A program made the translations under genes and the position numbers. From positions 1 to 64,000 of the forward strand of contig CANJMI010000017.1 in assembly GCA_947475525.1 (NCBI GenBank): DNA of 64,000 nucleotides, given 5' to 3'. Source of the DNA: Polyangiaceae bacterium. Its GTDB lineage: Bacteria > Myxococcota_A > Polyangia > Polyangiales > Polyangiaceae. A model generated the notes under the pieces. The model was not told where the DNA came from. It worked only from the letters and a program-made list of their open reading frames with translations, and ran no database searches. This document shows, piece after piece, positions 1-64,000 of the stretch; the first letter of the stretch is position 1, and each line of letters starts with the position of its first letter.

Positions 1-328
1 ACTGTCGCGCCAAGGCCCAGGGCGTGACGTTGCTGTTGCTCAGAAGCCTGTCAAATTGCTTGATCGCGTGCTTTGGGGCCGTCCCGCGTGCCCACGCCAT
101 TGCTCGCCCGACAACGTGAATGCACACACCCGCGGCGTGAAGGACGCCGAGTGTGCCGATGGAGAGTGACAGGATCGTCTTTGCGTGGAGGTCGTCCTCA
201 ATGATTTGCTCGAGAAAACGCTCGATGCTTGCTCGGTTAAGACCGACCCGCGCCATTTGCCGGCGCGCTCGCGACGCACTGAGTTGCTCGGGATTCACTG
301 TGTCTTGTGATGGGAAGCTTTCGCTCAT
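1..328 (-). CDS. IS4-type transposase, N-terminal part (cut by window edge)
   Basis: From an ATG at 328 the minus strand stays open to the left edge, about 109 codons. The visible protein begins MSESFPSQ and is a helical N-terminal region that includes the segment PKHAIKQFDRLLSN. This closely resembles the stretch in front of the catalytic domain of IS4-family DDE transposases, which cut and paste insertion sequences. The DDE residues lie outside the window, so whether it is intact cannot be judged. No other gene lies between it and the SUMF1-like gene. The family call rests on the AIKQxDRLLSN-type motif and is moderately secure. Confidence 0.7.
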   Translation of the reverse strand, partial: MSESFPSQDTVNPEQLSASRARRQMARVGLNRASIERFLEQIIEDDLHAKTILSLSIGTLGVLHAAGVCIHVVGRAMAWARGTAPKHAIKQFDRLLSNSNVTPWALARQ

Positions 329-402
329 GGACCTTTGACGGAGCAGGCGAGCATGGATTCAAACTTTCGCGATTTCCAGGCAAATATAGGGGGATCTGTC
401 AG
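1..402 (-). mobile_element. Partial IS4-like insertion sequence, one end inside the window
   Basis: The transposase fragment is followed upstream (329-402) by about 70 bases with no gene that are AT-richer than the flanks. On the minus strand this stretch begins with CTGACAGATCCCC, a plausible terminal inverted repeat near 390-402. The opposite end and any target duplication lie outside the window, so the boundary is an inference. Confidence 0.4.
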
Positions 403-541
403 GGTAGTCAGGTGGCGGCCTTGACGTTGGTCGGCGATGTTGACATTCTCCCGCCGCTCAATGGCCAGTTTGTGCTCGAACGTGGCTCGGAGTAGGCGCG
501 CGACCAAGCGGCCGTCTCATCAAAATCAGCGTGGGAAGTTT

Positions 542-1537
542 ATGAACCAACCAGTTGCGAACAGACTAGGCCCGTTGATGACCGTGATGATTTGCGCCGC
601 ATCGCTGGCGCCCGGCTGTAAGGGCGACGCGCCACAGGGGGCATCACCTTCGGCTTCGGTCGCCCTACCTGCGACAAAGGCTACGGCATCGGCGTCGGCG
701 AGCGCCGCGACTCCCGCGACTCCGCCCGAATTGGGAGGCGCTACCATTGCCATCCCCAGTGGGTCCTTCGAGATGGGCTCGAACGAGCCGTACGTAGGCC
801 AGACCCCGATTCACAAGGTGACGCTGTCGGCTTATCGCATCGACCGCGACGAAGTAACGGCCGCGCACTACGCGGAGTGTGTCGCCGCAGGAAAGTGCGC
901 GTCGGCAACCAGTATCAATGGCACCTGGGCGGACGCGGCGGAGCAGGCGTTGTGGAACCCATTTTGCAACCTCAAGCGCAAAGGAGGCGAGCTGCACCCA
1001 ATGAATTGCGTCGATCACGCGCAGGCAACCGCGTTCTGCGGTTGGGCCGGCAAGCGGCTACCGACCGAGGCCGAGTGGGAGTATGCGGCACGCGGTTCGG
1101 ATGGACGCATGTACCCATGGGGCAATGAGGCGCCGACCGTGAAGCTGGTCAATGCGTGCGACAGCACGTGCAAGGCGGAGATAGGCAAGTCGAGGGGCTG
1201 GGGGAAGTTGTTCGCGGAAGACGACGGCTTCGTGGGCACGGCGCCAGTCGGTTCGCTGCCTGACGGCAAGTCTCCAGCGGGGCTTCACGACATGTCCGGC
1301 AACGTGTGGGAGTGGGTCGCCGATGGGCACGACATGAGTTTCTACGGCAAGTCACCGGAGCGCGATCCGAAAGGCCCGACCGCCGTTAAGAACCGTGTGA
1401 CGCGCGGGGGTAGTTGGAATGACTTTGATCCAAAGTTCCTGCGAGCCACGGTTCGTCCGGGCTTTGGGCCCGACAATCGCTTCGCCAATGTCGGCTTTCG
1501 TTGCGCGAAAGATGATGCCGCGGCGGCTCCCCTCTAA
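542..1537 (+). CDS. SUMF1/formylglycine-generating-enzyme-like secreted protein
   Basis: A 331-residue protein with a hydrophobic leader ending in LAPGC (Cys26, an imperfect lipobox), an Ala/Ser/Thr-rich linker, and then an FGE-sulfatase/SUMF1 domain from about residue 65 to the end. Visible family motifs are RLPTEAEWEYAARG, GLHDMSGNVWEWV, RGGSW and GFRC. True formylglycine-generating enzymes carry two catalytic cysteines just after RGGS; here that stretch is WNDFDPKFLRATVRPGF, so sulfatase activation is unlikely and a binding or structural role is more probable. Extra cysteines (CDSTC, CAECxxxxKC-type spacing) may form disulfides. The ATG at 542 has GGGAAG just upstream and starts the signal peptide, which is why the longer frame was not used. 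Confidence 0.85.
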   Translation: MNQPVANRLGPLMTVMICAASLAPGCKGDAPQGASPSASVALPATKATASASASAATPATPPELGGATIAIPSGSFEMGSNEPYVGQTPIHKVTLSAYRIDRDEVTAAHYAECVAAGKCASATSINGTWADAAEQALWNPFCNLKRKGGELHPMNCVDHAQATAFCGWAGKRLPTEAEWEYAARGSDGRMYPWGNEAPTVKLVNACDSTCKAEIGKSRGWGKLFAEDDGFVGTAPVGSLPDGKSPAGLHDMSGNVWEWVADGHDMSFYGKSPERDPKGPTAVKNRVTRGGSWNDFDPKFLRATVRPGFGPDNRFANVGFRCAKDDAAAAPL

Positions 1538-1635
1538 AAACGCCCCGTTTCGAGTTTGATGCCGAATGGCGCAAATCGAGCGCAAATCGAGAGCAACTTG
1601 CCCGACTGACGCAAAGACGGGCACTCGGGCGTTCC

Positions 1636-1655
1636 CCGTGAGGTAAACCTCACGG
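1636..1655. promoter_or_regulatory. Perfect 8-bp inverted repeat (hairpin or operator)
   Basis: CCGTGAGG, a TAAA loop, then CCTCACGG. It sits about 100 bases after the SUMF1-like gene and just before the candidate kinase promoter. There is no T-tract after it, so a rho-independent terminator is less likely than an operator or a processed-mRNA hairpin. Confidence 0.5.
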
Positions 1656-1673
1656 TGCATGGCCCGGCTTGAC

Positions 1674-1703
1674 TTGACGGTCGTCCGATAGGCGTCCTAC
1701 GTT
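1674..1703 (+). promoter_or_regulatory. Candidate sigma-70 promoter of the kinase operon
   Basis: TTGACG (1674-1679), an 18-base spacer, then TACGTT (1698-1703). Transcription would start near 1710. This leaves a 45-50 base leader before the ATG at 1757 and argues against the upstream in-frame GTG at 1706. Confidence 0.45.
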
Positions 1704-1756
1704 GGGTGGTTGACTTGACCCGTGACGGCCGGGAAAAGTCGGGGTCGAGGACTTCT

Positions 1757-3193
1757 ATGATTGGACGCATCATCGCGAACCGGTTTCGGATCACGGCACC
1801 GCTCGGTGCGGGTGGCATGGGGTCCGTCTGGAAGGCGGTGCACCTCACGCTCGGCTCGCCCGTGGCCGTCAAGTTGATCGACGAGTCCCTCGCCGACAAC
1901 CCTGAAGTCCTCGTCCGCTTCCAGAGAGAAGCCCAGGCGTCGGCGACGCTGCGCAGTCCCCACATTGTCCAGATCATCGATTACGGCGTCGACGAGGGCA
2001 CGCCCTTCATCGCGATGGAGTTGCTCGATGGCGAGAGCCTCGCTGAGCGGCTCGAGCGCGTTGGAGCGCTTGGCCCGGAGCAGACGGCTCGGATCATGAC
2101 GCACGTCGCGCGGGCGATGGCGAAGGCTCATGAAGCCGGGGTGATTCATCGTGACCTCAAGCCCGCGAACATTTTCCTCGTCCGCAACGACGATGACGAG
2201 GTCGCCAAGGTCCTCGACTTCGGCATTGCGAAAACCCAGGACGTGGCGTCCGGCTCCGCAACGCGCACGGGCAGCATGATCGGCACGCCCGCGTACATGA
2301 GCCCCGAACAGGCCCAAGGCACCAAGACGGTCGATGGCCGCACCGATCTCTGGGCGATGGGCACGATCGCCTTCGAGTGCCTCACCGGCCGCATGGTCTT
2401 CGAGGGGACCGCGGTCGGAGAGCTCGTCCTTCAGGTTTGCGCGCTGCCGTTGCCGGTACCCTCGAGGGTCGCGGATGTTCCACCCGGGTTCGATGCGTGG
2501 TTTGCCCGCGCGCTCGATCGCGATGTCGAACAGCGCTACCAGACTCCAAAGGAATTCATCGATTCACTGCGCGCCGTCTTGGGGGTCTCGGCGCTCGCCT
2601 CGGTGTCGCATGGCGTCAGCGCCGGCAAGGTGCCGACGCTCCGCGGGCTTGGCGATTCGGGTGATGCCGCCGTCGAGTCTGCGCGCGAGGTGCCTTCTTC
2701 GGCGGTCGAGCAAGCGCCGCTGAGTTCGGGTTCGAGTTCGAGTTTGGGGCAGGCGCGGAGTGGTACCGCCGGGTCGTTCACGCTCGGGCCGGTCGGCCTT
2801 CCTACCGGGAACTCGAAGGGTGCGTTCATCTTTTTGGGGGCGGCGCTCGTCCTCGGGGCCGTTGGGTTCCTCGTCTTCCGCGGCGGGGGCGAAAAGGCGG
2901 CCTCCGCGGTGGGCACCGTTGCGATCGATGGGTCGGCGGCCGCGCGGCTACCGACCAGCGCTGCGGTCGTGACGAACGTGGCGGACGCGAGGGTCACAGC
3001 GGTGTCTGCCGCGCCGAGCTCGGAGGGCGCTCCGGCATCGAACGACACCCCTGCGCCGACGTCGACGCCGTCGGGACTTGCGAAGCCAGGGAGCGTTCGG
3101 TCCGTATCCGTCCCCGGGCGTATGCCCGCGAGGACCCCACCGAGCGGCTCGCCGTCGAGGCCGGCCGCAGGCGATGAGCGCGTCAGTTTCTGA
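1757..3193 (+). CDS. PknB-type Ser/Thr protein kinase with C-terminal membrane segment
   Basis: A 478-residue eukaryotic-like kinase. Visible motifs: glycine loop LGAGGMGSV (from residue 16), VAVK lysine (K39), catalytic loop HRDLKPANIFL, DFGIAK and the activation-segment end GTPAYMSPEQ. The kinase domain fills about residues 10-275. A Ser/Gly/Ala-rich linker, a membrane helix at about 354-374 and an external Thr/Ser/Pro-rich tail follow, so the kinase faces the cytoplasm and may sense the envelope. The ATG at 1757 is chosen because GAGG lies six bases upstream. Its stop overlaps a possible start of the next gene (TGATG), indicating an operon with the TPR/PEGA protein and two lipoproteins. 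Substrates are unknown. Confidence 0.93.
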   Translation: MIGRIIANRFRITAPLGAGGMGSVWKAVHLTLGSPVAVKLIDESLADNPEVLVRFQREAQASATLRSPHIVQIIDYGVDEGTPFIAMELLDGESLAERLERVGALGPEQTARIMTHVARAMAKAHEAGVIHRDLKPANIFLVRNDDDEVAKVLDFGIAKTQDVASGSATRTGSMIGTPAYMSPEQAQGTKTVDGRTDLWAMGTIAFECLTGRMVFEGTAVGELVLQVCALPLPVPSRVADVPPGFDAWFARALDRDVEQRYQTPKEFIDSLRAVLGVSALASVSHGVSAGKVPTLRGLGDSGDAAVESAREVPSSAVEQAPLSSGSSSSLGQARSGTAGSFTLGPVGLPTGNSKGAFIFLGAALVLGAVGFLVFRGGGEKAASAVGTVAIDGSAAARLPTSAAVVTNVADARVTAVSAAPSSEGAPASNDTPAPTSTPSGLAKPGSVRSVSVPGRMPARTPPSGSPSRPAAGDERVSF

Positions 3194-3210
3194 TGCCTGA
3201 CGGAAGATTT

Positions 3211-4305
3211 ATGAAACCACGCAGCCCGTTCTTTTCTGTTCGTCGCCCACTTTTTGTGGCCACGAGTTTGGCGCTTCTCTTCGCGACGGCACCCTCGTTC
3301 GCTCAGGCGCCGGTCGTCGTTGATGACGCGACTCGCAGCGCTGCGCGCACGCTGACGGAGCAGGGGTTGTCCCTCTTCGATTCACGGCAATTCGAGGCGG
3401 CACTCGACATGCTTTCGCGGGCCGACGACCTCGTACGGCTGCCGACGACGGGACTCAACTTGGCCCGCACCTATGCTCAGGTCGGTAAGCTTGTCGAGGC
3501 CTCCGAGAAATACCTGGCCGTCACGAAACTCGAGCTCGACGAGAGCGTCGCGCCCGCCCAGCGGAAGGCCCAGGGCACGGCCGCAGCGGAACGTGCGGCG
3601 CTTCTGCCGAGACTCGCATCGCTGGAAATCGCGGTCGAACCCGCCGCACCGAACGCGGTCGTCACCCTCGACGATCACCCCGTGCCCAAGGCCTTGATAG
3701 GCATTCGCCGTCCGGCCAATCCCGGCAGCCACACGGTCGTCCTTACACTGAATGGGCAGGCGATCACACAGTCGGTGATGCTCACCGAGGGGCACTCGCA
3801 ACGGCTCGTGTTGCGGCCGGTGCTGCCGCCTCCGAAGCCCGAGCTTGCTCCACCGCCGTCCCCCGCGGAGGCGCCCCCCGCGGTGGTGGTGGCAGTGCCT
3901 CCGTCGGTGCTCGCCCCGCTCGACCGTACGGAGTCGCCCGACCGGGGTGGCGCTGCTGAACAACCGTCGTCGTCGGGTGCTCGCATCGCCGGCGTGGTCT
4001 TTACGGCTCTCGGTGGGGCAGGGCTCGCATCCGCGGGGGTTTTGGGCCTCGTGACGATGAGCACGGTCGGCGATCTCACGAGCTGCACCGACGACCTCGC
4101 GTGCTCGCGTGGCGATCAAGAAGCGTTCTTGGCAAAGGCAGTCGATCAGCAAAATGCCGCCATCGTTGCGCTCAGTGTGGGGGGTGGCCTTGCGTTGACG
4201 GGCGTCGTCTTGCTGGCCGTCTCGTCGGATTCGGGGGACTCTCAAGGGGCGCGGGCGGCCTTCGCCATCTCGCCAACAGCGGCAAGCTTCCGCCTGACGT
4301 GGTGA
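3211..4305 (+). CDS. Exported TPR/PEGA-like protein with two C-terminal membrane helices
   Basis: A 364-residue protein with a clear signal peptide (MKPRSPFF..., cleavage probably after AQA near residue 33). A TPR-like helical region follows (GLSLFDSRQFEAALDML). A PEGA-like beta segment lies at about 130-190 (ASLEIAVEPAAPNAVVTLDD), then a proline-rich stretch, and hydrophobic helices at about 258-282 and 316-339 separated by a loop with a CTDDLAC cysteine pair. PEGA domains are surface or envelope modules often found with myxobacterial Ser/Thr kinases. The ATG at 3211 (GGAAG upstream) gives a cleaner signal peptide than the ATG at 3193 that overlaps the kinase stop. It is probably a partner or sensor part for the kinase. 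Confidence 0.8.
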   Translation: MKPRSPFFSVRRPLFVATSLALLFATAPSFAQAPVVVDDATRSAARTLTEQGLSLFDSRQFEAALDMLSRADDLVRLPTTGLNLARTYAQVGKLVEASEKYLAVTKLELDESVAPAQRKAQGTAAAERAALLPRLASLEIAVEPAAPNAVVTLDDHPVPKALIGIRRPANPGSHTVVLTLNGQAITQSVMLTEGHSQRLVLRPVLPPPKPELAPPPSPAEAPPAVVVAVPPSVLAPLDRTESPDRGGAAEQPSSSGARIAGVVFTALGGAGLASAGVLGLVTMSTVGDLTSCTDDLACSRGDQEAFLAKAVDQQNAAIVALSVGGGLALTGVVLLAVSSDSGDSQGARAAFAISPTAASFRLTW

Positions 4306-4307
4306 GT

Positions 4308-5204
4308 ATGCGGCATATCGTTTCACTCCGTTTTGGCGCGGCGCTCGTAGCGCTCGCAGGTGCCGCGTGCGTGCCCGACCTCGCGCTAAAGGAAGATGCG
4401 GTCTCGGCTACGCAGGGGCCATCGAGCAGCGTAACGGGCGGAGGAGGCACGACCGGCACGGGCGGCTCCGTGGAGGTTCCCTACGAGCCTTCGCCCGAAG
4501 TCGAAGCCTGGCTCGGCGAGAATCGCGGCGGTTGGTGCAATGATGAGTACAATAAATTCGTCAACCTCTGCGGCGACACGAGTTACTGTTTCGACAGTGA
4601 GCTACTCAAGGCCTACCCGAACGGCCTCGCGCTCGACATCGGCTTCAGCTGGACGGGTGTCGATGGTGGAGTCCTCGCGGCGCTTGGGGGAGACGTCGGT
4701 CCGGGTGGCGTGCTGACGTTGTCGCTCGCACCGGATGGCACGCTGAGCGCGCAGGGACCGGGTAACGGCGCCGCGCTCGAGTTCAAGATCGCCAAGCGCT
4801 CTCATCTCGTGTCGTACCGAGTGAGTGCGTCGACGCGCGCGCTCTTCGTCGACGGTGTTCGCGTTGGGAGCGGGGTCGGAGAGGGCGTCACTCCGGCGCT
4901 TGCGCACGGGCCGAACGGCGGCCCAGGGGCGGTGTTGGGACAGGCTAAATCGTTCTGGAGCAGCAACTCGAAAAAGCCGGATTGGCTGCGATTTGCACCG
5001 TTTTTCTTCCACATGCGCGACAGCGTCGGCTCGACGGAGACGTTCGACCTCGCGACTGTAAAGAATGCCCAATCGAGCACGCTGCTGTTGCTGCACGGCG
5101 CAAAGACGACCGACACGTCGTGGCAGAAGATCGCCGGGCTGCATGACGGGTACATCGCGAACGGGGCGAAGTGGGTGGAGGATGTCGATGCCGATTGTTG
5201 GTGA
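4308..5204 (+). CDS. Lipoprotein with a concanavalin/LamG-like domain
   Basis: A 298-residue lipoprotein: leader MRHIVSLRFG, lipobox AGAAC, then the post-cysteine segment CVPDLALKEDAVSA and a Gly/Thr linker. The body has alternating beta strands, including ALFVDGVRVGSG, the strand typical of laminin-G/concanavalin-like folds (LYVDGxxVG). A glycan- or protein-binding role at the cell surface is possible but unproven. Two cysteine pairs (WCNDEY...CGDTSYC) are near the start of the domain. It begins two bases after the previous stop and its 3' end overlaps the next gene by 17 bases, so it belongs to the kinase operon. Confidence 0.7.
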   Translation: MRHIVSLRFGAALVALAGAACVPDLALKEDAVSATQGPSSSVTGGGGTTGTGGSVEVPYEPSPEVEAWLGENRGGWCNDEYNKFVNLCGDTSYCFDSELLKAYPNGLALDIGFSWTGVDGGVLAALGGDVGPGGVLTLSLAPDGTLSAQGPGNGAALEFKIAKRSHLVSYRVSASTRALFVDGVRVGSGVGEGVTPALAHGPNGGPGAVLGQAKSFWSSNSKKPDWLRFAPFFFHMRDSVGSTETFDLATVKNAQSSTLLLLHGAKTTDTSWQKIAGLHDGYIANGAKWVEDVDADCW

Positions 5205-6288
5205 ACGTGAGCGTCGCATCGCGAGCAACACGGTGTTGGCCGTGTTGGCCGTGCTTGCCGCGTGCATTCCTGACGTGCAGCTTAAGGACAACGTCTCGGC
5301 GGCTTCGGTTAGCGGCGGCGGCGGAGGTGGCGCCCCGAGTAGCGAGTGTGTGGCTCGGGCGCTCGCGGAATGGCGCTTCGATTCGCCGTTGCAAGAGGGG
5401 CTTGGCGCAACGCTCGCGGATTTGGATGGTGACGGCTTTGCGGACGCGGCCATCGCCTACCAATACTCGCAGAAGACCCAAATTCTCTGGGGGGCCTCGA
5501 CACCGGCGGCAGGGGCCCAGACGGTGGTGGCCTCGACACGCCCCAACGGCTTCGTGGCGCACGGCGATCTCAATGGCGACGGATTGCAGGACCTCGTTGT
5601 TCCTTCGGTCGACGCAGGAGGGCTTACCGTCATGCTCCAGAAGCCCAACCGCGTTTTTGCCACTACCGTCTTCCAGGAGCCGAACACGGGTCGCGTCGTC
5701 CTCGTCGATGCGAACGACGATGAGTTGGTCGATCTCCTGATTCAATCCGCGGACTGCTACGTGCTGCGGCCCGGCAAAGGCACGGGAGACATCCTCGCCG
5801 CCAACACCGGCGGTGGGTGCTACATCGGCCTTCCCCAGGCGTGGGAAGTGCACGGCGGGAACTTCGACGGCCCTGGGGTCTCCAAGTCCAAGGTCGCAAT
5901 CCGACACGATGGCGCGTGGAAGCTCGCGACGCTTTCGCTCACCGGACCGAAAGATGAGGAGCCGATCGGCCTCGGGCTGATCGACGGAGCCGAGGTTCTC
6001 CATTGGGAGGTGGCCGATCTCGTTGGGGATGGCCGCGCGGAGGTCGCCGTGTATGCGAAGCGTCCGACGGGCGAGCTCTTCCTCGCGACCCATGGCCAAA
6101 CGTCACCACGCTCATTCGACACGTGCATCGCCACGGCACTGCCCCCCAGCGCAACCGACACCGAGCGCAAGACCCTCGGCCTGCGCGCCGTAGGTGACGT
6201 CAACGGTGACAAGAAGCCCGACCTGCTTTTCGGAAGCACCTTTAGTTTCGGCGCCACGAACAATTTCTTCATGGTCAGCGTTCCCTAG
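5188..6288 (+). CDS. Lipoprotein with FG-GAP/VCBS-type repeats
   Basis: A 366-residue lipoprotein (lipobox LAAC, Cys26). After a Gly-rich linker it has at least five repeats of the integrin-alpha/VCBS calcium-binding type: ADLDGDGFAD, GDLNGDGLQD, VDANDDELVD, ADLVGDGRAE and GDVNGDKKPD. Such repeats usually fold into a beta-propeller and act in adhesion or binding. The ATG at 5188 is favoured because GGAGG lies six bases upstream. It overlaps the end of the preceding lipoprotein gene. The first residues after the cysteine (CIPDVQLKDNVSA) match those of the previous lipoprotein, suggesting a shared leader module. It is the last gene of the kinase operon. Confidence 0.82.
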   Translation: MPIVGERERRIASNTVLAVLAVLAACIPDVQLKDNVSAASVSGGGGGGAPSSECVARALAEWRFDSPLQEGLGATLADLDGDGFADAAIAYQYSQKTQILWGASTPAAGAQTVVASTRPNGFVAHGDLNGDGLQDLVVPSVDAGGLTVMLQKPNRVFATTVFQEPNTGRVVLVDANDDELVDLLIQSADCYVLRPGKGTGDILAANTGGGCYIGLPQAWEVHGGNFDGPGVSKSKVAIRHDGAWKLATLSLTGPKDEEPIGLGLIDGAEVLHWEVADLVGDGRAEVAVYAKRPTGELFLATHGQTSPRSFDTCIATALPPSATDTERKTLGLRAVGDVNGDKKPDLLFGSTFSFGATNNFFMVSVP

Positions 6289-6353
6289 CGGCGTGACCTG
6301 CCGCGCTCCTGTGTCCGCGGGGCTCGGCGGCGTGCTATCCCATCGGGCACGTG

Positions 6354-7820
6354 ATGCCGCTCCACATCCCTCTCGACAACAGCTACGCCCGACTGCCGGC
6401 GCGGTTTTTCGCGCCATGCCAACCGACGGTGGTTGCGAGGCCGGGTCTCGTGCGCGTCAATGCCCCGCTCGCGGAGCTCCTCGGCATCGACCCCGCGGCC
6501 CTCGCGACGGAAGAGGGCGTGGCCGTCCTTGCGGGCAATCGGCTTCCCGACGGGGCCGAACCTATTGCCCTTGCATATGCCGGTCACCAGTTCGGTCACT
6601 TCGTCCCGCAGCTTGGTGATGGCCGCGCGATCCTGATGGGCGAGGTTGTCGCTCGCGACGGAAAACGCCGTGATTTGCAGTGGAAAGGCTCAGGTCGCAC
6701 GCCCTTTTCACGCGGGGGTGATGGTCGCGCGGCACTTGGACCCGTCCTGCGGGAGTACGTCGTAAGCGAGGCGATGCACGTCCTTGGGGTCCCGACGACC
6801 CGCGCGCTCGCTGCCGTGACCACGGGCGAGTCCGTGATGCGCGAGGGCCCGCTTCCCGGGGCGATCTTGCTGCGCGTCGCATCGAGCCATCTGCGCGTCG
6901 GCACGTTCCAGTACTTCGCTTCGCGCGGCGACGCCGAGGCCGTCAAAACACTCGCCGACTACGCCATCGCACGTCATTACCCGGCTGCCGCCGAGACGTC
7001 GCAGCCTTACCGCGCGTTGCTCGAAGGCGTCATTGAGCGCCAGGCCGCGCTCGTCGCGGGTTGGGTGTCGCTCGGCTTCATCCACGGCGTGATGAACACG
7101 GACAATACGAGCATCTCGGGTGAGACCATCGACTACGGACCGTGCGCATTCATCGATGCATTTCGCCCCCAGGCGGTGTTCAGCGCGATCGATCGCAACG
7201 GTCGCTACGCCTACGGCAATCAGCCTCACATGGCCGCGTGGAACCTCGCTCGACTCGCCGAGACGTTGCTGCCGCTCCTCGGTGAATCGGAGGGTGAAGC
7301 CATCGCCGTGGCGCACGGCTTGCTCGAGAATTTCGGCGGCCAATTCGAAAGCGCTCATCTCGAAGTGATGTCGTCCAAGCTCGGTCTTGCCACGGCCGCG
7401 GAGGGCGATCGCGAGCTCATCCACAGCCTCATGGGCCACATGGCGGAGGCCTCCGCAGACTTCACGCTGACGTTTCGAACGCTCGCGGGGGCGGTGGAGG
7501 ACGAGGCCCCGTTCCGAGAGGTGTTGTCCGCGGCGCCCCGCATCGGTGAATGGCTCGACCGATGGCGCGCGCGACTTGCCGTCGAGCCGATCGCGACGGC
7601 GGAGCGCGTAGCCGGAATGCGCGCCGTGAATCCGCTCTACATCGCGCGAAACCATCAGGTCGAAGCCGTCATTCAGGCCGGGCTTCGGGGCGATTTCGGC
7701 CCATTCGCTACGCTCAACGAGGTGCTCGCGCGTCCGTTCGATGAGCAGCCTGGGATGGAGCGGTTCGCCCTCGCGCCGAAGTCCGAAGAGCGCGTGCTGC
7801 AGACGTTCTGCGGGACCTGA
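6354..7820 (+). CDS. selO: SelO family protein adenylyltransferase
   Basis: A 488-residue protein of the SelO/YdiU family, pseudokinase-fold enzymes that transfer AMP to Ser/Thr/Tyr of redox proteins. Family motifs: YAGHQFGHFVPQLGDGRA, LQWKGSGRTPFSRGGDG, LGVPTTRALA and the metal-binding HGVMNTDN and DYGPCAF. The length is normal for bacterial SelO. The C-terminus is TFCGT: a cysteine (TGC codon) three residues from the end, where vertebrate SelO has selenocysteine, so this is a standard Cys form. ATG 6354 is preferred to the GTG at 6351. TGCTAT lies about 15 bases upstream and could be a promoter element. Confidence 0.95.
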   Translation: MPLHIPLDNSYARLPARFFAPCQPTVVARPGLVRVNAPLAELLGIDPAALATEEGVAVLAGNRLPDGAEPIALAYAGHQFGHFVPQLGDGRAILMGEVVARDGKRRDLQWKGSGRTPFSRGGDGRAALGPVLREYVVSEAMHVLGVPTTRALAAVTTGESVMREGPLPGAILLRVASSHLRVGTFQYFASRGDAEAVKTLADYAIARHYPAAAETSQPYRALLEGVIERQAALVAGWVSLGFIHGVMNTDNTSISGETIDYGPCAFIDAFRPQAVFSAIDRNGRYAYGNQPHMAAWNLARLAETLLPLLGESEGEAIAVAHGLLENFGGQFESAHLEVMSSKLGLATAAEGDRELIHSLMGHMAEASADFTLTFRTLAGAVEDEAPFREVLSAAPRIGEWLDRWRARLAVEPIATAERVAGMRAVNPLYIARNHQVEAVIQAGLRGDFGPFATLNEVLARPFDEQPGMERFALAPKSEERVLQTFCGT

Positions 7821-7911
7821 GCTTGGCCTCGACCCTGGCGGTCGATTTCGTGAAACGCCCGCGTCCCTGGTGACGATAGACGTGTGGAGGCTCGGGAACC
7901 CCGAGATCGAC

Positions 7912-8169
7912 ATGAAAGCGCCACAGACACACTTCGACGATGAAACACACGGTTACGTAGCCCTTTTGCCCAGCGTGACGCGGGCTGCGTACGCGTATTG
8001 GGTTGCGCTTGACGGCGCCGTCCCGCTCGAGTGGTTGCTCGAGCGCGGTTCGGCGGAATTGAGAGGTGCGGTGCTTCGCGAGGAGCCGCTCGTGCTCGAT
8101 TTCGGAGCCGCCGTGCTCGAAGAGTTGGCGCAGCTCCGCTCGGAGACGCGCGAAAAGGAGGCCGCGTGA
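7912..8169 (+). CDS. Small hypothetical protein
   Basis: An 85-residue acidic protein starting MKAPQTHFDDETHGYV and ending in a charged helix (LEELAQLRSETREKEAA). No family recognised. It is the first of three genes joined by GTGA overlaps, so it is translationally coupled to the following gene. The start is uncertain: an in-frame GTG at 7882 would add ten residues. Confidence 0.6.
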   Translation: MKAPQTHFDDETHGYVALLPSVTRAAYAYWVALDGAVPLEWLLERGSAELRGAVLREEPLVLDFGAAVLEELAQLRSETREKEAA

Positions 8170-8636
8170 GGACCGACGAGCGAGGCGAGCTCGAGTGGAT
8201 CGCGCGCTGTGCCGATCTCGCCGCGCGATTTGCGCAGACCCGTCCTACGGATACGGTTTTTGCTGCATGCGATGCGTTCGTACTGCAGAAGGCGGCGGGG
8301 CTGCTCTGTGCGAGGGGGACGCGCTGCTGGAGTGCGCTCGATGTCGTGGAGGCGCTCGAGGTCGTCACAGCGGACGAGAGTGGCCTGGTTCGGCACGGCG
8401 CAGTGGAGACGCTCGCGGCGTTTTACGGGTGGCTTGGCACCGCGGGAGAACTTCCGGGCGAGGTAGCGGCGAAGGCCCTCCGCGTGTTGAAACGTTTCGC
8501 CAAACCTCCGCGTGCGGTCGTGCGCCGCCGGCTCGTCTTGTCGAGTCCACCGAAGCTCGAGTCCGCCGTGGCGGGGACTGCCCATGCGTGTGCGACCTTG
8601 CGGTGCGCCAATGGCCGAGCAACCGTGGCCGCGTGA
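8166..8636 (+). CDS. Hypothetical helical protein
   Basis: A 156-residue protein from a GTG that overlaps the previous stop (GTGA). It looks mostly alpha-helical, with leucine/alanine-rich segments, four to five scattered cysteines and an Arg-rich part (RAVVRRRLVLSS). No signal peptide or known motif. Its stop overlaps the GTG of the next gene, which supports a real reading frame. Function unknown. Confidence 0.6.
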   Translation: MRTDERGELEWIARCADLAARFAQTRPTDTVFAACDAFVLQKAAGLLCARGTRCWSALDVVEALEVVTADESGLVRHGAVETLAAFYGWLGTAGELPGEVAAKALRVLKRFAKPPRAVVRRRLVLSSPPKLESAVAGTAHACATLRCANGRATVAA

Positions 8637-9787
8637 GCGATAGGGACACATTCAAGCGGCTTCGTTCGATCGGCTCTGCTGTCGGCTCTGCTGTCTGCTC
8701 TGCTGTCTGCAGCATGATGTTGGTCGGCGTGGTGGTCGCGTGTGCCGGATGCGCGGCTGCCACCGTGCCGGCCCTGGTTCCACCGTGCGGGGGCGCCTCG
8801 GCGCCGACGCTCGCGCCACCTGTCGTGTCGAATATGCCAGCAACTGCTGGGAAAATCGCACCAGTGGTGCCTGTGCCGAGCCCGCCTACTGCGCGCCCTG
8901 TCCTCGCCGCGAGCGAATATCACGCGGCGGAGCGGCTTCTCGATGCGCGGGTGGTGTTCGTCGCGCGTGGCGAAGAAGGCAGGCTTGCCGTGCTCGCGGA
9001 CGAAGCCGGGATTGTCGCACCGTGGCGCTTCGAGAAGGGCACGTGGGACAAGCTTCCGTTGCCCGACGCGCATGCCTCCAAGGTTGGGACGAGCGCGCTC
9101 GGCATGTACTTCGGCCGTGACAACCGCCCGCGAATGATGGGCTATCGCGTCACCGCCGAGGGGCCTCGGATGGTCTACCTGCGTCACCGCGATGGCGCGT
9201 GGCAGGACCAGCGCCGCGAGGTCGGTTCGCTCGCGAGCGACACGTCGGTGCTGTTCGGTGAGCTGGGTGAGGCGGATCCCGAGATCGTCTGTCGCGAAGG
9301 TGGCGCTTCGATCATCAAAGGGCGCTTCGGCTGGAACGTGCTGAAGTCCGCGCCCCCGAAAGAGGCCGTCATCCGTGGATTTGCAGGTCGCGGCTACGCT
9401 CTGCAAACCGATGGCTTGTACGTCGGCGAATCGAAGTCCTTCGTACGCATCGGCGGCGCAGCTCCGTGGAAGACCGCGGTTACGGGTTTTTGGGTCGGTG
9501 CGGACGGCGCGGTCGCGGTTGTCGAGCCAGCGGCCGACGCCCTCCACGTGTTCGAGCCGAAGACGGGTGTGTGGACCACCGAGCCGTCTCCTGTTCGTGG
9601 CCCCCGTGACGTCGCGGGCCCGGTCGGAAATCGCTACGTCGTCGGCGATGAGGGCATCGCGCACCTGGGTGCGAACGGCGCGCGTCGCATCGGGGAGGCA
9701 GCTATTTCATTGGCGCGCGTGCTCCTGATCGAGGACCACGTCGTGGCCGCTGGCCCGGCCGGCGTGTTCATGATTCGGATTCGCTGA
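8633..9787 (+). CDS. Putative lipoprotein, possible beta-propeller
   Basis: A 384-residue protein from a GTG overlapping the previous stop. The leader includes a repeated GSAVGSAVCSAVCS segment followed by a hydrophobic core and CAGC, a plausible lipobox. After a proline-rich linker the body has repeated short beta-rich blocks with Trp and Gly (WRFEKGTWDKLPLP, YLRHRDGAWQDQRREVG), suggesting a propeller-like fold. An ATG at 8714 could be an alternative start that skips the repeat. No enzyme motif is seen. It ends only four bases before the convergent cysteine synthase gene. Confidence 0.7.
   Translation: MSDRDTFKRLRSIGSAVGSAVCSAVCSMMLVGVVVACAGCAAATVPALVPPCGGASAPTLAPPVVSNMPATAGKIAPVVPVPSPPTARPVLAASEYHAAERLLDARVVFVARGEEGRLAVLADEAGIVAPWRFEKGTWDKLPLPDAHASKVGTSALGMYFGRDNRPRMMGYRVTAEGPRMVYLRHRDGAWQDQRREVGSLASDTSVLFGELGEADPEIVCREGGASIIKGRFGWNVLKSAPPKEAVIRGFAGRGYALQTDGLYVGESKSFVRIGGAAPWKTAVTGFWVGADGAVAVVEPAADALHVFEPKTGVWTTEPSPVRGPRDVAGPVGNRYVVGDEGIAHLGANGARRIGEAAISLARVLLIEDHVVAAGPAGVFMIRIR
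8671..8706 (+). repeat. Three 12-bp tandem units inside a signal peptide
   Basis: CGGCTCTGCTGT occurs twice exactly and a third time as CTGCTCTGCTGT. It is in frame, adding Gly/Cys-Ser-Ala-Val blocks before the hydrophobic core of the leader, so copy number could change leader length. Confidence 0.8.
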
Positions 9788-9791
9788 AGCG

Positions 9792-10724
9792 TTACGCGTC
9801 CCACAAGCGGGTCGACATGTAGCGCTCGCCGATGTCGTTTAGCAGGATGACGATCACGGCGTTTTGCGCCTCCTTCGCGACGGCACGTGCACCGGCGAGG
9901 TACGCCCCGGTCGATTGGCCCGCGAAAAGTCCGACTCGCGCCAGCCGTTGATTCATCTCCCACGCTTCGTCGACGTCGGCGTCCCACATCCGATCGATGA
10001 CGCTCTTGTCGAGAAGCTCAGGGACGATGTCGTGAGGATCCTTAAGCGGCTTGAGGCCTTCGATCCCCGGAAAGGCGTCGGGGACGACGCACTCGATCCG
10101 CACGCGTGAGTTTTTCTCCTTCAGCTTGCGGCCAACGCCCGTGATCGTTCCGCCGGTCCCGACGCCGGTGACGAAATGCGTCACACGTCCGTCGGTCTGT
10201 TCCCAAATCTCCTCGGCGGTCGTCTCGTAGTGGGCGCGCCAGTTGTAGTCGTTGGCGTACTGGTTTGCGTAAAAGTAGCGGTCAGGGTCGGCGTCGTTGA
10301 GCTTTCGCACCTCGCGGAGGGTCTCGTCGTAGCCATCTTGTGCGCGCGTGTAGTGGATGGTCGCCCCGTGCGCGAGGATGCGCTTCTTGCGTTCGACGCT
10401 CGCGTTGTCCGGAATGACGAGCGTGACGGGGATCCCGAGCGCCGCGCCTAGCCAGGCGTACGCGATGCCGGCGTTGCCGCTCGAGCTGTCCAAGATCGTC
10501 CGGGTCGCGTCGAGCTCGCCACTCTCGAGTGCGGCCATCACCATGTACGCGACGGAGCGATCTTTCAGTGAACCGCCAGGGTTGAACGCTTCCATTTTTG
10601 CGTAGATCTCGACGTCGGGCAGCTCCTCCTTGAAGCAGTCGACGCGGACCAAGGGCGTATTACCGATGAGCCCGAGCGCGGGGCACGTCTTGGCGAAACG
10701 CTGCTGCAGTTCGTAGAAACCCAT
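9792..10724 (-). CDS. Cysteine synthase / O-acetylserine sulfhydrylase family, PLP-dependent
   Basis: A 310-residue fold-type II PLP enzyme that would make cysteine from O-acetylserine (or O-phosphoserine) and sulfide. Visible: IGNTPLVRVD near the start, the PLP lysine in NPGGSLKDRSV (K54), the substrate loop SSSGNAG (usually SGNTG), the phosphate-binding GVGTGGTITG and the C-terminal GQSTGAYLAG. The Thr-to-Ala change in the substrate loop leaves the donor uncertain. The ATG at 10724 is chosen because homology begins at once. It is the last gene of a minus-strand run with the SDR-like, ArsA-like and FHA genes. Confidence 0.92.
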   Translation of the reverse strand: MGFYELQQRFAKTCPALGLIGNTPLVRVDCFKEELPDVEIYAKMEAFNPGGSLKDRSVAYMVMAALESGELDATRTILDSSSGNAGIAYAWLGAALGIPVTLVIPDNASVERKKRILAHGATIHYTRAQDGYDETLREVRKLNDADPDRYFYANQYANDYNWRAHYETTAEEIWEQTDGRVTHFVTGVGTGGTITGVGRKLKEKNSRVRIECVVPDAFPGIEGLKPLKDPHDIVPELLDKSVIDRMWDADVDEAWEMNQRLARVGLFAGQSTGAYLAGARAVAKEAQNAVIVILLNDIGERYMSTRLWDA

Positions 10725-10785
10725 CGCCCATCGGTTAGGCGATCTCGGGCCGACCGTCCACGACCTGCGTGACGATTCGGCGGGT

Positions 10786-11883
10786 TCAGGCCTGTGGTTC
10801 GGGACGCTCTCCGGTCGATTGGCGTTCGCGGAATCGCTCTTGAACCGTGGCGACCAACGTTGCGACGTACGATTCGAGTGGCGGGCAGGTAAGACCGCTG
10901 TCCGCGAGGAGTCTGTCGCCATGGCGCGTGTCGTAGCGAGCTTTCGTAGCGAGCTGCTGCACGAGCGCGCGCGGCTCATGGATGAATCTCGCCACGGCAG
11001 GCGTGCGCGACAGGATCGTGGCGATCCTTGAAGGCAGGATGCTGCGCGTTGTGCGGCGCCCGCCCGCCTTCGCGATTGTGTCGAACACCTCTTGCGCCGT
11101 GAGCTTTTCGGACGATGCAAGGTGGAAGGTTTGCCCGCGCGCGTCGCGTCGCAGCCCGAGGTGACGCGCGGCTTTGACGACGTAGTCGACGGGGACGATG
11201 TCGAGCGGATTGTTGCTGCCGGTCGGGAGTGGCACGGCGAGATCGCCCGGGAGTCCGAGTAGCAGCATCACGAGGAGGTACGCGCCGTCGAGCCGGTCCG
11301 CCTCTCCGGTGTCGCTGTCTCCAACGACCATCGTCGGCCGCACGACGGCGATCGGGAGTTTCGCCATCGCGCGGCGCATGACGAGCTCTGCCCGCATCCG
11401 TGTTTCCTGCTCGACACTGTGAAACCCTTGCCCCTCGTCGAGCTCGCTTTCGTAGACGATTCCCGCTCGATCGCCCGAGACGTGCGCGGTCGAGTGATGG
11501 ATGAGGCAACTGAGTTCGCCGCAGCTGCGCGCAAGCTCGACGGCTTCGACTGCGCCTTGCACGTTGACGCGTTCGGCCGTCGCTCGATCGGCGCCGACGT
11601 ACGACTCGTGCGCCACGTGATGGATGCGCGTTACCCGTCGAGAAAGAGAGCGGAGCTCCGCGCCCGAGAGGCCCATGTCGAGGGCCGCCGGTTCGCCTTC
11701 GAAGAGTTCGGTGCGCGTTTCGTCTTTTCCGAGGCGCGCGAGGTGCTCTCGGGCCGTGGACGTGAGCTCGGGCGGTACGACGAGGGCGACGCGCGTCTCG
11801 GGCTCTGCGGCCAACACGTATTCGACCAGCTTGCGAGCCTGCAGGCTCGGGTACCCCGTCACAAGCAGCTGTTCGCGAATCAA
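10786..11883 (-). CDS. Extended SDR (NAD-binding epimerase/acyl reductase-like), active-site residues lost
   Basis: A 365-residue protein of the extended SDR type, close to the male-sterility/fatty-acyl reductase group: VTRIHHVAHESYVG, NVQGAVEAVELA, VVRPTMVVGDSDTGEAD and a C-terminal helical lobe. The nucleotide motif TGxxGxxG is degraded to VTGYPSLQA, and the catalytic YxxxK position reads ExxxR (FHSVEQETRMRAE). It may therefore bind a cofactor or lipid without catalysis. The start is TTG, with AGGAG about 11 bases upstream, and it begins 20 bases after the ArsA-like gene, so the two are co-transcribed. Confidence 0.8.
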   Translation of the reverse strand: MIREQLLVTGYPSLQARKLVEYVLAAEPETRVALVVPPELTSTAREHLARLGKDETRTELFEGEPAALDMGLSGAELRSLSRRVTRIHHVAHESYVGADRATAERVNVQGAVEAVELARSCGELSCLIHHSTAHVSGDRAGIVYESELDEGQGFHSVEQETRMRAELVMRRAMAKLPIAVVRPTMVVGDSDTGEADRLDGAYLLVMLLLGLPGDLAVPLPTGSNNPLDIVPVDYVVKAARHLGLRRDARGQTFHLASSEKLTAQEVFDTIAKAGGRRTTRSILPSRIATILSRTPAVARFIHEPRALVQQLATKARYDTRHGDRLLADSGLTCPPLESYVATLVATVQERFRERQSTGERPEPQA

Positions 11884-11903
11884 AGTGCTGTCTTCTCCTC
11901 GCT

Positions 11904-12836
11904 CTAGAAGTGACGCGAGAGTTCGCGAATGCCGGCGGCCGTGCCAGCCGTGCCAAACAGGAAGGGCAAAAGCGTCGTCTCGCCGCCGATTGCGCTTCGG
12001 AGCCGTTCGATGTTTCGCGCCTGAATTTGCTCGCGTGCCGCGCGTCGTACGCCCGCTGCGAGGGCGGTCTCGGCAGGGCTCAGGTCGCGGCCGCGTCGTG
12101 CTCGTTCGAAGAGGGCAGCGTCGGACGTCAAAGCGATCCGCTCGCGTTCGTCGAACAACGCTGGGAGGACCGCGTTTACGACGAGCCGCTGGAGTGGGAG
12201 CCCGAGCTCGCCGCGCAGCGCCCCGACGAGCTCGATCGACTCGGTGACGGGCATGTCTTCAGGCAGGCTGACGACGACGACTCCCGACTGCGCAGGATCG
12301 TGGAAAAGCTCCCACGCACGCTCGGCGTCGCGCCGCAGAATCCCGGGCGGGACCACCTCTAGGATCACCTTTGGTACGCGCAGCATGTCGAGGCCATGGC
12401 CCGTCGAAGGCGCATCGAACAGGACGACGTCGTAGCGCGGTCGGCCCCCGAGTACCTCGGTCGTGTGCCACCAGGCCTTGCCGAGCATCGCCCAGTCGTG
12501 AAGGCCAGGCGCTGCGCGGAAAAAGCCATGCGTGTATCGGTTCTCGAATACCAAACGCGCAATCGCCCGCACCTTGATGACGAGCTCACCGTACTCCTGC
12601 ATCGCACGCGACGCGTCGATCAGGGTGCCCCAGAGATTCTCTCCGAGTGGCACGACCTCGTGGCCAATCGCCGGTCGCTCGAGCATCGAGGACAGCCGCT
12701 CGTGCGCACCACACATCGCAACGAGTACTCGCTTGCCGCGCGCAGCAAGCGCCGTCGCCATCGCGGCCGCGACGGTGGTTTTGCCGACTCCGCCTTTGCC
12801 GGTGATGAAAACGAAGCGTTGCGCGTCGAGAGTCAC
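11904..12836 (-). CDS. ArsA/Get3-type ATPase
   Basis: About 310 residues with the deviant P-loop ITGKGGVGKTTVAAA at the N-terminus, the DAPSTGHGLDMLRVP switch and a C-terminal helical region. The family includes arsenite-pump ATPases and tail-anchored-protein targeting factors. No ArsB pump or arsenic genes are nearby, so arsenite transport is unlikely and the client is unknown. The GTG at 12836 gives the usual short N-terminus; a TTG at 12872 would add 12 residues. It lies between a two-FHA-domain membrane protein and the degenerate SDR, all on the minus strand. Confidence 0.88.
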   Translation of the reverse strand: MTLDAQRFVFITGKGGVGKTTVAAAMATALAARGKRVLVAMCGAHERLSSMLERPAIGHEVVPLGENLWGTLIDASRAMQEYGELVIKVRAIARLVFENRYTHGFFRAAPGLHDWAMLGKAWWHTTEVLGGRPRYDVVLFDAPSTGHGLDMLRVPKVILEVVPPGILRRDAERAWELFHDPAQSGVVVVSLPEDMPVTESIELVGALRGELGLPLQRLVVNAVLPALFDERERIALTSDAALFERARRGRDLSPAETALAAGVRRAAREQIQARNIERLRSAIGGETTLLPFLFGTAGTAAGIRELSRHF

Positions 12837-12908
12837 TGGAGAACGACTACGCGCACGGGCCTCGGGAATCAAGGTGGCCGGGCGCGTTCGAGTCGCTTGG
12901 GCCGAACG

Positions 12909-13955
12909 TCAGCGCAGGACCCAGGCGAGCCCGGCGAGGCTTATCGCGAGGAGACCGAGAGCCACCAGCACGACCGCGGCGTCGAGTGTGGCTGTCTCCC
13001 GAGTTTTCTCGCGTGCGAGCGGCTCGTCGCCTGCGGTCGGCCCCTCGGGGTCGTTTTCCGGGTCGTCCTCCGTCGCGTCGTGGGCTTCCTCGGTCTGAGG
13101 CGGATTGACCTGCGTTTCGGCAGCCTCGAGTGGCGGCGCGCCCACGACCCGCGCGCCCGGTGGAGGCTCACGAAACTCCTCGCTCTGCATCTTGAGTTCG
13201 GTCGCCGCGAGCGATTCCTCGAGCGCTTGGGCCACCGGATCGCAGAGCTCGATTCGAGTCGTTCCGACTTGCAAGACTTCACCGCTGCGCCAGAGGCGCG
13301 GCTCCCCGTCGAGCGGCGTCGGTGCGGAAGTGCTGTCTTTTGTCGCGCGGAGTAGGCTTCCGCGCTTGGAGGCGAGGTCACGAACACTCCACCCCTCGCC
13401 CCGAAATGACACCGCGGCGTGGCGTCGGGAGACCAGCTCGTCGGCGAGAGTGAGGTCGGCGTCCCGTCCACGCCCGAGGACGTACTCGCGGCCATGGTCG
13501 TCGAGGCTGAGGCGGTCGCCGGGGGTGTCCGCGGCAGTGAGGACCGCGAGCGTCGCGATCGAGGGCTCATGATTGCGCTCGAGGTCCCGTTTCACGATTG
13601 CGAGCGCAACTCGGCGGACCTCCGCTTGCGTGCTCGACATCCCTCCGGCCGTGCGGATCTCGAGCCAAACGCGGCCGACCCGCACGAACGAGCCATCGAC
13701 GAGTGGCACGGGCGCGTGGGCGGGAAGCTTGACGTGGTCGACGACGATCCCGTTGACGCTACCCTCGTCGATGACGAGTGTTTTACCGCTCTCGCGGCGG
13801 ATCGAGGCATGGCGTTTGGCGACCGAAGGGTCGGGAAGCCACAGGTCGCAGCTCTTGCTTCGACCGATCGCAATGCGCGTCGAATCGAACGTCAGCGCGA
13901 GCTCGGGTGCCTGATTGGCGGCGTCGTTCGTATGGATGACGATCGTCAGCGCCAC
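12909..13955 (-). CDS. Double FHA-domain protein with C-terminal membrane anchor
   Basis: A 348-residue protein with two FHA (phosphothreonine-binding) modules. The first is at about 20-95 (IGRSKSCDLWLPDPSVAKRH and EGSVNGIVV), the second at about 165-250 (VLGRGRDADLTLADELVSRR and ASKRGSLL). An acidic Glu/Pro/Asp-rich linker and a single hydrophobic helix ending in WVLR follow, so the FHA part faces the cytoplasm. FHA proteins read Ser/Thr-kinase phosphorylation, and two such kinases are encoded in this window. The GTG at 13955 has GAGG eight bases upstream. It is the first gene of the minus-strand run; divergent from the HSDL2-like SDR. Confidence 0.85.
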   Translation of the reverse strand: MALTIVIHTNDAANQAPELALTFDSTRIAIGRSKSCDLWLPDPSVAKRHASIRRESGKTLVIDEGSVNGIVVDHVKLPAHAPVPLVDGSFVRVGRVWLEIRTAGGMSSTQAEVRRVALAIVKRDLERNHEPSIATLAVLTAADTPGDRLSLDDHGREYVLGRGRDADLTLADELVSRRHAAVSFRGEGWSVRDLASKRGSLLRATKDSTSAPTPLDGEPRLWRSGEVLQVGTTRIELCDPVAQALEESLAATELKMQSEEFREPPPGARVVGAPPLEAAETQVNPPQTEEAHDATEDDPENDPEGPTAGDEPLAREKTRETATLDAAVVLVALGLLAISLAGLAWVLR

Positions 13956-14090
13956 ATGCACATCCTCGGAGCACGCCGGTAGCCGGTCGCGCCCCGAACT
14001 CCTAGTCACTCGCGGAGCGAAAGGCCAAGAACCTGCGGGTTGGATCGACGGCGCTTGACTCGCCGAGGGTGATTGCCGAGGCTCGCCGCC

Positions 14091-14912
14091 GTGACCAACC
14101 TCCAAGGAAAAACGCTCTTCATCACCGGCGCGAGCCGGGGCATCGGGCTCGCGATTGGCCTGCGCGCGGCAAAAGATGGCGCGAACGTCGTCATCGCCGC
14201 CAAGACGACTGAGCCGCATCCGAAGCTCCCGGGAACCATCTACACCGCGGCCGCCGAGATCGAAGCGGCCGGGGGCAAGGCGCTGCCGCTCGTCGTTGAC
14301 GTGCGCGACGAGGCGCAGGTCGAAGCTGCGATTCAGAAGACCGTCGAGACGTTCGGCGGCATCGACGTACTGATCAACAACGCGAGCGCCATCCACCTGT
14401 CGGGGACCGAGCACACGCCGATGAAACGCTACGATCTCATGCACCAGATCAACACGCGTGGGACCTTCTTGTGCTCGCAAAAGGCCATCCCGTACCTCCG
14501 CAAGTCGGGTCGCGGTCACATCCTCAACATCTCGCCGCCGCTCAACATGGAAGCGCGCTGGTTTGCGCCCCACGTCGCCTACACCATGGCGAAATTCGGG
14601 ATGAGCATGTGCGTGCTCGGCATGGCGGATGAGCTCAAGAGCGAGGGTATTGCGGTCAACGCATTGTGGCCGCGCACCGTGATCGCGACCGCTGCCGTGC
14701 AAAACCTGCTCGGCGGTGAGATGACCATTCGAGCGTCCCGCAAGCCGGAGATCATGGGCGATGCGGCCCATGCAATCATCACGACCCCGAGCTCGGAGCT
14801 CACCGGGCAGTTTCTGATCGACGAGGATTTCCTCCGTACGCGCGGCGTTTCCGACTTCGAGCCCTACGCGATGACCCCAGGTTGCGAGCTCTTGCCGGAC
14901 TACTTCATCTGA
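14091..14912 (+). CDS. HSDL2-like short-chain dehydrogenase
   Basis: A 273-residue SDR with TGASRGIG near the N-terminus, the NNAS motif and the catalytic YTMAK tyrosine-lysine pair after ISPPLN. The LNISPPLN segment and overall length match the HSDL2 group (hydroxysteroid dehydrogenase-like 2), here without the SCP2 lipid-binding tail found in animals. A fatty-acid or sterol-type carbonyl/alcohol substrate with NAD(P) is inferred. The GTG at 14091 is chosen because homology starts there and GAGG lies nine bases upstream. Followed at six bases by the UDPGP-type gene. Confidence 0.9.
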   Translation: MTNLQGKTLFITGASRGIGLAIGLRAAKDGANVVIAAKTTEPHPKLPGTIYTAAAEIEAAGGKALPLVVDVRDEAQVEAAIQKTVETFGGIDVLINNASAIHLSGTEHTPMKRYDLMHQINTRGTFLCSQKAIPYLRKSGRGHILNISPPLNMEARWFAPHVAYTMAKFGMSMCVLGMADELKSEGIAVNALWPRTVIATAAVQNLLGGEMTIRASRKPEIMGDAAHAIITTPSSELTGQFLIDEDFLRTRGVSDFEPYAMTPGCELLPDYFI

Positions 14913-14918
14913 GCCGCA

Positions 14919-16046
14919 ATGACCTTCGCGCCTCTTGCCACAGCCCTAGCCCAACTCGAGCCCGACCTCCGCGAGCGGCTCGAGCGTCGCGGGTTTCGTT
15001 GCGAGGCGCTGCTCGCTTGCGCGCAGACCCTCGGAGGTGACGCTACCGTTCGCAATCGCCTTCCCGGAGACGTGCGTTGCGTTCCGCCCGGCACGGTCCA
15101 TGACCTCGAGGTCAACCCCGAGCTTGCGGCGCTCGGACGGGCGGCGCTTCAAGCGGGCCGGGTCGCGGTGTGCGTGTTGGCCGGCGGCATGGCGACGCGC
15201 ATGGGCGGCGTCGTCAAGGCCCTGGTCGAAGCCCTCCCGGGGAAGACCTTTCTCGACCTTCGACTCGAGGAAGTGCAAAAGCTTGCGGCCGATTCGGGCG
15301 CACGGGTGCCGCTGTGGCTGATGACGAGCGAGCCGACCGACGCGCCGATCCGCGAGGCGCTCAGCCGCGCCGGCGTCGAGGCGCTCGCGACGACCTTCGA
15401 GCAATTTGTTTCGTTGCGGCTCGACGAAGCGGGCGGGCTTTTTTTGCAGGACGGCAAGCCGAGCGTCTACGCCACCGGTCACGGAGATCTGCCGGATGCG
15501 CTGCGCGCGAGTGGCCGGCTCGATGCGTTTTTGGCGAGCGGCGGTCGCTACGTGTGGATCTCGAATCTCGACAACGTCGGGGCCGCCATCGACGAAACGG
15601 CGCTCGGTTACCACATCGCGTCGGGACTACCGGTGACGGCCGAGGTGGTGGACAAGCGTGCGGGCGACGCGGGCGGAGGTCCCGTTCTCCACGATGGTCG
15701 CCCGATCATCGCGGAGAATTTTCGACTTCCGCCGGGCTTCGACGTCTCGCAAGTTGCGGTGTTCAACACCAATAGCTTCATCGTTGACGCGCAGGCGCTC
15801 GTGGAGCTCAAGCTTGCGTGGACCTACCTCGAGGTCCGCAAGACCGTGGAGGGTCGCACGGCGATTCAATTCGAGCGGTTGTTAGGTGAGGTCACGATGG
15901 CGCTCGATACGCACTTCTTGCGGGTTCCCCGCGATGGCGTCGCGAGTCGCTTTTTACCCGTGAAAAGCTTCGAGGATCTGGCCGCGGTGGCCCCCCTGCT
16001 TGCGGCCCGCGTCGCGCTTCCGTCGACTACCTCGCGGCCGACCTAA
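14919..16046 (+). CDS. UDPGP-family sugar-1-phosphate uridylyltransferase
   Basis: A 375-residue nucleotidyltransferase that would activate a sugar-1-phosphate with UTP. Visible UDPGP-family motifs: CVLAGGMATRMGG (nucleotide-binding loop, usually LAGGxGTRLG), PLWLMTSEPT, the GHGD motif, WISNLDNVG and FNTNSFIVD. The loop has Ala-Thr-Arg-Met in place of Gly-Thr-Arg-Leu, a mild deviation. Substrate (glucose, N-acetylglucosamine or another sugar phosphate) cannot be fixed by eye. Probably co-transcribed with the upstream SDR. Confidence 0.85.
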   Translation: MTFAPLATALAQLEPDLRERLERRGFRCEALLACAQTLGGDATVRNRLPGDVRCVPPGTVHDLEVNPELAALGRAALQAGRVAVCVLAGGMATRMGGVVKALVEALPGKTFLDLRLEEVQKLAADSGARVPLWLMTSEPTDAPIREALSRAGVEALATTFEQFVSLRLDEAGGLFLQDGKPSVYATGHGDLPDALRASGRLDAFLASGGRYVWISNLDNVGAAIDETALGYHIASGLPVTAEVVDKRAGDAGGGPVLHDGRPIIAENFRLPPGFDVSQVAVFNTNSFIVDAQALVELKLAWTYLEVRKTVEGRTAIQFERLLGEVTMALDTHFLRVPRDGVASRFLPVKSFEDLAAVAPLLAARVALPSTTSRPT

Positions 16047-16076
16047 ATTCGGCCCGCACAATCACTCCAACCGAGT

Positions 16077-16082
16077 TACGGT
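16077..16082 (+). promoter_or_regulatory. Candidate -10 element close to the start codon
   Basis: TACGGT, eight bases before the GTG at 16091, with no Shine-Dalgarno between. One of several such sites in the window; see the finding on short-leader transcription. Confidence 0.3.
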
Positions 16083-16090
16083 AGCGTCGC

Positions 16091-16609
16091 GTGCAATTCG
16101 AGATAACCCACGAGATCGATGCTCCGCTCGACGTTGTCGAGTTGGCGCTGATGTCCCCCTACCTCGGTCGCATGCTCGCGACCCGCTTCGCCGCGCTCGA
16201 GTCGGTGGCGGCGATTGCCCACGGCGTGCAAGGCCGCGAGTTCAAGCGCGTCTGGCGATTCCAAGTGAAGCCGCCGCTCAAGGTGCTCGAGGGCCGCCGC
16301 ATTCCCCGCGAACTCCTGAATTGGGACGACCACGCCACCTTCCGGCTCAATGAGCACTGCGGTGATTGGCATGTCGTCCCGCGCGGCGATGCCGACCCGC
16401 ACGCCGCTTGGCGGAAACGCTTTCGCGCCGTTGGGACCTACCGCCTGACGCCGCTGAGTGACGGCCGTACGCGCCGCACGGTCGTCGGTGAGGTGGAGGT
16501 CAAGGTGAAGGTCGTCGGCGCGTTGGTCGAGCGTATCGCCTACGTCGAGTTGAAGAAGGCCTACGATGCCGAAGCCGACGCGCTCTCGGCATTGTGTGCG
16601 CTGACCTGA
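16091..16609 (+). CDS. DUF2505-like protein (START/SRPBCC fold)
   Basis: A 172-residue protein beginning with a GTG. The N-terminus MQFEITHEIDAPLDVVELAL and the alternating strands with a long C-terminal helix (VERIAYVELKKAYDAEADAL) match the DUF2505/SRPBCC pattern, small proteins with a hydrophobic ligand cavity. No ligand can be predicted. It lies 15 bases before the SppA gene, so the two may be co-transcribed. Confidence 0.75.
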   Translation: MQFEITHEIDAPLDVVELALMSPYLGRMLATRFAALESVAAIAHGVQGREFKRVWRFQVKPPLKVLEGRRIPRELLNWDDHATFRLNEHCGDWHVVPRGDADPHAAWRKRFRAVGTYRLTPLSDGRTRRTVVGEVEVKVKVVGALVERIAYVELKKAYDAEADALSALCALT

Positions 16610-16624
16610 GGCCGGCGACACTCG

Positions 16625-19177
16625 ATGCCCGCGACGTTTCAAGGAAAGCTTGGTTTGGCTGGCGCTCGACGCGGGCCCGAGTCCGTGGCTTCCGTTTCGG
16701 TCGCCGCGCTGGCGGCCGTGTGCGTGTTCGGGACGTCGCTCGGGCTGCACGCTGAGCCGCTGCCGCCGCGCATAACGGACGGCCTGGCGCTGCCTTCGCA
16801 GAATCCCGTGAGCCTCGAGAGCGAGACGTCCACGCTCGTGAATCCGGCGAACCTGGCGTTCATGACGGGGCCTGAGGCGCGAGTGTCGCTCGTCCGTACC
16901 AAAAAAACCTCGACCAGCTCGCTGCGCGGCTTCTCGGCCGGTGCGGCGATCCCGTTCTGGATTGTCGCGACGGGTTTGCACATCGACTGGATGACCCCGC
17001 CGGGCGGTGTATCCGAGCCGCTCAACCTGGGTGGAGCCGGCACACGCTACGATTGGGTGCGTTGGGGAAACGCGGTCAAATTGAACGATTGGGCGGCGTT
17101 CGGTACGACCCTCGCGTGGTCGAACTCGAGCGCCTCGGCGACCCGCAACTTGTTTGCGGTCTCGAGTGGCCTCACGCTGCGTCCGCTGAACTTCGCGGGC
17201 GCATCGGTCGTCCTCCGCGACTGGAACGCGCCCTCGAACGGCACTGCCGCGAGCGTCGGGCCGAGCGTCGACTTCGGTTTGGCGCTGCGCCCGATCGACG
17301 GTCGCCGCATGCTCGAGTTCGGCGGTACGGCCTCCTATTTCAGTGATGCTCGCCGGTGGTCGGCGGGTGTGACGCTCGCGGCGGATGTCCCCCGCGTCGG
17401 TACGTTGCGAGCGGGTGCGCAATTGTCCGATTTCGAGCGGCCGGCCGTCGTTGCGAACGTTGGCATCGAGGTCAACCTGGACAAGCTGCAAGCGGCCGGC
17501 GGCCTCGTCTTCGGCAGCGCCGTCACCCGTGGCGGTACGGGCGCATACGCGTCGGCGGCGTGGCGCGGATTCACCGAGTCTCCCCGGTTGCCGAAGCTCG
17601 GTCGGGTGATCAAAATTCGCTTTGATTCGACGCCCGACGTTCGCCGTCATGTGCGGCTGATGCGTCGCCTCTGGCAGCTCGCCGACGATCCGACCGTCGA
17701 CGGCGTGCTCCTCGTGCCTCGCGCCGAGCCCGCACCGAGCCTTGCCCACGCCGAAGAGATGATCGACGCAATCCAGCTCTTGCGCGAGCGCGGAAAGAAG
17801 GTGCTCTGCCATCTCGAGGACGCAACGGGCCGCGAACTCTACGTCTGCTCGCAGGCCGATCGCATCGCGATGAACCCGGCCGGTGGCCTTCGTTTCGCAG
17901 GGCTCGCGTCGAGTTCGTTTTTTCTCGGCGGCGTTCTCGACAAGCTCGGTGTGCGCGCTGACTTTGTGCGCATCGGCAAGTACAAGAGCGCTCCCGAGCA
18001 GTTCACCGACGGGCCGACGCGTGTGGCTGAAGACGGCTCGCGCGAGCTCTTACGTGCCTACGATGACCTCATCATGAGCACGATCGCTCGGGGCCGTGAC
18101 ATGCCGACCGAGGTGGCGCGCGCGCGCATTGGAGCGGGGCCATTGATCGCTCCCGAAGCGCGGGACGCGAAGCTCGTCGATGTGCTCGCCTACGAGGACG
18201 AAATCGATCGCTTCGTCGAGGAGACTTTTGGTCAGCGCATGCGAATTGCCGACCTCGAATCGCTCGATGAGGCGCCGAACCATTGGCAGCATCCGTCGAG
18301 GGTGGCTGTCGTCTACCTGCACGGCGATATGGTCGATGGCGAGAGTCGCGACGTTCCGATCGTCGGCGTGAAGCTCGCGGGTTCGCTGACGGTGGCCCGT
18401 GCGCTCAAGCGGGCCCGCGAAGATTCGTCCGTCAAGGCGGTGGTCTTCCGCATCGAGACCGGCGGCGGCTCTTCGCTCGCAGCGGACGTCATCTTGCGCG
18501 AAGCGGCGCTCACCGCGAAGGTGAAGCCGCTTGTCGTTTCGATGGGGAGCAAAGCGGCGAGCGGCGGCTATTACGTTGCGGTTGCGTCTCGCGACATCTT
18601 CGCGAATCGCGCCACGCTCACGGGCTCGATCGGCATATTTTACGGCAAGGTGGATTTCGTCGGATTGCTCGACAAGCTCGGCATCTCGATGGCGATGCAC
18701 CGCGCCGAGCCGCGCGCCGATGCGGAGTCGCTTTTTCGGCCGTTCACCGACGATGAGCACGTGTTGCTCGGCCGTAAGGTGAAGCAGTTCTACGACCTCT
18801 TCGTCGGGCGCGTCGCCGAAGGTCGCCATCTCACCCCCGAGGCGGTGCACGCTGTCGCACAAGGGCACGTGTGGACCGGTGATCAAGCCGCGAGTCGTGC
18901 GCTCGTCGACCGCATCGGCGGGATCCGGCAGGCGCTTGCCCGGGCGCGAGCACTTGCTGGCTTGCCGCGTGATGCGCCCATCCTCGAGCTACCGGAACTC
19001 AAAAAAACCTTGTTCGATACCGCGCTCGATTGGGTCGGCGTTCCCAAGCTGCAAGCGTCGGACATGAGCTGGTTGCCACTGCCGATCATCGAAGCGGCGC
19101 GCGCACTTGTTCCGCTGACGCTGCTCGGTATGGAGAAGCCAATGGCCCGCCTCGAGTGGATGCTCACCGAGCCGTGA
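16625..19177 (+). CDS. sppA: SppA-type S49 serine protease with a long extra N-terminal domain
   Basis: An 850-residue protein with an N-terminal export signal (VAALAAVCVFGTSLGLHA) and about 300 residues of unfamiliar beta-rich sequence containing VNPANLAFMTGPEARVSL. A tandem S49 protease region of the 67-kDa SppA type follows from about residue 320. SppA clears cleaved signal peptides or envelope peptides. The catalytic lysine is in IGKYKSAPEQFT (about K454) and the serine in KAASGGYYVA (about S646). TLTGSIGIF follows as in the family. Normal SppA is about 600 residues, so the N-terminal domain is an addition; it resembles outer-membrane barrel openings (NPANLA). It may place the protease in the periplasm or at the outer membrane. 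Confidence 0.9.
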   Translation: MPATFQGKLGLAGARRGPESVASVSVAALAAVCVFGTSLGLHAEPLPPRITDGLALPSQNPVSLESETSTLVNPANLAFMTGPEARVSLVRTKKTSTSSLRGFSAGAAIPFWIVATGLHIDWMTPPGGVSEPLNLGGAGTRYDWVRWGNAVKLNDWAAFGTTLAWSNSSASATRNLFAVSSGLTLRPLNFAGASVVLRDWNAPSNGTAASVGPSVDFGLALRPIDGRRMLEFGGTASYFSDARRWSAGVTLAADVPRVGTLRAGAQLSDFERPAVVANVGIEVNLDKLQAAGGLVFGSAVTRGGTGAYASAAWRGFTESPRLPKLGRVIKIRFDSTPDVRRHVRLMRRLWQLADDPTVDGVLLVPRAEPAPSLAHAEEMIDAIQLLRERGKKVLCHLEDATGRELYVCSQADRIAMNPAGGLRFAGLASSSFFLGGVLDKLGVRADFVRIGKYKSAPEQFTDGPTRVAEDGSRELLRAYDDLIMSTIARGRDMPTEVARARIGAGPLIAPEARDAKLVDVLAYEDEIDRFVEETFGQRMRIADLESLDEAPNHWQHPSRVAVVYLHGDMVDGESRDVPIVGVKLAGSLTVARALKRAREDSSVKAVVFRIETGGGSSLAADVILREAALTAKVKPLVVSMGSKAASGGYYVAVASRDIFANRATLTGSIGIFYGKVDFVGLLDKLGISMAMHRAEPRADAESLFRPFTDDEHVLLGRKVKQFYDLFVGRVAEGRHLTPEAVHAVAQGHVWTGDQAASRALVDRIGGIRQALARARALAGLPRDAPILELPELKKTLFDTALDWVGVPKLQASDMSWLPLPIIEAARALVPLTLLGMEKPMARLEWMLTEP

Positions 19178-19220
19178 ACGGGTTTGCCTGTTCGTTGCGG
19201 TGTGCGGAGCCGATGCTTCC

Positions 19221-20132
19221 ATGGTGACTTCCACGGCGCCGTCCGCACCGCTTCTCTTGGCCGACGGCGCGCGCGTGGTGGTCGATGGCGTCGTTGTGTT
19301 TGATACGCTGTCGTTTCGGACGCGCGGCGAACGGGTGGTCCTCTGCGGCGACTATTCGCCCATCCTGCGTGTGCTGATGGGCGGAGGGTCCCCGGCGACC
19401 GCGCGCGGGAGTGCTCGCGTTGTGGCAGGTAAGCTCGAACTCGCTGGGGTCGATGTCGCGCATGGGGCACACGCAACCTCGCTTGGCGTTGCCTTTTTTG
19501 ATGCGCCGCTGCCGGACGGCTGGACCGCAACGCGTTACCTCGAGTGGAGCGCTCGGTTGGGCGGTGTCGCTTCGAAGGAGGCGCGTTTACGTGCGGAGCA
19601 AAGCCTCGAACTTGTGGGCGCACAAGCCCTTGCGGGGCGCGCGCTCCGAGGCCTCGGGGTCCTCGAACGCCGCCTGCTCGGCCTTGCGCACGCGGTGGTG
19701 AACCTGCCGTCCGTGCTCGTGTGCGAGGACCCTCTCGCCGGTCTCGATGCGGATGGCGTGGAGTGCGTCCGGCAGGCCATTGCGAGCAGCACCAGCGGGC
19801 GCGCGGCGCTCGTCTTGCTCCCCCGTGTCACCCTCGCTGGTCCGACCGCGGAGCTCGTGACCGCCGCGACGCACCTCGTGTCTCTTGCCCACGGGCGGAT
19901 CGTATTCGACGGTGCTCCGACGGCTCTCGCTGCGGGCGCGCGCCTTTTCGCGGTGACGGCATGCGGCGGCGTTGCGCGCTTTCGTGAGGAACTTCTGGCC
20001 GTCGGTGCCGAAGTTTCCGGCAGCTCGCATCAGTTTTCGGTCGCCCTCCCGGAGGGCCTCGCCGCACGCGACATCGTCGGTGCCGCAGCACGTGCGGGCG
20101 CGGGCTTGCTCGGTTGCTCACCCGTGACGTGA
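19221..20132 (+). CDS. ABC-ATPase-like protein without Walker A
   Basis: A 303-residue protein that follows the ABC ATPase order but lacks key ATP-binding parts. The P-loop position reads LCGDYSPILRVLMGG with no GKS/T. The Q-loop glutamine is replaced (VAFFDAPLP), the signature is RGLGVLERR instead of LSGGQ, Walker B/D-loop is VLVCEDPLAGLD, and no H-loop histidine is visible (LVLLPRVTLAG). A C-terminal region of about 70 residues follows. ATP hydrolysis is improbable; a regulatory or scaffold role is possible. No membrane permease is encoded next to it. It starts 43 bases after SppA. Confidence 0.75.
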   Translation: MVTSTAPSAPLLLADGARVVVDGVVVFDTLSFRTRGERVVLCGDYSPILRVLMGGGSPATARGSARVVAGKLELAGVDVAHGAHATSLGVAFFDAPLPDGWTATRYLEWSARLGGVASKEARLRAEQSLELVGAQALAGRALRGLGVLERRLLGLAHAVVNLPSVLVCEDPLAGLDADGVECVRQAIASSTSGRAALVLLPRVTLAGPTAELVTAATHLVSLAHGRIVFDGAPTALAAGARLFAVTACGGVARFREELLAVGAEVSGSSHQFSVALPEGLAARDIVGAAARAGAGLLGCSPVT

Positions 20133-20183
20133 CCTGCTGACGCGCGTCCGCCCGCGGAGCGCACCTTGTGCTACGAACGAGCG

Positions 20184-20834
20184 ATGGACGCGGACGTCGT
20201 TCGAGGGGAACCCACGGGGTCGGATGCGGTGACGGGTCGCCTCGGCATGCTCACCGGATTTTCGCTCGCCGCCGGTGCGATTCCGCTGCCGTTTCTCCCC
20301 GATCGCGTGCTCCTTCAGCTGCGGGGTGTCGTCGCCCACGAGGCGGCGTCCCGCTACGGAATCAGCCTGACCACGGATGGCCGAGCCGCGCTCGCAGAGC
20401 CAAGCTCAGAGGACCGTGTCCGCAACGTGCTGCGCAAAGGAGCTGAACTTCTGGTCCGCCGCATTCTCCGTCGTTTAGGACCGCTCGCGCCCCTGAGTTC
20501 GGCCGCTCGCGCCTTCGAGGTTTACGCGCTCGGCCACCTGCTCGATCGCTACTTCCGCAAGCTGAGGGCCAAGTCGAGTCTCCGCGTGATGCCGGATGAA
20601 GCCATCGCGCTGCGCCACGCGATCGACGAAGCCGTTGCACGCACGTTTCATCCGGCGACCACCGCGCGAAAGTTAAGGCTTACCGAAGGCGTCGAAGATT
20701 TGCGTGACGAGTTCACCCGCTGGCTCGACAACCTGCTCCTGACGACGGCCACGTTGCCGAGCTACCTCGAGCGCCGGCTCGATGCGGCCTTCGACGACGC
20801 GGCGCGTGGTCACGCGATTCTCGGGATTCGCTGA
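20184..20834 (+). CDS. Hypothetical protein, weak DUF697-like segment
   Basis: A 216-residue helical protein. GAIPLPFLPDRVLLQLRG followed by ASRYGISL resembles the IPIP...IAxxYG segment of DUF697/EcsC-like membrane-associated proteins, but the match is short. The rest is Arg/Leu-rich helices. The ATG at 20184 is chosen; TGCTACGAA lies six bases upstream and could be an extended -10. It ends nine bases before proB. Confidence 0.55.
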   Translation: MDADVVRGEPTGSDAVTGRLGMLTGFSLAAGAIPLPFLPDRVLLQLRGVVAHEAASRYGISLTTDGRAALAEPSSEDRVRNVLRKGAELLVRRILRRLGPLAPLSSAARAFEVYALGHLLDRYFRKLRAKSSLRVMPDEAIALRHAIDEAVARTFHPATTARKLRLTEGVEDLRDEFTRWLDNLLLTTATLPSYLERRLDAAFDDAARGHAILGIR

Positions 20835-20843
20835 GGAGCTGTC

Positions 20844-21971
20844 GTGACCGAACGGGGCCTTTTGCCGCGCTGCCGCCGCCTTGTCGTCAAGGTCGGCTCG
20901 AAGGGTCTGAGCGCGACGGAAGGCGGGATGTTTGCGGTTCTCGCCGAGCAACTGGCACGGGCTCGTCAAGGTGCACCTTTGGCCGACAGCGCCGCCCGCG
21001 CGAAGCGGACGGGTAAGCCTCGCCGCGACATCATCCTCGTCTCGAGCGGCGCCATCGCGTTCGGCGTTCAGCACCTCGGCATGAAGAAGCGCCCGACGCA
21101 GATGGCGGGATTGCAGGCGGCCGCGGCGGCTGGGCAGGGCCTCTTGATGCAACGCTATGGCGAGGCGTTCGCGAAGCACGACGTCAAGGTCGCGCAGGTC
21201 CTCTTGAGCCACGCCGATCTCGCCAATCGCGAGCGCGCCAACAACGCTCGCGCGGCCCTCAATCGCCTCCTCGAGCTCGGAGTCATTCCGATCATCAACG
21301 AGAACGATGCGGTCGCGACCGACGAGATTCGCTTCGGAGACAACGATGAACTCGCCGCGATGGTGGCGTCGCTCTGCAGCGCCGAGTTGCTCGTCTTGCT
21401 CTCCGATGTCGAGGGGCTTCTCGACAAATCGAACGTGCGCGTTCCCTACGTTCCAACGCTCGATCGCGCGACGTTCGGCCTCGCGACCGCCGAGACTTCG
21501 AAGGTTGGACGAGGAGGCATGCGAAGCAAGCTCGAGTCCGCTCGGCACGCGACGCTCGCCGGGTCGCACGTCGTCATCGCATCGGCCACGCGTGACAATG
21601 TCCTCGGCGCCATCGTTGCGGGCGAGGACGTCGGCACCCTGTTTCCCGCGCGCTCCCGTCCGCTGAGGACGCGCCAACATTGGATCGCCTACACGCTTCG
21701 GCCACGCGGCACCGTGCTCGTCGACGATGGGGCCGCGAAGGCCATCGTGCGAGACGGCTCGAGCGTGCTGTGCGTCGGTGTGCTGGGCGTGCGCGGCGGC
21801 TTCACGACCGGTGAGCTCATCTCCGTCACGAACCTCGCCGGTGAGGAGCTTGCTCGCGGCCTCTCCGGCCTGTCTGCTGCCGAGGCGACCCGTCTCGCCG
21901 GCGTGCAGGGCAAAGACCTCGCGCCGTTGATCCACCGCAGCGACCTCGTGGTGTTGCCGCGCGCTCATTGA
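20844..21971 (+). CDS. proB: Glutamate 5-kinase (proline biosynthesis)
   Basis: A 375-residue enzyme that phosphorylates glutamate as the first step to proline. Visible: RLVVKVGSKG at the N-terminus, VSSGAIAFG, PIINENDAVATDEIRFGDND, VGRGGMRSKL and a C-terminal PUA domain (from about residue 285, GTVLVDDGAAKAI). Between the first helix and the VSSGAIA strand is an extra charged stretch (GAPLADSAARAKRTGKPRRD, about 41-60), longer than in typical ProB. GTG start; no proA follows. Confidence 0.93.
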   Translation: MTERGLLPRCRRLVVKVGSKGLSATEGGMFAVLAEQLARARQGAPLADSAARAKRTGKPRRDIILVSSGAIAFGVQHLGMKKRPTQMAGLQAAAAAGQGLLMQRYGEAFAKHDVKVAQVLLSHADLANRERANNARAALNRLLELGVIPIINENDAVATDEIRFGDNDELAAMVASLCSAELLVLLSDVEGLLDKSNVRVPYVPTLDRATFGLATAETSKVGRGGMRSKLESARHATLAGSHVVIASATRDNVLGAIVAGEDVGTLFPARSRPLRTRQHWIAYTLRPRGTVLVDDGAAKAIVRDGSSVLCVGVLGVRGGFTTGELISVTNLAGEELARGLSGLSAAEATRLAGVQGKDLAPLIHRSDLVVLPRAH

Positions 21972-22043
21972 CCCGAGGCGGTGGGGCCGACGTCCCTACT
22001 CGCTTGTGGTTCGGCTTCGCGTCGTTCCGACCGAGAGTTGGTG

Positions 22044-22049
22044 TACGCT
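22044..22049 (+). promoter_or_regulatory. Candidate -10 element close to the start codon
   Basis: TACGCT preceded by TG, nine bases before the ATG at 22059, with no Shine-Dalgarno in the gap. Confidence 0.3.
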
Positions 22050-22058
22050 TCGCCGCGT

Positions 22059-22697
22059 ATGGGCGGGTTTGCGAGGTTTGCCGGGTGGACCGCCGTCGTG
22101 CTCGGCGTGGGTGGGGGCCTGCTTCGCGCGTTCGTCCTCGAGCCGTGGACCGTTCCGGATGACGAGTGGATCGTGGCGTCGAGCGCACCCACCTTGTCGG
22201 CCGGCGATCTCGTGTTGCTCCTCACGCGTGGGGTGCCAGGCGTAGGTGACCTTGTCCGCTGCGCCGATCCCGAGTCACCTAAGAGCTTCGTCGTTGGCCG
22301 CATCATTGGAAAACCGGGCGACACGCTCGAGCTCGGTGGCGCATCGTTGAAGATCAACGGCTACGGCTATTCTTCGGCGGACGCTTGCTACGACAACAAC
22401 GTTTCGCTCATCTCACCGAAGACCCAGCAGCGGGTCGAGGTGCTCTGCGGTCGCATCGAGATCGGCGGCGGTTGGCATTACATGGGTCGCGTTGCCAAGA
22501 GTTCGCCCGAGGCTATCAAGACGTACAAGGTCGATGAGGGGAAGGTCTTCCTCGTCAGCGACAACCGCGACATCCACGACGATTCGCGGGACTTCGGGCA
22601 AGTGTCCCTCGACACGTGCACGCACCGCGTCGTGTTTCGTATGTGGAGCGCGAAGGGTTGGATGGACGGCCGCCACCGCATCATGCCGATTCACTGA
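22059..22697 (+). CDS. Signal peptidase I-like protein (S26), catalytic lysine replaced
   Basis: A 212-residue protein with one N-terminal membrane helix (TAVVLGVGGGLLRAFVLEP) and the S26 boxes. The serine box is VASSAPTLSAGDLVLL; the region that normally carries the general-base lysine (KRxIGxPGDT) reads VVGRIIGKPGDTLEL, with Gly for Lys; the last box is LVSDNRDIHDDSRDFG. Signal peptidases cut leaders of exported proteins on the outer face of the membrane. Loss of the lysine suggests altered or absent activity unless another residue substitutes. An insertion with two cysteines (DACYDN...VLCGR) lies between the boxes. Confidence 0.82.
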   Translation: MGGFARFAGWTAVVLGVGGGLLRAFVLEPWTVPDDEWIVASSAPTLSAGDLVLLLTRGVPGVGDLVRCADPESPKSFVVGRIIGKPGDTLELGGASLKINGYGYSSADACYDNNVSLISPKTQQRVEVLCGRIEIGGGWHYMGRVAKSSPEAIKTYKVDEGKVFLVSDNRDIHDDSRDFGQVSLDTCTHRVVFRMWSAKGWMDGRHRIMPIH

Positions 22698-22712
22698 GCC
22701 CGCCTCTCGACG

Positions 22713-23138
22713 CTAACTGCTCGCGGGTGCGGGGCTATCGCCGACGCCGACGCGCACGACCTTCCAACCGCCGTCGACTTGCGTGAGCTCGATGTCGGCG
22801 TGCTTCACCACGCCTCCCTGGTACCCCACCGTGTAGTCGAAGCGCACCCGCTCACCGCGACTCGATCGCGGGCCGCGGTCGACCTTCACGTTGAGGTTCG
22901 CTTCGCTCGGCGTGTAGCCCGAGTCGCGCACCGCGCGGGTGTCTGCGATCTCGTCGTCGAGCATTTTTGCGGCGCCTAATGCGGTGAAGGGCTTCGCTGC
23001 TGCCTGATCGGCGTGCCCGAAGTACGCATCGGCGAATGCGTCCGCGACCGCTTCGGGCGACCCGGCAGCGGATCGATTGCACGCGACGAGCAAGGTTACG
23101 GCCGTGAACATCCGAGCAGCGGCGCGCAGTCGCATCAT
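22713..23138 (-). CDS. Small putative lipoprotein
   Basis: A 141-residue protein with a short leader and lipobox LLVAC (MMRLRAAARMFTAVTLL...). The mature part begins with helices (SPEAVADAFADAYFG) and ends in strands (DIELTQVDGGWKVVRVG), a layout seen in NTF2-like or DUF4878-type lipoproteins. No catalytic motif. It is divergent from the zinc-ribbon/FHA gene and convergent with the signal-peptidase-like gene. The ATG at 23135 could equally be the start. Confidence 0.65.
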   Translation of the reverse strand: MMRLRAAARMFTAVTLLVACNRSAAGSPEAVADAFADAYFGHADQAAAKPFTALGAAKMLDDEIADTRAVRDSGYTPSEANLNVKVDRGPRSSRGERVRFDYTVGYQGGVVKHADIELTQVDGGWKVVRVGVGDSPAPASS

Positions 23139-23232
23139 AGCCGGCGAGCATGACGCAGCCCCGCCTTCGGGGCAATCCGCAGCAAGGCGGCATCCTCGGC
23201 CGTCCCATGGTAAAAAGCCGTCTGAGGCGCGT

Positions 23233-24270
23233 TTGGACGGCGAGAAGCTCGAAATCGGTATCGTGTGCGGTGGCTGCTTTGGGTTCAGCGAACTTTCGGC
23301 GACCGCCTGCGTGCGATGCGGCGCGGACCTGTCGCTGCGCGCCGACCCACCGGTCCTACCCAACATCTTTCCGGCCGCCGCGTCCGGGGTCGAGCTTGCG
23401 CCGACGACCATCCGCACGCATGACGTCGTCCCGCTGCCCGCAACGCCACCTGTCGTGATAGCTACGTTAATCGAGGAGAATCTGATGGAGCCCGCACGCC
23501 ACTACGTTTGCCGTTCTTGTTCGACTGCCGTCCCTTCGGGGCACAAATTCTGCGGCCGCTGCGGGACGTCGATCCCGACGGAGGTGCGTGACGTGAAGAC
23601 GAACTTCTTCGGCGACATGCAGAATCCTTCGAAAGCGAAGCTCATCCTCATTCGCGGCGAGGGCATGGACGGGCTCTCGTTTCACTTGAAGGCCGAGCAG
23701 CACATCGTCGGACGCGAAGGCCAGCTGATTTTCCCGGATGACCCGTTCGTCTCGCCCCGCCACGCGAACTTTTTCTACCGAGACGGCCACCTCGTGGTCC
23801 GCGATGAAGGCTCTTTGAACGGCGTCTACGTGCGGGTCCGCGGGTCGGTATCGTTGAAGTCGGGCCAGACGTTCCTCGCGGGCGAGCAGCTCTTCCGCAT
23901 CGATGCCAGCGAGGCCGTCGGTGATGACGGTCCCGATGCCGAAGGCACGAGCTTCTACGCATCCGCGCGCAAATCGAGCACCTTTCGTGTGACGCAGATC
24001 TTCCGCGGCGACGCCCCCGGGATTTGCGTTGAGGCGGCGGCCAAGAGCTTCGTGATTGGCCGCGACGGGGCGGACCTCAGTTTCCCCGAGGACCTCTTCA
24101 TGTCCGGTGAGCATTGCCGCATCGAGAAGAAGGGCAACGACTTCATGCTCACCGATATCAAGAGCCGCAACGGCACGTACGTCCGCATCTCGGACGAGCG
24201 CGTGCTGCAGCATGGCGACTACGTCTTTATCGGGCGGAAGCTCCTCCGCGTCGAGATGAACTCAAACTGA
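23233..24270 (+). CDS. Double zinc-ribbon, double FHA-domain protein
   Basis: A cytoplasmic protein of about 345 residues. Two treble-clef/zinc-ribbon motifs come first: CGGC...CVRCG and CRSC...CGRCG. Two FHA domains follow: HIVGREGQLIFPDDPFVSPR with DEGSLNGVYVR, and FVIGRDGADLSFPEDLFMSG with SRNGTYVR. FHA domains bind phosphothreonine, so this may be an adaptor of the Ser/Thr-kinase network. The TTG at 23233 is proposed as start because GAGG lies five bases upstream and the next in-frame candidates are worse; the frame is open further upstream, so the start is not certain. Confidence 0.82.
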   Translation: MDGEKLEIGIVCGGCFGFSELSATACVRCGADLSLRADPPVLPNIFPAAASGVELAPTTIRTHDVVPLPATPPVVIATLIEENLMEPARHYVCRSCSTAVPSGHKFCGRCGTSIPTEVRDVKTNFFGDMQNPSKAKLILIRGEGMDGLSFHLKAEQHIVGREGQLIFPDDPFVSPRHANFFYRDGHLVVRDEGSLNGVYVRVRGSVSLKSGQTFLAGEQLFRIDASEAVGDDGPDAEGTSFYASARKSSTFRVTQIFRGDAPGICVEAAAKSFVIGRDGADLSFPEDLFMSGEHCRIEKKGNDFMLTDIKSRNGTYVRISDERVLQHGDYVFIGRKLLRVEMNSN

Positions 24271-24306
24271 CTGCATGCGGAGCCGCGGCGCTCGCAGCCG
24301 GGCCCG

Positions 24307-24315
24307 TGCTATAAG
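24307..24315 (+). promoter_or_regulatory. Extended -10 promoter element
   Basis: TGC-TATAAG, eight bases before the ATG at 24324. The strongest example of the TGC-TAY motif in the window; it predicts a mRNA with almost no leader. Confidence 0.45.
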
Positions 24316-24323
24316 ACCCGCCG

Positions 24324-25022
24324 ATGGCGAAGGCGCGCACCGAAGAGAACGAGGCCCGCGTCAGCGGTTCGCTGCCGGCTCAACTCGCGCAGTTCGCGTT
24401 CATCGCGGTGGCGTCGGTTGGCGTATTTTCCTTCGTGAAGGCCGCGAGAAGCGACCATCGCATCGCGGCGTGCTCGGCGCTCTGCGAGTACCGACCGACC
24501 TACGCCGGCCAAAATCGCACCGCGCCAGATTTCGAACTCACTGATTTTGACGGCAAAAAGGTGAAGTTCTCGTCGTTCTTCGACAAGAAAAAACCTGTCG
24601 TTTTGAACTTCTGGACCAAGACGTGCAAACCCTGCCTCGAAGAGATGCCGTCGCTTGCGTCGCTCGCGCAAATCGTCGCGAAGGACGGGATTCGCGTCGT
24701 GACCATCTCGACCGATGAAGGTCCCGACGCCGTGCGTGATCACCTTCAGGTGGTGCTCGACGGCAAGCCCGCTCCGTTCGCCGTGCTCTTCGACCCCGAG
24801 GGGGAGATTGTCAGCGGCACCTTCGGTACGTCGCTCTTTCCCGAGACCTGGCTGCTCGATGGCGATCGGGTCATCCGTGCCCGAATCGACGGCGCGCGTG
24901 ATTGGACGAGCCCGTTCGCGCTCGAAATCTTGACCATGATCGGCCGCCCTGGCGGTTGCCCGGTCGAATTCCAGGGCGGGTTGCCGGCTGGGCCGTTCAA
25001 GAGCCTTTGCGCAAACGAGTGA
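24324..25022 (+). CDS. TlpA-like membrane-anchored thioredoxin
   Basis: A 232-residue protein with one N-terminal membrane helix (FAFIAVASVGVFSFV) and a TlpA/AhpC-type thioredoxin domain outside the membrane: APDFELTDFDGKKV, VVLNFWTKTCKPCLEEMPSL with the CKPC redox pair and the cis-proline in SLFPETWLL. Such proteins reduce disulfides in periplasmic or c-type cytochrome partners. Additional cysteines (CSALC, GGCPVEF, SLC) are unusual. No cytochrome genes are adjacent. The start codon follows an extended -10 by eight bases. Confidence 0.88.
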   Translation: MAKARTEENEARVSGSLPAQLAQFAFIAVASVGVFSFVKAARSDHRIAACSALCEYRPTYAGQNRTAPDFELTDFDGKKVKFSSFFDKKKPVVLNFWTKTCKPCLEEMPSLASLAQIVAKDGIRVVTISTDEGPDAVRDHLQVVLDGKPAPFAVLFDPEGEIVSGTFGTSLFPETWLLDGDRVIRARIDGARDWTSPFALEILTMIGRPGGCPVEFQGGLPAGPFKSLCANE

Positions 25023-25092
25023 CACGCCTCTCTTAGGCGGCCGGCCGTCCTTCGGCTTTGTCTCGGCGGTGACGATTCGGCTTCGAGGGTGA

Positions 25093-25344
25093 CTACTGGG
25101 CTGCGAGCGAGAGGAGTCGCACGAGGCGCGCTTCGTCGACCTGGTATTTCATGATCTTGCGACCGTCGAGCTCGATCACCGGGACTTCACAGTCGTACGC
25201 GGCGCGCTTCTCGGGTGGCGCATCTCGGTCGAGATCGATGACGTGAAGGTCGAACCCATGGGCGATTCGAAGCCGCTCCAGCTCGCCTAACGCGACGTCG
25301 CAAAGGTGGCAGTCGACCCGACTGTATACCGTGATCGCCGGCAT
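25093..25344 (-). CDS. Glutaredoxin-like protein
   Basis: An 83-residue protein with the glutaredoxin/DUF836 pattern: ITVYSRVDCHLCDVA with a CHLC pair near the N-terminus, VIDLDRD, CEVPVIELDGRKI (cis-Pro) and a C-terminal helix. Its ATG overlaps the stop of the radical SAM gene by one base (TGATG), so the two are coupled. It probably handles disulfides or glutathione adducts; a partner role for the radical SAM enzyme is inferred only from coupling. Confidence 0.88.
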   Translation of the reverse strand: MPAITVYSRVDCHLCDVALGELERLRIAHGFDLHVIDLDRDAPPEKRAAYDCEVPVIELDGRKIMKYQVDEARLVRLLSLAAQ

Positions 25345-26885
25345 CAACTGCCTTCGGTTGCGGGCTCGAGCCAGCGCGTGTGGCGGCGGCCATCCGAGGC
25401 CTCTTCCTTCACGATGACGAGGCGCGTCCGCGTGGTCTTGATGGGGCGCGCGTCGAACGCTTTGCGGTAATGTGCGAAGCGCCCGCCCGCGTGGACAGCC
25501 TGCCGTAGCGCGAGTGCCTCGGGGACGCCGCCTTGTGCGAGCACGTACTCGACCCATGCCCAGCGCGCGCTAGTCGAACCCACGCTGGCACGTCCCTTCA
25601 GCCCGCGACGGAGCCGCTCGATCCGACGATCGACCACGTCGATGCCGGCGAAAGGTTGCCCGTCGAGTGGCGTGTTGCGCTTCGCACAGAAGGGGGCGAC
25701 CGTCAGCGTAACCGGGATTGTTTTCGTGAGGCCGATCACGAACGCGGCGCACTCGTCCACGTCGTCGTCGGTCTCGCCGGGGACGCCGAGCATCAAGTAG
25801 AGCTTCAACCGGGGGATCGAGTGGAGTCGCGCCATTTCGGCTGCCTGCTCGATGTGGTTCGTGCGCGCACGGCGATCGAGGATTTCCCGAACGCGGTCGC
25901 TTGCGCCATCCATTGCGGTCGTTAGCGTCTTGCAACCGGCCGACTTCAACGCTCCGACGAAACGGTCCTTCAGGCGGTCGGGTCGCAGACTCGAGAGGCC
26001 GACCTCGGCCCCACGTTCGACCAGCGCCTCCACGATGTCGACGATGTGGGGATGGTCACTGACGGCCGCTCCCACGAGGCCGACGCGCGTGGCGTCTTCA
26101 GGAATGAGCTCGAGGATACGCTGCATCGGCACGACGCGCATGCCGCCGTTCGTCGAGCGGCGCATCACGCAGTACGTGCAGCCTCGCGAGCAGCCGCGCT
26201 CCGTTTCGATGAGGAACATGTCCGACAGCGCGGTGTCGGGCGTGCGGATTGGTGCCCACGCCGGCAAGAGCGCGTCGTCGCATTGCGCGATGGGAGGAAG
26301 TTCATTGCCATGGTGCTCGGGCACGAACACGTGCGGCATGGCGGCGAGTGCCTTCAATGCGGCGGCTCGGCCCGGTGCCTCGCGAAGCACGCGCAAGACC
26401 TCGACCGCGAGGGAGTCGGCTTCGCCCATGATCACGGCGTCGATGAACGCCGCGAGAGGCAGCGGGTTGGAGTTCGTTAGCGGCCCGCCTGCAAGGATGA
26501 ACGGGTGACGCTCGTCGCGCTCGGTGCGAAGCGCCGGGATCCCGGTGGCCTCGAGCATTTGGACGACCCCCGCGAGTTCGAGCTCGTATGCGACGGAAAA
26601 TGCGACGACAGGGAAGGTGTCGAGCGCCCGAAGGCCTTCGTAGCTCAGGGGTGGGTCGTCGATGGGGCCGCTACCGGCATCGTCGTGATTGAAGACACGC
26701 TCGCATGCCATTTCCGGCTCGGCCTGGATCATCTTGTAGATCTGCAGGTAGCCGAGCGAGCTCATGCCCACGGGGTATGGCGACGGGTATGCCAGCGCGA
26801 CGGTAAAGGGGGCGCTCTTCTCGAGCCGCCCGCGCTCGAGGAGCAGGCGTTTTCGAATCAGGTCTCGTAACGCGTCGCGCCGCAT
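25344..26885 (-). CDS. Radical SAM protein with B12-binding-like N-terminal region
   Basis: A 513-residue protein. Residues 1-200 have the order of a B12-binding-type domain (VALAYPSPYPVGMSSLGYLQ, AFSVAYELELAG, ILAGGPLTNSNPLPLA, IDAVIMGEADSL). The radical SAM core follows with CSRGCTYC binding the 4Fe-4S cluster. The N-terminal signatures match the group of uncharacterised YgiQ/TIGR03960-like radical SAM proteins. Likely catalyses methylation or another radical reaction; substrate unknown. No DxHxxG cobalamin motif is visible. It is 35 bases downstream (minus strand) of comEC and overlaps the glutaredoxin gene. Confidence 0.88.
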   Translation of the reverse strand: MRRDALRDLIRKRLLLERGRLEKSAPFTVALAYPSPYPVGMSSLGYLQIYKMIQAEPEMACERVFNHDDAGSGPIDDPPLSYEGLRALDTFPVVAFSVAYELELAGVVQMLEATGIPALRTERDERHPFILAGGPLTNSNPLPLAAFIDAVIMGEADSLAVEVLRVLREAPGRAAALKALAAMPHVFVPEHHGNELPPIAQCDDALLPAWAPIRTPDTALSDMFLIETERGCSRGCTYCVMRRSTNGGMRVVPMQRILELIPEDATRVGLVGAAVSDHPHIVDIVEALVERGAEVGLSSLRPDRLKDRFVGALKSAGCKTLTTAMDGASDRVREILDRRARTNHIEQAAEMARLHSIPRLKLYLMLGVPGETDDDVDECAAFVIGLTKTIPVTLTVAPFCAKRNTPLDGQPFAGIDVVDRRIERLRRGLKGRASVGSTSARWAWVEYVLAQGGVPEALALRQAVHAGGRFAHYRKAFDARPIKTTRTRLVIVKEEASDGRRHTRWLEPATEGS

Positions 26886-26920
26886 CGGTGTGGTGGCTTA
26901 GGGGGCCTTCGACGAACGCG

Positions 26921-29368
26921 TCAAGGCAAGAGGTCGGTTGATGCATCGTAACTTGAAATGAGAGCGCGCGCTCGTCGCGCATCGACGATGTTCGTCAAAC
27001 CGAATGTTTTTCCGTCGGTCCAGAAAACAATGGCTCCTTTTCGGTCGGTGCGCCTCACGTCGATGGACCGGCTCGCCAGCGCGTCGAGGGTCACGCGGGC
27101 CGGATGCCCGAAGCGATTGCGCACGCCGGACGAAATGATCGCGACCTCGGGTGCGACCGCGGCGAGGAACGCGGGCGTCGAGGAGGTGCGGCTCCCGTGG
27201 TGGCCTACTTTGAGCAACTCCGCTTTCAGTGAGGTGCCGTACGTCGCCACGAGTCGCGCTTCGGTTTCGCGCTCGGCATCGCCGACGAGCAGCGCGCTTC
27301 GCGAGCCGAGGCGGAGCTGGAGGACGATCGAGTTGTCGTTTGCCGATGCGAGCCCGTCGAACCCGGGGCACGGCGCGAGCACACGGACTTCGGCGCCGCC
27401 GAACGAGTGCGTCCCGCGGCAGAGCTCCGCCGGCCTGCGGAGGACAGCTCCGCGGTCGCCTAGCGTTCGAAGCAAGCGCGCGAGCGCCCCGTCCGGATCG
27501 GTGGCCGAAGCGAGGCCGCTCTCCCACACTTCGCCGACTTCGAGTTCGGGCAGCGCGGTCAGAAAACCGAGGAAATGATCAGGGTGAGGATGCGTAACGA
27601 CCACGATGTCGATCCGTCGACGACGCCTGGCGGCAAGCTCAGGGAGGAGCACGCGACGGCCGAGGTCGATGCCCGAGCCCACCATCCCTCCGCCGTCGAC
27701 GAGCATCGCGCGGCCGTCCGGAAACTCGACCAGGAGGCTGTCTCCTTGCCCGACATCGAGCGCGGTGATTCTCAGTCCGCCGGTTGGCGCTCCCTCGCGG
27801 TGCGCCACGATCTCTGCCGCAACGAGCGCCGCGATCGCAGCTCCACCGACGAGCCACCGTCGCGATTTCCAGCACGCTACGGCGAGCACCGAGAGCGCAC
27901 ACACCGCGAGTTCGACGGCGGTCGGCGGCGGCAGCGCCCACGTCGCCCCCGGGGAATCGGCCGCCGCGTGCGCGATCGCCTGCACCGTTCGCAACGCACC
28001 AGCGGCGATTGTTGCGAGGGCCCCTTCCAGCGGCGGCGCCCACCACAGGCCAGCGTGCAAGAGGCTCGCGGGCAACGCGATAAGCTCGCCGATTGGAGCT
28101 GCAAGCAGGTTCGCCGCGACGCCGTGGATGGGGAGAGCGGCGCCGAGTAGCAGCAGGATCGGCGCTGTCGCGAGCGTCGCAGCCACGGTCGTGCGGATCG
28201 CCTCTCCGACGTGATGGACGATGAACTGGGTGCGGTCTGACGACGCCCCGCGCGGCATCGCCATCAGCGCGGACGTCGCGGCAAGCGAGAGGAGAAACGA
28301 CGCGTCCGCGGTGGCGAGCGGTTCGATGAGCACGGGCCCCAACAAGGCAAACGCCAGGCACCTCGTGCCGTTCGGCTTCTCACCGAGCGCACGCGTGACG
28401 AGTGCGCACCCCAGCATCACCGCCGCGCGCCACGCCGAGCCGCTGCCACCCGCGAAGTCGGCATACGCGACCGCGAGCGGCACTCCCAGCGCCGCGGCCA
28501 GGCATCGCGCATCACCGCGCCGCGCAAGCCAATTGATTCGCACCAATGCCGCGCCGAGAAGCCGCACGAATGCCATGACTGCGATCACCAAGTGCGTTCC
28601 CGAAACCGCGAGTAAGTGCGCGAGCCCGCTTCCCTGGAACGCCGCGCGATCACCCTCGTCGAGGTCCGTCTCGCCTAGAACGAGCGCGCGCGAGAGGGGC
28701 GCGACGTCCGCGGGTAAGGAGCTCTCGATTCGCCGACGAACGTGCGACCGAAAGTGATCGATCGCTGCCCGAACCCCAACGCCGCCTTGCCCGCGACTCG
28801 CATCGACGATGCGTCCGCTTGCGGTCACAAGCGAGCTTGCGAGGGCGAGTCGTGGATCCGTGAGCCCCGGGTTGTCGAAGCGCTGCACCGCCGCGAGATC
28901 GACCACGAGGTCGAACACATCCCCACGCGCCGCGTCCTCCGGCCCCTCATAGAGACGCACGCGCGTCAGCGGCGCCGGCCCGTGTTCGCATACGCCGCCA
29001 AGCACATCGACGTCGAACCGCGCGCGCCCGAGCGCCAAGGCCGACGGTCCCGCCGCTCCACCGACGACGATCGGCGAACGCGCGATCCGTCCGCGAAGCT
29101 CACAGCGCTGCGGGGGTGAGAGCCGCTCCGCCACCGCCCGATGTTCGAGGTCGGCCCGCTCGAGGGCGCTCTCGGCGCGCACGCCCGCCAGTACCGCGAG
29201 TGCGAGCAGAAACGGTGGCCACGCACGGGGCAGAGCACCCCACGCGAGGACGAGCCCGACAACCAACGTGGCGGCTGTGACGAGCGGGGCGAGCACGAGC
29301 GGTGGGCCCGCCGCACAGGCGATACCCAGCACCAGGACCGGGTCGAAGCGGGTTACGTCGCGACGCAC
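26921..29368 (-). CDS. comEC: ComEC/Rec2 DNA-uptake channel protein
   Basis: An 815-residue protein: N-terminal membrane helices, an external DUF4131-type region, the competence domain (SRALVLGETDLDEGDRAAF, GSGLAHLLAVSGTHLVI) with multiple helices, and a C-terminal metallo-beta-lactamase-like nuclease domain (LDVGQGDSLLVEFP, VVTHPHPDHFLG, LLKVGHHGSRTSS). ComEC carries one strand of transforming DNA across the inner membrane. The complete motif set suggests a working protein. The GTG at 29368 is preferred over the TTG at 29401 because AGGAGG lies six bases upstream. Other competence genes are not in the window. Confidence 0.93.
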   Translation of the reverse strand: MRRDVTRFDPVLVLGIACAAGPPLVLAPLVTAATLVVGLVLAWGALPRAWPPFLLALAVLAGVRAESALERADLEHRAVAERLSPPQRCELRGRIARSPIVVGGAAGPSALALGRARFDVDVLGGVCEHGPAPLTRVRLYEGPEDAARGDVFDLVVDLAAVQRFDNPGLTDPRLALASSLVTASGRIVDASRGQGGVGVRAAIDHFRSHVRRRIESSLPADVAPLSRALVLGETDLDEGDRAAFQGSGLAHLLAVSGTHLVIAVMAFVRLLGAALVRINWLARRGDARCLAAALGVPLAVAYADFAGGSGSAWRAAVMLGCALVTRALGEKPNGTRCLAFALLGPVLIEPLATADASFLLSLAATSALMAMPRGASSDRTQFIVHHVGEAIRTTVAATLATAPILLLLGAALPIHGVAANLLAAPIGELIALPASLLHAGLWWAPPLEGALATIAAGALRTVQAIAHAAADSPGATWALPPPTAVELAVCALSVLAVACWKSRRWLVGGAAIAALVAAEIVAHREGAPTGGLRITALDVGQGDSLLVEFPDGRAMLVDGGGMVGSGIDLGRRVLLPELAARRRRRIDIVVVTHPHPDHFLGFLTALPELEVGEVWESGLASATDPDGALARLLRTLGDRGAVLRRPAELCRGTHSFGGAEVRVLAPCPGFDGLASANDNSIVLQLRLGSRSALLVGDAERETEARLVATYGTSLKAELLKVGHHGSRTSSTPAFLAAVAPEVAIISSGVRNRFGHPARVTLDALASRSIDVRRTDRKGAIVFWTDGKTFGLTNIVDARRARALISSYDASTDLLP

Positions 29369-29374
29369 GCGGGC

Positions 29375-29380
29375 CCTCCT
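29375..29380 (-). promoter_or_regulatory. Consensus ribosome-binding site deciding the comEC start
   Basis: AGGAGG on the minus strand, six bases before the GTG at 29368. It is one of the best Shine-Dalgarno sequences in the window and favours this start over the TTG 33 bases upstream. Confidence 0.7.
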
Positions 29381-29491
29381 CGCAAGCCTCGCGCCAAGCA
29401 AAATCCCAGTCTAAATGCTGCATTTTCGTCATTTCTTTGAGTGGCGGCCGCTAACGGAATCTGGCGGCCCGCCACCCCGTCGTGCCCGTGA

Positions 29492-29505
29492 GCGCTCCGG
29501 AGCGC
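29492..29505. repeat. 14-bp perfect palindrome in a divergent promoter region
   Basis: GCGCTCCGGAGCGC lies between comEC (minus) and the MFS gene (plus). It could be an operator for either gene. No T-tract follows, so it is not a good terminator. Confidence 0.4.
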
Positions 29506-29539
29506 CCTTGTTTGACGCAGCGCGCGTCCGTGGTGCAGG

Positions 29540-30769
29540 GTGCGCGCCGTGGCATCCAAGATCCGTGACCGCAACATCGCGCTTATCAACGCGACCATCC
29601 TCCTCGTCGGCGTCGCGTGCGGCATGGCCATCTCGCTGCTTGCGATTCACCTGACCGAGCGCCATTACACCGAGCAACGGATCGGGGCCCTCGCGGCGTG
29701 GTTCGCGCTCGGCATCGTCGGCTTCTCGTTTCCGATGAGTGCGCTCATCGAGCGGGTGACGGCGAAGCGTGCGCTCGTCGCTTCGCTTTTTCTCTATGCC
29801 TTGACCGTGGCGGCTTTTCCTTTTGTGACCCACTCGTTCGCGCTGGCGGCCTTCGTGCGCGTTCTCGATGGCGCGGCGTCGGCCGGGATGTGGATCGGCT
29901 GCGAGACAATCCTCCTTCAGCGCGCCGACAAAGATGAGAAAGCCGCCGTCACCGCGATGTATGCAGCGGCGATCGCAGTCGGCTACATGGTCGGGCCGTT
30001 CCTCTCGAGGCTCGTCGTCACGCTCGTTTCGCTCGAGGCGGCCTTCCTCGTGGCCGGTGTCGTCTCCGCTCTGACGGGCGTGATGGTGCTCCTGCGACTC
30101 GATCCCGACAAGGGCTCCGTCGCCTACGGTTCAGACGGCGCACCGACCGCGACGGCCGCGCCTGCAACCTCGATGGCCTCGGTCGTCTGGCAGATCAAGA
30201 ACTCGTGCTTCGGCAACTTCGCTTACGGATACTTCCAAGCGTCCGTCGTCTTGTTCTTGCCGCTCTACTTGATGGCCTCGAAGGGCATCACGCGCGAGCA
30301 GACGATCATCATTCCGGGGTTCTTCGCGCTCGGCATGCTGACCTTCGTGCGGGTGGCCGGCTGGCTCGGTGATCGCTACGGCCACTTGCTGACGATGCGG
30401 CTCCTCGGTGCGAGCGGTCTCGTCACGGTGATAGGCTTCGTCGTGCTCGATGAGTACTGGATGATGTGCGCCGCGGTCACGATGGCCGGCGCGACAATCG
30501 CCAGCATTTCACCTATCAGTTTGGCTCTACAGGGCGTAATTCTGCCGCCGGCTGAGTACGGGCGCGGCAACGCGATCTACAACGGCTTCTACGCCGCTGG
30601 CATGTTGCTCGGTCCCCCGATCTCCGGTCGGCTCTTCAATCAGTACGGCGGGCCGACGATGCTCTACCACCTGGCGGCGCTCTGGGCGTCGTTCGTACTT
30701 TTCACGCTCGTCTTCGCCAAAGACGATCCCGCGGCCGACAAGGCGAGGCACGCTGCAGGCGCGACTTGA
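29540..30769 (+). CDS. Major facilitator superfamily transporter
   Basis: About 409 residues with roughly 12 hydrophobic helices in two halves separated by a hydrophilic loop (LDPDKGSVAYGSDGAP). MFS features include a central RVLDGAASAGMWIG segment, GYMVGPFLS (motif C-like) and GDRYGHLLTMR at the start of the second half. The subfamily resembles YcaD/sugar or drug transporters. The substrate cannot be read. The start may be GTG 29540 or GTG 29549; no clear Shine-Dalgarno is seen. Divergent from comEC. Confidence 0.88.
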   Translation: MRAVASKIRDRNIALINATILLVGVACGMAISLLAIHLTERHYTEQRIGALAAWFALGIVGFSFPMSALIERVTAKRALVASLFLYALTVAAFPFVTHSFALAAFVRVLDGAASAGMWIGCETILLQRADKDEKAAVTAMYAAAIAVGYMVGPFLSRLVVTLVSLEAAFLVAGVVSALTGVMVLLRLDPDKGSVAYGSDGAPTATAAPATSMASVVWQIKNSCFGNFAYGYFQASVVLFLPLYLMASKGITREQTIIIPGFFALGMLTFVRVAGWLGDRYGHLLTMRLLGASGLVTVIGFVVLDEYWMMCAAVTMAGATIASISPISLALQGVILPPAEYGRGNAIYNGFYAAGMLLGPPISGRLFNQYGGPTMLYHLAALWASFVLFTLVFAKDDPAADKARHAAGAT

Positions 30770-30800
30770 CGCGAAGCTGATAGCTGCACAAAATTACAAA

Positions 30801-31940
30801 ATGCCTCCTCGTGCAACCTCGGCGTTTTTCTTGGGCGCCGTCACCCTTGCTCTTGTCGCCGCCTGCTCGGGTGGCAAGCGCATCCTCCTCGTGTCCGAGG
30901 ATGCCTCGAACGGCGTTGGTGGCAGCGCCGGGACGACGAGCGGCGCGGGCGGGGTGGCTACGATGGGCGCCGGCGGAGCGATGCCAGACGCGACGACCTC
31001 CGCAAGCGCGGCCACCGGTGCCGGGGGCGAGATGCCCCTGATGTGCAGCGGCGGCTCATCGACGTGCGGCTCGACCTGCGTCGATCTCCTCGTCGATCCG
31101 GCTAACTGCGGCTCGTGCGGCAACGCCTGTCCGATTCCACAAGGCGCGACGGCGGTGTGCGTCGCCGCAAAATGTGGATTTGCCTGCAATCCGCCATCGA
31201 AGGATTGCAACGCCAACACCGCGGATGGCTGTGAGGTCAACACCAGCGTCTCGCTCCCCAACTGCGGAGGCTGCGGCTTCGAGTGCCCTGCCTCGCCCCC
31301 TCACGCGATGGGCAAGTGCACCCTCGGTACGTGCGCGCTGACTTGCGGAAGTGGCTTCGCCGACTGCAACGTCAAGGTTGCCGACGGCTGCGAAAGCGAA
31401 CTGGCGAACGACGAGTTGAACTGCGGAAACTGCGGCGTCGCGTGCAACGTGGGCAACAACGAGCACTGCATCGGCGGACTTTGCAAGATGGTCCCGTTCA
31501 ACTACGGCGTGCTCGAGACGAAGGACATCGTCTACTCGGGGCTCCCGTACCTCCTCCTCAAAGTGAAGTACCTCTCGGATACGTCGATCGCCGAAAACTG
31601 GTGCCAGGAGTACACGAACCTCTGCACGTTTTACGGCTACAAGCCGACCGGCTGTGGCCAGCAGTTCAACTCGGGTGGGTATGGGGACTGCAAGTCGAAG
31701 TACCTCTCCGACGGTGTCAGCGACTCGCTTGGCTGCAACGCTTCCGGTGGCGTCCAGTCAGCCGCGCAGCAAAACGGGTACGGCGACGCGGCGGGACATA
31801 ACTCGTTCGCCTTCCACTACTGCAGTGACGGTGCGGCGAGCGGCTGCGGAAAGACGATGTGCAGCGGCCAGTACTGCAACAGTGCACTCAGCTACTTCGA
31901 TTATTCTCAGCCCTTCGGTTACACACTATGCAAAAAATAG
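30801..31940 (+). CDS. Cysteine-rich repeat lipoprotein with novel C-terminal domain (copy 1)
   Basis: A 379-residue lipoprotein (lipobox LVAAC). After a Gly/Ala/Thr linker come four modules of the MXAN_6577-like cysteine-rich type (NCGSCGNAC, NCGGCGFEC, DGCESEL, NCGNCGVAC). The last about 140 residues form a separate cysteine-rich domain starting KDIVYSGLPYLLLKV and including CGQQFNSGGYGDCK, SDGVSDSLGC and CSGQYCN, and ending GYTLCKK. The same domain ends the next gene. The repeat modules are common in myxobacterial secreted proteins; the C-terminal domain was not recognised. Probably surface exposed, disulfide-rich, perhaps adhesive. Confidence 0.85.
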   Translation: MPPRATSAFFLGAVTLALVAACSGGKRILLVSEDASNGVGGSAGTTSGAGGVATMGAGGAMPDATTSASAATGAGGEMPLMCSGGSSTCGSTCVDLLVDPANCGSCGNACPIPQGATAVCVAAKCGFACNPPSKDCNANTADGCEVNTSVSLPNCGGCGFECPASPPHAMGKCTLGTCALTCGSGFADCNVKVADGCESELANDELNCGNCGVACNVGNNEHCIGGLCKMVPFNYGVLETKDIVYSGLPYLLLKVKYLSDTSIAENWCQEYTNLCTFYGYKPTGCGQQFNSGGYGDCKSKYLSDGVSDSLGCNASGGVQSAAQQNGYGDAAGHNSFAFHYCSDGAASGCGKTMCSGQYCNSALSYFDYSQPFGYTLCKK

Positions 31941-31974
31941 TTTGGCAACCGAGCTTTTCGCGATGGAGCGACCG

Positions 31975-33099
31975 ATGAAAATCACGACCTATACCACCGG
32001 CGCCTGGGTCCTCGCGGCGATGACCTTACCGTTCGCGGCGTGTGCGCAGGGGTTGACCGCTGATTTTCGAACGACGATCGAGGCCTCGTCGACTGCCGGA
32101 ACGGGTGGGGGCGACGGCGGCACAACGGGGAGCACCGCCAGCGTAGGAGCGGGTGGCGCGGGCGGCCAAGCGACGACCCCCGTCAGCGCGGCCTCGAGCT
32201 CGGGCTCGGGCTCGAGTGTGTGCGGTCAAAACCTCGCGGATTGTGGGGGTCTCTGCGTGAATCTCACTCACGACCCGAAGAACTGCGGACAGTGCGGCAA
32301 GGCCTGCGCGGCCGGGACCGGCATGACCTCCGTGTGCATCATGGGCGCGTGTGACGCGATCTGCCAACCGGGGCTGGCGGACTGCAACGCGAAGCTCGCC
32401 GACGGCTGTGAGAGCACACTTGCCTTGGATCTCGCGAACTGCGGCGGCTGCGCGAAGGCTTGCGCGGTTCCGAATCACGCCAAGGGCGCCTGCGCGATGA
32501 GCGCGTGTGTGATCGCGACGTGTGATTTCGGCTGGGGCGACTGTGACAAACAGGTGGGCAACGGCTGCGAAGCCGATCTCAACAGCGCGCAGGGCAACTG
32601 CGGGGTATGCGGCAACGCGTGCGGGCAGGGCAAGGCGTGCGTCGCCGGAACCTGCAAGGCGGCGCTGACGAACTTTGTCGTCCAAGATGCAAAGGACATC
32701 GTCTACCAAGGGATAGGCTACCTAGCGCTCAAGGTGACCATCTCGTCCACGCAGTCAGCGAGCGTGGACTGGTGCCAGGATTATACGAACCTGTGCCTCG
32801 GCTACGGCTACCTCCCGACCGGCTGCGGCCAGCAGTTCAACTCGGGTGGGTATGGGGACTGCAAGACCATCTACAAGTCCGATGGCGTAAGCGACTCGCT
32901 TGGGTGCAACCCGTCCGGCGGGGTTTCGAGCGCGGCGCAGCAAGCCGGTTTCGCCGGTGCGGACTCGTCGAACTCGTTCGGGTTCCACTACTGCGGCGGC
33001 ACGTGCGAGAAGACGATGTGCAGCGGGCAGTACTGCAACACGGCGCTCAGCTACTACAGCGCAGACTCGGGCGTCGGCTACACGCTGTGCAAGAAATAA
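31975..33099 (+). CDS. Cysteine-rich repeat lipoprotein with novel C-terminal domain (copy 2)
   Basis: A 374-residue paralogue of the preceding gene, 34 bases downstream. Leader MKITTYTTGAWVL with lipobox FAAC, a Gly/Ser linker, cysteine-rich modules (NCGQCGKAC, NCGGCAKAC, NCGVCGNAC), then the shared domain (KDIVYQGIGYLALKV to GYTLCKK). The ATG at 31975 has GGAG six bases upstream. At DNA level a 39-base run within the C-terminal domain is identical to copy 1 (around 31658 and 32826), pointing to recent duplication or gene conversion. Function unknown. Confidence 0.85.
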   Translation: MKITTYTTGAWVLAAMTLPFAACAQGLTADFRTTIEASSTAGTGGGDGGTTGSTASVGAGGAGGQATTPVSAASSSGSGSSVCGQNLADCGGLCVNLTHDPKNCGQCGKACAAGTGMTSVCIMGACDAICQPGLADCNAKLADGCESTLALDLANCGGCAKACAVPNHAKGACAMSACVIATCDFGWGDCDKQVGNGCEADLNSAQGNCGVCGNACGQGKACVAGTCKAALTNFVVQDAKDIVYQGIGYLALKVTISSTQSASVDWCQDYTNLCLGYGYLPTGCGQQFNSGGYGDCKTIYKSDGVSDSLGCNPSGGVSSAAQQAGFAGADSSNSFGFHYCGGTCEKTMCSGQYCNTALSYYSADSGVGYTLCKK

Positions 33100-33108
33100 C
33101 GCGGTCGC

Positions 33109-33966
33109 TCAGAGCGCGTAGAACAAGGAGATGCTGCCGGTGAGCCACTGCCAGGGCTCGCCGTGGAACGACGTCCCGATGCCAAGGTCCGACAGGGTCG
33201 CCTCCGCGTCCCCGATTTTTCCGCTGCGTTTTCGCGATTCGACGCGCAAGCCCCACGCGGTTTGCAAGGAAACCTGCGGTGCGCCGAGAAATCCGAATGA
33301 AAGCTCGTGGCCGAGCTGCGCGCCTGCACTCAACACAAAGCCGCTGACTCGCAAATCGAGCGCCTGCCCGGTCGTGCTCTCATGGAAGGCGGGGAGGAGC
33401 GTGCGGCTATACCCGAACGAGAACTCGGGAATGAACATCAGGTTGTAGTGTTTGCCCGAGCGCACCGAGATTGGGGCTGCAAGGCGCCCCGCAATGTTGG
33501 TGCGACGTGCGGACGCGCCTTCGCTCGTGCGATCGAGCGCCGGGTCGGGATTGGGAATCATGCGCGTGAAGCTGCCGGTCTCGAAGCCTGCGCCTACGCC
33601 GATGTCGAGGCCTATGGTGTTCGTGGCCCAGTAGCGGATGCCGAAGAGCGGAACGATGGCCTCGTCCGGTGCGATCGTCAGGGTGGCGCTGCCGGTGCCG
33701 TCGATGCTGACGGAGGAGCCGCCGGTGGCGACGGCGGGGATGACGCGCGTGCCGTGGAATGCGAGCAAGAATCGACCGATGTGGCGCTCGTGATCGCTCG
33801 TCGGTTGGGCGATGTCTCCGCGCGCTTCCGCGGGCTGCGGCTCGGCGTCGAGCGAGATCGTCGTGGGCGGCGATTCGGGTTCCCCCGCGTGAACGTTCGC
33901 CGCCGAGACCAACAAGCACGCCCCCGCGCAAACGGCTGCAATCGACTTCATGACGGGCGCGAGCAT
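33109..33966 (-). CDS. Outer-membrane beta-barrel-like protein
   Basis: About 285 residues with a signal peptide (MKSIAAVCAGACLLVSAANVHA) and then amphipathic strands rich in Gly, Tyr and Phe (GRFLLAFHGTRVIP, PLFGIRYWATNTIGLDIGVG, FIPEFSFGYSRTLL) ending in the terminal strand GSISLFYAL. This is the pattern of an OmpA/OmpW-sized outer-membrane barrel; no function can be assigned. The ATG at 33966 is preferred because a TGC-TACAAT element sits five bases upstream; the ATG at 33951 would start exactly at MKS. Convergent with the cysteine-rich lipoproteins, ending nine bases from copy 2. Confidence 0.78.
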   Translation of the reverse strand: MLAPVMKSIAAVCAGACLLVSAANVHAGEPESPPTTISLDAEPQPAEARGDIAQPTSDHERHIGRFLLAFHGTRVIPAVATGGSSVSIDGTGSATLTIAPDEAIVPLFGIRYWATNTIGLDIGVGAGFETGSFTRMIPNPDPALDRTSEGASARRTNIAGRLAAPISVRSGKHYNLMFIPEFSFGYSRTLLPAFHESTTGQALDLRVSGFVLSAGAQLGHELSFGFLGAPQVSLQTAWGLRVESRKRSGKIGDAEATLSDLGIGTSFHGEPWQWLTGSISLFYAL

Positions 33967-33971
33967 ACCCG

Positions 33972-33980
33972 ATTGTAGCA
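33972..33980 (-). promoter_or_regulatory. Extended -10 promoter element (minus strand)
   Basis: TGC-TACAAT read on the minus strand, five bases before the ATG at 33966. Transcription would begin at or within the start codon, giving a leaderless mRNA. Confidence 0.4.
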
Positions 33981-34158
33981 GCGGCGGAAGTTTGCAACGC
34001 GGAGGCGCCTTCGAAGCCGCGGTCGCGCTCATTCACCGTGCGACCCCGATGCGCGGGGGCTAGACTTCGATGCATTCGACGGGCGCGCTTACGCTCTCGA
34101 AGCGATGAACTTCGCGATGCCTCCAACGAGGCGTCGGTGCACGACCGGAGGGTATTCA

Positions 34159-35352
34159 ATGCGGCTTTCTTCGATGTCAGCAGGCCTGGTGGCGGTGGTG
34201 GTCGGTTTCACGGCGTGCGCGTCGCCGGAACCCACTCCTGCAGAATTGGCGGAAGCCGTCGGCTCCGTCACGCAAGCGATCGAGGGTGGCTACCTCGACA
34301 GCGTGGACACCGCCGTCGTCGGAATCGTGACGCTGTCGAACGGCGGGGTAGGCGCGTGCTCAGGCACGTTGATCGCGCCGAACGTCGTTCTTACCGCGCA
34401 ACATTGCGTAGCGACGTTGACGACCGGCGAGCAGGTCGACTGCGCCAAGAGCACGTTCGGGTCGCCCCATCAGGCGAGCTCCATGTACGTCACGACGAAG
34501 GCCGTTCTCTCGCAAAACCCCGCTGATTATCGCGGCGTGAAGGAGGTCATCGTGCCGCTCGAGAAAGGACCGGTGTGCGGCAACGACGTCGCAATCCTCG
34601 TCCTCGTTAAATCGATCGACGCCGCGGATGCGACGCCTCGAATTCCGCGGGTCGACGTACCGGCCGAGCAAGGTGAGCTGTACTACGCCGTCGGCTACGG
34701 GTTGCGCGGCGAGAACGGCCCTTCCGGCACGCGTTATCGCCGTGATCAGCTGAAGCTTCGCTGCGTGGCTGCCGGCTGCAAGTCCTCGCAGGTGGACGAC
34801 GCGGAGTGGTTGGGTGACACCGGCGTCTGCCAGGGAGATTCGGGCGGGCCCGCGTGCGACGAGCAAGACCGCGTCGTCGGGGTCGTGTCGCGTGGCGCTC
34901 CCGGTTGCGCGTTTCCGGTCTACGGGCACGTTGCGTCGTGGGCGGAATTCATCAAGTCGAACGTCGTCAAGGCGTCGGTCGAGGCCGGCCTTCCTACGCC
35001 CGCATGGGCCACCGGTTTTTCGACCGATCGTCAATTTTCTTACCCCATCGGCGCCGCGTGCACCGTCACCTCGGAATGCCCATCGAATGCGTGTCTCGAC
35101 GGTTATTGCACGCGCATGTGTTCGCCTGAAGCGGCGTGCCCGGACGGCTACGAGTGCGCGTCGAACGGCTATTGCGCGCAGACGAAGGCCCCCGTGACGA
35201 CCGGCGGCTCGGGCACGACGACCGAGGTCACGGAAGATGCGGGCTGCTCCTTGACGAGGGGTCAAGATCCGACGAAACCCATCCCGTGGATCGTCACGTT
35301 AGGGGCGGCGCTCGCGTGGTCCGCTCGGTCGCGCTCTCGGCGTCGGGATTGA
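34159..35352 (+). CDS. Trypsin-like serine protease with MYXO-CTERM-like tail
   Basis: A 397-residue secreted S1-family protease. Leader MRLSSMSAGLVAVVVGFTAC, a short pro-region ending QAIEGG, then the protease domain with the triad His in TAQHC, Asp in GNDVAIL and Ser in GDSGGP. A cysteine-rich segment follows (CTVTSECPSNACLDGYC...CPDGYECASNGYC). The tail has a cysteine (DAGCSLTRG), a hydrophobic helix and RSRSRRRD, matching the MYXO-CTERM sorting signal of Myxococcota. The protein is probably anchored at the cell surface. The ATG at 34159 is fixed by GGAGGG six bases upstream. Confidence 0.9.
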   Translation: MRLSSMSAGLVAVVVGFTACASPEPTPAELAEAVGSVTQAIEGGYLDSVDTAVVGIVTLSNGGVGACSGTLIAPNVVLTAQHCVATLTTGEQVDCAKSTFGSPHQASSMYVTTKAVLSQNPADYRGVKEVIVPLEKGPVCGNDVAILVLVKSIDAADATPRIPRVDVPAEQGELYYAVGYGLRGENGPSGTRYRRDQLKLRCVAAGCKSSQVDDAEWLGDTGVCQGDSGGPACDEQDRVVGVVSRGAPGCAFPVYGHVASWAEFIKSNVVKASVEAGLPTPAWATGFSTDRQFSYPIGAACTVTSECPSNACLDGYCTRMCSPEAACPDGYECASNGYCAQTKAPVTTGGSGTTTEVTEDAGCSLTRGQDPTKPIPWIVTLGAALAWSARSRSRRRD

Positions 35353-36218
35353 AGCGGCGCGAGCTCGTTCTGGGTTTGGCCGGGCTGGGTCTGGCCGGGC
35401 TGGGTCTGGCCGGCTGCGGCCGCTCGTCGGTGAGCACGACTACGCGCGTCGTCTCGTTGTCGCCGAGCACGACCGAAGCCATGTTCGCCCTCGGCGCCGG
35501 AGACCTCTTGGTCGGGCGCTCACAACATTGTGATTTTCCGCCTGAAGTCACCCGCCTTCCGAGTGTCGGCGGTTATGCCGAGCCCGACGTCGAGCGCATC
35601 CTCGCCCTCGGTCCAAGCCTTGTCGTCGGCGAGCGCGGCCCTGCGGGACCTTCGCTCGAGAGGCGCCTGGTGGGTCACGGCATCGCCACGTTCTTTCCGC
35701 CTACCGGTACGGTGGACGAGGTCGGCGCGATGCTGCTCGCGCTCGGTGAACGCCTCGGTCGGCGAGCCGAGGGGCTGTGTGTTCGAGCCGAACTTGCCGC
35801 AGAGCTCACGCGAATCTCGGAATGGGGAAAGACGCGCCCTCGTATCTCGGTGGTGCTTGTCTTCGACGCGAAGCCGCTCGTCGTCGCGGGCCCGGGCGGC
35901 TTTCCAGACGAGCTCCTGCGACTGGCGGGCGGCATCAACGCGATCGAAGGCGGCGGCGCCTATCCGACGATCGACATCGAACGCCTGCTCGCGCTCGATC
36001 CCGCGGTGCTCATCGACGCCACCGATCTGCGCGAAGGGCCGTCATCGTTGCCGAGCCTCGAAGGTTGGTCTCGCCTCCAAGCCGTGCGAAAAGGCGCGGT
36101 GCGTAAGCTTACCCAAGCGACGGTGATGAGGCCTGGCCCGCGACTGGCGGACGGACTCGCGGAAGTGGCGCGCCTCCTTCATGAACAGGCTCCGCCGAGC
36201 CGGGTCGTGCACCCGTGA
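35349..36218 (+). CDS. BtuF/FepB-like periplasmic binding protein
   Basis: A 289-residue class III (helical-backbone) substrate-binding protein: TTRVVSLSPSTTEAMFALGAG, LPSVGGYAEPDVERILALGPSLVV, GGINAIEGGGAYPTIDIERLLALDPAVLI. These bind cobalamin, heme or siderophores for an ABC importer. The leader has a twin-arginine (LKRRELVLG) and three LAGLG repeats before LAGCG, so it may be a Tat-exported lipoprotein. The proposed TTG start overlaps the preceding stop; an upstream GTG is possible. No permease or ATPase is adjacent; the 3' end overlaps tlyA (GTGA). Confidence 0.85.
   Translation: MKRRELVLGLAGLGLAGLGLAGCGRSSVSTTTRVVSLSPSTTEAMFALGAGDLLVGRSQHCDFPPEVTRLPSVGGYAEPDVERILALGPSLVVGERGPAGPSLERRLVGHGIATFFPPTGTVDEVGAMLLALGERLGRRAEGLCVRAELAAELTRISEWGKTRPRISVVLVFDAKPLVVAGPGGFPDELLRLAGGINAIEGGGAYPTIDIERLLALDPAVLIDATDLREGPSSLPSLEGWSRLQAVRKGAVRKLTQATVMRPGPRLADGLAEVARLLHEQAPPSRVVHP
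35370..35414 (+). repeat. Three 15-bp tandem units in a signal peptide
   Basis: CTGGGTYTGGCCGGG three times (35370-35384, 35385-35399, 35400-35414, last base changed). In frame, it encodes LGLAG repeats forming the hydrophobic core of the leader; slippage would alter leader length without a frameshift. Confidence 0.85.
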
Positions 36219-36958
36219 AGCTACGCGCGGACCTGCTCCTCGTCGAGCGGCGCCTCTGCGATTCGCGCACCCGTGCCCAGGCGTTGATCATGGCGGGCAT
36301 GGTGTATAGCGGCGAGCGGCGCATCGAAAAGTCAGGTGATATGCTGCTCAGTCAGGCTCACTTGCGGGTCGTCGAGGCGCCGCGTTTCGTGTCGCGCGGC
36401 GGTGAAAAGCTCGAGCGCGCCGTGCTTGAGTTTGCGAAGTTCGGGCTCGCCGTGGAGGGTCGTGTCTGCGTCGATGTCGGCGCGTCGACGGGCGGCTTCA
36501 CCGATTGTCTCCTTCAGCACGGCGCGGCCAAGGTCTACGCCGTCGACGTCGGCTGGGGGCAACTCCACTCGAAGCTTCGCGTGGACGCGCGGGTCGTCGT
36601 GCGTGAGCGAACGAATGCCCGGGAGCTTCGTGCAGACTCATTTGACGAGCCCATCGACCTCGTCGTCGTTGACGCGTCGTTCATCGGCATCGGCAAGCTG
36701 ATGCCCGCCATCGCGTCGCTGCTCCCGTCGGGCGGGGCGCTCGTCGCGCTCGTGAAGCCCCAATTCGAGGCGGGGCGTGATGAGGTGGCGCGAGGGCGGG
36801 GCGTCATTCGCGACGTCGCCGTTCGGGCCATGGCGATAGCCGGGGCGATATCCGAGATCGAGACGGCGGGTTTTGCGATGCAGACGAGCGCGGACAGCCC
36901 AATCCACGGGCCTCGCGGCAACCTGGAACACCTCGTCTACGCGAAGCGCTTGCCGTAA
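36215..36958 (+). CDS. tlyA: TlyA family rRNA (cytidine-2'-O)-methyltransferase
   Basis: A 247-residue protein: an N-terminal S4 RNA-binding domain (LRADLLLVERRLCDSR), then an FtsJ-like methyltransferase domain with FVSRGGEKLERAV, CVDVGASTGGFTDCLLQHGA (SAM-binding loop), YAVDVGWGQLH and ALVKPQFEAGRDEVARGRG. TlyA methylates 2'-OH of cytidines in 16S and 23S rRNA and is the target of capreomycin sensitivity; older names call it hemolysin. GTG start overlaps the upstream stop (GTGA), so it is coupled to the binding-protein gene. Confidence 0.93.
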   Translation: MKLRADLLLVERRLCDSRTRAQALIMAGMVYSGERRIEKSGDMLLSQAHLRVVEAPRFVSRGGEKLERAVLEFAKFGLAVEGRVCVDVGASTGGFTDCLLQHGAAKVYAVDVGWGQLHSKLRVDARVVVRERTNARELRADSFDEPIDLVVVDASFIGIGKLMPAIASLLPSGGALVALVKPQFEAGRDEVARGRGVIRDVAVRAMAIAGAISEIETAGFAMQTSADSPIHGPRGNLEHLVYAKRLP

Positions 36959-37058
36959 GACCTCGAGCACCTTGGTGCCGCGCGGCCCGAGCGAGACGCG
37001 GTGCCGACCGAATCCCCGCCCGATCCAAGCGATTGTAGTAGAGTGTGCGCGCTCCGCC

Positions 37059-38507
37059 GTGAATCTCGACGTCACAGCCCTCGTCCCCGGCACCGTATTG
37101 CTCGGTAAATACCGAGTCATCGGCAACATTGGTTTGGGCGGCATGGGGGTCGTCGTCGCCGCGGAGCACCTCAGCCTTCACACGAAGGTGGCGGTGAAAT
37201 TCATGCTGCCGCAGCTCGTCCAGCACGAGTCGGTGGTCAGGCGGTTCGTCAACGAGGCGCGAGCCGCGAGCCGCATCCAGAGCGAGCACGTGGCCCGCGT
37301 TCTCGACGTCGGCTCGATGACCGGCGAGGGGTTGCCCGAAGGCGGCGTCCCCTACATGGTGATGGAGTTCCTGCACGGCCGCGATCTCTCGCTGCACGTC
37401 CGGTCGGGGAAGCGCTTCTCGGTCGTAGAGGCCATCGACATCGTCGCTCAGGCGAGCAAGGCCCTCGCGGAAGCGCACAAAGAAGGCATCATCCACCGCG
37501 ACATCAAGCCGGCGAACTTGTTCCTCGCCGAGTACGAGGGGCGCACGGTCGTGAAGGTGCTCGACTTCGGCATCTCGAAGATCCTCGATGAGGAGCCTCA
37601 AGAGATGAACCTAACGAAGACGACCACGGTGCTGGGCTCGGGGCTCTACATGTCGCCCGAGCAGATGCGCAGCGCGAAAAATGTCGATTTTCGCACCGAT
37701 GTGTACTCGCTCGGGGTCTGCCTCTTCGAGCTGCTGACGGGCACGCAGCCGTTCACCGCCGACTCCTTCAGCGAGCTCGTCGTCAAGGTGAACATCGACC
37801 CTCCGACCCCGCTCCGCCAGTACCGCCCCGACATCTCCGAAGCCTTCGCGCTCGCGCTCGAGAAGGCGTATGCGCGCCGCCCCGACGACCGCTACCAGTC
37901 GATTCAAGAACTCGTCCGCGCGTTCGAGGTGTTCGCGGACGCAAGCTCGGCCGCCGCGATTCGCACCGTCCAGGGGATCGCCGTCGCCGAGGCTCGCGCG
38001 AGTGCGTTGCCGCCGCAGCCCCAGCCCGCGGCCTCTCACGCGCTTGGCGGTACTGCCGGTGCGACGACCGCGCCGAGCAACACCGAAGCGCCGGTAAACT
38101 CCCCAAAATTACGGGGCTTGCTGCTCGCCGTCGGTGCGGCGTTGGCGGTCGGTATCGCCGCGGTAGCTTTCCTTGCGACGCGAACGGCGCCCGTGCCGAG
38201 CGACGCGAATTCCGTGCAGGCCCGCGCGGTCTCGAGCGTCGTGGCCTCGAGCGCGCCTGCCGAGCCGACCGCAGCGGAGACTCCTGGAGTGGCCACGAGC
38301 GTCCTCAGTGCAGAGCCTGCGGAGCCCGCGACCTCGAGCGCGACGACCGAGGCGAGCGCAACCACCGCGCCCTCCGCGCGCCCGCTGGTTGTGGGTCCCG
38401 GCGGGCGCCGGCTGACGCCTACGGCCACCGCCGTCTTGCCTCCTCCGCCGCCCAAATGCGTGCAGAAGCGCGATCCGGCGACGGGCCTGTTCGTCCCCTG
38501 TTTTTGA
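37059..38507 (+). CDS. PknB-type Ser/Thr protein kinase with C-terminal membrane segment
   Basis: A 482-residue kinase: IGLGGMGVVVAAEH glycine loop, VAVKFM lysine, HRDIKPANLFL, DFGISK, GSGLYMSPEQM. The kinase domain fills about residues 15-290, followed by an Ala/Pro-rich linker, a membrane helix (GLLLAVGAALAVGIAAVAFL) and an external Ala/Ser/Thr/Glu-rich tail ending with KCVQKRDPATGLFVPCF, a possible disulfide-closed knob. Layout matches the kinase at 1757. Start GTG 37059 is tentative; the leader region includes TAGTAGAGT. Convergent with the PEGA protein at 38523. Confidence 0.92.
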   Translation: MNLDVTALVPGTVLLGKYRVIGNIGLGGMGVVVAAEHLSLHTKVAVKFMLPQLVQHESVVRRFVNEARAASRIQSEHVARVLDVGSMTGEGLPEGGVPYMVMEFLHGRDLSLHVRSGKRFSVVEAIDIVAQASKALAEAHKEGIIHRDIKPANLFLAEYEGRTVVKVLDFGISKILDEEPQEMNLTKTTTVLGSGLYMSPEQMRSAKNVDFRTDVYSLGVCLFELLTGTQPFTADSFSELVVKVNIDPPTPLRQYRPDISEAFALALEKAYARRPDDRYQSIQELVRAFEVFADASSAAAIRTVQGIAVAEARASALPPQPQPAASHALGGTAGATTAPSNTEAPVNSPKLRGLLLAVGAALAVGIAAVAFLATRTAPVPSDANSVQARAVSSVVASSAPAEPTAAETPGVATSVLSAEPAEPATSSATTEASATTAPSARPLVVGPGGRRLTPTATAVLPPPPPKCVQKRDPATGLFVPCF

Positions 38508-38522
38508 CCGCGCGCGGCGACG

Positions 38523-40238
38523 TCAGAACGTGCCGAAAGCCGAGAGCCCGGCGGTGTTCGCGTCGAACACCGGAACCACGAACGCGCGCGCGCTTTTCTT
38601 CGCCGGCTCCGCGCGGCCTTCGTCCTCGGGGAACTCTCGCGGGTTGCCCGTCACCGAGTCGGAGTCCGGCAGCGGATCGTAGACGGAGTAAAAGACGCTG
38701 AGCCCAACGAGCAGGCCGCCGAGGCCCCACGCGCCGTAGCTGCCGTACTGCATGATCTTGGTGAGATCACCCGTGCGCACGTCCCGATCGTCCGAGCTCT
38801 TCCGCTGGTTGTACTGCCAGTAAAGGACGCCGCCGCCACCTCCCGCCACGGCTCCGAGCACGCCGAGGGCGACGGCTTTGCCGCGCGGGTAACTCGCTTT
38901 GAGCTCGGCGTTGAACGGCAGCTCCTGGCCCCGCGGAATTTCGATCTCCGTCTTGAGCATCTTGCGGTCGTTCGCGTCGAGCACGAGGGTGTGCTTTCCG
39001 GCCGGCAACTTCACTTTGTAAGCTAATTTGCCGCTTTTTTTGTACGGAGCCTCCGGCTTGCCGTCGAGCTCGACCTCGGGGATATCGATGTTGCCGTTCA
39101 GCACGAGGTAGCCGTAATCGACCCGCTCGAGCTGCGCTTCGACGTCGGACTGCTGGCCGTGGTGAACGTCGATGCCTTTCTTTTCGAACGGCTTGTAGCC
39201 CGGCGCCGTAACGAGGATCGCGTGCGTGCCGTCGTTCGCCTGTCCACCTTGCGGCGTGCGTGCCCAGGGCGCGGTCTTCTGCTTCGGATCATCGAGGAAG
39301 ATCTTCGCGCCTTCGACGTTCGATTTTACCCGCAAATACCCGAGAAATTCTCCCTGCGAGAGGTTCGCCTTGAAGATGTACACCTGGCCGGGCGCGAGGT
39401 TGATGTCGGTCTCGCTGCGCTTGTAATCTTGGAACGCGTCGATCACGACGTGGTAGCGGCCGACCTTCAGCGAGACGTATTTCGGGGTCTGCGAGCTGGA
39501 GACGACTTTGCGCCATCCATCATTGTTTTTATTGGTCGACTTGTACTCCGGCGCCGTCGCGACGATGCGCTCGTAGATCTCGATCGGCGCGCCTGCGGGT
39601 TCGCTTTCGACCAGGACGAGCGAGCGGATTTCGTTGAGCGTTTTTTCGTCCGCGGGCTTTGCCGTCTTCTCGCCTTCGGCCGTAGGTTCGGTGCCTTCGG
39701 GCAGCGACGTCGTGTCCGTCAGCTCTTTGCGGAGGCGCGCGATCGTCTCTTTTATCGGCGCCGTTTCCGGGCCGTTCGGATCACCGACGAGGTATTTTTC
39801 GTACTGCGCGATGGCGCGTTGGCGGTCGCCGGCTTTCTCTGCTGCGAAGGCGGCGTTGTAGAGAAACGCGACGTTGGGGAGGGCCTCGTAGGCGGCTTCG
39901 AACTCGACCATCGCCTTCGCGTACTCGCCTTTGGCGAATTCCTTTTGGCCGCCGTCCATGCGTGCGCGAGCTTCGTCGATGCCCGTGGCCTTGGGCTTCT
40001 CCGGTTCGGCGGGCTTGGCGTCGGCGGGCTTGGCGTCGGCGGGCTTGGCGTCAGCGGGCTTGGCGTCGGTGGGCTTGGCGTCGGCGGGCTTGGCGTCGGC
40101 GGGCTTGGCGTCGGCGGGCTTGGCGTCGGCGGGCTTGGCGTCGGCGGGCTTCGCTTGCGCGTGCGCAGTTTCGACGATGCTGAGGGATGCCGCTGCCACG
40201 AGGGCGGCAACGCGGGTGGCCTGGCGGAGGTGCAACAT
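38523..40238 (-). CDS. Exported TPR/PEGA protein with PADAK repeat
   Basis: A 571-residue protein: signal peptide ending in AHA, nine five-residue units P(A/T)DAK, a TPR-like region (FAKGEYAKAMVEFEAAYEAL, AIAQYEKYLVGDP), three or more PEGA-type beta modules (LVLVESEPAGAPIEIYER, YLRVKSNVEGAKIFLDD, YLVLNGNIDIPEVELDG) and two hydrophobic helices near the end (AVALGVLGAVAGGGGGVLYW, WGLGGLLVGLSVFYSVYDP). It resembles the TPR/PEGA protein at 3211 in layout. The PEGA part should be periplasmic. The ATG at 40238 follows TATGTA by nine bases. It converges on the second kinase, 15 bases apart. Confidence 0.85.
   Translation of the reverse strand: MLHLRQATRVAALVAAASLSIVETAHAQAKPADAKPADAKPADAKPADAKPADAKPTDAKPADAKPADAKPADAKPAEPEKPKATGIDEARARMDGGQKEFAKGEYAKAMVEFEAAYEALPNVAFLYNAAFAAEKAGDRQRAIAQYEKYLVGDPNGPETAPIKETIARLRKELTDTTSLPEGTEPTAEGEKTAKPADEKTLNEIRSLVLVESEPAGAPIEIYERIVATAPEYKSTNKNNDGWRKVVSSSQTPKYVSLKVGRYHVVIDAFQDYKRSETDINLAPGQVYIFKANLSQGEFLGYLRVKSNVEGAKIFLDDPKQKTAPWARTPQGGQANDGTHAILVTAPGYKPFEKKGIDVHHGQQSDVEAQLERVDYGYLVLNGNIDIPEVELDGKPEAPYKKSGKLAYKVKLPAGKHTLVLDANDRKMLKTEIEIPRGQELPFNAELKASYPRGKAVALGVLGAVAGGGGGVLYWQYNQRKSSDDRDVRTGDLTKIMQYGSYGAWGLGGLLVGLSVFYSVYDPLPDSDSVTGNPREFPEDEGRAEPAKKSARAFVVPVFDANTAGLSAFGTF
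40010..40152 (-). repeat. 15-bp tandem repeat encoding PADAK
   Basis: About nine and a half in-frame copies of a 15-base unit (minus strand), nearly identical; one unit carries Thr for Ala (PTDAK). It lies just after the signal peptide and forms a Lys/Asp/Pro-rich linker. The identity of the units points to recent slippage. Confidence 0.9.
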
Positions 40239-40247
40239 AAGGTCCGT

Positions 40248-40253
40248 TACATA
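40248..40253 (-). promoter_or_regulatory. Candidate -10 element close to the start codon
   Basis: TATGTA on the minus strand, nine bases before the ATG at 40238, in the 73-base divergent region with the AgmX-like gene. Confidence 0.3.
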
Positions 40254-40311
40254 GCGCAGCCTTGCCCCGAGCCGAAAGGTCGTTTAGCGATGGATCATCG
40301 CAGGTGCCCTT

Positions 40312-41028
40312 TTGGCCGATTCGACTCCCCCTTCATCATCCTCGGACAAAGCCCCGAAGAGCCGTGCGGCTCCGAAGAGCAGCGCGGCCCCTGAGCGGCT
40401 GTCTTCACCGCCTTCGTCGCGCATGCCGCCGCCGAGCGGGGGCGCTGGGCTCTACATCGGGGCGCTCCTCGTGCTTGGAGCGTTGACCGTCGGGCTCGTT
40501 CTTTGGCAGCGTTCTCGCAGCGTGGCGCCCCTCGCGCCGACGCCCTCCGGAATCGCGAACGCGGCGAAGGTGACCGCTGCGCCCTCGGTCGAGACGCAGC
40601 TCCCCGAGTTTGCGCCCCCCGCGCTTCGTCAGGAGAATGACATCGCGAGTGCGGCTGTCGCGCACGCGAAGGCTCCAAAGGCGCTCGACGCTGGCACCAA
40701 CGGGGTCGCCACCGGAACATCGGCTTGCAAGGCGTGTGGAGCGGGCGTGTCGAATAGCGAGCTCAACGCGGCGGTTCGCAGCCGAGCCGGCACAGCCCAA
40801 GGTTGCTACCAACGGGCGCTGCGCGACGGCGGCTCGGAGGGTACGGTGACCGTCAGCGTCAGCATTGGCAGCGATGGCTCGGTCTGCGGCGCAAACGTCG
40901 CCGCCGACACGGTCAACAACCCCGCGATCTCGAGCTGCGTCGTTGGTAAATTTCGCACAAGTTCGTTCCCACGGCCCAACGAGGGCTGCGTCACGGTCAA
41001 CGTGCCGATCACATTCAAGGTCAAGTGA
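40312..41028 (+). CDS. Single-pass membrane protein with AgmX/PglI-type C-terminal domain
   Basis: A 238-residue protein: a short Ser/Pro/Lys-rich cytoplasmic part, one membrane helix (GLYIGALLVLGALTVGLVLW), a Pro/Ala linker and a C-terminal domain of the AgmX/PglI (TonB-like) kind: NAAVRSRAGTAQGCYQRALR, EGTVTVSVSIGSDGSVCG, CVVGKFRTSSFP, CVTVNVPITFKVK. In Myxococcus such domains occur in gliding-motility proteins. The TTG start has AGGTG upstream. It is coupled to the small lipoprotein downstream (TGATG overlap) and divergent from the PADAK protein. Confidence 0.82.
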   Translation: MADSTPPSSSSDKAPKSRAAPKSSAAPERLSSPPSSRMPPPSGGAGLYIGALLVLGALTVGLVLWQRSRSVAPLAPTPSGIANAAKVTAAPSVETQLPEFAPPALRQENDIASAAVAHAKAPKALDAGTNGVATGTSACKACGAGVSNSELNAAVRSRAGTAQGCYQRALRDGGSEGTVTVSVSIGSDGSVCGANVAADTVNNPAISSCVVGKFRTSSFPRPNEGCVTVNVPITFKVK

Positions 41029-41402
41029 TGCACTCAATTAGTTCGCCAAGCGGGGCTCCCGCCTCACGCATTCTCAACGCTCGTGCTGTCCTCGTCGCGG
41101 GGGCTTTTGCGCTCGTGCTCGCGGGTGGTTGTTCCCTCGGCACCGGTGTCACGCCGACCTGCAACCTCGACAACACCGAGCCCGCGTGCGACCCGCCGCC
41201 GAGCTGCGACGACGGGAAAGGTGGCCTGCTCGCGACGCCCGAGTGCTGCCTCGCCCGCGCGAACGACGAGTACAATCTCGTGTGCATGACCGAGAACGCC
41301 GCCGGCAAGGACTACCGTCTCTTGTGCGGCCAGGGTGGTCCGGGTCCCGTGGCGTGCTGCAACTCAGCGACGAGCATCTACGACGGTTGCGTCCCGAAGT
41401 GA
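41028..41402 (+). CDS. Small cysteine-rich lipoprotein
   Basis: A 124-residue protein with leader ILNARAVLVAGAFALVLAGGC (written here in two parts for the motif: core VAGAFALVL, lipobox LAGGC). The mature part has about ten cysteines (PTCNLDN, ACDPPPSCDD, PECCLARAND, ACCNSATS) and probably folds around disulfides. No family recognised. Its start overlaps the stop of the AgmX-like gene, suggesting a joint envelope role. Confidence 0.75.
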   Translation: MHSISSPSGAPASRILNARAVLVAGAFALVLAGGCSLGTGVTPTCNLDNTEPACDPPPSCDDGKGGLLATPECCLARANDEYNLVCMTENAAGKDYRLLCGQGGPGPVACCNSATSIYDGCVPK

Positions 41403-41424
41403 GGCACGAGCCTCCCACCGCGCG

Positions 41425-42249
41425 ATGAGCGAACCTCGCATAGGCGAGCGGCACACCGTCGTCTTGGGTGTGGCCTACGACGGGTGCGAGTTCCGAGGGT
41501 TCGTCGTGCAACACGAGCAGCGCACGGTCGCAAGCGAGCTCCTCGCCGCGATCCACGCTTTCGATCCGAGCGTCCCGAAGCTGCGCGTCGCGAGCCGCAC
41601 GGACTCCGGCGTTCACGCGAGGCAGCAAATTACCGCGTTTGACACCGATCGCGTGATGCCGATGCGCGCTTGGGTGCTCGGCATGGGAAAGCTCCTGCCC
41701 GACGACGTCGCCATCCACTCGGCCGAGCGCGCGCCGCTTGGATGGCATCCGCGCTTCGAGGCAAAGCGAAAACGATACCGCTACCTCGTGCATTGCGCGC
41801 GGCTCCCCGATCCGCTCCTCGCGCACCGTGCGTGGCGTGTTCACGCGCTCAACGGGCTCGCTGACGCGACGGTGGCCGTCATGGCCGAGGAGCTCGCGGG
41901 CTGCCGCGGGACGCATGACTTCAAGGGATTTGCTGCCGCTGCCGATGAGCGGCAAATGACCGAACGGACGATGTTCGATACGCAGGTGCGTCGCCTCGAT
42001 GGAGCCCCGTCGGTGGTCGCGCTCGAGATCGAAGGCGATGGCTTCTTGCACAACATGGTCCGCATCCTCGTCGGCACCGTGATCGATGTCGCCCTCGGAC
42101 GAGTCGCACCGGGGGCCATTCGTCGCACGCTCGCGTCCGGCAAGCGTCACACGGCGGGTCAAACCGCGCCGCCCGACGGCCTCTACTTGGAGACGTTGAT
42201 GCTGACGGCGCCGCTCTCCGGCGAGCGCTGGCCGCTCCGCGCAGAGTAG
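41425..42249 (+). CDS. truA: tRNA pseudouridine(38-40) synthase TruA
   Basis: A 274-residue enzyme converting uridines 38-40 of tRNA anticodon arms to pseudouridine. Visible: LGVAYDGCEFRGFVVQ, the catalytic aspartate in SRTDSGVHAR, PRFEAKRKRYRYLV, GTHDFKGFAAA and GDGFLHNMVRILVGT. Length is normal. ATG 41425 is favoured because it directly precedes the conserved start of the fold. Converges with gloB. Confidence 0.95.
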   Translation: MSEPRIGERHTVVLGVAYDGCEFRGFVVQHEQRTVASELLAAIHAFDPSVPKLRVASRTDSGVHARQQITAFDTDRVMPMRAWVLGMGKLLPDDVAIHSAERAPLGWHPRFEAKRKRYRYLVHCARLPDPLLAHRAWRVHALNGLADATVAVMAEELAGCRGTHDFKGFAAAADERQMTERTMFDTQVRRLDGAPSVVALEIEGDGFLHNMVRILVGTVIDVALGRVAPGAIRRTLASGKRHTAGQTAPPDGLYLETLMLTAPLSGERWPLRAE

Positions 42250-42274
42250 CCGCGCTTTGCATTGGGCGGAGCCG

Positions 42275-42997
42275 CTAGAACGAGTCTTTTGCCGTGCGCA
42301 GCCGCGCGAATTCGGCGGCGTTAGCGGCGCGGAGAAACGGGTTCGTCGCGCGTTCCGAGGCGAGCGTCGACGGGAGGGTGGCTCGCCCCAACGCTCGCTC
42401 CGCGCATGCCCACGCAAGCTTTTCCGCGATCGCCTGACTTGCCGGCTCGGCCCAGGCCGCGAAGCGCAGGTTCGCCTCCGTGTACTCGTGCCCGCAATAA
42501 ACGCGCGTGGCGTCGTCGAGTGCGCCGAGTCTCAGAAAGGACGCGTGCATGGTGGCCGCGTCGCCTTCGAAGAGGCGGCCGCAGCCCGCGGCGAAGAGCG
42601 TGTCACCGGTGAAGAGCGCGTCACCAATCCGGTAGGCGAGCGCGCCCATCGTGTGGCCAGGGACATGGAGCGCATGCACGTCGAGCCCCGCGAGCTCGTG
42701 GTGTTCGTCGTCGGCGATCGGCGTCACGCGACCCTCGATCCGCACCGCATCGATCGCGTGCGCGAATACCGGCAACGTCGCGTGCTCGTCGCAAAGCTCG
42801 GCGACCCCGCCAACGTGGTCCCAGTGGTGGTGGGTGCAGAGGATGCCGGCGAGCGACAGTCCTTCGCGCAGCAGAGCTTCGCGCACCGGTGCGGCCTCGG
42901 AAGGATCGACGACGAGGGCAAGCTCACCCGCGCCGACGACGAGGTACGCATAGTTGTCGCGCAGGCAGGGCACGAGGATGACGCGCGGAACGTCCAT
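42275..42997 (-). CDS. gloB: Hydroxyacylglutathione hydrolase (glyoxalase II)
   Basis: A 240-residue metallo-beta-lactamase-fold hydrolase that splits S-lactoylglutathione in methylglyoxal detoxification. Visible metal ligands: THHHWDHVGG, HVPGHTMG, FTGDTLFAAGCGRLFEG and CGHEYT; the N-terminal PCLRDNYAYLV is typical of GloB. The C-terminal substrate-binding helix region is present (NPFLRA). The ATG lies two bases after the stop of the upstream lipoprotein gene, so they form an operon. Specificity for glutathione is inferred from family. Confidence 0.92.
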   Translation of the reverse strand: MDVPRVILVPCLRDNYAYLVVGAGELALVVDPSEAAPVREALLREGLSLAGILCTHHHWDHVGGVAELCDEHATLPVFAHAIDAVRIEGRVTPIADDEHHELAGLDVHALHVPGHTMGALAYRIGDALFTGDTLFAAGCGRLFEGDAATMHASFLRLGALDDATRVYCGHEYTEANLRFAAWAEPASQAIAEKLAWACAERALGRATLPSTLASERATNPFLRAANAAEFARLRTAKDSF

Positions 42998-42999
42998 AC

Positions 43000-43446
43000 T
43001 CACGGGTTGCGAGGCGCGTCGGCCTTCGCGGATTTGTCGGCTTCGGTTACGGGTTCGTTCGCGAGCACGCGATAGTCGCGCGTTCGAAAGATGTGGCGCT
43101 GCACCCGCACCTGCGGCAACCCGACCGTGAGCTTGCCGTGTGCCCACAGCGTCGCGGCCGCGCGAAAGTCGAGGCCCGTCTCTTTGAAGGCGATCATGAC
43201 GAGCTCGTCGGACATCGGCGGCGGGAAATACACGGCGTCGACGACCTTGTAGAGGCGGACTCCTTCGTTCTGAACGGCCCCGCCTTTTTCCACGGCCGCC
43301 ACAATCGCGCCGGCGACCAAATCCTTGCCTTCGGGGTCGGAGGACGCGGGCACGGGGGGGCCTTCGCCGACCTCCGATTTGCAGCCGGTGACCGCCGTAG
43401 CGAGAGCGGCCGCGAGGACCAGGAAAGGCAATCGAATGCAGCGCAT
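43000..43446 (-). CDS. Putative lipoprotein
   Basis: A 148-residue protein with a classic lipoprotein leader (MRCIRLPFLVLAAALA, lipobox VTGC). The mature part includes LYKVVDAVYFPPPMSDELVM and FRTRDYRVLANEP. No family recognised. First gene of a pair with gloB; divergent from the SDR at 43477 with only 30 bases between start codons, so the two promoters must overlap. Confidence 0.72.
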   Translation of the reverse strand: MRCIRLPFLVLAAALATAVTGCKSEVGEGPPVPASSDPEGKDLVAGAIVAAVEKGGAVQNEGVRLYKVVDAVYFPPPMSDELVMIAFKETGLDFRAAATLWAHGKLTVGLPQVRVQRHIFRTRDYRVLANEPVTEADKSAKADAPRNP

Positions 43447-43476
43447 GACCTGGGTTTATCATGCTACGACGCCGCC

Positions 43477-44241
43477 ATGCGACTCGACGAATGCAAGCTC
43501 ATCGTAACCGGCGCGGCTCAGGGCCTCGGCAAGCACTTCGCTCTCCGCATAGCGGAGGCAGGCGGCAGCGTCGCGGCGGGCGACGTCAATGAAGACGCAC
43601 TGAAGGCGCTCGTCTTGGAGTCCAAGGGGCTGCCCGGAAAAGTCGTCGCGCACAAACTCGATGTAGGGAGCGAGAGCGAGATCGGCGCGTTCGTCGAGTG
43701 GGCGCACGGTGAGCTCGGCGGCCTCACCGGTCTCATCAACAACGCGGGGATCCTGCGAGATGGCCTCCTCGTCAAGCGTGACAAGACGACGGGCGCCATC
43801 ACGAAGCTCACGTCCGCGCAGTGGCAAGCCGTGATCGACGTGAACCTGACCGGCGCGACCTACATGGTCCGCGACACCGTCGCGAAGATGGCCGAGACCG
43901 GGCAAAAGGGGGTGATCGTCAACATGAGCTCGATTGCGCGCCACGGAAATCGCGGCCAGTCGAACTACACGGCGGCGAAGGCGTCACTCGCGGCGAACAC
44001 CAAGACGTGGTCGCTCGAGTTCGCGCCGTTCGGCGTTCGCGTAGGTGCAATCGCCCCTGGCATGATCAAGACCCCGATGACCGACGGCATGTCGGACAAG
44101 GCGCGCGATGCGCTCGTCGGCATGATCCCGGTCGGCCGCATCGGCGTGCCCGAAGACATCTGGCTCGCGGCGAAGTTCATCATCGAGTGCGAGTACTTCA
44201 ACGGCCGGACGATCGACGTCGACGGCGGCTTGTCGATGTAG
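43477..44241 (+). CDS. FabG-like short-chain dehydrogenase
   Basis: A 254-residue classical SDR: VTGAAQGLGKHFALR, DVNEDALKAL, NNAGILRD, the serine in VNMSSIARHG, the YTAAK catalytic pair, and IAPGMIKTPMTDGM, ending DVDGGLSM. Likely a 3-oxoacyl-ACP/3-hydroxyacyl-CoA-type reductase, substrate unproven. The ATG follows TGC-TACGAC by six bases with no Shine-Dalgarno. Confidence 0.92.
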   Translation: MRLDECKLIVTGAAQGLGKHFALRIAEAGGSVAAGDVNEDALKALVLESKGLPGKVVAHKLDVGSESEIGAFVEWAHGELGGLTGLINNAGILRDGLLVKRDKTTGAITKLTSAQWQAVIDVNLTGATYMVRDTVAKMAETGQKGVIVNMSSIARHGNRGQSNYTAAKASLAANTKTWSLEFAPFGVRVGAIAPGMIKTPMTDGMSDKARDALVGMIPVGRIGVPEDIWLAAKFIIECEYFNGRTIDVDGGLSM

Positions 44242-44546
44242 TTGAGGCTTGTCATTATGGGGGCGGGCGGTAACCTCCGCCTGGGTTCCCGCCTTCGCGC
44301 GACCCACGACCTTGCGACGCTCGACCACTGGGTGCGCCGCGCCGTTTTCGTCGTTTGCGCGGACGAGCTCTTCGACGGCTGAACGCGCCGCGTAACGCCG
44401 CACAAGGCGGAGAACGCCCGTGCCCGCACGCCGTTTCGAGCGTCTTTTCACTTCTTCTTGACGACCGGCGTTCTTTGTTGAAAGCTATATTCAACTTCAA
44501 GTTCAACACCGCGATGGGTGAGGACTTGCATTGAAGCCTCAACGCC
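44242..44546. other. 305-bp intergenic region upstream of bfd
   Basis: No convincing gene on either strand. The first 200 bases are GC-rich without clear structure. The last 80 are AT-rich and hold the inverted TTGAA/TTCAA array and a TATATT hexamer described separately. Confidence 0.6.
44477..44506. promoter_or_regulatory. Candidate operator/promoter of the bfd-bfr region
   Basis: GTTGAA, seven bases, TTCAAC form a perfect inverted repeat (44477-44495). It overlaps a 17-base near-palindrome TTCAACTTCAAGTTCAA (44490-44506, symmetric except at three positions). A -10-like TATATT (44486-44491) lies inside, so a bound protein would block transcription. An iron or redox regulator (Fur or Rrf2 type) is plausible because bfd and bfr follow, but the sequence is not the standard Fur box. 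Confidence 0.5.
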
Positions 44547-44780
44547 ATGGTCGTCTGCATCTGCAAAGCGGTTTCCGATCGCGACGTCGCCCGAGCCATC
44601 TCGGAAGGTGCGCGGTCCGTCGATGAGGTTGCCCAGTGCACCGGCGCCGGCACCGGTTGCGGTGCCTGCCGTGACTCGCTCGCTTGCGCGGTGCAGGGCG
44701 CTTGCCCCGGTGCGGCGCGCTCCGAGCGCACGGCGTTTCAGCTCATGCGTTTGGGCGTGCGACCCGCTCTCGCCGGCTGA
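44547..44780 (+). CDS. bfd: Bacterioferritin-associated ferredoxin
   Basis: A 77-residue protein with the Bfd-type 2Fe-2S motif: VCICKAVSDRDV (CxC) and CTGAGTGCGACRD (CxxC). Bfd reduces the ferric core of bacterioferritin to release iron. The C-terminal part (CAVQGACPGAARSERTAFQL) has two further cysteines not needed for the cluster. ATG 44547 lies 40 bases after the candidate operator. Bacterioferritin follows 188 bases downstream. Confidence 0.92.
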   Translation: MVVCICKAVSDRDVARAISEGARSVDEVAQCTGAGTGCGACRDSLACAVQGACPGAARSERTAFQLMRLGVRPALAG

Positions 44781-44968
44781 GTTTTCCGCTCGACCCTCGC
44801 CGAAAAGCTGCTGCGCGCCAAATCCCGTCGGGCGGGTTCGCTCAAGGCACAGGCAGTGCCTATCGCTCGCCACTTCCTAGGGATTCGTCGCTCGCGACGC
44901 TTTGGGGCGAGGGTGCTCCGCGGCCACAGGTAGCGGTAGGGCGCAAATGGGGCTACGTACTTCTCCAT

Positions 44969-45439
44969 ATGAAGGGCCAGCCTGAGATCATCGCTCTGCT
45001 AAACGAGGTGCTCGGTGGGGAGCTCGTCGCCATCAGCCAGTATTTCTTGCACGCGAAGATGTGCTCGAACTGGGGTTACCTGCGACTCGCCGCGAAAATT
45101 CGTTCCGAATCGATCGAAGAGATGCGTCACGCCGAGCAGCTCACCGAGCGCGTGCTCTTCCTCGAAGGCCTGCCGAACCTTCAAAAGCTCGGAAGATTGA
45201 ACATCGGCGAGAACGTCAAAGAGCAGCTCGAGAGTGACCTCGCCCTCGAACTGCATGCGCACAAACTTTTGAACGACGGCCTCGAGCTCTGCCGGCAAAA
45301 AGGCGACAACGTCACCGAGGTGCTGCTGCGCGCCATCCTCGTCAACGAGGAAGAGCACATCGATTGGATCGAGACCCAACTCGAGGTGATCCGCGCCATC
45401 GGCCTCGAGCTCTACCTGTCGCAACAAATCGCCGGCTGA
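44969..45439 (+). CDS. bfr: Bacterioferritin
   Basis: A 156-residue iron-storage protein of the 24-subunit family. Visible: heme-ligand Met52 in SIEEMRHAEQL, ferroxidase ligands Glu18 (LGGELVAISQYF), Glu51 and His54, and the second half NEEEHIDWIETQL. The ATG at 44969 gives exactly the standard N-terminus and places Met at position 52. The 188 bases between bfd and this gene contain no other gene. Its partner ferredoxin lies upstream on the same strand. Confidence 0.95.
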   Translation: MKGQPEIIALLNEVLGGELVAISQYFLHAKMCSNWGYLRLAAKIRSESIEEMRHAEQLTERVLFLEGLPNLQKLGRLNIGENVKEQLESDLALELHAHKLLNDGLELCRQKGDNVTEVLLRAILVNEEEHIDWIETQLEVIRAIGLELYLSQQIAG

Positions 45440-45460
45440 AGCCGCCCGCGGAGCCCCTTC

Positions 45461-46810
45461 GTGCCGGAGAGAATTCTCGTCGTCGATGACCAGCGCAACA
45501 TGCGCACGACGCTCGCGCTGATGTTGCGAAGCGCTGGCTACGAAGTCGAGGAAGCGAGCAGCGGCGCTCAAGGGGCGGACCGTGCGTGCCGCGGAGAGTT
45601 CGAGCTCGTTCTCACCGATCTTCGAATGGGCGCGGAGAGCGGAGTCGATCTCTTGCGCGCGGTGAAGCAGGGCGACTCCCTCACCGAAGTGATCGTGATG
45701 ACGGCCTACGGGACCGTCGAGAGCGCGGTCGAGGCCATGCGGCTCGGCGCGCACGACTACATTCAAAAGCCGTTCACCGAAGCGGAGCTGCTCGTCAAGG
45801 TTGAGCGGGCGCTCACCAAACGGCGCCTCTCTGGCCAGGTGCAACTCTTCGCGAACGACTTCAAGGAGCGCTTCAAGTTCGAGAACATCATCGGCCGCTC
45901 GGAAGCGATCCGTGCCGTCCTCGGCCGTGTTCTTCGAGTCGCTCCCACCGACGCGACCGTGCTGATCACGGGGGAGAGCGGCACCGGCAAAGAGCTCGTG
46001 GCTCGCGCGGTTCATGCCAACTCGAAGCGCTCCGACAAGGCGTTTGTCCCGATCAACTGCGCGGCGATAAGCGAGACCTTGCTCGAGAGCGAGCTTTTCG
46101 GTCATGCGCGTGGGGCATTCACCGGAGCCGTCGCTACCCGCAAAGGTCTCTTCGAAGAGGCGCACGGCGGCACGTTTTTCTTCGACGAGATCGCGGAAAC
46201 GAGCGTTCAATTTCAGGCGAAGTTGCTCCGCCTGATCGAGTCGCACGAGGTCCGCCGCGTCGGCGAGAACACTCCGATTCAGGTTGACGTGCGCATCGTC
46301 GCCGCGACGAACCAAGATCTACGCAGCGCCGTGAACGCGAAGCAGTTTCGGGAAGATTTGTATTACCGGTTGAATGTCGCGCGCTTCGTTTTGCCGCCGC
46401 TTCGCGATCGCCGCGAAGACATCCCGATCCTCGCGCACCATTTTCTCGAGAAGTACAACCGAAGGCACGGGAAATGCGCCTACTTCGGCGAGGGCGTACT
46501 CGAAGCGATGATGGCGCAGGAGTTTCGCGGCAACGTACGCGAACTCGAGAATCTCGTGGAGCAAGCGGTCGCGCTCGCAGCCTCCGACGCGATCGGCATC
46601 GACGACGTCATGCCGGTCGAATCGTTGACGCTCAAGGCACCGGGCCTTCGTACGTTGGCGACGGTCGTCGACGATGCCGAGAGGCTCGCGATTGAGGACG
46701 CGCTGCGTGAGACGAGCGGCAGCCGCGAGCGAACGGCGGAGATGCTCGGGATAAGCCCCACCACCTTGTGGCGGAAGATCACGCGGCTCGACGTGCGAAC
46801 GGGCGACTGA
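45461..46810 (+). CDS. NtrC-type sigma-54 response regulator
   Basis: A 449-residue regulator: receiver domain 1-120 ([11 protein letters not shown], phospho-Asp in [11 protein letters not shown]), AAA+ domain from about 140 ([14 protein letters not shown] Walker A, GAFTGA sigma-54 contact loop, [11 protein letters not shown] Walker B), and a C-terminal Fis-type HTH ([19 protein letters not shown]). It would activate sigma-54 promoters when phosphorylated. No histidine kinase is adjacent; the kinase at 56090 is a remote candidate. GTG start, 21 bases after bfr; QueA follows two bases after its stop. Confidence 0.94.
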
Positions 46811-46811
46811 C

Positions 46812-47873
46812 GTGAAGGCCGACGAGCTCGACTACTGCCTCCCCGATGAGTTGATTGCGCGGCACCCGCCCAATGAGCGGGCGACGTCGCGGATGCTCGT
46901 TGTCGGCGACTCCGTTGCGCATGAGTCGATCCGTGGGCTCGTCGATCGCGTCGCGCCGGAGACCGTCTTTGTCGTCAACGACACCCGAGTCTTGAAGGCG
47001 CGCTTGTTCGGACGGAAGGTCGGTACGAGCGGCCGGGTCGAAGTGTTGCTCGTGCGCATGCTCGATGCCTCGCGCTGGCAGGCGATGGCCCGAAGCAACA
47101 AGCCTTTGCGCGTAGGCGCCGTCGTGGCTATCGATGCCGGCGATACGCGCTTCCTCATGACCGTGGAGTCCCCGCGTGACGACGAGGGTCTGCTCGTTGT
47201 TCGCATCGACGCCGACGCGCCGGTCGAGGCCCTCCTCGAGCGCTACGGGCACGTGCCGTTGCCGCCTTACATGGGGCGCGACGACGAGGCCTCCGATGAG
47301 GAGCGTTACCAGACCGTGTTCGCTCGCGTGCCGGGAGCGGTCGCCGCTCCGACCGCCGGACTTCACTTCGATGAGGCGCTGCTCGCGGCGCTGCGGGCCA
47401 AAGGCGTCGAGCTCGCCTCGCTGACGTTGCACGTGGGTCCGGGTACGTTTCGCCCGGTGACGGTGGATGACCTCGACCAACACGCGATGCATGCGGAGTC
47501 GTACGAAATTCCGGAACGTACGGCGGCGGCCATCGCCCGTGCCCGCGAGCGAGGCGCTTCGGTGCTCGCCGTGGGCACCACCGTCGTGCGCGCCCTCGAA
47601 TCGGCTTACCTTCCAGGTTCGCGAGGCCTCGTTGCGGCGACCGGAGCCGATACCCGCATCCTGCTCCAGCCCGGTCATAGGTTTGGTGTCGTCGATGCCC
47701 TCGTCACGAACTTCCACTTGCCGCGATCGACGCTGCTTGCGCTCGTTTTCGCGTTCGGGGGAGCCGACCGAATCCGCGCCGCGTACGCTGAGGCTATCGT
47801 CGAAAATTACCGTTTTTATTCTTACGGCGACGCGATGTTCATACCGTCGTGCGTGTCACCAGGAGTGAGATGA
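46812..47873 (+). CDS. queA: S-adenosylmethionine:tRNA ribosyltransferase-isomerase
   Basis: A 353-residue enzyme that adds the epoxycyclopentanediol unit to preQ1 in tRNA during queuosine synthesis. Visible: DYCLPDELIARHPPNERATS, VFVVNDTRVLKARLFGRK, GAVAAPTAGLHFDEALL, TLHVGPGTFRPV, ESYEIPERTAAAI and VTNFHLPRSTLLALV. Full length. GTG start. Its stop overlaps the start of tgt (ATGA), so queuosine genes are coupled and probably read with the sigma-54 regulator gene. Confidence 0.95.
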   Translation: MKADELDYCLPDELIARHPPNERATSRMLVVGDSVAHESIRGLVDRVAPETVFVVNDTRVLKARLFGRKVGTSGRVEVLLVRMLDASRWQAMARSNKPLRVGAVVAIDAGDTRFLMTVESPRDDEGLLVVRIDADAPVEALLERYGHVPLPPYMGRDDEASDEERYQTVFARVPGAVAAPTAGLHFDEALLAALRAKGVELASLTLHVGPGTFRPVTVDDLDQHAMHAESYEIPERTAAAIARARERGASVLAVGTTVVRALESAYLPGSRGLVAATGADTRILLQPGHRFGVVDALVTNFHLPRSTLLALVFAFGGADRIRAAYAEAIVENYRFYSYGDAMFIPSCVSPGVR

Positions 47874-49021
47874 GCGTTCGTCTGTCAATTGAAGCCGAGG
47901 ACGGACACGCTCGCACCGGCGTCTTGTCCACGCCGCACGGGCCCGTGCCACTACCCACGTTCATGCCGGTGGGTACGCAGGGGAGCGTCAAGGGATTGAG
48001 CCCAGAAGAAGTCGCGGCCACCGGCGCGCGCGTGGTCCTTGGGAACACCTACCATCTCTGGTTGAGACCCGGCGCCGAAGCGGTCGCGACCCAAGGAGGC
48101 TTGCATCCGTGGAGTCGTTGGCCTCACGCGATGCTGACCGATTCGGGCGGATTTCAGGCGTTTTCGCTGGCAAAAATGTGCAAGCGCGACAACGACGGCT
48201 TCGAGTTCCGGTCGCATCTCGACGGACGTCGCTGCCGCCTCTCGCCCGAGGAAGCGGTCCGCGTTCAGCGCCTGATTGGCGCGGACATCCAGATGCAGCT
48301 CGACGTGTGCGCTCCCGGCGGCTCCCCGCTGCCCGTACTCCGCGAGGCCTGCGAAGTCACGACGGCATGGGGCAAACGGTGCCTCGATGCGCGCACGCGC
48401 GCGGACGAGTCCAGCCCGCAGGCCCAGGCGATGTTCGGCATCGTGCAAGGAGGGACGGACGTCGCGCTTCGACTCGAACACGCCGCCGAGCTCGCGTCGC
48501 TCGAGTCCGGGGGGCGGAGATTCGAAGGGCTGGCGCTCGGCGGCTTCTCCGTCGGCGAACCCATCCCCGAGATGCACGAGGTCCTCGGCGAGGTCGTCCA
48601 TCGCGTCGATCCTTCGCGGCCGCGGTACTTGATGGGCGTCGGAACCCCCCGCGACCTTCTGGTCGCCATTGGCGCGGGCGTCGACATGTTCGATTGCGTG
48701 CTCCCGACCCGAAATGCTCGCAACGGCCAGGCGCTCACCCGCGACGGGAAGCTCGTGATCAAGAATGCCCGCTACAAGGACGATCCGAAGCCGATCGACC
48801 CCGATTGCGGCTGCCCGGCCTGCGCCGGCGGGTTCTCGCGCGCCTACCTACGGCATCTCTTCATGTGCGGAGAAATGCTGGCTTTGCGGCTCATGAGCCT
48901 CCACAACCTGCACCTCTACGGCGAGCTCATGGGGGGTGCCCGAGCGGCCATTCGCGAAGGACGGTTCGCGAGCTTCCAGCGGGCTTGGCTCGACCGCCTC
49001 GATGCGGCCGAGGCCGACTGA
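47870..49021 (+). CDS. tgt: tRNA-guanine transglycosylase
   Basis: A 383-residue enzyme that swaps guanine-34 for preQ1 in GUN-anticodon tRNAs. Visible: FMPVGTQGSVKG, LGNTYHLWLRPG, MLTDSGGFQAFSL (catalytic Asp), FGIVQGG, GGFSVGE, FDCVLPTRNARNG (nucleophile Asp) and the zinc site CGCPAC with a downstream His (SLHNLHLY). ATG 47870 overlaps the queA stop and has AGGAG just upstream. Confidence 0.95.
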   Translation: MSVRLSIEAEDGHARTGVLSTPHGPVPLPTFMPVGTQGSVKGLSPEEVAATGARVVLGNTYHLWLRPGAEAVATQGGLHPWSRWPHAMLTDSGGFQAFSLAKMCKRDNDGFEFRSHLDGRRCRLSPEEAVRVQRLIGADIQMQLDVCAPGGSPLPVLREACEVTTAWGKRCLDARTRADESSPQAQAMFGIVQGGTDVALRLEHAAELASLESGGRRFEGLALGGFSVGEPIPEMHEVLGEVVHRVDPSRPRYLMGVGTPRDLLVAIGAGVDMFDCVLPTRNARNGQALTRDGKLVIKNARYKDDPKPIDPDCGCPACAGGFSRAYLRHLFMCGEMLALRLMSLHNLHLYGELMGGARAAIREGRFASFQRAWLDRLDAAEAD

Positions 49022-49158
49022 TTCGCTGGTTGGCCGCACGTCCCCGCCGTTCTTGTTGCTGACCTCTTGTCGCTTTCGGGTAAATGTCACTAACGTGGAC
49101 GACCAAGCGCCTCTTCGAAGGCGCCCCCACCGACGACCCCCACGCGTAACGGCCGCGA

Positions 49159-50943
49159 ATGCGTTTTAACTGTCAGAGTTGTGCGGCGAAGTACCAAATC
49201 GCCGATGAAAAGGTCGCGGGGAAGACCGTGCGGATGAAGTGCCGCAAGTGCGGCGCCACGATCCAAGTGCGCCCGCTGCCGAACGGCGAGGCCGCTCACG
49301 TGCCCGAGGGGCCAGGGCCAAGCACGACGATGCCTCCGGGGAGCGGCGTCGATGACGCGATGCCGCACTCGCAGGACCGGCCGTCGATCTCGGCGCCCCC
49401 GCCCGACGAGGCGCCGCTGCCCCGAGCTGCAGCTTTTTCCGCAATTGCGCCCCCAGGCTCACGTTTATCCGCGCCCCCGAGCTGGGCGCCGCCGTCGCTT
49501 CAACCGGCCGGGATCCCACGACATATTCCCGTGCCGCGCGTGCCGACCCTGCCCGTTGGCCCGTCCTCGGTCGGGCGCAAGCCGCTCGCGCCGCTGCCGC
49601 CGCCCGCGGGATTTCGGGGATTCACCCCGCTGCCCGCCCCGCCGATCTTTGGGATCCCGGGCCCGCTACCGATCCCCGAGCCGTCGGGCGCCGTGTCGAT
49701 TCCGCCTCCGTCGGTGTCGGACCCACTTGTCTTGACCCGCATCAAGCAGGAGGTCGTCCCGCTGCCGGGTTTGAGCGAGCCGACTCCCCGTGATTCGGCC
49801 GATCCGCTTGCGGGACTGGCTGAAAATCTGCCGGTGCCCGCGCCTCCGCCCGCGCCCGCGCCTCCGCCCGCGCCCGCACCCGCGCCCGCACCCGCGCCTG
49901 CGCCCGCGCCTCCGCTCGGCGATGCACCGGCGCCATTGGCTCCGCCCGGCGATGCACCGGCGCCCGCGACTCCGCCTGCAGATCCGAGCACCGATCCGCT
50001 GACCGATCCGATCGACGAACCGGCGGCACTGCCCGTCGAGGCCGCCTTCACCGCGCCCGCTGCCGTCTCGGTTGCGCCCGCCGCGCCAGCCGCGCCCGAG
50101 GATTCGTCACTCCACATCGAGCGTTTGTCCGAATTTCCCCAGGCCGATTCGTTTGCCGACGCCGGCGACCGCGACCGACGCAAGCGCCAGCGCGGAATCC
50201 ATCCACTGGCGTGGGGCCTTATCGCGATGTGCGCCGCCCTCGGTGGCGTAGTCGCGTGGATTTTCCTCGCACCAGGCCCGGCCGCGTCCACGGAGCCCTC
50301 GCGAACGGCGGCGTCGAGCCGCGTGCTCTCGGTTCGGACGTCGCGCCCTAGCGAGCCGGCGTCAGCGGCCTCGAGCGACGGGTCCGCCACCGCGCTGAAT
50401 GCCAACGGCGCCTCGCCATCCGAGCCCACCGCGGACGGGGCGGCAGGTGGCGTTGCCGTTGCGAGCCCGCTTGGCGGGGCGAGTGGCCTGACTCCGATCA
50501 CCGGAACGGGCGCCGGGGCGACGGGGTCCGAAGGCGCCAAAGGGGACAAAGGCGACAAGGGCTCAGCCAAGGCGGCGGCGCCGTGCGATCCAAAAACGGA
50601 TCCATTCTGCAGTGCGGTCGGCGGTCCAGACGGCGGCTCCGGGACCTCCGCCCGCGGGGACTCGAGCGCCGGGCTCACTCAGGACCAAGTTTCGGCGACG
50701 ATCTCTCGAAGCAGTGGAAGCGTGCAACGCGCATGCCTGCCGCTCGTTCAGAGCGGGGCGGTCAAAGTCAACGTCACCCTCACCATCGGTCCGTCGGGCA
50801 ACGTGAGCGCGGTGTCGACCAGTGGCGGGGGCGGCAACGGTGGCGTCGTGAGCTGCATTCGCAGCAAAGTGAGCGGCTGGCACTTTCCGTCGTCGGGCGG
50901 GACGACGCAAGCGACGGTACCGTTCATGCTGATGGTGCAATAG
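49159..50943 (+). CDS. Zinc-finger (MJ0042-type) membrane protein with AgmX/TonB-like C-terminal domain
   Basis: A 594-residue protein. N-terminus MRFNCQSCAAKYQIADEK...MKCRKCGATIQV is the MJ0042 zinc-finger motif. A very long Pro/Ala linker follows (including PAP tracts at 49840-49920), then a membrane helix (LAWGLIAMCAALGGVVAWIFL). A Ser/Ala/Gly-rich outer stretch with short collagen-like GXY triplets (GSEGAKGDKGDKGS) precedes a C-terminal AgmX/PglI-like domain (VSATISRSSGSVQRACLPL to TVPFMLMVQ). The layout matches AgmX-type gliding or envelope proteins of myxobacteria. Function inferred only. Confidence 0.82.
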   Translation: MRFNCQSCAAKYQIADEKVAGKTVRMKCRKCGATIQVRPLPNGEAAHVPEGPGPSTTMPPGSGVDDAMPHSQDRPSISAPPPDEAPLPRAAAFSAIAPPGSRLSAPPSWAPPSLQPAGIPRHIPVPRVPTLPVGPSSVGRKPLAPLPPPAGFRGFTPLPAPPIFGIPGPLPIPEPSGAVSIPPPSVSDPLVLTRIKQEVVPLPGLSEPTPRDSADPLAGLAENLPVPAPPPAPAPPPAPAPAPAPAPAPAPPLGDAPAPLAPPGDAPAPATPPADPSTDPLTDPIDEPAALPVEAAFTAPAAVSVAPAAPAAPEDSSLHIERLSEFPQADSFADAGDRDRRKRQRGIHPLAWGLIAMCAALGGVVAWIFLAPGPAASTEPSRTAASSRVLSVRTSRPSEPASAASSDGSATALNANGASPSEPTADGAAGGVAVASPLGGASGLTPITGTGAGATGSEGAKGDKGDKGSAKAAAPCDPKTDPFCSAVGGPDGGSGTSARGDSSAGLTQDQVSATISRSSGSVQRACLPLVQSGAVKVNVTLTIGPSGNVSAVSTSGGGGNGGVVSCIRSKVSGWHFPSSGGTTQATVPFMLMVQ

Positions 50944-50975
50944 TCACGTTTTCTCGAGGGCTGCCAGCCACGGCG

Positions 50976-52958
50976 TCAGGTTCGGGACGCGGTCCAGAAC
51001 CGTTCGACGTCCGCGAAGTCTTTCGTTCGTTCGGCGTTTGGAAGCGTTTCGATCAGCTTTTTACCGTAGCTTCGGGTTGTCAGCCGTCGATCGAGTACCG
51101 CCACGACGCCTCGATCCGCGCGCGTGCGCAGCAGCCGACCGAATCCTTGTTTCAGTGCGATTGCCGCGCGAGGGACGCTGTAATCGGCGAAGGGTGAGCC
51201 GCCGCGTTCGCGGATAGCGGCGCTGCGTGCCGCCACGAGCGGGTCCGTCGGCACATCGAATGGCAACCGGTCGATGACGACGAGCCGCAGTGCCGCCCCC
51301 GGGACGTCGACACCTTCCCAAAAGCTCATGGTCGCGATCAACACCGCATCTCCCGTCGCGCGGAACTGCTCGAGCAGCGTCCGCTTCGGGGCGTCCCCTT
51401 GCACGAGGCGCCTCCGTTCGGGCAGCGCGTGGGCGAGCTCGGTGGCGAACGCTCGCATCGACCGAACCGAGGTGCACAAGATGAACGCGCCGCCGGGTGT
51501 CGCGCGCACAAGCTCGGTCGTCCGTTTCGCGGCTTGGCTCGCGAAGGCCGGATCCGTGACCTCGGGGAGGTCTTCCGGCGTGTAGAGCAGCGCGGCGTTT
51601 GCGTAGTCGAGCGCCTCCAAAGCGACGAGCTCCTCGACCGGGACGTCCAGCCCTTCGGCGAGTCCAAGGCGCTCCCGAATGTACGTGAACGAGCCGTTCG
51701 CGGTCAGCGTCGCGCTCGTCAACACGAGGCCGAGTCCCCGCGCGAAGAGGCGTTCGCGCATCATCGGGCCGACGTCGATCGGCGACGAGGCGATGGAGAG
51801 CCCGGCGCCGCGGCGGTCGAGCCAACCTACCCGCGCCCGTCCAGGATAGAGCACGGCGGTCACGTCCTGGCGCAGTTGGCTCAACCGACCGCCGAGCTGC
51901 GCGAGCGACTCGTGAATCGGCCCGTGGCCGCCGAGCACCTGGACCACCACCGAGAGCGCATCGTCGAGCGCGAAGTAGGCGTCTCGCAAGGCGGGGTGCG
52001 CGTCCAGCTCCGGCAAAGGTTCGCGCCCGTCCTCTTTCGTCGAGCCCACGGTCGCATTGAGCGCCGCGAAGAGTTCATGTGCTCGCGTGCGCGCGGTCGC
52101 TATGTAGGCCGGTGGCTCCGTGCCATCGTGGAGCAAGCTCGCGCGAAGCGACCGCTCGACGTCGGCGAAGACGCGCTCAAGTCCGCCGGAGGACACGCGC
52201 GCGCCAAAAAATGTGGTGGCGACATCCTCGACCCGGTGCGCTTCGTCGAGCACGAGGACATCGTAGGGGGGCAGGACACCGCCCGGGTGCTCCCCTTTGA
52301 TCGCGAGGTCCGCAAAGAGCAGGTGATGATTCACAATCAGCAACTGGGCTTTCTCCGCGGCGCGCTTCACGCGGGTGACGTGGCACGCCTCGTAATGCTC
52401 GCATCGCGGCCCGATGCGGGTCTCACTCGAGGAGGTAACGAGAGGCCAAATCGGGTGCGATTCAGAGAGCGCGGCGAGCTCCGCGCGGTCCCCCGTGGTC
52501 GTGCTCTGCGCCCAGGCTTCGACCAGTGGCAGTGCCCGGGCCACCTCGCGCGCGGTCTGTCCGCTTTTCGTGTCCACGAAGCCGTCCCGGAGTTCGCCAA
52601 AACGTCGCAAACATAGGTAATTACCTAGGCCTTTGAGTACAACGGCGTCGATGTCGAGGCCGAGGTGCTCCTGGATCAGCGGCAGATCTTTGTTGGCGAT
52701 TTGCTCCTGCAGCGCCTTGCTCGCGGTCGAGACGACGACCCGCCGCCCACTGAGCAGCGCGGGGACGAGGTACGCGAGCGTCTTACCCGTCCCCGTGCCG
52801 GCCTCGCAAAGCAGCACCTGATCATCGCCGAGTGCGCGTTCCACCGCATCGGCCATCGCCAGCTGGCCTGCGCGTTGCTCGTAACCCACGAGTCGCGAGG
52901 CAAGGGGGCCGGTCGGGCCAAGGAGCTCCGCCGCGCGGCCATTTGCGGGGGACCTCAT
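50976..52958 (-). CDS. DinG/YoaA-type ATP-dependent helicase
   Basis: A 660-residue XPD-like superfamily 2 helicase: QRAGQLAMADAVERAL, CEAGTGTGKTLAYLVPALLSG (Walker A, split here), LVLDEAHRVED (DEAH), LTSATL, LIATMSFWEGVDVPG and LKQGFGRLLRTRADRG. This family unwinds damaged DNA or R-loops using a 4Fe-4S cluster. Only three of the expected four cluster cysteines are visible (YLCLRRF, RCEHYEAC); the position of the second is Arg (ETRIGPRC). Start at ATG 52958 follows TAGGAT by nine bases. Divergent from the parvulin gene. Confidence 0.9.
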   Translation of the reverse strand: MRSPANGRAAELLGPTGPLASRLVGYEQRAGQLAMADAVERALGDDQVLLCEAGTGTGKTLAYLVPALLSGRRVVVSTASKALQEQIANKDLPLIQEHLGLDIDAVVLKGLGNYLCLRRFGELRDGFVDTKSGQTAREVARALPLVEAWAQSTTTGDRAELAALSESHPIWPLVTSSSETRIGPRCEHYEACHVTRVKRAAEKAQLLIVNHHLLFADLAIKGEHPGGVLPPYDVLVLDEAHRVEDVATTFFGARVSSGGLERVFADVERSLRASLLHDGTEPPAYIATARTRAHELFAALNATVGSTKEDGREPLPELDAHPALRDAYFALDDALSVVVQVLGGHGPIHESLAQLGGRLSQLRQDVTAVLYPGRARVGWLDRRGAGLSIASSPIDVGPMMRERLFARGLGLVLTSATLTANGSFTYIRERLGLAEGLDVPVEELVALEALDYANAALLYTPEDLPEVTDPAFASQAAKRTTELVRATPGGAFILCTSVRSMRAFATELAHALPERRRLVQGDAPKRTLLEQFRATGDAVLIATMSFWEGVDVPGAALRLVVIDRLPFDVPTDPLVAARSAAIRERGGSPFADYSVPRAAIALKQGFGRLLRTRADRGVVAVLDRRLTTRSYGKKLIETLPNAERTKDFADVERFWTASRT

Positions 52959-52967
52959 CGCCGCTGC

Positions 52968-52973
52968 ATCCTA
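52968..52973 (-). promoter_or_regulatory. Candidate -10 element close to the start codon
   Basis: TAGGAT on the minus strand, nine bases before the ATG at 52958, without a Shine-Dalgarno. Confidence 0.3.
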
Positions 52974-53045
52974 AGCCTCGAACGTCGAATCCCAAAGTGC
53001 GACTTCTCCACCCGAGTCACCCGTGTTATCTCCCCGCCCAGACGC

Positions 53046-54770
53046 ATGTCCCGCTCCGTAAAACAGTACATTTGGGGCGCCGTGATCCTCGCGATCGCGA
53101 TGGTGTTCGTCATGCAGTTTCGCCCCGGGGCGCAGCTACAGGGTGCGGGCGCCGAAGCTGTGGAACCTTCTTGCGCGGTAGAGAGCGAGGGACGCTGCAT
53201 CGTGACGCAGTCCGACTTCCTCGCGGCCTTCCGCCTCGTCGCGTCTGGGAACGTCGAAGAGGATTCGAAGCGCGAGACGATTCGGCAGCTCGTCCTCGAA
53301 GGTTTGGTTCAGCGCTGGTTGCTCCTCGAGGACGCGACGCGACTTGGCATCGCCGTCTCTGAAGAGGACGTGTCTCGCGAGCTCGGTCGAAGTCTCGTGC
53401 GCGTGTCGCTGCCGGCGGACCACGAGAACGACATGCTCTCTTACCAACTCGGTCTGTCGCAGCTCGACGGCGCAGCGCGTGCGGTCCCGTTCAAGGATCC
53501 GAAGACCGAGAAGTTCGATTACGAGCGTTACAAAAAATGGGTTCAACGGGTGTCAGGCAAGACGCTCCAGGACTTCCGCGAATACGCGACGAACGAAGAA
53601 CTCGCGGCGCGCATGCGCTCGATCATCAAGTCTCGCGCGCGCATTTCGGATGACGAGGCCCATGCCGAGTTCGCGGTGACGAACTCGAAGATCGTCATCG
53701 AACACGTTCAGTTGAGCCGCGATTGGTACGGGCGCCAGGTCGAGTCTTCCGATGAGGCCGTCTCGAAGTGGGCGGCCACCAACGCGAAGGAGCTCGACGA
53801 GGCTTTCGAGAGCAAAAAGGACGAGTTTGCGCCGTCTTGCCGCAAGGCGCGTCACATCCTCGTGCGTGTCGATGACTCCGGCGACAAGGAGGTCGCGAAG
53901 AAGAAGGCCCGCGAGAAGCTCGACTCCGCGCGCAAGCTCCTCGACGGCAAAGAGTCTTTCGCGGACGTCGCTCGCGCCTTCAGCGAGGACTCGTACTCGG
54001 CGGCTCAAGGCGGAGACCTGGGTTGCTTTGCGGCCGGCAAGCTCGTTCGACCGAACACCGCGAAGGCTGTCGACGATGCGGTTTACGCGACCGACAAAGG
54101 CAAGGTCAGTGGCGTCGTCGAATCGAATGTCGGCCTGCACCTCGTCACCGTCGATGCGCTCTTCGAAGGCGCTGCCGCCGAGAAGGAAGGCCGCTTCCAG
54201 ATCGCTCGCGAGCGTTTCCTCAAGGTCGAGGCCGATCGCTTGGGCGCTGAAGCGGCGAAGGAGATTGGCGCAGCTGCAAACGGTGGCAAGACGCTTCAGC
54301 AAGCGACCGATGCCCACCTCGCCGCGCACCCGGTCAAGGGCGCCAAGGTCGAGGACGCTGACCGCCCGAAGGTGGAGACCAGCAGCGAATTCACGATGGC
54401 AGGGCCGCCTTTCCCAGGCGTCGAGAGCCCTCTCCAGGCGGCGCATGCGCTCTTCCAACTCGAGGTCGGCAGCGTGCTCGTCGATCCGATCAAGACCTAC
54501 ACCGGATTTGCTGTCGCGCGCCTCAAGGAGAAGAAGCCCCTCGACCCGAAGGAGTGGGACGAGAAGCGCGCTCAGATCATCGACTCGCTGCGCCAAGAAA
54601 AGCAGCGCGACGCGTTGATCGCGTACGTCCACTTGCTCCGCGAGAAGTACGCGAAGACCATCACGTACACCACGAAGGAAGAGAAGAAGCCGGCCAAGTC
54701 CGAGCGCAAGAAGGGCGAGCCGCCGCCGGCGTTGGTGCCTCAGCCCGTAGGCAGCCCCTTCGACGAGTGA
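53046..54770 (+). CDS. PpiD/SurA-like parvulin peptidyl-prolyl isomerase
   Basis: A 574-residue membrane-anchored chaperone: N-terminal helix (YIWGAVILAIAMVFVMQF), a SurA-N-like helical region, and a parvulin domain in the middle (RKARHILVRVDDSG, FADVARAFSEDSYSAAQGGDLG, GVVESNVGLHLVTVDA). A second parvulin-like segment may follow. It should help fold outer-membrane or periplasmic proteins. The tail is Lys/Pro-rich. The ATG at 53046 begins the membrane segment. Its 3' side holds a 73-bp tandem repeat. Confidence 0.9.
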   Translation: MSRSVKQYIWGAVILAIAMVFVMQFRPGAQLQGAGAEAVEPSCAVESEGRCIVTQSDFLAAFRLVASGNVEEDSKRETIRQLVLEGLVQRWLLLEDATRLGIAVSEEDVSRELGRSLVRVSLPADHENDMLSYQLGLSQLDGAARAVPFKDPKTEKFDYERYKKWVQRVSGKTLQDFREYATNEELAARMRSIIKSRARISDDEAHAEFAVTNSKIVIEHVQLSRDWYGRQVESSDEAVSKWAATNAKELDEAFESKKDEFAPSCRKARHILVRVDDSGDKEVAKKKAREKLDSARKLLDGKESFADVARAFSEDSYSAAQGGDLGCFAAGKLVRPNTAKAVDDAVYATDKGKVSGVVESNVGLHLVTVDALFEGAAAEKEGRFQIARERFLKVEADRLGAEAAKEIGAAANGGKTLQQATDAHLAAHPVKGAKVEDADRPKVETSSEFTMAGPPFPGVESPLQAAHALFQLEVGSVLVDPIKTYTGFAVARLKEKKPLDPKEWDEKRAQIIDSLRQEKQRDALIAYVHLLREKYAKTITYTTKEEKKPAKSERKKGEPPPALVPQPVGSPFDE

Positions 54771-55030
54771 GAGCCCCTGCGAGGAGTCACGGCGATGTCG
54801 TCGTTGCTTCCGTGCGGTCCGGTCCTCACGTACTGGAAGTACGCTGCGGTCCGGTCCTGCGTCGCGCCTTGACCTCGCCGCGCCTCTCGCAGGGGCGCAT
54901 GCTGGGCTTCAGGGCGATGTCTTCGTTGCTCCTTGCGGTGCGGTCCTGCGTCGCGCCTCTCGCAGGGGCGCATGCTGGGCTTCAGGGCGATGTCTTCGTT
55001 GCTCCTTGCGGTCCGGTGCTCACGTACGGG
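54771..55030. repeat. Intergenic repeat region between convergent genes
   Basis: A 260-base region after the parvulin stop and before the CyaY stop. It holds two copies of a 73-bp unit (54881-54953 and 54954-55026; the first 59 bases are identical) and a diverged third copy upstream (about 54790-54870). Shared core words are GGCGATGTC, TCGTTGCT and GCGGTCCGGT. No gene is convincing; short open frames through it are repeat artefacts. Confidence 0.85.
54829..54843. terminator. Hairpin within the repeat region
   Basis: CGTACT, GGA, AGTACG: a 6-bp perfect stem with a three-base loop. It lies 60 bases after the parvulin gene. No T-tract, so at best a weak or rho-assisted terminator. Confidence 0.3.
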
Positions 55031-55357
55031 TCACGCTAGCTCGATGGTGCGACCGAGCTTGTTGCCGAGCATCCGCGACACCGTGGTCCAGAGCTCGTCG
55101 CCACCGGTCGTGCGCCACGCCTTCGCGTCGCTGTCGTAGTCGAAGTGCCAGGCGTTGCGTTCGGCCGCCATCCAGATTTGCCGAGCCGCGCGGTGGCTGT
55201 TCACGACGTATTTCGTTTCGTCTTCGAACACGATCGACATGACGCCACTTTGCAGATCGGGATCGACCGCGTCGCCGCACGCGATCACCGCCTCGAGCAT
55301 GCGGTTCAGTTCAGCGTCAGCAAGGCGTTCGAATTCGGGCTCGGGCAGGGGGGGCAT
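55031..55357 (-). CDS. cyaY: Frataxin-like iron-sulfur assembly protein CyaY
   Basis: A 108-residue frataxin homologue: FERLADAELNRMLEAV first helix, SGVMSIVFEDETKYVVNSH sheet strands, RQIWMAAERNAWHFDYD (the conserved Trp and HFD) and DELWTTVSRMLGNKLG last helix. Frataxins regulate IscS-based Fe-S cluster assembly. The acidic ridge of the first helix is weaker than in E. coli CyaY. Isc genes are not in the window. It starts 17 bases after the cysteine-rich lipoprotein gene and is probably co-transcribed with it. Confidence 0.92.
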   Translation of the reverse strand: MPPLPEPEFERLADAELNRMLEAVIACGDAVDPDLQSGVMSIVFEDETKYVVNSHRAARQIWMAAERNAWHFDYDSDAKAWRTTGGDELWTTVSRMLGNKLGRTIELA

Positions 55358-55374
55358 CGCAGGAGACCTCTACC

Positions 55375-55989
55375 TCACTTTCCGAGGGGCGGCACGCAGC
55401 TCCCCTGACTCGGCGCGGTGAGCGGAGCCTTGCAGTCGGGTTCGGGGTCCTTCGGCGCGGCCCCGCCGGCTCCACCGCTACCGGCATCGGCGAAGACGCG
55501 ACACAGTCCGACCTGCCCCGTGCCGAACTTGGGAAGCATCTTCGTGTCGCAGGTCGCGCCCTCGGCGCAATCGCCGTCGTCGCAGCAATAAGTAAGGCAT
55601 TTTGCGCCGACGCACGTCGTGCCGCTCTTGCAGTAGGCCTTCTGTGGCCCACATGACGCGCAGGGCTCCAAGGTGTTGCTGCCGCCGTAGCAGACGAAGG
55701 CGAGGTGCTCGTAGTCGGTGTCGCAGGTCTCGCCTTCGAGGCATCCGTCATTCGTCACGGGGTTGCAGCTGAAGGTCGCGGGCGCGCCGCCTGCGCCAAC
55801 GCTCGTGGCGAACGTCGAGCTCGCGACCGCCGATGAGCCGCTCGATGCGAGGTCGCTGGAGCTGGATGCTGCACTCGCGACAAGCGCCGTCTCCGCGCTG
55901 CGGCAGCCCGACCAGAGCACGACGAAGGCTACGGTTCCGAGGGAAATTCCACGAAGTTGCGCCGTTGAGCTTGCATGAGAACTCACCAT
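55375..55989 (-). CDS. Cysteine-rich putative lipoprotein
   Basis: A 204-residue protein with leader GTVAFVVLWSGC (lipobox), a long Ser/Ala linker and then some 14 cysteines in short spacing: CNPVTNDGCLEGETCDTDYE, CASCGPQKAYC, CLTYCCDDGDCAEGATC. The DGCLEGETC and DCAEGATC units are common in secreted myxobacterial proteins. A Gly-rich stretch and CVPPLGK end the protein. Function unknown. First gene of a pair with cyaY. Confidence 0.78.
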   Translation of the reverse strand: MVSSHASSTAQLRGISLGTVAFVVLWSGCRSAETALVASAASSSSDLASSGSSAVASSTFATSVGAGGAPATFSCNPVTNDGCLEGETCDTDYEHLAFVCYGGSNTLEPCASCGPQKAYCKSGTTCVGAKCLTYCCDDGDCAEGATCDTKMLPKFGTGQVGLCRVFADAGSGGAGGAAPKDPEPDCKAPLTAPSQGSCVPPLGK

Positions 55990-56089
55990 TAAGAATCATC
56001 ACGGTCGGCCCCGCGCAGCAAGCGCGCCGGGTGAGCGAGCGCCCCGGAGCGGAACGCATCACTTGATCGCGGGCGGTGCACTCGGCCGG

Positions 56090-57550
56090 TCAAGCTTCGC
56101 GCGGGCGGCCAGGTTCTCTCGTCCGGAAGGGGAGGCACAGCGTGAAGGTGGCGCCGCCGCCTGGCGTCTCCCGGTGTTCGAGCGTGCCGCCGTGCGCTTT
56201 CGCGACGCGACTGACGATCGTGAGGCCGAGCCCGGTGCCGCGCGCCCGTGTCGTGAAGAAGGGCGTGAAAAGACGCTCCTTTGCCGCGTCGGAAACTCCG
56301 GGGCCTCGGTCCAGCACATCCACCCGCAAGTGCGACGTCGAGCGCGTCGCGACGAGGTCGATGGTCATCGGGGCGGACTCGGTCTGCAGGGCATTGACGA
56401 GCAGGTTCTCGACCGCGCTCCTGACGAGCTGCACGTCGCAGTGGAAGCCGCCGAGCTCCCCTTCGCTGCGAATCACCACGGCGTGTTCGGACGGGGTGGC
56501 CGCTCTTGCGCTCTCGAGCGCCGCGCCCAAGAGAATCGCAACATCCGTCGAGCCGTAACGCAACGACAGTGGAGCCGCGAACTCAAGGAAATCACCGACG
56601 ATCCGCCGCAGTGTCTCCGCTTCTTCTTGGAGGATCGCGAGCAACTCAGCGCTGTGTCCGACAGGGTTTGCTCCGAGCTCGCGTCGCAAGCCGCTGAGGG
56701 CGTTGAACATCACCGCGACGGGATTGCGGACCTCATGCGCGACGACCGCGGACATTTCACCTAATGCCGCGAGGCGCTCGCGCTCGACGAGCTCCGCCTG
56801 GGTCGAAGCGAGCTTATTTGCTGACATCTCGAGCGCGAGTGAGGTCTCGACGAACTGAAGTCCGACGCCGATGCCGATCACGAGCACCACGACCATCGAG
56901 GCTATCTCCAGGGTGTAGGGCGTGTGGATTATCTGCGCAGCGGCGAGGCTGTCCAACACCCCAGCGAACAGCAGGACGCTGAGCCCGATGCAGGAGGGTG
57001 CGGCGTTGCGATCCCCTCGATACCAGCGTTGTCCGCAGCGAAACGCGAGCAGCGCCATCGCGACGCTGAAGTACGCGTAGGCCGCCATCCCGAGTGGCGA
57101 CGGCATGGCATCGCGGTAGACGAGGCCGAACCACGCCGTGCGAGTGACGACCTCGTCCGTGACGATCAGGCCCGGCACCCACGCGACGAGCGCGAAGGCG
57201 AGCGAGCCGCCCATGGTCACGCGCTCGGGGAGGTTGGACATACGCTCGGTGAGTGCGAAGTCGAACAGGCCCCAGGCCACGCCGTAGATGGGCAGCACGG
57301 TCATCGTGAATCGGGCGGCGCGCACCACGGTGAGCGGGCTCAGCGACAATCCGACGACGGCGTTGGCGGCGCAAAAGAGGGCGGCCATGATCGAGCCGAG
57401 CGCGTACCAGCGGAGTGCGCGCAGCCGCCGACCGCGTGAAATGGCGAGGCCGACGAGGCCTGCGATCACGTTGACGAGGGCGGCGGAGATCGATATCGCG
57501 GCCGCTACCCTCATTGCGCGGGCATGCGCGGGCGCGTCCGGTGAAGGCAT
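56090..57550 (-). CDS. Membrane sensor histidine kinase
   Basis: A 486-residue kinase with about six to seven N-terminal hydrophobic helices (AAAISISAALVNVIAGLVGL and so on, to about residue 235) as sensor. A coiled region leads to the H-box VVAHEVRNPVAVM, then ENLLVNALQ (N), DRGPGVSD (G1), FTPFFTTRARGTGLGL (F/G2). It autophosphorylates on His and passes phosphate to an unknown regulator. The NtrC-type protein at 45461 is a possible but distant partner. An orphan kinase locus; ubiB lies upstream on the same strand. Confidence 0.92.
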   Translation of the reverse strand: MPSPDAPAHARAMRVAAAISISAALVNVIAGLVGLAISRGRRLRALRWYALGSIMAALFCAANAVVGLSLSPLTVVRAARFTMTVLPIYGVAWGLFDFALTERMSNLPERVTMGGSLAFALVAWVPGLIVTDEVVTRTAWFGLVYRDAMPSPLGMAAYAYFSVAMALLAFRCGQRWYRGDRNAAPSCIGLSVLLFAGVLDSLAAAQIIHTPYTLEIASMVVVLVIGIGVGLQFVETSLALEMSANKLASTQAELVERERLAALGEMSAVVAHEVRNPVAVMFNALSGLRRELGANPVGHSAELLAILQEEAETLRRIVGDFLEFAAPLSLRYGSTDVAILLGAALESARAATPSEHAVVIRSEGELGGFHCDVQLVRSAVENLLVNALQTESAPMTIDLVATRSTSHLRVDVLDRGPGVSDAAKERLFTPFFTTRARGTGLGLTIVSRVAKAHGGTLEHRETPGGGATFTLCLPFRTREPGRPREA

Positions 57551-57575
57551 GCGTGCGGTGGCGTCATGGCGTTCA

Positions 57576-59279
57576 CTACCAAATTTCGTTGCGAATCCGC
57601 AGTAAGACGCGCCCGCCTATGAGCGACCCGAAGGTGAAAAACCCAAGCTGCGCGCGAGCGGCCCAGAGTTGGGTTGCCGTGAGCGGCTCGAGCAGGATGC
57701 CAAGGACCCAGAGCGCGAGCGCGGTCACCAGCAAAAGTGACCGGTTGACCATTCGCCGCTGGAGGAGCAGCCGGCGCTCGATGTGGGGATCATTGACCTG
57801 CACGCCGAGGTTGCGGTCGTCGATCTGTTGCAGGATCTGCTGCAGGCTTCCCGGCAGGCGCCGCCCGAGCTTGCCGAACGCGTGCATCGTGTCGACGGCC
57901 GTCCGCAGGAGCGCTTCGGGCTGGTAACGCTTTGCGATCAGGTTTTCGACGTACGGTTGGCACGCGGCGATGATGTCGAGGTGGGGGCTTATCTGCTTGC
58001 CGATCCCTTCGACCGTCATCAGCGCCTTGAAAAACATCGTGTAATCCGGCGGGACACGCACCCGGTGGCGCATGGCTCCGTCCACGATGTCGCGTAGCAC
58101 CGCGCCGAAATCGACGTCCGCGAGCGACGTCGACGAGAGGTGCTGATCCATCAGCTCGCTTACGTCGCGTTCCCAGGCGCTATAGTTGACGGATTCGGAC
58201 TTGACGCTGAGGTCGTAGAGCGAGCGCGCGACGCCTTCGTAGCTACGCAAGCTGAGGTTTAACAGCAAGTCGGCGAGCGATTCGCGCATCGCCGGGCTCA
58301 TGCGTCCGACGAGGCCGAAGTCGATGAGACCGATGCGCGAGTCGTCGAGGACGAAGAGGTTTCCCGGATGGAGATCACCGTGAAAAACGCCATCTTCGAA
58401 GACCTGCTTGAACAACATGCGGACGACCTCGTTCGCGATGGCGTCCATGTCGTGCCCTCCAACGGCGTCGATGATCTTCACCCCGTAGAGGCGCTCCATC
58501 ACGAGCACGCGGTCGCGGCTCCACTCGACGTACACCTTGGGGATGTGGATGCGCTCCCAGTTCGCGAAATTTCGCGAAAACCGGGCTGAATTGCGCGCTT
58601 CCCCGGTAAAATCGAGCTCGCGTCGAATCGCGCGATCGAACTCGAGCGCGATGGCCGTCGGCTCGAAGGCTGCGGCTTCGGGGAACGTCTCTTCGAGCTG
58701 GCGCGCGAAGAAGTGCAAAATGTTGAGGTCGGCCTCGATGGCCTCGCGCACGCCGGGGCGCTGCACCTTGATCACCACGCTCTCGCCGGTCTTCAGCCGC
58801 GCGGTGTGAACCTGGGCGATGCTCGCGCAGGCGAGCGGGGCCTCGCTGAACTCGTCGAAGAGGGCTTCGACCGATTGGCCGAGGTTTGACTCGATGACCT
58901 TTCGAATTTCGGCGACGGCGATCGGACTCACGTTGTCCTGCAAGCAAGTGAGCGCGCTGCAGTACTCGGCGGGGATCAGATCCTGGCGCGTCGAGAGGAT
59001 TTGCCCGAGCTTGACGAAGGTCGGACCGAGTTCTTGAAGGACGAGCGGTAGCCGTTCTGCGAGGCCGAGCCCATCGGGCGCGGGCTCGACGGCGGGCAGC
59101 TCGGCGGTGAGATCCCGCAGCTCCGCAGCGAGGGCCTTGTCGTTCTTCAGCATGCCGCGAACGAGGTGCCCGAAGCCGTGGCGTATCAACACCACCGAGA
59201 TATGACGCATCCGCCCGAGGTCTTTTATCGCGGAGCGCGCGGCACGCAGGTTCTGAAGAAGGCTTCGGGTTGTCGACAT
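57576..59279 (-). CDS. UbiB/ABC1 (AarF) family atypical kinase
   Basis: A 567-residue protein of the UbiB family, atypical kinases needed for ubiquinone or other lipid metabolism. Visible: the KxGQ motif in PTFVKLGQILSTRQDLIP, the Ala-rich loop LACASIAQVH, VVIKVQRPGV, FHGDLHPGNLFVL and IDFGLVGRM, and two C-terminal membrane helices (LLLVTALALWVLGILL). ATG 59279 is chosen. It ends 25 bases before the histidine kinase gene and is divergent from the XdhC operon. Confidence 0.92.
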   Translation of the reverse strand: MSTTRSLLQNLRAARSAIKDLGRMRHISVVLIRHGFGHLVRGMLKNDKALAAELRDLTAELPAVEPAPDGLGLAERLPLVLQELGPTFVKLGQILSTRQDLIPAEYCSALTCLQDNVSPIAVAEIRKVIESNLGQSVEALFDEFSEAPLACASIAQVHTARLKTGESVVIKVQRPGVREAIEADLNILHFFARQLEETFPEAAAFEPTAIALEFDRAIRRELDFTGEARNSARFSRNFANWERIHIPKVYVEWSRDRVLVMERLYGVKIIDAVGGHDMDAIANEVVRMLFKQVFEDGVFHGDLHPGNLFVLDDSRIGLIDFGLVGRMSPAMRESLADLLLNLSLRSYEGVARSLYDLSVKSESVNYSAWERDVSELMDQHLSSTSLADVDFGAVLRDIVDGAMRHRVRVPPDYTMFFKALMTVEGIGKQISPHLDIIAACQPYVENLIAKRYQPEALLRTAVDTMHAFGKLGRRLPGSLQQILQQIDDRNLGVQVNDPHIERRLLLQRRMVNRSLLLVTALALWVLGILLEPLTATQLWAARAQLGFFTFGSLIGGRVLLRIRNEIW

Positions 59280-59381
59280 GGGCACGCTTGGTGCGCGGGA
59301 GCCGCGCGGCGGGTGGGCGAGGTTAGCCTGAAGCCGCGCGCGGGTCAGCACGCGTCGTCTTGTGCCGCGGCGAACCGCGAG

Positions 59382-59387
59382 TAGACT
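59382..59387 (+). promoter_or_regulatory. Candidate -10 element of the molybdenum hydroxylase operon
   Basis: TAGACT, eight bases before the ATG at 59396. It would give a very short leader. Confidence 0.35.
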
Positions 59388-59395
59388 CGCGGCCA

Positions 59396-60241
59396 ATGGA
59401 CTGCCCACGGGTTCGTACGGCCTCGCCTTCGGAGGCCTTGCGCGAGGCATTGTCGCGCCTCGACGCTGGCGGGCGCGTGGTCGTCGCGACGGTGCTCAAG
59501 CGCCGCGGGTCGACGCCCTCGACGCCGGGCCAAAAGCTCGCGTTGCTCGGTCCCGATGACGCTGTCGGGACGGTCGGTGGCGGTGCCGTGGAACGTGCGG
59601 TCCTCGATAAAATGCGCAGTTTACTGAGCGACATCTCCAGTGGTCCCGTCGTCGTGCGCCACGAGCTGGGCGCCTCGATGGGCATGTGTTGCGGCGGTGC
59701 GGTCGAGCTCTTGCTCGAGCCGATGGACGCAAATCTTTGCGTGCTCGTCGTTGGGGCGGGGCACGTTGGGGGCGCGCTCGTGCCGATGCTCGCGGCCCTC
59801 GGCTTCCGGTTGACGGTGACCGATGCGCGCGATGCGGCGTTGGAGACGCGAGGCCTCACCTCGCGCGGCGGACTGACGGCGCTCGACCTCGAGTACGACG
59901 ATCCACTCGTCGGGTCCGCGCTGGGTCCCCCCGAGCGCGCAGCGATTCTCGTGATGACGCACGACCACACGCTCGACCAAGACGTGATCGAGTGGGCCTT
60001 GCGTCGCGGCGCCGCGTTCGTCGGCGGGGTGGGCAGCCGAGCCAAAGCGGCCAGGACGCGGCAGCGCCTTCAGGCGAAAGGTTTCTCGTCGGAGGACATC
60101 GAGCGCGTGCGCATGCCGCTCGGAGTCGACATCGGCGCCCGGACTCCCGGCGAGATTGCGGTGTCGATTGCCGGCGAGCTCGTGCAATGGCGCGCGCGGT
60201 TTTTCGAGCGGGCTCGCCGCGAGCGCCCGGCCTCGCCGTGA
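59396..60241 (+). CDS. xdhC: XdhC/CoxI-family molybdenum cofactor insertion protein
   Basis: A 281-residue protein: N-terminal XdhC_CoxI domain (VATVLKRRGSTPSTPGQKLAL, GTVGGGAVERAV, GMCCGGAVELLLEP) and a C-terminal Rossmann domain (VLVVGAGHVGGALVPML, MTHDHTLDQDVIEWAL, GGVGSRAKAARTRQRL, GVDIGARTPGEIAVSI). XdhC binds the molybdenum cofactor, oversees its sulfuration and delivers it to xanthine dehydrogenase. First gene of the operon; its stop overlaps the next start (GTGA). Confidence 0.93.
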   Translation: MDCPRVRTASPSEALREALSRLDAGGRVVVATVLKRRGSTPSTPGQKLALLGPDDAVGTVGGGAVERAVLDKMRSLLSDISSGPVVVRHELGASMGMCCGGAVELLLEPMDANLCVLVVGAGHVGGALVPMLAALGFRLTVTDARDAALETRGLTSRGGLTALDLEYDDPLVGSALGPPERAAILVMTHDHTLDQDVIEWALRRGAAFVGGVGSRAKAARTRQRLQAKGFSSEDIERVRMPLGVDIGARTPGEIAVSIAGELVQWRARFFERARRERPASP

Positions 60242-60864
60242 GCGCGCTTATCGCCGTCGTTCTCGCTGCCGGTCGTGGTGAACGATTCGGGGGGCCCAAG
60301 GTGCTCGTCCCGTGGGGTGAGGCCGAGGACGTCGTGCCACTCGGATTCGCCCACCTTCGGGCTCGCGCGGTGGATTGCTCGCGCGCCGTGCTCGTGACGC
60401 GCGAGGCGTACCTGCCTGGGCTCGCGGCGTATGCACTCCCTCCGCGCGGCGAGCTCATCGTCTCGACCCAGCCCGACGAGGACGGCCCCGCGGGCTCGAT
60501 CCTCGCGGCGCTCGCGGCGCTCGCCCCTGCCCCGGAGGCCTGGCTCCTCGTCACTCCGGTCGACGTCCCTCCTGCGACATGCGACGTCGTCGTGAACCTT
60601 GTTCACGCGGTAAAAGACGACCTTTTTGCGTTAGCGGCCCGTCCGACCTACGGCGGGCGCGGCGGTCACCCGGTGCTCGTACGCGCGTCGCTTCTCCTCG
60701 GCGCGTACGGCCCACTCTGTCCTTCGCTGCGCGACGTGCTTCGTTCCGCGGGACGCGCCGTTCTCGATGTGCCGGTAGCTGAGCCGGAGGTCACGGTCGA
60801 TTTCGATTCACCGCAAGAGCTCGCGGCCTACCTCGCCCGCGCCCGGGAGCTTCCCCGCACTTGA
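60238..60864 (+). CDS. MobA/MocA-like molybdenum cofactor nucleotidyltransferase
   Basis: A 208-residue NTP transferase: AVVLAAGRGERFGGPKVLVP at the N-terminus (nucleotide loop), TPVDVPPAT (metal Asp) and GGRGGHPVLV. In molybdenum hydroxylase operons MocA makes the cytosine-dinucleotide form of the cofactor used by these enzymes. GTG start overlapping xdhC. Whether CTP or GTP is used cannot be told by eye. Confidence 0.85.
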   Translation: MSALIAVVLAAGRGERFGGPKVLVPWGEAEDVVPLGFAHLRARAVDCSRAVLVTREAYLPGLAAYALPPRGELIVSTQPDEDGPAGSILAALAALAPAPEAWLLVTPVDVPPATCDVVVNLVHAVKDDLFALAARPTYGGRGGHPVLVRASLLLGAYGPLCPSLRDVLRSAGRAVLDVPVAEPEVTVDFDSPQELAAYLARARELPRT

Positions 60865-60901
60865 CCCCCCGCCCGCGGGACCCCACCATCGCGGACCGCT
60901 C

Positions 60902-63169
60902 ATGGTGGATGCCAAAAAAGCCCGAGAAACGCGCGAGCCGGTCGTCGGCGAAAATGTCGTTCGTGTCGACGGCGCCGCGAAGGTGACGGGCGGTGCTCGC
61001 TACGTCGATGACATCCCACCGATGCCGGGTGAGCTGCACGGCGCGACGGTCCGGAGTCGCGTGCCGCGCGGCATTCTCCGCGCGATCGCGTTTGACCCGT
61101 CGTTCGACTGGAGCGACGTCACGGTCGTCACCGCCAAGGATGTTCCCGATAACGTCGTTCAGCTGATCGTCGACGATCAGCCTGTGCTCGCGGCGGAGCG
61201 CATCAACCACATGTACGAGCCGGTCGTGCTGCTTGCCTGCTCCGATAAGGCGAAGCTCGCGCGCGCATATGCCGCCGTCACTCTCGACATCGAGCCGCTG
61301 CCGGCCGTGTTCGACATGGAAGAGTCGCTCGCCGCCGAGACCGTGATCTGGGGCGAAGCCAACGTCCAGAACCGCTACCTCATCACGAAGGGCGCCGCGG
61401 ATACCGACGAGAGCGAGGCCGCCATCGATGTGGCCATCGCCGCCTGCGAGGTCGTCGTTCGCGGCAGCTACAGCACCCACCATCAAGAGCAGCTCTACAT
61501 CGAGCCCAACGGGATGATCGCCTGGTGGGACGAGGCCGGCGCTCATGCGACGGGGTCGCTTCAGTGTCCGTTTTACGTGCACAAAGCCTTCAAGCGCTGC
61601 TTCCATCTCGAGCCCGAGCAGATCCACATCACCCAAGCGGTGACGGGTGGCGGCTTCGGCGGCAAAGAGGAGTATCCGTCGCTTATCGCCCTCCACGCCG
61701 CGCTTCTCGCGAAGAAAAGCGGCAGGCCGGTGCGCATCATCTACGATCGCGTCGAGGACATCGAGGCGACGACCAAGCGTCATCCGTCGCGCTCGTGGAT
61801 CGAGTCGGGCTGCGATCGCGATGGCACCCTCCGCGCGCTGAAGATGCGCGTGATGATGGACGCGGGCGCTTACGTCACGCTCTCTCCCGTCGTCCTTTCG
61901 CGCGGCGTCCTTCACGCGGGCGGCTGCTACCGCTGGGCGGATGTGCGCATCGAAGGCATCGGCGTCGCGACGAACACGCCACCGAACGGCGCATTTCGCG
62001 GCTTCGGCGCACCTCAGACCATTTGGGCCATCGAGCGCCATCTCGACGCGGTGGCTCGACAGCTCGGCCTCGACGCGGGCGAGCTCAAGGTTCGCAACAT
62101 GCTCGTCGAAGGCGACACGACGTCGACGAGCCAAACCCTCCGCGGCTCGGTCGGCGGAACCGAATGCGTCGAGCGTGCGTTCGAAGCGAGTGACTACCTC
62201 GCGCGTCGTCGTGCAGGCCCGAGTGTCCTTGGTCGGAAGGCCCGAGGGCTCGGATGCGCTGTCTTTATGCACGGTGGCGGCTTCACCGGGTCGGGCGAGC
62301 GCATGCTGAAGGGCAAGGTGGCGGTCGACCTCTTGGCGGGCGGTCGTCTCGAGATTCGCTCCGGTTCCACCGACATCGGTCAGGGCACTGAGACCGTGTT
62401 CGCGCAGATCGCCGCCGACGCCGCGGGGATCCCCTTCGAACACGTTAGCGTGGCGGTGCCTTCGACGACCCACGTGCCTGATTCCGGCCCTACCGTTGCG
62501 TCGCGCACCGTGATGGTCGTCGGGGCAATCGTCGAGCGCGCGGCTAAGGAATTGGCGGCGAGGGTCGAGGCCTCGCGCCGTCCAGGCGAGACGTTTGCGG
62601 CAGCCGGCGACAGGCTGCTCGCGAAGGAAGGCCCACAGTCCGCCCTCGTGCAATACGAGCCGCCGGCCTGGGTGAACTGGGACGACAAAAAGTACAAGGG
62701 CGACGCCTATCCGGTCTACGCGTGGATGTGCGACGTCGCCGAAGTTGAGGTCGACCTCGACACATTTGAAGTGAAAGTGCTCAATTTTTGGAGCGCGGCG
62801 GACGTCGGCAAGGCGATCCATCCCTTGATGTGCAAAGGCCAGCTCGAAGGCGGAAGCTTGCAGGCTATCGGTTGGGCGCTCTCCGAGGAGGTCGTCTGGA
62901 AGGCTGGGGCGATCGTCAATCCGCGCATGACGAACTACATCATCCCCACGGCGCTCGACGCTCCGCCGTTCGAGACTTTCCTCGTCGAGGCGCCTTACGA
63001 ACACGGTCCGTCGGGAGGCGCCAAAGGGATAGGCGAGCTGCCGATGGACGGTGGTGCGCCGGCTGTCGCGGCGGCCGTCGAGCACGCGACGGGCCTCATC
63101 ATCAATCATCTCCCCCTGACGCCGGAGCGGTTGTTCGCGGCATGGCTGAACTCGGAGGCTGCACAATGA
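60902..63169 (+). CDS. Xanthine dehydrogenase-family molybdopterin-binding subunit
   Basis: A 755-residue large subunit: Ald_Xan_dh_C hammerhead (NVVRVDGAAKVTGGARYVDD), then the molybdenum-binding region with VTGGGFGGKEEYPSL, PNGAFRGFGAPQTIWAIE, GSTDIGQGTETVF and the C-terminal GGAKGIGELPMDGGAP holding the catalytic glutamate. It hydroxylates a purine or another N-heterocycle/aldehyde; AFRGFGAPQ points to xanthine dehydrogenase-type. It precedes the 2Fe-2S and FAD subunits, with an ATGA overlap at its end. Confidence 0.92.
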   Translation: MVDAKKARETREPVVGENVVRVDGAAKVTGGARYVDDIPPMPGELHGATVRSRVPRGILRAIAFDPSFDWSDVTVVTAKDVPDNVVQLIVDDQPVLAAERINHMYEPVVLLACSDKAKLARAYAAVTLDIEPLPAVFDMEESLAAETVIWGEANVQNRYLITKGAADTDESEAAIDVAIAACEVVVRGSYSTHHQEQLYIEPNGMIAWWDEAGAHATGSLQCPFYVHKAFKRCFHLEPEQIHITQAVTGGGFGGKEEYPSLIALHAALLAKKSGRPVRIIYDRVEDIEATTKRHPSRSWIESGCDRDGTLRALKMRVMMDAGAYVTLSPVVLSRGVLHAGGCYRWADVRIEGIGVATNTPPNGAFRGFGAPQTIWAIERHLDAVARQLGLDAGELKVRNMLVEGDTTSTSQTLRGSVGGTECVERAFEASDYLARRRAGPSVLGRKARGLGCAVFMHGGGFTGSGERMLKGKVAVDLLAGGRLEIRSGSTDIGQGTETVFAQIAADAAGIPFEHVSVAVPSTTHVPDSGPTVASRTVMVVGAIVERAAKELAARVEASRRPGETFAAAGDRLLAKEGPQSALVQYEPPAWVNWDDKKYKGDAYPVYAWMCDVAEVEVDLDTFEVKVLNFWSAADVGKAIHPLMCKGQLEGGSLQAIGWALSEEVVWKAGAIVNPRMTNYIIPTALDAPPFETFLVEAPYEHGPSGGAKGIGELPMDGGAPAVAAAVEHATGLIINHLPLTPERLFAAWLNSEAAQ

Positions 63170-63651
63170 AGGTCGCGTTCAAGGTCAACGGCGTGCAGCG
63201 TCACGTCGACATGGCGCCGCTCGCTCGATTGCTCGACGCGCTGCGTGGCCCGCTCGGGCTCGCGGGTGCAAAAGAAGGCTGCGGCGAAGGCGAATGCGGT
63301 ACGTGCGCGGTCTTGCTCGACGGCGTGCCGGTCAATTCGTGCCTCGTTCCGATAGGTCAATGCGACGGCCGCGAGGTCGTCTCCGTCGAGGGGCTTGGGG
63401 CCATCGGCCATCTGTCTCCCCTGCAGGCTTGCATGGCCGAGCATGGCGGAGCGCAGTGCGGTATTTGCACGCCAGGCATGCTGATCGCGGCCGAGGCTCT
63501 CTTGCGTCGCAATTCGGATCCGACAGCGCACGATGTGCGCACGGCGATCGCCGGCAATCTCTGTCGATGCACCGGCTACGAGCGCATCGTGCAGAGCATC
63601 CTTCACGCCGCCTACGAACTGCGTTCTTCCGACAAAGGGGCTGCCGAGTGA
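63166..63651 (+). CDS. Molybdenum hydroxylase 2Fe-2S subunit
   Basis: A 161-residue subunit with the plant-type ferredoxin cluster (GAKEGCGEGECGTCAVLLDG...NSCL) and the helical second cluster (QCGICTPGMLIAAEALL, GNLCRCTGYERIVQSI). It carries electrons between the molybdenum centre and FAD. Its ATG overlaps the stop of the large subunit (ATGA) with GGAGG upstream. Confidence 0.95.
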   Translation: MKVAFKVNGVQRHVDMAPLARLLDALRGPLGLAGAKEGCGEGECGTCAVLLDGVPVNSCLVPIGQCDGREVVSVEGLGAIGHLSPLQACMAEHGGAQCGICTPGMLIAAEALLRRNSDPTAHDVRTAIAGNLCRCTGYERIVQSILHAAYELRSSDKGAAE

Positions 63652-64000
63652 GCCTCGCCGATCTTTCCCGGTACGAGTTTGCGCGACCGGCTTCACTCGA
63701 CGCGGCGTGTCGGCTACTCAGCGACCGCGAGAAAAAAGGTGCGCGCACGGTGTTGCTCGCCGGCGGCACGGACTTCATGGTGCAAGTCAGTCAAGGTGGC
63801 GCAGCCGAGGGCCCGCTGCCGCTGGTGCTCGACGTCTCGCGAATAAAGGAGCTAGCCTGCGTGAGCTTCGACGGTACGACACTCCGAATCGGCGCGGGGG
63901 TGAGCTACCTCGAGCTGCAGCGTGATCCGGTCGTTCGAGAGTACGCACCGCTCGTTGCGCGAATGACGCAGGATATCGGTGGCCCGACGATTCAAGGGCG
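63648..64000 (+). CDS. Molybdenum hydroxylase FAD-binding subunit (cut by window edge)
   Basis: GTG at 63648 overlaps the previous stop (GTGA). The 117 residues seen match the FAD_binding_5 domain: YEFARPASLDAACRLL, VLLAGGTDFMVQV (AGGTD, FAD pyrophosphate), LVLDVSRIKELACV, LRIGAGVSYLEL and QDIGGPTIQGR just before the edge. It would pass electrons from the Fe-S clusters to NAD+ or another acceptor. The C-terminal part lies outside the window. Confidence 0.92.
   Translation, partial: MSLADLSRYEFARPASLDAACRLLSDREKKGARTVLLAGGTDFMVQVSQGGAAEGPLPLVLDVSRIKELACVSFDGTTLRIGAGVSYLELQRDPVVREYAPLVARMTQDIGGPTIQG

What the first reader, a model, noticed from the sequence alone, without database searches (positions are those of the whole stretch)
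30801..33099. Tandem surface lipoproteins sharing an unrecognised C-terminal cysteine-rich domain
Two adjacent lipoproteins have divergent N-terminal repeats but a strongly conserved domain of about 140 residues ending GYTLCKK, with fixed cysteines (CGQQFNSGGYGDCK, CSGQYCN). A 39-base stretch is identical between the copies, implying recent duplication or gene conversion. The domain is the best candidate here for an undescribed family, perhaps adhesive or a toxin-like secreted fold.
Basis: partly seen in the sequence, partly recalled or inferred. Interest (0 to 1): 0.65.

Follow-up and report, generated by a model that had tools for sequence, protein, structure and literature searches.

The report
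New disulfide-rich head on bacterial lipoproteins
Two neighbouring genes of a myxobacterium-like bacterium make lipid-anchored proteins with a cysteine-rich stalk and a conserved cysteine-rich end domain that matches no family we could search, most likely a rare binding head that a few of its relatives share.

Summary
Genes 30801-31940 and 31975-33099 encode tandem lipoproteins sharing a ~145-residue C-terminal domain: 66% identical, against 46% in the stalk and 34% in signal plus linker. The 39-base identity is exact.

I found it in six genomes of one phylum, ten copies, four of them in one 1,767-residue frame. Six of six head-bearing proteins with an intact start carry a lipobox-like motif, two of them atypical. 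The copies share ten invariant cysteines and no invariant acidic residue. The N-terminal repeats are of the known MXAN_6577-like/Stig1-like kind; about 22 frames of this genome carry them, with very different ends.

Best reading: lipoproteins whose disulfide-rich stalk displays an exchangeable binding head, as proposed for TraA. "Recent duplication" is not supported: copy 2 groups with another species' gene at 100/97. Gene conversion has weak support (p = 0.036). Ligand and fold are unknown.

The parts
30801..31940 (+). Lipoprotein copy 1, 379 aa
   Evidence: Open frame; lipobox-like VAAC with Cys22
31041..31487 (+). Copy 1 cysteine-rich stalk, three ~52-residue repeats, 24 Cys
   Evidence: NF041328 match at residues 70-229, 74.7 bits against a cut-off of 100; repeat spacing 156/159; Cys positions
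31491..31937 (+). Copy 1 head domain, 149 aa as queried, 10 Cys
   Evidence: Alignments A1 and A4; AlphaFold2 model, mean pLDDT 84.8
31656..31694 (+). 39-base stretch identical to 32827-32865
31975..33099 (+). Lipoprotein copy 2, 374 aa from ATG 31975
   Evidence: Open frame, GGAG before ATG 31975, lipobox-like FAAC
32221..32661 (+). Copy 2 cysteine-rich stalk, 24 Cys
   Evidence: NF041328 match, 45.3 bits against 100; repeats; Cys positions
32665..33096 (+). Copy 2 head domain, 144 aa as queried, 10 Cys
32827..32865 (+). Second copy of the 39-base stretch
29540..30769 (+). Upstream neighbour: MFS transporter, 31 bases before copy 1 (context)
   Evidence: Pfam MFS_1 173.4 bits
33109..34032 (-). 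Downstream convergent neighbour with no Pfam or NCBIfam match at E <= 0.01; called a beta-barrel in my notes by eye only (context)

Best explanation
The two genes encode outer-membrane lipoproteins. Each is anchored by an N-terminal lipidated cysteine, followed by a Gly/Ser/Thr linker and a stalk of three ~52-residue cysteine-rich repeats, and carries a compact C-terminal head held by up to five disulfides. The head is most likely a ligand-binding domain (glycan or protein, in attachment to prey, kin or surfaces) displayed at a distance from the membrane. The stalk is a common scaffold in this genome and the head is one of several exchangeable ends. Shown by tool results: architecture, head conservation, stalk family, variety of ends, and presence or absence between species. 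Inferred: lipidation, outer-membrane and outward location, disulfide pairing, and binding as the function.
For: A lipobox-like motif (permissive pattern, first 45 residues, starts chosen by me) in 6 of 6 head-bearing proteins with an intact start; the seventh, G156, is cut by a contig end. Stalks match NF041328/Stig1, below cut-off here and far above it in the G079 relative (355.9 against 100 bits; 160.3 against 24.1). The own genome has 53 NF041328 matches; in 25 fetched stretches I found 20 frames with at least two repeats, with very different ends, among them an FGE-sulfatase domain (169.9 bits) and a Fibrinogen_C match (24.4 against 22 bits). Only two places in the genome encode this head clearly. 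Four head copies between cysteine-rich spacers in one frame suggest multivalency (Dicty_CTDC repeats). In the G315 genome the gene lies between two like-stalked genes with other ends. Ten invariant Cys and no invariant Asp or Glu among 44 invariant residues. In the congener G158 the same intergenic site is empty: the facing neighbour frames end at 2079 and 2081. For TraA the authors propose that cysteine-rich repeats could be a rigid stalk presenting its PA14 domain (PMC3325183, passages).
Against: No ligand, fold or localisation evidence, so 'binding' rests on architecture. One sister end looks enzymatic (FGE-sulfatase), so an end on this stalk need not bind. Two of the six lipobox motifs are atypical: FAAC in copy 2 and GGSC in G079. 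The head occurs in few genomes (5 of 317 in the class), so it is not essential to the stalk system.
Confidence: 0.55

Rival explanations
1. The head is a highly diverged C-type-lectin-like or Link-type domain: N-terminal hairpin, a Cys-bearing first helix, and a last strand with the closing Cys, without the calcium site.
For: Element order in the better model (hairpin 5-27, helix 37-47 with C38 and C45, last strand 143-148 with C147). The only chain at Z 2 or more among 999 was the Link domain of LYVE-1 (Z 2.2, rmsd 3.8, 77 residues, first to last aligned residue 1-149). Lectin_C domains are common in the class: 37 of 59 genomes. The likeness to CTLD topology is recalled knowledge.
Against: Z 2.2 is within noise by the tool's own note and Foldseek gives no E <= 0.001. 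The first, poorer model gave no chain at Z 2 or more. The profile comparison with 30 Lectin_C domains of the class gives E 0.086, and 4 of 60 column shuffles score as high. No Lectin_C or Xlink match in the Pfam scan of six heads.
Confidence: 0.2
2. The head is an enzyme or toxin-like effector displayed on the stalk.
For: The disulfide-rich secreted form suits a toxin; a sister stalk protein carries an FGE-sulfatase domain; a PAAR-motif gene lies upstream of the G159 copy.
Against: No invariant acidic residue and only one invariant His in ten copies. I saw no immunity-like partner beside it by eye, but made no search for one. Four copies in one frame and a lipid anchor suit binding better.
Confidence: 0.15
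3. A structural envelope protein: the head only caps or cross-links the disulfide-rich stalk and has no outside ligand.
For: Strong conservation without a recognisable site; the head sits between cysteine-rich spacers in G500.
Against: The genome has about 22 stalk frames but only two clear copies of this head, and the cassette is absent from the syntenic site of G158.
Confidence: 0.1

Closest known systems
MXAN_6577-like cysteine-rich proteins (NCBIfam NF041328) and Stig1 (PF04885) repeats
   Same: The N-terminal stalk repeats: NCG-CG-C spacing and DC-N-DGCE blocks.
   Different: In the window proteins these models match the N-terminal part only; the head lies outside. The window proteins score below both curated cut-offs.
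TraA of Myxococcus xanthus (PA14 head, cysteine-rich repeats, MYXO-CTERM)
   Same: A recognition-type head with a cysteine-rich repeat region proposed to be a stalk (PMC3325183, abstract and passages).
   Different: No PA14 match; anchored by an N-terminal lipobox, with the head at the C-terminal end.
C-type-lectin-like / Link domains
   Same: Rough order of secondary structure and one marginal structural match, LYVE-1 Link Z 2.2.
   Different: No sequence or profile support; no invariant acidic residue.
Dictyostelium repeat proteins (PF00526)
   Same: The G500 frame holding four head copies has six Dicty_CTDC stretches, 74.3 bits.
   Different: The window proteins have no such match up to E 10, and the head is not part of that family.

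Membership tests
NF041328 MXAN_6577-like cysteine-rich protein | Whole-protein score over the curated 100 bits | tested here: not met
   74.7 and 45.3 bits. The G079 relative meets it, 355.9. The stalk is related; the protein is not filed as a member.
Stig1 (PF04885) | Gathering score 24.1 bits | tested here: not met
   19.5 and 23.5 bits; the G079 relative scores 160.3.
C-type lectin / Link (PF00059; Xlink, accession PF00193 recalled) | Sequence match to the family model | tested here: not met
   Six heads scanned, no such match listed up to E 10; hhalign against 30 Lectin_C domains E 0.086 with 4 of 60 shuffles as high.
C-type lectin / Link fold | Loop-in-a-loop fold with helix-1 to last-strand disulfide | tested here: inconclusive
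   One chain at Z 2.2; model coordinates were not at hand for inspection.
TraA | PA14 domain | tested here: not met
   Pfam scan of both proteins up to E 10 lists only Stig1.
TraA | TIGR04201 repeats and MYXO-CTERM tag | tested here: inconclusive
   The NCBIfam scan up to E 10 lists only NF041328, but that this release holds those two models is recalled and was not checked.
Bacterial lipoprotein | N-terminal signal with lipobox Cys | tested here: met
   By a permissive motif only: VAAC (copy 1) and FAAC (copy 2), and 6 of 6 head-bearing proteins with an intact start. No signal-peptide predictor was at hand.
Outer-membrane surface lipoprotein | Outward exposure | not testable with these tools
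   Needs fractionation or surface labelling.

The most novel reading that the evidence does not exclude
The head is a new disulfide-stabilised fold confined to Myxococcota and horizontally shuffled among species. It would be one of a whole repertoire of undescribed heads on a common cysteine-rich lipoprotein stalk, a modular recognition system for prey or kin.
Probability: 0.25. Interest if true: 0.7.

Novelty: new variant of a known kind. Interest (0 to 1): 0.42.

Why it matters
If right, a class of bacteria that holds social and predatory members displays many different heads on a shared cysteine-rich lipoprotein stalk, several of them outside Pfam. The window adds one sharply bounded head family, with ten aligned copies and a usable model, that can be expressed and tested directly. 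How these bacteria recognise prey, kin or surfaces is, to my knowledge, little known beyond TraA and pilus tips, so heads like these are concrete candidates.

Tried and rejected
Known family: rejected. Pfam on the two proteins and on six heads gave no accepted match for the head; ArdcN in one of six heads (E 0.049) and at 12.8 against 22.6 bits is below its cut-off. The PDB sequence profile search gave one match at E 0.59 with no stretch passing. Foldseek PDB and BFVD gave no E <= 0.001.

Shared ancestry of this head with the L088-type head: hhalign E 0.068, but 5 of 60 column-shuffled controls score as high; the reversed alignment scores lower (12.6 against 15.9). Against Lectin_C: 4 of 60 shuffles as high, reversed 11.0 against 14.2. 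L088-type against Lectin_C: E 0.02 over 11 columns, no control run. None of these is claimed.

Phage or plasmid origin: no match in viral contigs (pattern scan), plasmids or phages.

Recent duplication: rejected on the tree, where only 1 of 7 inner branches is well supported, the one joining copy 2 with L006. Gene conversion: run of 13 identical codons, permutation p = 0.036. An earlier count split the run at alignment gaps and gave 7 codons, p = 0.67; one search corrected this.

Weak matches (E 0.0036 or above) were short or low-scoring and were not counted as members.

Papers: no held paper contains MXAN_6577 or NF041328. Stig1 with myxobacteria gave one paper, PMC9839799, whose passage is an unrelated list of peptide labels. 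Broader searches listed nothing on this head among the papers shown (one search listed none). Passages of PMC3325183 and PMC6626042 were read; all others were seen as listings only.

Full report
What is there. The window lies in a 5.15 Mb genome of 59 contigs. Myxococcota, class Polyangia, is my inference from gene content and from named relatives such as 'Polyangiaceae bacterium' and 'Myxococcales bacterium'. Two genes on the + strand, 30801-31940 and 31975-33099, follow an MFS transporter gene by 31 bases and each other by 34 bases. A convergent gene (33109-34032, -) and a trypsin-like protease gene (34105-35352, Pfam Trypsin 73.5 bits) follow. Each product has a signal with a lipobox-like motif, a Gly/Ser/Thr linker, a 24-cysteine stalk and a 10-cysteine head. 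The proteins are 49% identical: 34% in signal and linker, 46% in the stalk, 66% in the head.

The stalk is of a known kind. Pfam lists only Stig1, below its gathering score (19.5 and 23.5 against 24.1 bits). NCBIfam lists only NF041328, MXAN_6577-like, below its cut-off (74.7 and 45.3 against 100 bits). The stalk of the G079 relative scores far above both cut-offs, so the link is real. The window's own genome has 53 NF041328 matches at E <= 0.001, the window's own included. I fetched 25 stretches around matches outside the window. In 19 of the 25 a simple pattern finds 20 frames with at least two repeats; in 6 of 25 it finds none. With the two window genes that makes about 22. Their C-terminal ends differ. 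Of ten ends scanned with Pfam (nine of this genome, one from G315), one has an FGE-sulfatase domain (169.9 bits), one a Fibrinogen_C match (24.4 against 22 bits), one a sub-threshold DUF4215, and seven have none. FG-GAP-like, RCC1-like and propeller-like ends were recognised by eye only.

The head is unclassified. Six head sequences have no accepted Pfam match and no PDB sequence match. A ten-sequence alignment gave an AlphaFold2 model of mean pLDDT 84.8 and pTM 0.84. The other four of its five models averaged 66 to 73, and the earlier six-sequence model 70.2, so confidence in the best one should be tempered. Foldseek found no match at E <= 0.001 in PDB or BFVD. VIA-align over 999 chains gave a single chain at Z 2 or more, the LYVE-1 Link domain at Z 2.2, rmsd 3.8, 77 residues, which the tool's own note places within noise. 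Comparison of profiles with 30 Lectin_C domains from the same class does not support kinship (E 0.086; 4 of 60 shuffles score as high).

Distribution. With the ten-sequence profile, 5 of 317 class genomes hold a clear copy (E <= 1.1e-67) and 3 more have only weak matches (E 0.02 to 0.03). In a phylum sample searched with six sequences, 2 of 377 hold clear copies, the window's genome and G500, and 10 more have only weak matches; the other four holders are not listed there and were presumably not drawn. In G500's own class it is 1 of 52. In all, six genomes hold ten copies: two in the window's genome, one each in G156, G159, G079 and G315, and four in a single 1,767-residue frame of G500. Members and noise are widely separated. 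Named sources are groundwater, Baikal and other metagenome-assembled genomes; the G500 record is titled 'uncultured proteobacterium', while its handle says same phylum. Eukaryotes could not be searched except through Pfam and PDB.

History. The tree of ten heads has one well-supported inner branch of seven, joining copy 2 with the G159 gene at 100/97. So the two window copies were probably already separate before those species split, and the tandem pair is not a recent duplication. The 39-base identity spans 13 codons and includes less used ones (GGT 0.15, GGG 0.23, TAT 0.21 in six window genes); permutation among identical residues gives p = 0.036. The pair shares 71 of 95 synonymous choices, while copy 2 and its closer protein relative L006 share 56 of 103. 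This fits limited gene conversion, but genes of different genomes can share as many (L007 and L017, 72 of 91), so common codon bias is not excluded. In the congener G158 the neighbours are syntenic and the site is empty: the transporter frame ends at 2079 and the facing frame at 2081. In G159 the single copy sits beside the same convergent gene and protease, but transporter matches lie on other contigs. In G156 the copy is at a contig start, and its convergent gene and protease lie on another contig without it. The cassette is accessory.

How it most likely works. A lipid anchor, a flexible linker and a disulfide-rich stalk would hold the head off the membrane; the head would bind a partner. 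[quoted passage not shown] The four-fold head in G500 and, in G315, three neighbouring genes with like stalks and three different ends suit multivalent or exchangeable binding. Among 44 invariant residues none is Asp or Glu, which speaks against a calcium-type lectin site and against common catalytic sets. The partner, the outward location and the disulfide pairing are inference.

Verdict. The protein as a whole is a new variant of a known stalk-and-head plan, and the mechanism remains to be tested.

Noticed in passing
L051:3975-7700 (G315, Baikal MAG): Three neighbouring lipoprotein genes with like cysteine-rich stalks and three different C-terminal ends, the middle one carrying this head.
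   Followed up: partly
L088:2906-3268: Another head type (PWVVC...ICQ-LGY...CGYC...TVMWTC) without a Pfam match, in 23 of 192 class genomes at E <= 1e-5; 30 copies were aligned (matches without a locus were left out).
   Followed up: partly
L089:1685-5060: Two adjacent stalk proteins with a further, similar unclassified end (C...CxSVGL...CTA-RDAFG).
   Followed up: no
L050:1203-2585: PAAR-motif protein with a long C-terminal part, upstream of the G159 copy of the lipoprotein with one other long frame between.
   Followed up: no
window 34105-35352: Trypsin-like protease whose C-terminus (GCSL...hydrophobic stretch...RSRSRRRD) resembles by eye a sorting tag of the MYXO-CTERM sort; the NCBIfam scan lists no such match.
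   Followed up: partly
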